This document shows positions 1 to 12,213 of a stretch of DNA of 12,213 nucleotides, in pieces. The number at the start of each line of letters is the position of its first letter. The first letter of the stretch is position 1. The notes beneath the pieces are model-generated. The model made no database searches and had not been told where the DNA came from. It saw only the letters and a list, made by a program, of their open reading frames with translations. The stretch lies in the NCBI GenBank assembly GCA_024276815.1, contig JAJRWM010000097.1, positions 1-12,213 on the forward strand, read 5' to 3'. Both the position numbers and the translations under genes were made by a program. Source of the DNA: a bacterium. Lineage in GTDB: Bacteria; JACRDZ01; JAJRWM01.

Positions 1-271
1 CGGTCGACGGAAAGGGACGGTCACCTGTCGCGGTGGCCAAAATTATCAAGTCCAGTTCCCGAGCTTCAACCTTGGCGTTTGCCAAAGCCCTGAGGGCCGC
101 CGCCACCGCCATATCAGAGGTGGCTTCACCATCGCCGCAAACGCGTCTTTCCTTGATCCCGGTCCGAGTGGTAATCCATTCATCAGAGGTCTCGACCATT
201 TTTGTCAGGTCGAAATTGGTTAACACCTTTTCCGGCACCCAGGAACCAAGACCGGCTATCCTGCTCTTCAT
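1..271 (-). CDS. fabH: 3-oxoacyl-ACP synthase III (FabH), N-terminal 90 residues, cut by window edge
   Basis: FabH condenses an acyl-CoA, usually acetyl-CoA, with malonyl-ACP to start type II fatty-acid synthesis in the cytoplasm. The visible 90 residues start [15 protein letters not shown] and contain the family's signature segment [17 protein letters not shown] near residues 26-42. They end in DRPFPST, just before the expected active-site Cys of the PFPSTAC motif, so the catalytic triad lies outside the window. The ATG at 271-269 overlaps the plsX stop as ATGA, which supports both the start and translational coupling. The order plsX-fabH is a standard bacterial lipid cluster. The frame is open to the edge. 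Family assignment is firm; acyl-chain specificity cannot be judged. Confidence 0.95.
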
Positions 272-1284
272 AAACCTACCGGCTCTTTAACCGGGAAATA
301 AGCGGTAACGTTTTTACGTATATGGTCGTTAACCCGTTGCTCGGCGAATTTTTCAGCTTCCAAAAGCGCGTTCCTGATCGCTTTCGCCGAAGAGCCTCCA
401 TGACTGATAATTACCGGTTCATTCAAACCCAGGAGAGGCGCGCCGCCGTATTCCGAGTAATCCACCCGTTTCTTGAACCGACGTAGAGCGAAACTCATAA
501 ACAGTATGCCAATCTGAGAAAAGATGCCTTTACGAACTTCCTGTTTGAGCAGCGTCATGACCATCTCGGCGATACCCTCGCCGAACTTGAGCATGGCGTT
601 GCAGATAAAACCATCGCAAACCGTAACATCAGCGCTGCCCTTGGCGATATCGCGGCCCTCAACATTGCCCACGAAGTTAAGCGGCATTTGACTGAGCAGT
701 TCCCTGGTCACTTTGACCACTTCATTGCCCTTGGAGTTTTCCTAGCCGACATTGAGTATCCCGACCCGGGGATTTTTGATCTCCAGCACATAGCGGGCAA
801 ATGCCTCACCCATGACAGCGAACTCAGCCAGTTGACGAGGCTTGCAATCAACGGTCGCGCCGACATCCAGCAGAATCCCCATACCCTTTAAGGTCGGCAA
901 CAACGTGGCGATGGCCGGCCGGCTGATGCCCTTTAGCCGACCGAGTCCGAGAAGTGAAGCTGAAACCACGGCGCCGGTATTACCGGCGGAGACGAAAGCA
1001 TCAGCCTTATGTTCTTTGACTAATCTGACGGCGACATTGATTGAGGAATCCGTTTTACGACGAACCGCCTTGGCCGGCGATTCATCCATGGCGATAACTT
1101 CCGTAGCGTTGACAACGGAGATCAGGTCAGCATCGAACTTGTATTTAGCCAGTTCAGCCTGAATATCTTTTTCCCGGCCAACCAAAACAACTTTTATTTT
1201 ATGCTGACGCGCGGCTTCCACGGCTCCCTGCACGACAACAGCCGGGGCAAAGTCCCCCCCCATAGCGTCTAAGGCTATTTTCAA
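268..1284 (-). CDS. plsX: Phosphate acyltransferase PlsX, interrupted by an in-frame TAG at codon 181
   Basis: PlsX turns acyl-ACP into acyl-phosphate, the acyl donor for PlsY in phosphatidic acid synthesis, at the inner face of the membrane. The N-terminal half carries the family opening [20 protein letters not shown] at 99-105 and [12 protein letters not shown] at 138-149. At codon 181 (742-744) an amber codon follows RVGILNVG. The same frame then continues [18 protein letters not shown] and VCDGF, and stops at TGA (268-270). The total of 338 positions is normal for PlsX. The start is TTG at 1284, with AGGGG about seven bases upstream and 12 bases after rpmF. The segment CNAMLK replaces the more usual GNVxLK. 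Family identity is clear. Whether a full-length protein is made depends on how the TAG is read: suppression, recent nonsense mutation and assembly error are all possible. Confidence 0.9.
742..744 (-). other. In-frame amber codon inside plsX
   Basis: The coding strand reads GGC TAG GAA AAC, placing the TAG inside the conserved block written N-(I/V)-G-E-E-x-x-K-G-N-E in many PlsX proteins. Glu (GAG) is one base away and would restore a typical sequence. The frame is unbroken on both sides (564 bases, 188 codons, between the two ORF starts). A GTG at 720 preceded by AAGGG could allow re-initiation, but would give only the C-terminal half. Confidence 0.93.
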
Positions 1285-1296
1285 CTTCTACCCCTG

Positions 1297-1479
1297 TTAT
1301 TCTTCTTCTGATTTTATTATTTCACGGTTCTTGTAAAAACCACACGCGGAACAGACACAATGCGAACGTTTAAAAGCTCCGCATTCAGGACAAACCGACC
1401 CGGACACAACGCGCAGTTTCTGGTGAGTTCTTCTTTTATCCCGCCTGGTTCTGGAAACGCGGTTTTGCTGAACTGCCAT
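1297..1479 (-). CDS. rpmF: 50S ribosomal protein L32
   Basis: L32 is a small zinc-binding protein of the large ribosomal subunit. The 60 residues begin MAVQQNRVSRTRRDKRR, the very basic N-terminus usual for L32. A zinc ribbon follows with C30-x2-C33 and C43-x2-C46, and the chain ends in an acidic tail SEEE. The four-Cys pattern marks the zinc-containing form of L32. The ATG at 1479 lies just after the yceD TAG, and a GGAGG inside the last yceD codons serves as ribosome binding site, so the two genes are probably translationally coupled. It ends in TAA, 12 bases before the plsX start. The yceD-rpmF-plsX-fabH order is widespread in bacteria and supports the call. Confidence 0.97.
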   Translation of the reverse strand: MAVQQNRVSRTRRDKRRTHQKLRVVSGSVCPECGAFKRSHCVCSACGFYKNREIIKSEEE

Positions 1480-1480
1480 T

Positions 1481-2023
1481 CTACTTATCCTCCATTTTAT
1501 TCTTTAGTTCCCCTAACACCCGCCAGCGCTCATCTTCGTCGTCTGTTTCACAGCCGCACTGAATCTCATTGCGGTTACGCCCGCAAACGGGGCACAGTCC
1601 CAGACAAGCGTCAAAACAACGGGGAACGCTTGGTATCGCCAGTAACACCGCTTCGCGAATATCTTCGCCAATCGGCAGTAAATCATCCCGATAATATGTT
1701 ATATCAAGGTCATCCTTGCCCAGTTCAACCTCTTTGGCGGCAACCTCCGGCTCAAATGACACAGGCTCATAATTTATCACAAATTCCGTGCGAATTGATA
1801 GGGGAAACTTTTTTAAACAAAGCGAGCATTCCAATTCGATCTCAGCCGCCGCCCTACCCCGAAACAAATAAATACCGCCCCTGGGAATGACGCTGGCGTC
1901 GATCTCCACCGGCCCCAGCAGCCGCCCCCCTTCGTAAAAATCCAGTTCTTTACCCGTTTTTCGCCAATGAATGTCCAGTCCCGCGGGTGGTATATCTTTA
2001 GTTGGTATCAGTATCGGATTCAT
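1481..2023 (-). CDS. yceD: YceD/DUF177 family protein (180 aa)
   Basis: DUF177 proteins sit before rpmF in many bacteria. The family has been linked to large-subunit rRNA metabolism, but its molecular role is not settled. The protein shows the usual C66-SL-C69-LKKF motif in the middle. Near the end lies a Cys cluster (C136, C140, C144, C147, C156, C158), including GLCPVCGRN, the family's second signature. I chose the ATG at 2023, which gives MNPILIPTKDIPP. A longer reading up to 2119 would run through nfnB coding sequence and lacks family similarity. No strong Shine-Dalgarno is visible before 2023, consistent with coupling to nfnB. It ends in TAG at 1481-1483, two bases before the rpmF ATG and at the expected family length, so here TAG works as a normal stop. 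Confidence 0.92.
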   Translation of the reverse strand: MNPILIPTKDIPPAGLDIHWRKTGKELDFYEGGRLLGPVEIDASVIPRGGIYLFRGRAAAEIELECSLCLKKFPLSIRTEFVINYEPVSFEPEVAAKEVELGKDDLDITYYRDDLLPIGEDIREAVLLAIPSVPRCFDACLGLCPVCGRNRNEIQCGCETDDEDERWRVLGELKNKMEDK

Positions 2024-2045
2024 TTTGTGGATATCCCAAATAAGC

Positions 2046-3425
2046 CTAGATATTTTGAGCCGCCTTTTTACCGGCTCCCATGGCCAGGATAACGGTCGCC
2101 GCCCCGGTGACGACATCACCGCCGGCTAAAACACCTTTCATACTGGTGGTGACGCCATCATCGCCAACCGTGATATTGCCCCGGCGGTTCACCGCCAACC
2201 CGGGGGTAGACTGCGGTATCAGAGGATTCGGCCCCTGCCCGATAGCGATAATAATAGTGTCCACCGGTATTGAATATTCAGAGCCAGCGATTTTGATCGG
2301 CCTTCGCCTTCCCGAATCGTCCGGCTCGCCCAGTTCCATCTTGATTACCTGGAGCTGTTCGATCCAGTTATCCTCGTTACCCTCAATCCTGACCGGGCTG
2401 GTCAATAAATGGAATTTTATATCTTCTTCCTCGGCGTGTTCTACTTCCTCAAGACGGGCCGGCATTTCTTCCCGACCCCGCCGATAAACAATGGTGACAT
2501 TTTCCGCTCCCAGCCGCTTCGCGACCCGCGCGCTGTCCATAGCCACGTTGCCGGCGCCCAAAACCACAACGTTGTTGCCGATCGAAACCGGCGTATCATA
2601 GCGGGGAAACTGGTAAGCTTTCATTAAATTGACCCGGGTCAAAAACTCATTAGCGGAATAAACGCCGTTCAGGTTCTCGCCCGGAATACCCAGAAAGTAC
2701 GGTAAACCGGCTCCGGAGCCAACGAAAACAGCGTCAAACTTACCGTCAAGCATTTCCTCAAGGCTCAGAACTTTACCGATAACCATATTGCATTCTATCT
2801 CCACGCCCAGAGCTTTGATGTAATCCAGTTCCACATCCAGAATATCTTTGGGCATTCGGAACTCGGGAATACCATAACGTAAAACCCCGCCGGCCGAGTG
2901 CAGTGATTCATACACCGTAACCTGAAAACCCAGGCGGGCCAAATCGCCGGCGCAACTAAGCCCGGCCGGGCCGGAACCGACCACGGCGACTTTTTTCCCG
3001 TTTGGTTCAGGCTTGACCGGCGGCGTAATCCTGCCGGCCTTTTTCGCCGCCGTTTCATAATCGGCGACATATCTCTACAAGCGACCGATAGCGACCGAGC
3101 CAAACTTCTTGCGTAGCGTACATTTCGCCTCGCATTGAGATTCCTGGGGACAAACCCGGCCGCAAACCGCCGGCAAGGTGTTTTTCTCACGAATCTTCCT
3201 GATCGCAGCTAGATATTTATGCTCTTTGATTAACTGAATAAAGGCCGGAATATCGATGCCAACCGGACACCCAGCCCGGCACGGCGCTTTTTTACACTGG
3301 AGACAGCGTTCAGCTTCCGCGACCGCCAGTTCCCCGGTGTAGCCCAAAGCCACTTCTTTGAAGTTAGACTTGCGGACCTCGGCCGGCTGACTGGGCATGG
3401 GATTACGGGGAGCTATTTCCGGCAT
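2046..3425 (-). CDS. nfnB: NfnB/SudA-type NADPH oxidoreductase large subunit (GltD-like), interrupted by an in-frame TAG at codon 117
   Basis: This is the large subunit of NADH-dependent ferredoxin:NADP+ oxidoreductase (Nfn), also annotated sulfide dehydrogenase subunit or glutamate synthase small chain. It carries FAD, an NADP(H) site and two [4Fe-4S] clusters. Visible cluster ligands are C41, C44, C49, C53 and C88, C92, C98, C102. FAD-binding VVGSGPAGL follows near residue 148, and a second dinucleotide fold starts VVVLGAGNVAMDSA, with the family segment YRRGREEMPA after it. The ATG at 3425 has GGGGAAGGG upstream and overlaps nfnA by 13 bases. Codon 117 (3075-3077) is TAG within GRL-TAG-RYVADY, normally GRLERFVADY. 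The call ends at TAG 2046, but the next 15 codons begin AYLG and would complete the usual AAxxIxxYL terminus, ending at TAA 1998. No large glutamate synthase gene is nearby, and pairing with NfnA favours Nfn. Confidence 0.9.
3075..3077 (-). other. In-frame amber codon inside nfnB
   Basis: The coding strand reads CGC TTG TAG AGA TAT GTC GCC GAT TAT, that is RL-stop-RYVADY. Relatives typically have RLERF/YVADY, so GAG to TAG is the simplest origin. The frame is exactly preserved: the two open segments are offset by 462 bases, or 154 codons. The downstream part has no start codon placed to give a sensible protein, because the first in-frame GTG (2984) already cuts into the FAD-binding fold. Confidence 0.93.
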
Positions 3426-4270
3426 TTTTGGCACCCTTCCCCGCAAGCGTGTCTCCGGTGCAGATCAAAAGACAGCTTTTCTTCCGAATGAAAACGACGC
3501 TGACGCAGTATCAATTCCTCGAAATCCACTTCCAGACCATCAAAATCAGGACCGTCCACACAGGAAAAAAGAGTTTTCCCGCCGACAGTGACCCGACAGC
3601 AACCACACATCCCGGTGCCGTCAACCATGATGGCGTTCAGGCTGACTGACGTTTTCAGGTTATATTCTTTGGTAATATGACAAACAGCTCTCATCATCGG
3701 CAGCGGTCCAATGGCAACGACATGATCGATCTTTTCTCCCCGATCAATTATCTTCTGCAAAACCTGGGTAACAAAACCATGATGCCCTTTACTGCCGTCA
3801 TCAGTGGCGATAATAAGTTCATCGCTCACGGCGGCCATTTTATCCTCGTAAATCAGCGAATCGGCGTTCCTGGAGCCAACGATAGAAATAATCTTGTTAC
3901 CGGCCGCCTTGAACGCGCGCGCCTGGGGGTAAATCGGAGCGGTGCCGACCCCCCCGCCAATACAGACCACGGTGCCCCAGTTCTCCACCTCGGTCGCCAG
4001 CCCCAACGGCCCGGCGAAATCCAAAATCGTATCGCCACCCCTGAGAGCAGCCAGAAGCGCGGTGGTTTTACCCACGACCTGGAAGATCAAAGAGATCGTG
4101 CCCTTTTCCCGGTCATAATCACTTATGGTCAGGGGAATCCGCTCACCGGTCTCATTAATGCGCAGAATAATAAACTGGCCGGCCGCAGCCTTACGGGCGA
4201 CCGGGGGAGCTTCAACATCCATGGCCATCAAATTAGGCGCTAACTGTTCAGCATAGGTTATCTTATACAC
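3413..4270 (-). CDS. nfnA: NfnA/SudB-type ferredoxin:NADP+ oxidoreductase small subunit
   Basis: This is the small subunit of the Nfn bifurcating transhydrogenase (also SudB / sulfide dehydrogenase alpha-type), which binds FAD, NAD(H) and one [2Fe-2S] cluster and pairs with the next gene. A flavodoxin-reductase barrel carries ERIPLTISDYD at 43-53 (FAD). The nucleotide-binding motif GGGVGTAP is at 105-112. The cluster region VDGTGMCGCC has D217, C222 and C225, with C237 in LFSCVDGPDFDG. One Asp plus three Cys matches the unusual ligand set known for this family. The last residues add an extra Cys set (C276, C280, C283) of unknown use. The start is GTG at 4270, 16 bases after ndk, with only a weak Shine-Dalgarno. 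It stops at TAG 3413, overlapping nfnB by 13 bases. Confidence 0.92.
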   Translation of the reverse strand: MYKITYAEQLAPNLMAMDVEAPPVARKAAAGQFIILRINETGERIPLTISDYDREKGTISLIFQVVGKTTALLAALRGGDTILDFAGPLGLATEVENWGTVVCIGGGVGTAPIYPQARAFKAAGNKIISIVGSRNADSLIYEDKMAAVSDELIIATDDGSKGHHGFVTQVLQKIIDRGEKIDHVVAIGPLPMMRAVCHITKEYNLKTSVSLNAIMVDGTGMCGCCRVTVGGKTLFSCVDGPDFDGLEVDFEELILRQRRFHSEEKLSFDLHRRHACGEGCQKCRK

Positions 4271-4286
4271 GCGCCGCTCACATCTT

Positions 4287-4709
4287 TTATTTTACGAAGT
4301 CGATCTCACTGAAGAAAAACGGCACTTCATAGGCGGCCGATTCCGGAGAATCGGAGCCATGCACGACGTTTCTCTCAATGCTGCCGGCCAGTCTTTTACG
4401 AATAGTGCCGGCCGCGGCCTCTTCCGGATTGGTGGCTCCCATCAGTTCGCGCACCCGGGGAATGACTTCTTCGTTTTCACCCTGAATACACATAGCGACA
4501 ATGGGGCCGCTGGTCATAAACTCAACCAGGCTGTTATAGAAAGGCCGTTCCTTATGAACAACATAAAAAGCCTTTGCCTGCGCGGCGGTCAACCGCAGCA
4601 TTTTCAGGGCGGCAATATTATAACCGCTATTCTGGAACATAGCAATCACTTCACCAATCTGATTCTTCTCGACAGCATCAGGCTTAATCAATACTAAGGT
4701 TCTTTGCAA
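4287..4709 (-). CDS. ndk: Nucleoside diphosphate kinase
   Basis: Ndk moves the terminal phosphate from ATP to nucleoside diphosphates through a phospho-histidine, keeping NTP pools balanced in the cytosol. The 140-residue length is typical. [10 protein letters not shown] opens the fold with K9. ERPFY at 54-58 and the active-site segment NVVHGSDS with catalytic H117 are all present and unaltered. The start is TTG at 4709-4707: a clear AAAGGAG lies about eight bases upstream and no ATG fits as well. It stops at TAA. The gene sits between a terminator and nfnA (16-base gap) and looks like the first gene of the downstream operon. Its pairing with nfnAB is not a common arrangement that I recognise. 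Confidence 0.97.
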
Positions 4710-4736
4710 TTTAAAACGCTCCTTTAAAGTTCAGAG

Positions 4737-4772
4737 AAAAAAAGGAGTCCTCCCTTTACCCGGCAGGACTCC
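4737..4772 (-). terminator. Intrinsic terminator after hppA
   Basis: On the transcribed strand GGAGTCCT (4772-4765) pairs with AGGACTCC (4751-4744), an 8-bp perfect stem around a 13-base loop, followed directly by seven T (4743-4737). It starts 16 bases past the hppA stop and is the only clear intrinsic terminator in the window. Just upstream, TTGCCA (4806-4801) and TATTGT (4783-4778) are 17 bases apart and might be a weak ndk promoter. That transcript would begin at the hairpin, so this second reading is doubtful. Partial read-through from hppA is the alternative source of ndk mRNA. Confidence 0.88.
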
Positions 4773-4788
4773 CCTATACAATATCTTT

Positions 4789-6858
4789 CTACATAAAAAA
4801 TGGCAATGCCGGGAAAACAGCCGCGAAGACAACCGCGATAATCGACATTAATTTAATCAGGATATCGATCGAGGGGCCAACGGTATCTTTCAAAGGATCG
4901 CCAACGGTATCGCCGACAACCGCCGCGGCGTGCGTCGGAGTTCCCTTCCCGCCAAAGTGACCTTCTTCAATGTATTTCTTGGCGTTATCCATGGCGCCGC
5001 CGCTATTACCGCACTGAATAGCGATTTGCAAACCAGTCACCAAGGCCCCGACCAGGAAACCGCCCAAAGCCGCCGTACCCATCAGATACCCCATTAACAG
5101 TGGACTGGCCACAGCGATCACTCCGGGCAAGACCATGGTTCTCAATGAAACGCGGGTGCTGATATCAACACAGCGGGCGGAGTCAGGCAAGGCCGTACCT
5201 TCAAGCAGACCGGGAATTTCCTTAAACTGACGGCGAACTTCCTGAATCATACCGTAGGCCGCTTCAGACACGCCTTTAATCAACAAGGCGCTGAACAGGT
5301 AGGGCAGCATACCGCCGATAAACAAGCCCACAACAACCACCGGATTGACAATACTGACCAAATGAACGTTTTCCGTCAGACCTGAAACCTGGGTATAGGC
5401 GGCAAACAGCCCCATGGAAGCGAAAGCGGCCGAACCGATAGCGAAGCCTTTGCCAATAGCCGCCGTCGTGTTACCCACCGCGTCCAGATGATCGGTAATC
5501 TCGCGCACTTTGGGATCAAGCTTAGCCATTTCAGCTATACCGCCGGCGTTGTCAGCCACCGGCCCGTAGGCATCAACGGCAACTGTCATTCCGGTGAAGG
5601 AAAGCATACCCAAAGCGGCCAGTGAAATCCCATACAAACCGGCCATTTTATAGGAAACGAGGATCGCGAGACTTAAAACGATTACCGGCAGAAAAGTACT
5701 TTCCATCCCCAAAGCCAAACCGGTTGTTACGGTAATAGCCGGGCCGCTTTGACAGGCCTCAGCCAGTTGTTTGACCGGTTTGAAATGATTGGAAGTGTAG
5801 TATTCACTGGTAAAACCAACCGCGACCCCGGCAAAGAGTCCCGATAGCACAGCGAAAAACGGCCCCAGGGGATTCACAATGTTTAAAGCCTCACTGGTTA
5901 CATTTAACTGTTGAACAATGAAAAAAGTGGCGATACCGGTCAAAGCCGCGGCCACATAGGTCCCGTTCATCAACGCTTTCTGAGGCTTACCCTCAACCGT
6001 CATTTTAACGAAGAACGCGGCGGCGATACAGGCGATAATGCCGGAAGCGGCGATCAGCAACGGTAAGGCGATTAATTTTTGCGCGATGTCCTCAGTAATA
6101 TTGCCGATGTGTAAAATCCCGGCGATCAGCACCATGCCTGAGATTGTCGAAGCGATATAAGACTCTTCCAGGTCAGCGCCCAGCCCGGCCACGTCGCCAA
6201 CGTTATCGCCAACGTTATCAGCGATAACCGCCGGGTTGCGGGGATCATCTTCTGGGATGTTGGCTTCAACTTTACCAACCAGGTCGGCTCCCATATCAGC
6301 GCCCTTGGTATAGATACCGCCGCCGACCCGGGCGAACAGGGCGATAATGCTGGCGCCCATTGAATAAGCGTCAATCGCGTGCAGGCCCAAAAATTTGTAG
6401 GTTATGGTCAAACCAAAAAGTACCATACCGACAACAGCCATTCCCATGGTGGCACCGCCGCTGAAAGCCACGTCCAAAGCGCGTCCCATACTTTTGTGAG
6501 CCGCCTGAGCGGTTCTGGTATTAGCCAGGGTCGCGGTATTCATGCCAATCCAGCCGGCGCAACCGGAGCAGATCGTGCCAAAGATAAAGGCGACCGGCAT
6601 CTGCCATAACAGCTCCTCGCCATTGAGCAGGGGCGAAAAATACAGCAAAACAGCCATCACCACAATCAGGTAGGAAACCACGGTATACTCACGCCTCATG
6701 AAAGCGAAAGCGCCCTCCCTGATTAACCCACCTATTTCCCGCATTCGTTCATTACCCGGGTCCATCTTCTTAACGTAAGAAGCCAGATACCAAACATAGA
6801 CCAAGGCCAGAACACTGGCGCCCAGCGGGAAATAAAAGACCACATCCCCAAGTTGCAT
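4789..6858 (-). CDS. hppA: Membrane-bound ion-translocating pyrophosphatase, K+-dependent type
   Basis: HppA hydrolyses pyrophosphate and pumps H+ and/or Na+ across the cytoplasmic membrane, recovering energy from biosynthetic PPi. The 689-residue, many-helix protein is full length. Substrate motifs are intact: GADMGADLVGKVE at 186-198 and DNVGDNVGD at 214-222, with a matching Asp-rich GDTVGDPLKD near the C-terminus. The segment GNTTAAIGKG at 462-471 has Ala and Gly where K+-independent enzymes carry Lys and Thr, so this should be the K+-stimulated class. GADLEESY at 227-234 keeps the Glu found in Na+-pumping and K+-dependent enzymes. The transported ion cannot be fixed from sequence alone. 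The gene is monocistronic: it has its own near-consensus promoter, a GGGAGGG about 12 bases before the ATG, and a terminator right after its TAG stop. Confidence 0.97.
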   Translation of the reverse strand: MQLGDVVFYFPLGASVLALVYVWYLASYVKKMDPGNERMREIGGLIREGAFAFMRREYTVVSYLIVVMAVLLYFSPLLNGEELLWQMPVAFIFGTICSGCAGWIGMNTATLANTRTAQAAHKSMGRALDVAFSGGATMGMAVVGMVLFGLTITYKFLGLHAIDAYSMGASIIALFARVGGGIYTKGADMGADLVGKVEANIPEDDPRNPAVIADNVGDNVGDVAGLGADLEESYIASTISGMVLIAGILHIGNITEDIAQKLIALPLLIAASGIIACIAAAFFVKMTVEGKPQKALMNGTYVAAALTGIATFFIVQQLNVTSEALNIVNPLGPFFAVLSGLFAGVAVGFTSEYYTSNHFKPVKQLAEACQSGPAITVTTGLALGMESTFLPVIVLSLAILVSYKMAGLYGISLAALGMLSFTGMTVAVDAYGPVADNAGGIAEMAKLDPKVREITDHLDAVGNTTAAIGKGFAIGSAAFASMGLFAAYTQVSGLTENVHLVSIVNPVVVVGLFIGGMLPYLFSALLIKGVSEAAYGMIQEVRRQFKEIPGLLEGTALPDSARCVDISTRVSLRTMVLPGVIAVASPLLMGYLMGTAALGGFLVGALVTGLQIAIQCGNSGGAMDNAKKYIEEGHFGGKGTPTHAAAVVGDTVGDPLKDTVGPSIDILIKLMSIIAVVFAAVFPALPFFM

Positions 6859-7008
6859 TTTTTTTAAAGCCCTCCCTTGTGTTTTGTGAAATAATGAGTG
6901 TGATTTCCGGCGAGAAAATATAAACGGCGCGACGCTTACGCCCCCCGTCCTTTAAAAAAGACAGGCCGGCTGAAGCAACGACAATTTTCTTACCTGTATA
7001 AAAAAAGA
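6859..7008 (-). other. hppA mRNA leader, about 150 bases
   Basis: This is the expected 5' untranslated region between the promoter at 7016-7044 and the hppA ATG. It contains a possible short hairpin (6944-6965, roughly CCUGUCUUU against AAAGGACGGG with one bulge) followed by a G-rich run and then the GGGAGGG ribosome binding site. I see no riboswitch consensus that I can name and no upstream ORF with a good start. The length leaves room for leader-based control, but that is inference. Confidence 0.45.
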
Positions 7009-7015
7009 TTTGAGA

Positions 7016-7044
7016 ATTCTACCACCCGGTTACTGAATTGTCAA
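7016..7044 (-). promoter_or_regulatory. Sigma-70-type promoter for hppA
   Basis: The minus strand has TTGACA (7044-7039), a 17-base spacer, then TAGAAT (7021-7016). This is a perfect -35, a five-of-six -10 and ideal spacing. The predicted start of transcription is near 7009, about 150 bases before the hppA ATG. It is the best promoter match in the window and explains why hppA is separated from the pilin operon upstream. Confidence 0.85.
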
Positions 7045-7393
7045 CAACAATTTACCAACATACCAGGGCAACAGGCAAACTCTAATTAAGGCATTAAAAA
7101 TCAAAAAAACGCGGCGGGGCTTTTTTAGACTTCGCGGCAAAACAGCTCGTCGATAGATAGGCAAAAATCGCCCTCTAAAACCCCTGAAAGAACTTCAAAC
7201 GGCCTGATCGGTAAGTCCTTTTGTAAACCGGAAAACACTATTAGTTTTGATATTTCAATAGATTAATCAAAGAAGCGAATCGTCCTGACCAACATACCGG
7301 GAGTGAAAAGTCTGCTTGAAACTAAATCAACCGCGAAACCGAAACCGATGTCACCAACCGGACATTATCGTAAAAAATGATTAGCAAAAAAAT
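7045..7393 (-). other. Intergenic stretch between the Ig-domain gene and the hppA promoter
   Basis: These roughly 350 bases follow the pilin operon. I see no tRNA, rRNA, CRISPR or insertion sequence. Contents are an 11-base direct repeat (ACCAACATACC on the plus strand at 7054-7064 and 7288-7298), a small open frame at 7238-7125, and a GC-rich core flanked by A and T runs at 7105-7126 without a clean terminator stem. No convincing terminator for the pilin operon was found here. Confidence 0.6.
7125..7238 (-). CDS. Possible small protein, 37 aa (doubtful)
   Basis: A GTG-started frame of 37 codons ends in TAA. The predicted peptide is acidic and hydrophobic with two Cys (segments PFEVLSGVLEGDF and LSIDELFCREV), which looks more protein-like than the surrounding frames. 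No Shine-Dalgarno is visible before the GTG, the frame extends only seven codons further upstream without ATG or TTG, and I do not recognise a family. It may be a chance open frame or the remnant of a longer gene. It lies between the pilin operon and the hppA promoter and between the two copies of the 11-base direct repeat. Confidence 0.2.
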   Translation of the reverse strand: MFSGLQKDLPIRPFEVLSGVLEGDFCLSIDELFCREV

Positions 7394-7993
7394 CTACCGC
7401 TTGTTTTTTACCACCAGGTAAATAATCCCCACTATCAGACCAACCAGCGCGACCAGCAATAACACCAGGATGAAGTAATTCGACTCCCCCCTGGCCAAAT
7501 CCTTGACGCTTACCGGCGAAGAAGAAGCCGCCCGGACATCCGCGCCCCCGACAAAAAGCTGATAAGGCCCCTTGTGCACCGGGCCATTGTTATCAACATC
7601 AATTACTTCAACATAATAGAAGACGTTCTGATCTTTAACCGGAAAGCTGGCCTGATAAATGTTCTTCGCTTTGTCCACCAGGACAAACGGCACCCCGGCG
7701 CTGAATTCATTGCGGTCAGCGTAACGGTAAAACAATTTGGCCACCCCAACCTTGTTGTCATCAGTAATCCTGGCCTTGATCGTTACCAGTTGATTGCTTT
7801 TGGCCCGGGTAACCGGCGTAAAACTTATTTCGGGAGGAATTTTCTCCCTGAGCGCTTGTTCATGCTTTTGTTCCACCAGCATTTCCGCCTCGCTGTCAGC
7901 CGTCTCGGGGATATCGTCAACCAAAGCGAAGGAATTGGTCAGAACAAAAACCGCCAACAGGATGATAATCAAAAACAAAAAACTTTTTCGCAT
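7394..7993 (-). CDS. Secreted/membrane-anchored Ig-like domain protein, last gene of the minor-pilin operon
   Basis: No specific function is recognised. The 199 residues begin with a signal sequence (MRKSFLFLIIILLAVFVLT, cleavage likely near residue 23). A short charged linker rich in Glu follows. One beta-sandwich domain at about 53-150 starts PPEISFTPVTRAK, has a VTIKARITDDNKV strand with KLFYRY, and ends in FYYVEVIDVDNNG, a pattern common in bacterial Ig/FN3-like domains. After a Ser-rich linker comes a transmembrane helix at about 174-195 and a basic KNKR tail. It is thus likely anchored in the inner membrane with the domain outside. The ATG at 7993 has GGAAAGGG upstream and lies 21 bases after the pilX-like gene. 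It stops at TAG. It may be an assembly partner or accessory of the minor pilins. Confidence 0.85.
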   Translation of the reverse strand: MRKSFLFLIIILLAVFVLTNSFALVDDIPETADSEAEMLVEQKHEQALREKIPPEISFTPVTRAKSNQLVTIKARITDDNKVGVAKLFYRYADRNEFSAGVPFVLVDKAKNIYQASFPVKDQNVFYYVEVIDVDNNGPVHKGPYQLFVGGADVRAASSSPVSVKDLARGESNYFILVLLLVALVGLIVGIIYLVVKNKR

Positions 7994-8014
7994 GACCCGG
8001 CCCTTTCCGTCCAG

Positions 8015-9286
8015 TTAAAGTTCTTCCCAGAAAATGACTTCGTAATTACCGCCGAGTTCCGCCGGGAAATAAGGAGGCGTGTAAATTGAGTATTTTGAGT
8101 TCCAGTTATAATTCCTGGTCCCGTAACCGCCGGCGCTCCCGCCGTATTTGGTAATAATAGAACCGTCAATCGTTAAAGTATAAGAGCTGTTGCCGCTGCT
8201 TGTCACCTGCCAGCCATTGGTGCCTCCCGGCAGCGGATTGTTGCTGGCGTCCAGGTCCAAAGCCATTAACGCCGCCTCAATGATCATTTCCGAATTACGA
8301 ACCCCGTCATTGGTATCATTAATCAGGATCTGTCCCCTGGCCACCAGGCCAATAGTCGCGTCAGGTATGGTGTTTCCCAAAGCGTCCTGAGGATAACGGA
8401 CCTGGTCCTCGATCAGAATATTGCCGTCCGCCGACAAAGTAAGCCCCTGATCAGGTATCCCCTTAACCACAGCGTCGCCGTTATCGACGTAAACGACGCC
8501 GTTAAAGTTAACCGGCATAGAGGTGTTGGGCGGCGTGCTGTCATCAGGCAGCAAGGCGGCTAGATTGCCCAGGTCGATGCTTCGGTTGCCGTTAAAATAA
8601 AGCCCCTTGCCATGTCCGCTGACTTCGCCCCGGGAAAGCGCTCTCAGATTCAGGGTGCTACCCGGCAGTGACCGGGGGGCGACTCCCGATTCATGCCCGG
8701 CCTGCCAATCCGGCGTGGAGCCGGTAAAATTACCGGTACATGAGACGTCTGAATAAAAAGTAACATTAGAGCTGCTGCAATAGATATCACCGTTGGCGTG
8801 CACCTTGCCCTGGAGAACCGCCCCGGACCCATAGCCGATATTACCATCAACAAAACGTGAGTAGTCGGCAAAATTAGCCAACCTTACCTTGGTCCTGACT
8901 GTCCTTTGAGGCCTTGAATCATCAAGCAGAGTATCACTGACCGGAAAACCGCCGGTGGCGGTAACGGTATAAAGCCCCGAAGTAACAGTCACGTTAACCT
9001 GATAAATACCATCTCCTTCTTTATTGATGTAGGTTTTGGGGAAATCAGCCATAGCGTCCCAGCCGGCGATATTGTTCATGCGCCATAAAGCGTCGTTAAG
9101 ACCGGCCTCAGCGTAACTCAGAGCTTCCGAACTCTGTTTAATACGACCGCTTTGCCGGGATTCCCGGTCGCTGCGCTGCATGTAGACCGCGATAACCATG
9201 CTCAGCACGACCATGATCGCGAACGTTATGATCAAAACGTTGCCTTGTTCGTTATGATGAATGTTCTTCACTATTTTCATTTTCAT
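8015..9286 (-). CDS. PilX/DUF4900-like type IV pilus minor protein (423 aa)
   Basis: This is probably a minor pilin or pilus-assembly protein processed by prepilin peptidase. The N-terminus has a basic leader (MKMKIVKNIHHNEQG) followed by the hydrophobic segment NVLIITFAIMVVLSMVIAVYM, like the PilX N-terminal family in lacking Glu at mature position 5. Segments EALSYAEAGLNDALWRM and IYQVNVTV follow, as in PilX-like proteins. From about residue 150, GNIGYGSGAVLQGKVHANGDI opens a beta-helix-like region resembling DUF4900. It is much longer than a classic PilX. ATG 9286 is preceded by GGGTG at about eight bases, and M3 at 9280 is an alternative. It lies 16 bases after the PilW-like gene and ends in TAA. 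Placement between the PilV/PilW-like genes and the Ig protein supports a pilus role; the exact function is inferred. Confidence 0.8.
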   Translation of the reverse strand: MKMKIVKNIHHNEQGNVLIITFAIMVVLSMVIAVYMQRSDRESRQSGRIKQSSEALSYAEAGLNDALWRMNNIAGWDAMADFPKTYINKEGDGIYQVNVTVTSGLYTVTATGGFPVSDTLLDDSRPQRTVRTKVRLANFADYSRFVDGNIGYGSGAVLQGKVHANGDIYCSSSNVTFYSDVSCTGNFTGSTPDWQAGHESGVAPRSLPGSTLNLRALSRGEVSGHGKGLYFNGNRSIDLGNLAALLPDDSTPPNTSMPVNFNGVVYVDNGDAVVKGIPDQGLTLSADGNILIEDQVRYPQDALGNTIPDATIGLVARGQILINDTNDGVRNSEMIIEAALMALDLDASNNPLPGGTNGWQVTSSGNSSYTLTIDGSIITKYGGSAGGYGTRNYNWNSKYSIYTPPYFPAELGGNYEVIFWEEL

Positions 9287-9302
9287 CAGGATTCACCCAC
9301 TT

Positions 9303-10037
9303 TTACTGAATATTACGGGGAGAGATTATCGTGCTTAAAGTTTGGGTCTCACCGCCTTCTTTGCCAACCAGGGTTACTTCAAAAGAATTGATATCCCCGG
9401 CAACCGTCGTAAGATGCCTTTCAAAACCATCATCGCAGGAACCATCCCCGTCCGAATCAGTATAAGTCTCCCCGGCATCATACTGACCGTTATTATTGGC
9501 GTCCTCAAAGCTTTCCGCCGGGTCATAATGATAACAATCAATTTTCAAGGACCAGATCTCCAAATCCTGAGCCGTGCTCGTCAGGACATTGCCCAGCGAA
9601 TCCTTATACTCGCGCAACAACTGCCGGGAACCGTTCAGCGATATTTTCACCCGGTTGTCGTCAGAGGTCATCACGCTGTCGCCGTTACTGTCCTGGTTAA
9701 CGATCGTGATATCATCACTGGGATCTTCATCGGTAGAACCGTCCAGATCGTCATCCAGACCGTTAACCGGGTCCTCCCCGAAATCACCGTCGCCGTCGGC
9801 GTCAACGCCGTTGACGTTAGCGGTATTGATCACCACGCCGGTACCTCTAAGCTCGCGTCCGATGATATCCATGGCGATTCTTAAATTACTGGTCAGCCTG
9901 ATCTTGTTCGCGCTCTGAATGTCCCGCTGATAAGCCATCACGAACAAGCCGTAAGCCACCCCGATAACGACGACGCTGATACTTACGCCCACCAGCAACT
10001 CAACCAGGGTATAACCATTTTCATTTACTCTCATCAT
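9303..10037 (-). CDS. PilW-like type IV prepilin with calcium-loop motifs (244 aa)
   Basis: This is a minor prepilin expected to be cleaved by PilD-type peptidase and inserted in the pilus tip complex. The start MMRVNENG is followed by YTLVELLVGVSISVVVIG, a canonical class III signal peptide with Glu at mature position 5. The globular part is unusually acidic. It holds at least four DxDxDG/EF-hand-like loops: 79-89 (DADGDGDFGED), 116-127 (DSNGDSVMTSDD), 179-190 (DANNNGQYDAGE, a perfect EF-hand loop) and 194-206 (DSDGDGSCDDGFE), plus DDDLDGSTDED at 95-105. C168 and C201 could form a disulphide. The ATG at 10037 has GAGG five or six bases upstream and starts seven bases after the previous stop. 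The longer frame to 10091 overlaps the upstream gene and is unlikely. It ends in TAA. Confidence 0.88.
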   Translation of the reverse strand: MMRVNENGYTLVELLVGVSISVVVIGVAYGLFVMAYQRDIQSANKIRLTSNLRIAMDIIGRELRGTGVVINTANVNGVDADGDGDFGEDPVNGLDDDLDGSTDEDPSDDITIVNQDSNGDSVMTSDDNRVKISLNGSRQLLREYKDSLGNVLTSTAQDLEIWSLKIDCYHYDPAESFEDANNNGQYDAGETYTDSDGDGSCDDGFERHLTTVAGDINSFEVTLVGKEGGETQTLSTIISPRNIQ

Positions 10038-10044
10038 AAAATCC

Positions 10045-12129
10045 TCACGGGGAAATTGGCCCCAGGGCATATTCTTTGCCATCGGTGTCAATCAGATAAA
10101 CAGTAGTCGTTGAACCATTCATATTGCTCCCGCTCCAGTCCTGGAAACGCATATCAATCTGCCGGGTCTCCCCGGCGGCGAACACGATGTTGGAACTCAG
10201 GTTAAAACTGGTGCCGCTCGTATAGTAGGGCCAACTGGTGCTTTTACGCACGGTATAAGCCGGGGAATAAACCCGGTAAAGCCGGGGCGGTTTGTCCCAG
10301 ACAACCCTCATGGTATTGATGGTCACCGAGGCCGCCGCGTCGTTACGCGCGTTAAACCTGATATGATCGTGTCCCGAGTGGTTCAGCCGGGTAATACCGC
10401 CGGCCAGAACAATTTTGGCCGACTGGATTATAATCTGGATAGTGTTGTTGTCGCTGGTAAAGCCGTCCGTCAGAGTCACAACCGCGTCATAGGTTTCCTC
10501 GGTGGACACAGTCCAGTCATAATAATACTCGCCGGCCGCCGCGCCGGCGGTTAAGGCCGCCGCGCTGACCACTGTATTGGCGCTCTGATCCGTTATGGTG
10601 ATAGAACTGCCCAGCGCTTCCAGGCCCGTGGTGCTGTTTATCTCATTGACCGTAATGCGAACCGTGCTGTTCGGATCATAGTTCTCATCATTATCCGCGC
10701 CGACACTGGTATCGATCGTACTGATCTGAATTGGCGGATTGGCGATCTGCACCATCAAGATGCCGGTATCGTTCACGATGCCGTCGGTAAGGTAAACAGT
10801 CACCGTATAGTTATCCTGAGCGCTGGTGCTGACCCAGTCGTAGTAATATTCCCCAAGCCCGGCGCCGGCGCTGATTGAAGCCCCGTTGACCACGGTGCCG
10901 GCCGTTGGACCGGAGATGGTGATATTGCTGCCCAGCGCTTCCAGACCGCCGGCTCCGTTGGTTTCCGTAATCAGGATCCGCACCGCGGCGCCGATGTTGT
11001 AATTTTCATCCGTACCCGCGCCGACCGCCGAATCCAGGGTCATAGAGATACTGGTCAGGTTCTGGGTAGTGAAAGTATAATGGGCGCCGCCGTTATCATC
11101 GGTCGCGGAATTGCCCGCGGCGTCATAGACGATAACATCATAATAATAGGTGGTATTTGATGTTAAACCAACCAGGGTATGGGTAACATTGCCCGCGACC
11201 TCACTGCCGCTGACCGTGGTCGAGGGTGTCAAAACGCCATAGTTAATCTCGTAGGTGCCGTCCTCATCGACAGTCCAGTGGATATCAGCGGAGCCGACAA
11301 GAACATTATTACTGTAAACGCCGGTCACTGTTGGCGGCACGGTATCCACCTCCACGCTACCGCTGGCGTAGCCAATATTGGAGTTGCCGTCAATGCCGGT
11401 CGCGTTAAGATTAGCCGTCCCGTCATTAGTGCCCCCCCCGATCAGGGTGTAGGTACTGGTGTAGACGTAGGACCCGCCGATGAAACCGGCATAATTGAAG
11501 ATACCGACATCGGTATCGGTTAAACCCTGCTGCGCGATCGTCGCCGTGGGATTGGCGCCCAGCAATTCATCCGAGGTTATGGTCACGGTAATGTCGCCGC
11601 TACCCGGATCAGGAGTGGCGAAGATCGCCAGCGCCGGCGGGATATTATCAATCGGATTGGGCATTATCCCGGAAATAAAGGTGGTGTTCTCCAGCACCTC
11701 GTTGCTGCTGGCGCCCCCGTTAACCGGGTCAGCCTTGTAGATTTTGACCGTAACCCTCTTCATGTTGCTAAGACTCACAGTGGGCACAAAATCCTCCGTG
11801 CTGCCGTCGGAATCGGAGTCCAGAACATCGCGGCGGACGTAATCGACTAAAACCTCGTAATAGTACTGGCTATAAGGACCCGTTGCCTGAGCTAAAGGCT
11901 GGTCGGTTATCCGGTAAAACTCGTTCATGCCAAGCCGCTTGATCCTCTCAAGCTGTTGCTGCGCCAAGACCGCGGCTTCGCTGCGCTTACGGGATTTGAT
12001 CAGTGATTTATAACCAACCGGCAGAGCGGCCAAAACGACAACCACCCCGATCAGGATAATGGTAACCGCCATCATGATTGATACCAGGCTAAAACCCTGT
12101 GCGTCTTGTCTCATCTCACATTGTTTCAC
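10045..12129 (-). CDS. Large PilV-like prepilin with Ig/FN3 modules (694 aa), possible pilus-tip adhesin
   Basis: The N-terminus has a short leader ending QG12 before FSLVSIMMAVTIILIGVVVV, a type IV prepilin signal of the PilV kind, but with Ser instead of Glu at mature position 5. A helix with SEAAVLAQQQLERIKRLG follows, then a short pilin-like region to about residue 155 with a D-S-D-S-D-G calcium-type loop. Added modules come next: an Ig-like domain (about 160-262), an FN3-like domain (about 264-355), two tandem related domains of about 100 residues (360-463 and 467-568), and a C-terminal 125-residue beta-rich domain. Usual PilV proteins are under 200 residues. The chosen GTG at 12129 has GAGG nine bases upstream. 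GTG 12138 and ATG 12114 are alternatives. It ends in TGA seven bases before the PilW-like ATG. The adhesin role is inferred. Confidence 0.87.
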   Translation of the reverse strand: MKQCEMRQDAQGFSLVSIMMAVTIILIGVVVVLAALPVGYKSLIKSRKRSEAAVLAQQQLERIKRLGMNEFYRITDQPLAQATGPYSQYYYEVLVDYVRRDVLDSDSDGSTEDFVPTVSLSNMKRVTVKIYKADPVNGGASSNEVLENTTFISGIMPNPIDNIPPALAIFATPDPGSGDITVTITSDELLGANPTATIAQQGLTDTDVGIFNYAGFIGGSYVYTSTYTLIGGGTNDGTANLNATGIDGNSNIGYASGSVEVDTVPPTVTGVYSNNVLVGSADIHWTVDEDGTYEINYGVLTPSTTVSGSEVAGNVTHTLVGLTSNTTYYYDVIVYDAAGNSATDDNGGAHYTFTTQNLTSISMTLDSAVGAGTDENYNIGAAVRILITETNGAGGLEALGSNITISGPTAGTVVNGASISAGAGLGEYYYDWVSTSAQDNYTVTVYLTDGIVNDTGILMVQIANPPIQISTIDTSVGADNDENYDPNSTVRITVNEINSTTGLEALGSSITITDQSANTVVSAAALTAGAAAGEYYYDWTVSTEETYDAVVTLTDGFTSDNNTIQIIIQSAKIVLAGGITRLNHSGHDHIRFNARNDAAASVTINTMRVVWDKPPRLYRVYSPAYTVRKSTSWPYYTSGTSFNLSSNIVFAAGETRQIDMRFQDWSGSNMNGSTTTVYLIDTDGKEYALGPISP
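10426..11052 (-). repeat. Two tandem about 100-residue Ig-like repeats inside the PilV-like gene
   Basis: Copy A (11052-10741) and copy B (10731-10426) share the same order of motifs: a SxVGAxxDENY opening, a strand with RI(L/T)(I/V)xE, then GLEALGS-ITI, an Ala/Gly-rich AGxxxGEYYYDW block and LTDG. Identity at the protein level is obvious while the DNA is diverged, so the duplication is old rather than a recent assembly artefact. Confidence 0.88.
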
Positions 12130-12180
12130 TTTTATCACCCTCTATCGCCAAATGGCAATATTTTTTTACTCCCTGGTATT

Positions 12181-12209
12181 TAAATATGGCATACAATTTA
12201 AAATGTCAA
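12181..12209 (-). promoter_or_regulatory. Candidate promoter of the minor-pilin operon
   Basis: A perfect TTGACA (12209-12204) is followed after 17 bases by TATTTA (12186-12181). Shifted -10 choices in the AT-rich CATATTTAAAT give similar scores. Transcription would start near 12173, about 45 bases before the chosen GTG. The leader holds a small inverted repeat (TTGCC-ATTT-GGCGA) just ahead of the ribosome binding site. The -10 is weak, so confidence is moderate. Confidence 0.6.
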
Positions 12210-12213
12210 CATC

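Follow-up and report, generated by a model that had tools for sequence, protein, structure and literature searches.

Gene organization

The stretch of DNA analyzed here (the window, 12,213 bp) makes up the entire contig C18 of a MAG (G000) that totals 2.39 Mb in 246 contigs and is 91% complete and 3% contaminated. The genes on the minus strand of the window include fabH (of which only the start is present), plsX, rpmF, a yceD-type gene, nfnA, and nfnB, and both plsX and nfnA are interrupted by a single TAG codon. The plsX gene (coordinates 271–1284, minus strand) codes for a phosphate acyltransferase, scores 367 bits against TIGR00182 when read through the stop, and matches the conserved domain PF02504 at residues 1–319. 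The second gene (2046–3425, minus strand) codes for an nfnA / gltA-type NADPH-dependent oxidoreductase subunit; it scores 577 bits against TIGR01316 when likewise read through, and solved NfnA chains align with it. At 1282–1290 the TTG start of plsX directly follows an in-frame TAG, and a GTG-to-TTG change at the start codon is possible.

A dispersed repeat of ~105–125 bp with 90–97% identity between copies is present in many contigs of the MAG (e.g. L069 2290–2398, L080 6941–7062, and further copies in L107, L127, L139, L143, and others).

In-frame TAG codons in plsX and nfnA

The plsX TAG is at codon 181 (742–744, minus strand; context ILNVG*ENSKGNE, with the asterisk at the stop) and falls within the PF02504 domain. 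Glutamate is opposite the stop in 24 of 34 homolog alignments, and among the 49 other genomes in which plsX was matched, the gene is free of stops in all but G003, where a fragment at a contig end has one TGA. In nfnA the TAG is at codon 117 (3075–3077, minus strand; context VAIGRL*RYVADYE), within PF14691 (residues 18–127), and glutamate is found at this position in both genomic homologs and in all three of the solved NfnA-type chains shown. Both stops are compatible with a change from GAG to TAG.

The sole further in-frame TAG in the reading frames of these two genes is at 2046–2048 (minus strand), at the end of nfnA, where it corresponds to position 445 of the 449 in the TIGR01316 profile, 4 short of the profile end. 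The homologs have aspartate or histidine here, and this codon may be the genuine stop of nfnA, or else a third candidate for read-through. The first-pass annotation of this DNA listed three Glu-compatible TAG codons in the operon, the third of which is presumably the one at 2046–2048; the glutamate assignment stands for plsX codon 181 and nfnA codon 117, and is ambiguous for the third. At the rate at which glutamate codons of the MAG appear as stops in the regions compared (0.22%; see below), one or two Glu-facing stops per 12 kb are unremarkable, and the probability that two or three such stops are all TAG is ~0.06–0.16, with GAG making up ~40% of glutamate codons. The amber-only pattern in the window is a small-sample effect.

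Disagreement between overlapping contigs

Contig C24 ends with a second copy (L090 3807–4183) of the leftmost 377 bp of the window (1–377); the two copies are 99.2% identical and differ by three mismatches, at window positions 112, 181, and 248, all of them G/T or C/A. These affect fabH, which adjoins plsX in the same operon. Codon 31 of fabH (179–181, minus strand) is GAA in the window and TAA in the C24 copy, and 27 of 28 homologs have glutamate at this position. Codon 54 is ATG in the window versus CTG in C24, with leucine in 23 of 28 homologs, and codon 8 is CTT in one copy and CTG in the other, such that the copies differ by one nonsense, one missense, and one synonymous change. Changes of the G>T/C>A class are thus present in both copies, and no selection is visible.

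A second long overlap, of 343 bp between contigs C2 and C50, also has three mismatches, again all G/T or C/A, so that this class accounts for every one of the six differences in the long overlaps. The third overlap with a mismatch (112 bp) has a single C/G difference, and G/T-class mismatches are thus known from two overlaps only. Elsewhere, several pairs of contig ends share exactly 141 bases with no mismatches, from which we infer a graph assembly with k=141.

Interior stops across the genome

We compared approximately 730 kb of the MAG, or about 30% of its length, with the genes of a genome of the same phylum (G001) and of other relatives, counting a codon only if there was homologous context on both sides. 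Homology was used because a scan based on composition alone was too noisy, flagging gene boundaries as well and giving 10 matches in the control. There are 18 interior stops in the 65,696 homology-covered codons, 10 of which face glutamate (7 TAA and 3 TAG), although low-identity alignments underlie two or three of these ten. One TAG is opposite serine (TCG to TAG), and the remaining interior stops, among them the TGA cases, are weak or face an unclear residue. The reverse comparison, in which G001 was the subject, yielded three weak matches in 59,139 codons and none at glutamate.

About 0.22% of the 4,593 glutamate codons covered in the MAG (~1 in 450) are thus read as stops, and the 7:3 ratio of TAA to TAG at these positions tracks the codon usage of the MAG (GAA:GAG, 39:26 per thousand). 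The 11 best-supported stops comprise ten at glutamate and one at serine, whereas codon usage predicts ~57% at glutamate if the G>T and C>A rates are equal; this excess is mild (p about 0.02) and the numbers are small. The affected genes include rpsA (TAA at glutamate), the DAHP synthase gene (TAG at glutamate), a ClpB/ClpC-type ATPase gene (TAG at glutamate in the motif LLDEIEKAH), and rplA, in which the TAG is opposite aspartate or asparagine in homologs. The first-pass annotation described the interruptions as exclusively amber, a description that fails both in the same operon, as C24 has a TAA at a fabH glutamate codon, and in the MAG, where Glu-facing TAA codons outnumber TAG. The count of in-frame stops that it proposed, made here over the ~30% of the genome compared, likewise reveals no excess of TAG over TAA and TGA.

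A survey of all single-step amino acid changes relative to a related genome shows no G>T excess, although it is underpowered, as natural divergence swamps an error of 0.2%. Frameshifts are not in excess either, with two found in G000 versus one in the control.

Two further genes are disrupted outside of the window. A cas1 gene (PF01867) on the minus strand of contig C48 (L115 9440–10270) contains an in-frame TAA at about 9670 within the motif LADDLL*PFRPLVD, which is probably an error of the same kind as the other stops. The hisS gene of contig C198 (L211 722–2052, minus strand) is split into two overlapping frames that match TIGR00442 positions 1–210 and 196–405, a pattern that a single-base indel in this essential gene would explain, and this too is probably a consensus error.

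Alternative explanations

One way to account for the window would be ambiguous decoding of amber codons by a suppressor tRNA or a pyrrolysine system, as had been suggested from the window itself. Both of the window's secure stops are TAG, the conserved genes that contain them would be nonfunctional without read-through, and in-frame TAG codons are common to the MAG and to organisms with pyrrolysine or amber suppression. However, the MAG differs from such organisms in having neither a tRNA-CUA nor PylS, and in that TAA is affected too. The genome-wide search for these components that the first-pass annotation called for detected 33 tRNAs in the 91% complete MAG, none of them with a CUA anticodon, and a threshold of E≤10 adds none; this absence is incomplete proof, as tRNAs for Trp, Tyr, and Asn were also not seen. 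PF01409 finds a single synthetase, and the only match to the PylS model TIGR02367, on contig C198, is hisS, at 18.5 bits and far below the cut-off of 178. Full reassignment of UAG with loss of RF1 is also at odds with the genome, in which prfA (RF1; 540 bits) and prfB (RF2; 510 bits) are both present and uninterrupted. TAA is more common than TAG at glutamate positions, and the two copies of fabH codon 31 read GAA and TAA. Amber suppression is thus exceedingly unlikely, and the least probable of the explanations considered here. If the stops were true nonsense mutations of recent origin, or the genes pseudogenes in this strain, single-base changes in frames that are otherwise well conserved would be accounted for, but many core genes (rpsA, clpB/clpC, fabH, plsX, and the DAHP synthase gene) would have to have been struck at once and at a low rate, and the well-supported cases are confined to codons compatible with G>T or C>A changes; we regard this explanation as only slightly more credible than amber suppression.

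The main rival is a real population carrying a G:C-to-T:A mutator (a GO-repair defect), in which the T alleles are present in the cells and the assembly mixes haplotypes. The mismatch class of the two long overlaps is as such a mutator would produce, and no MutY equivalog was found in the 91% complete MAG, where the best match to the MutY model, on contig C36 (L212 1393–2028), is Nth (endonuclease III). Against this, MutM is present on contig C60, and the apparent absence of MutY is weak evidence, since half of the control genomes (7 of 14) also fall below the cut-off and the MAG is incomplete. Nonsense changes in rpsA, fabH, and plsX would moreover face strong counter-selection, and the differences in the fabH overlap, spanning synonymous, nonsense, and missense changes, give no sign of purifying selection. 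A mutator population is therefore improbable, if the best of the rivals, and that the T alleles are real and belong to a hypermutating population with a G:C-to-T:A bias from MutY loss, with nonsense alleles reaching appreciable frequency in core genes, is a little less probable again.

Origin of the in-frame stops

The in-frame TAG codons are very probably G-to-T substitutions of an 8-oxoguanine-like type that entered the consensus of a MAG of presumably low coverage, and the interruptions almost certainly reflect sequencing or assembly error rather than a real biological feature or a new reading of the code. We favor this explanation because the changes are of one substitution class, affect core genes at a low rate, are blind to coding effect, and leave overlapping copies in conflict. 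Where alternative copies of the DNA are available in the two long overlaps, they differ by G/T (C/A) changes only, and the stops are of the types reachable by G>T or C>A, in proportion to their source codons (TAA and TAG at 7:3, and one TAG at serine). G-to-T errors in a low-coverage assembly had been among the possibilities raised at the outset, and this one is supported by stops that are not amber-specific and by overlapping copies that differ by G/T (C/A).

A single-base G-to-T substitution in the MAG consensus would convert GAG to TAG, and the same process would give GAA to TAA, TCG to TAG, and missense changes across the assembly. The chemical cause would presumably be damage of the 8-oxoguanine type, or else some other artefact of the library, and where coverage was thin, errors from single reads may have entered the k=141 contigs. 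Artefactual G>T mutations have been ascribed principally to oxidation (PMC12390751), and the oxidative library-preparation artefacts described there are of the same G>T/C>A class as those in the MAG and similarly unrelated to gene function; they are, however, low-frequency mismatches in exome data, whereas those in the MAG are fixed in the consensus. In a previous study of genetic-code screens (Shulgina and Eddy 2021, PMC8629427), in-frame stops that lacked a suppressor tRNA were judged erroneous, and those in yeast were put down to pseudogenes. The MAG shares with these false stop-codon inferences the presence of in-frame stops and the lack of a suppressor tRNA, but the earlier cases are mainly transitions in pseudogenes, or contamination, whereas the changes in the core genes of the MAG are transversions.

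Caution is warranted, as G-to-T errors in a MAG of low coverage can imitate the recoding of stop codons in any single operon. Screens for alternative genetic codes should test the ratio of TAA to TAG against that of GAA to GAG, and compare overlapping contig ends.
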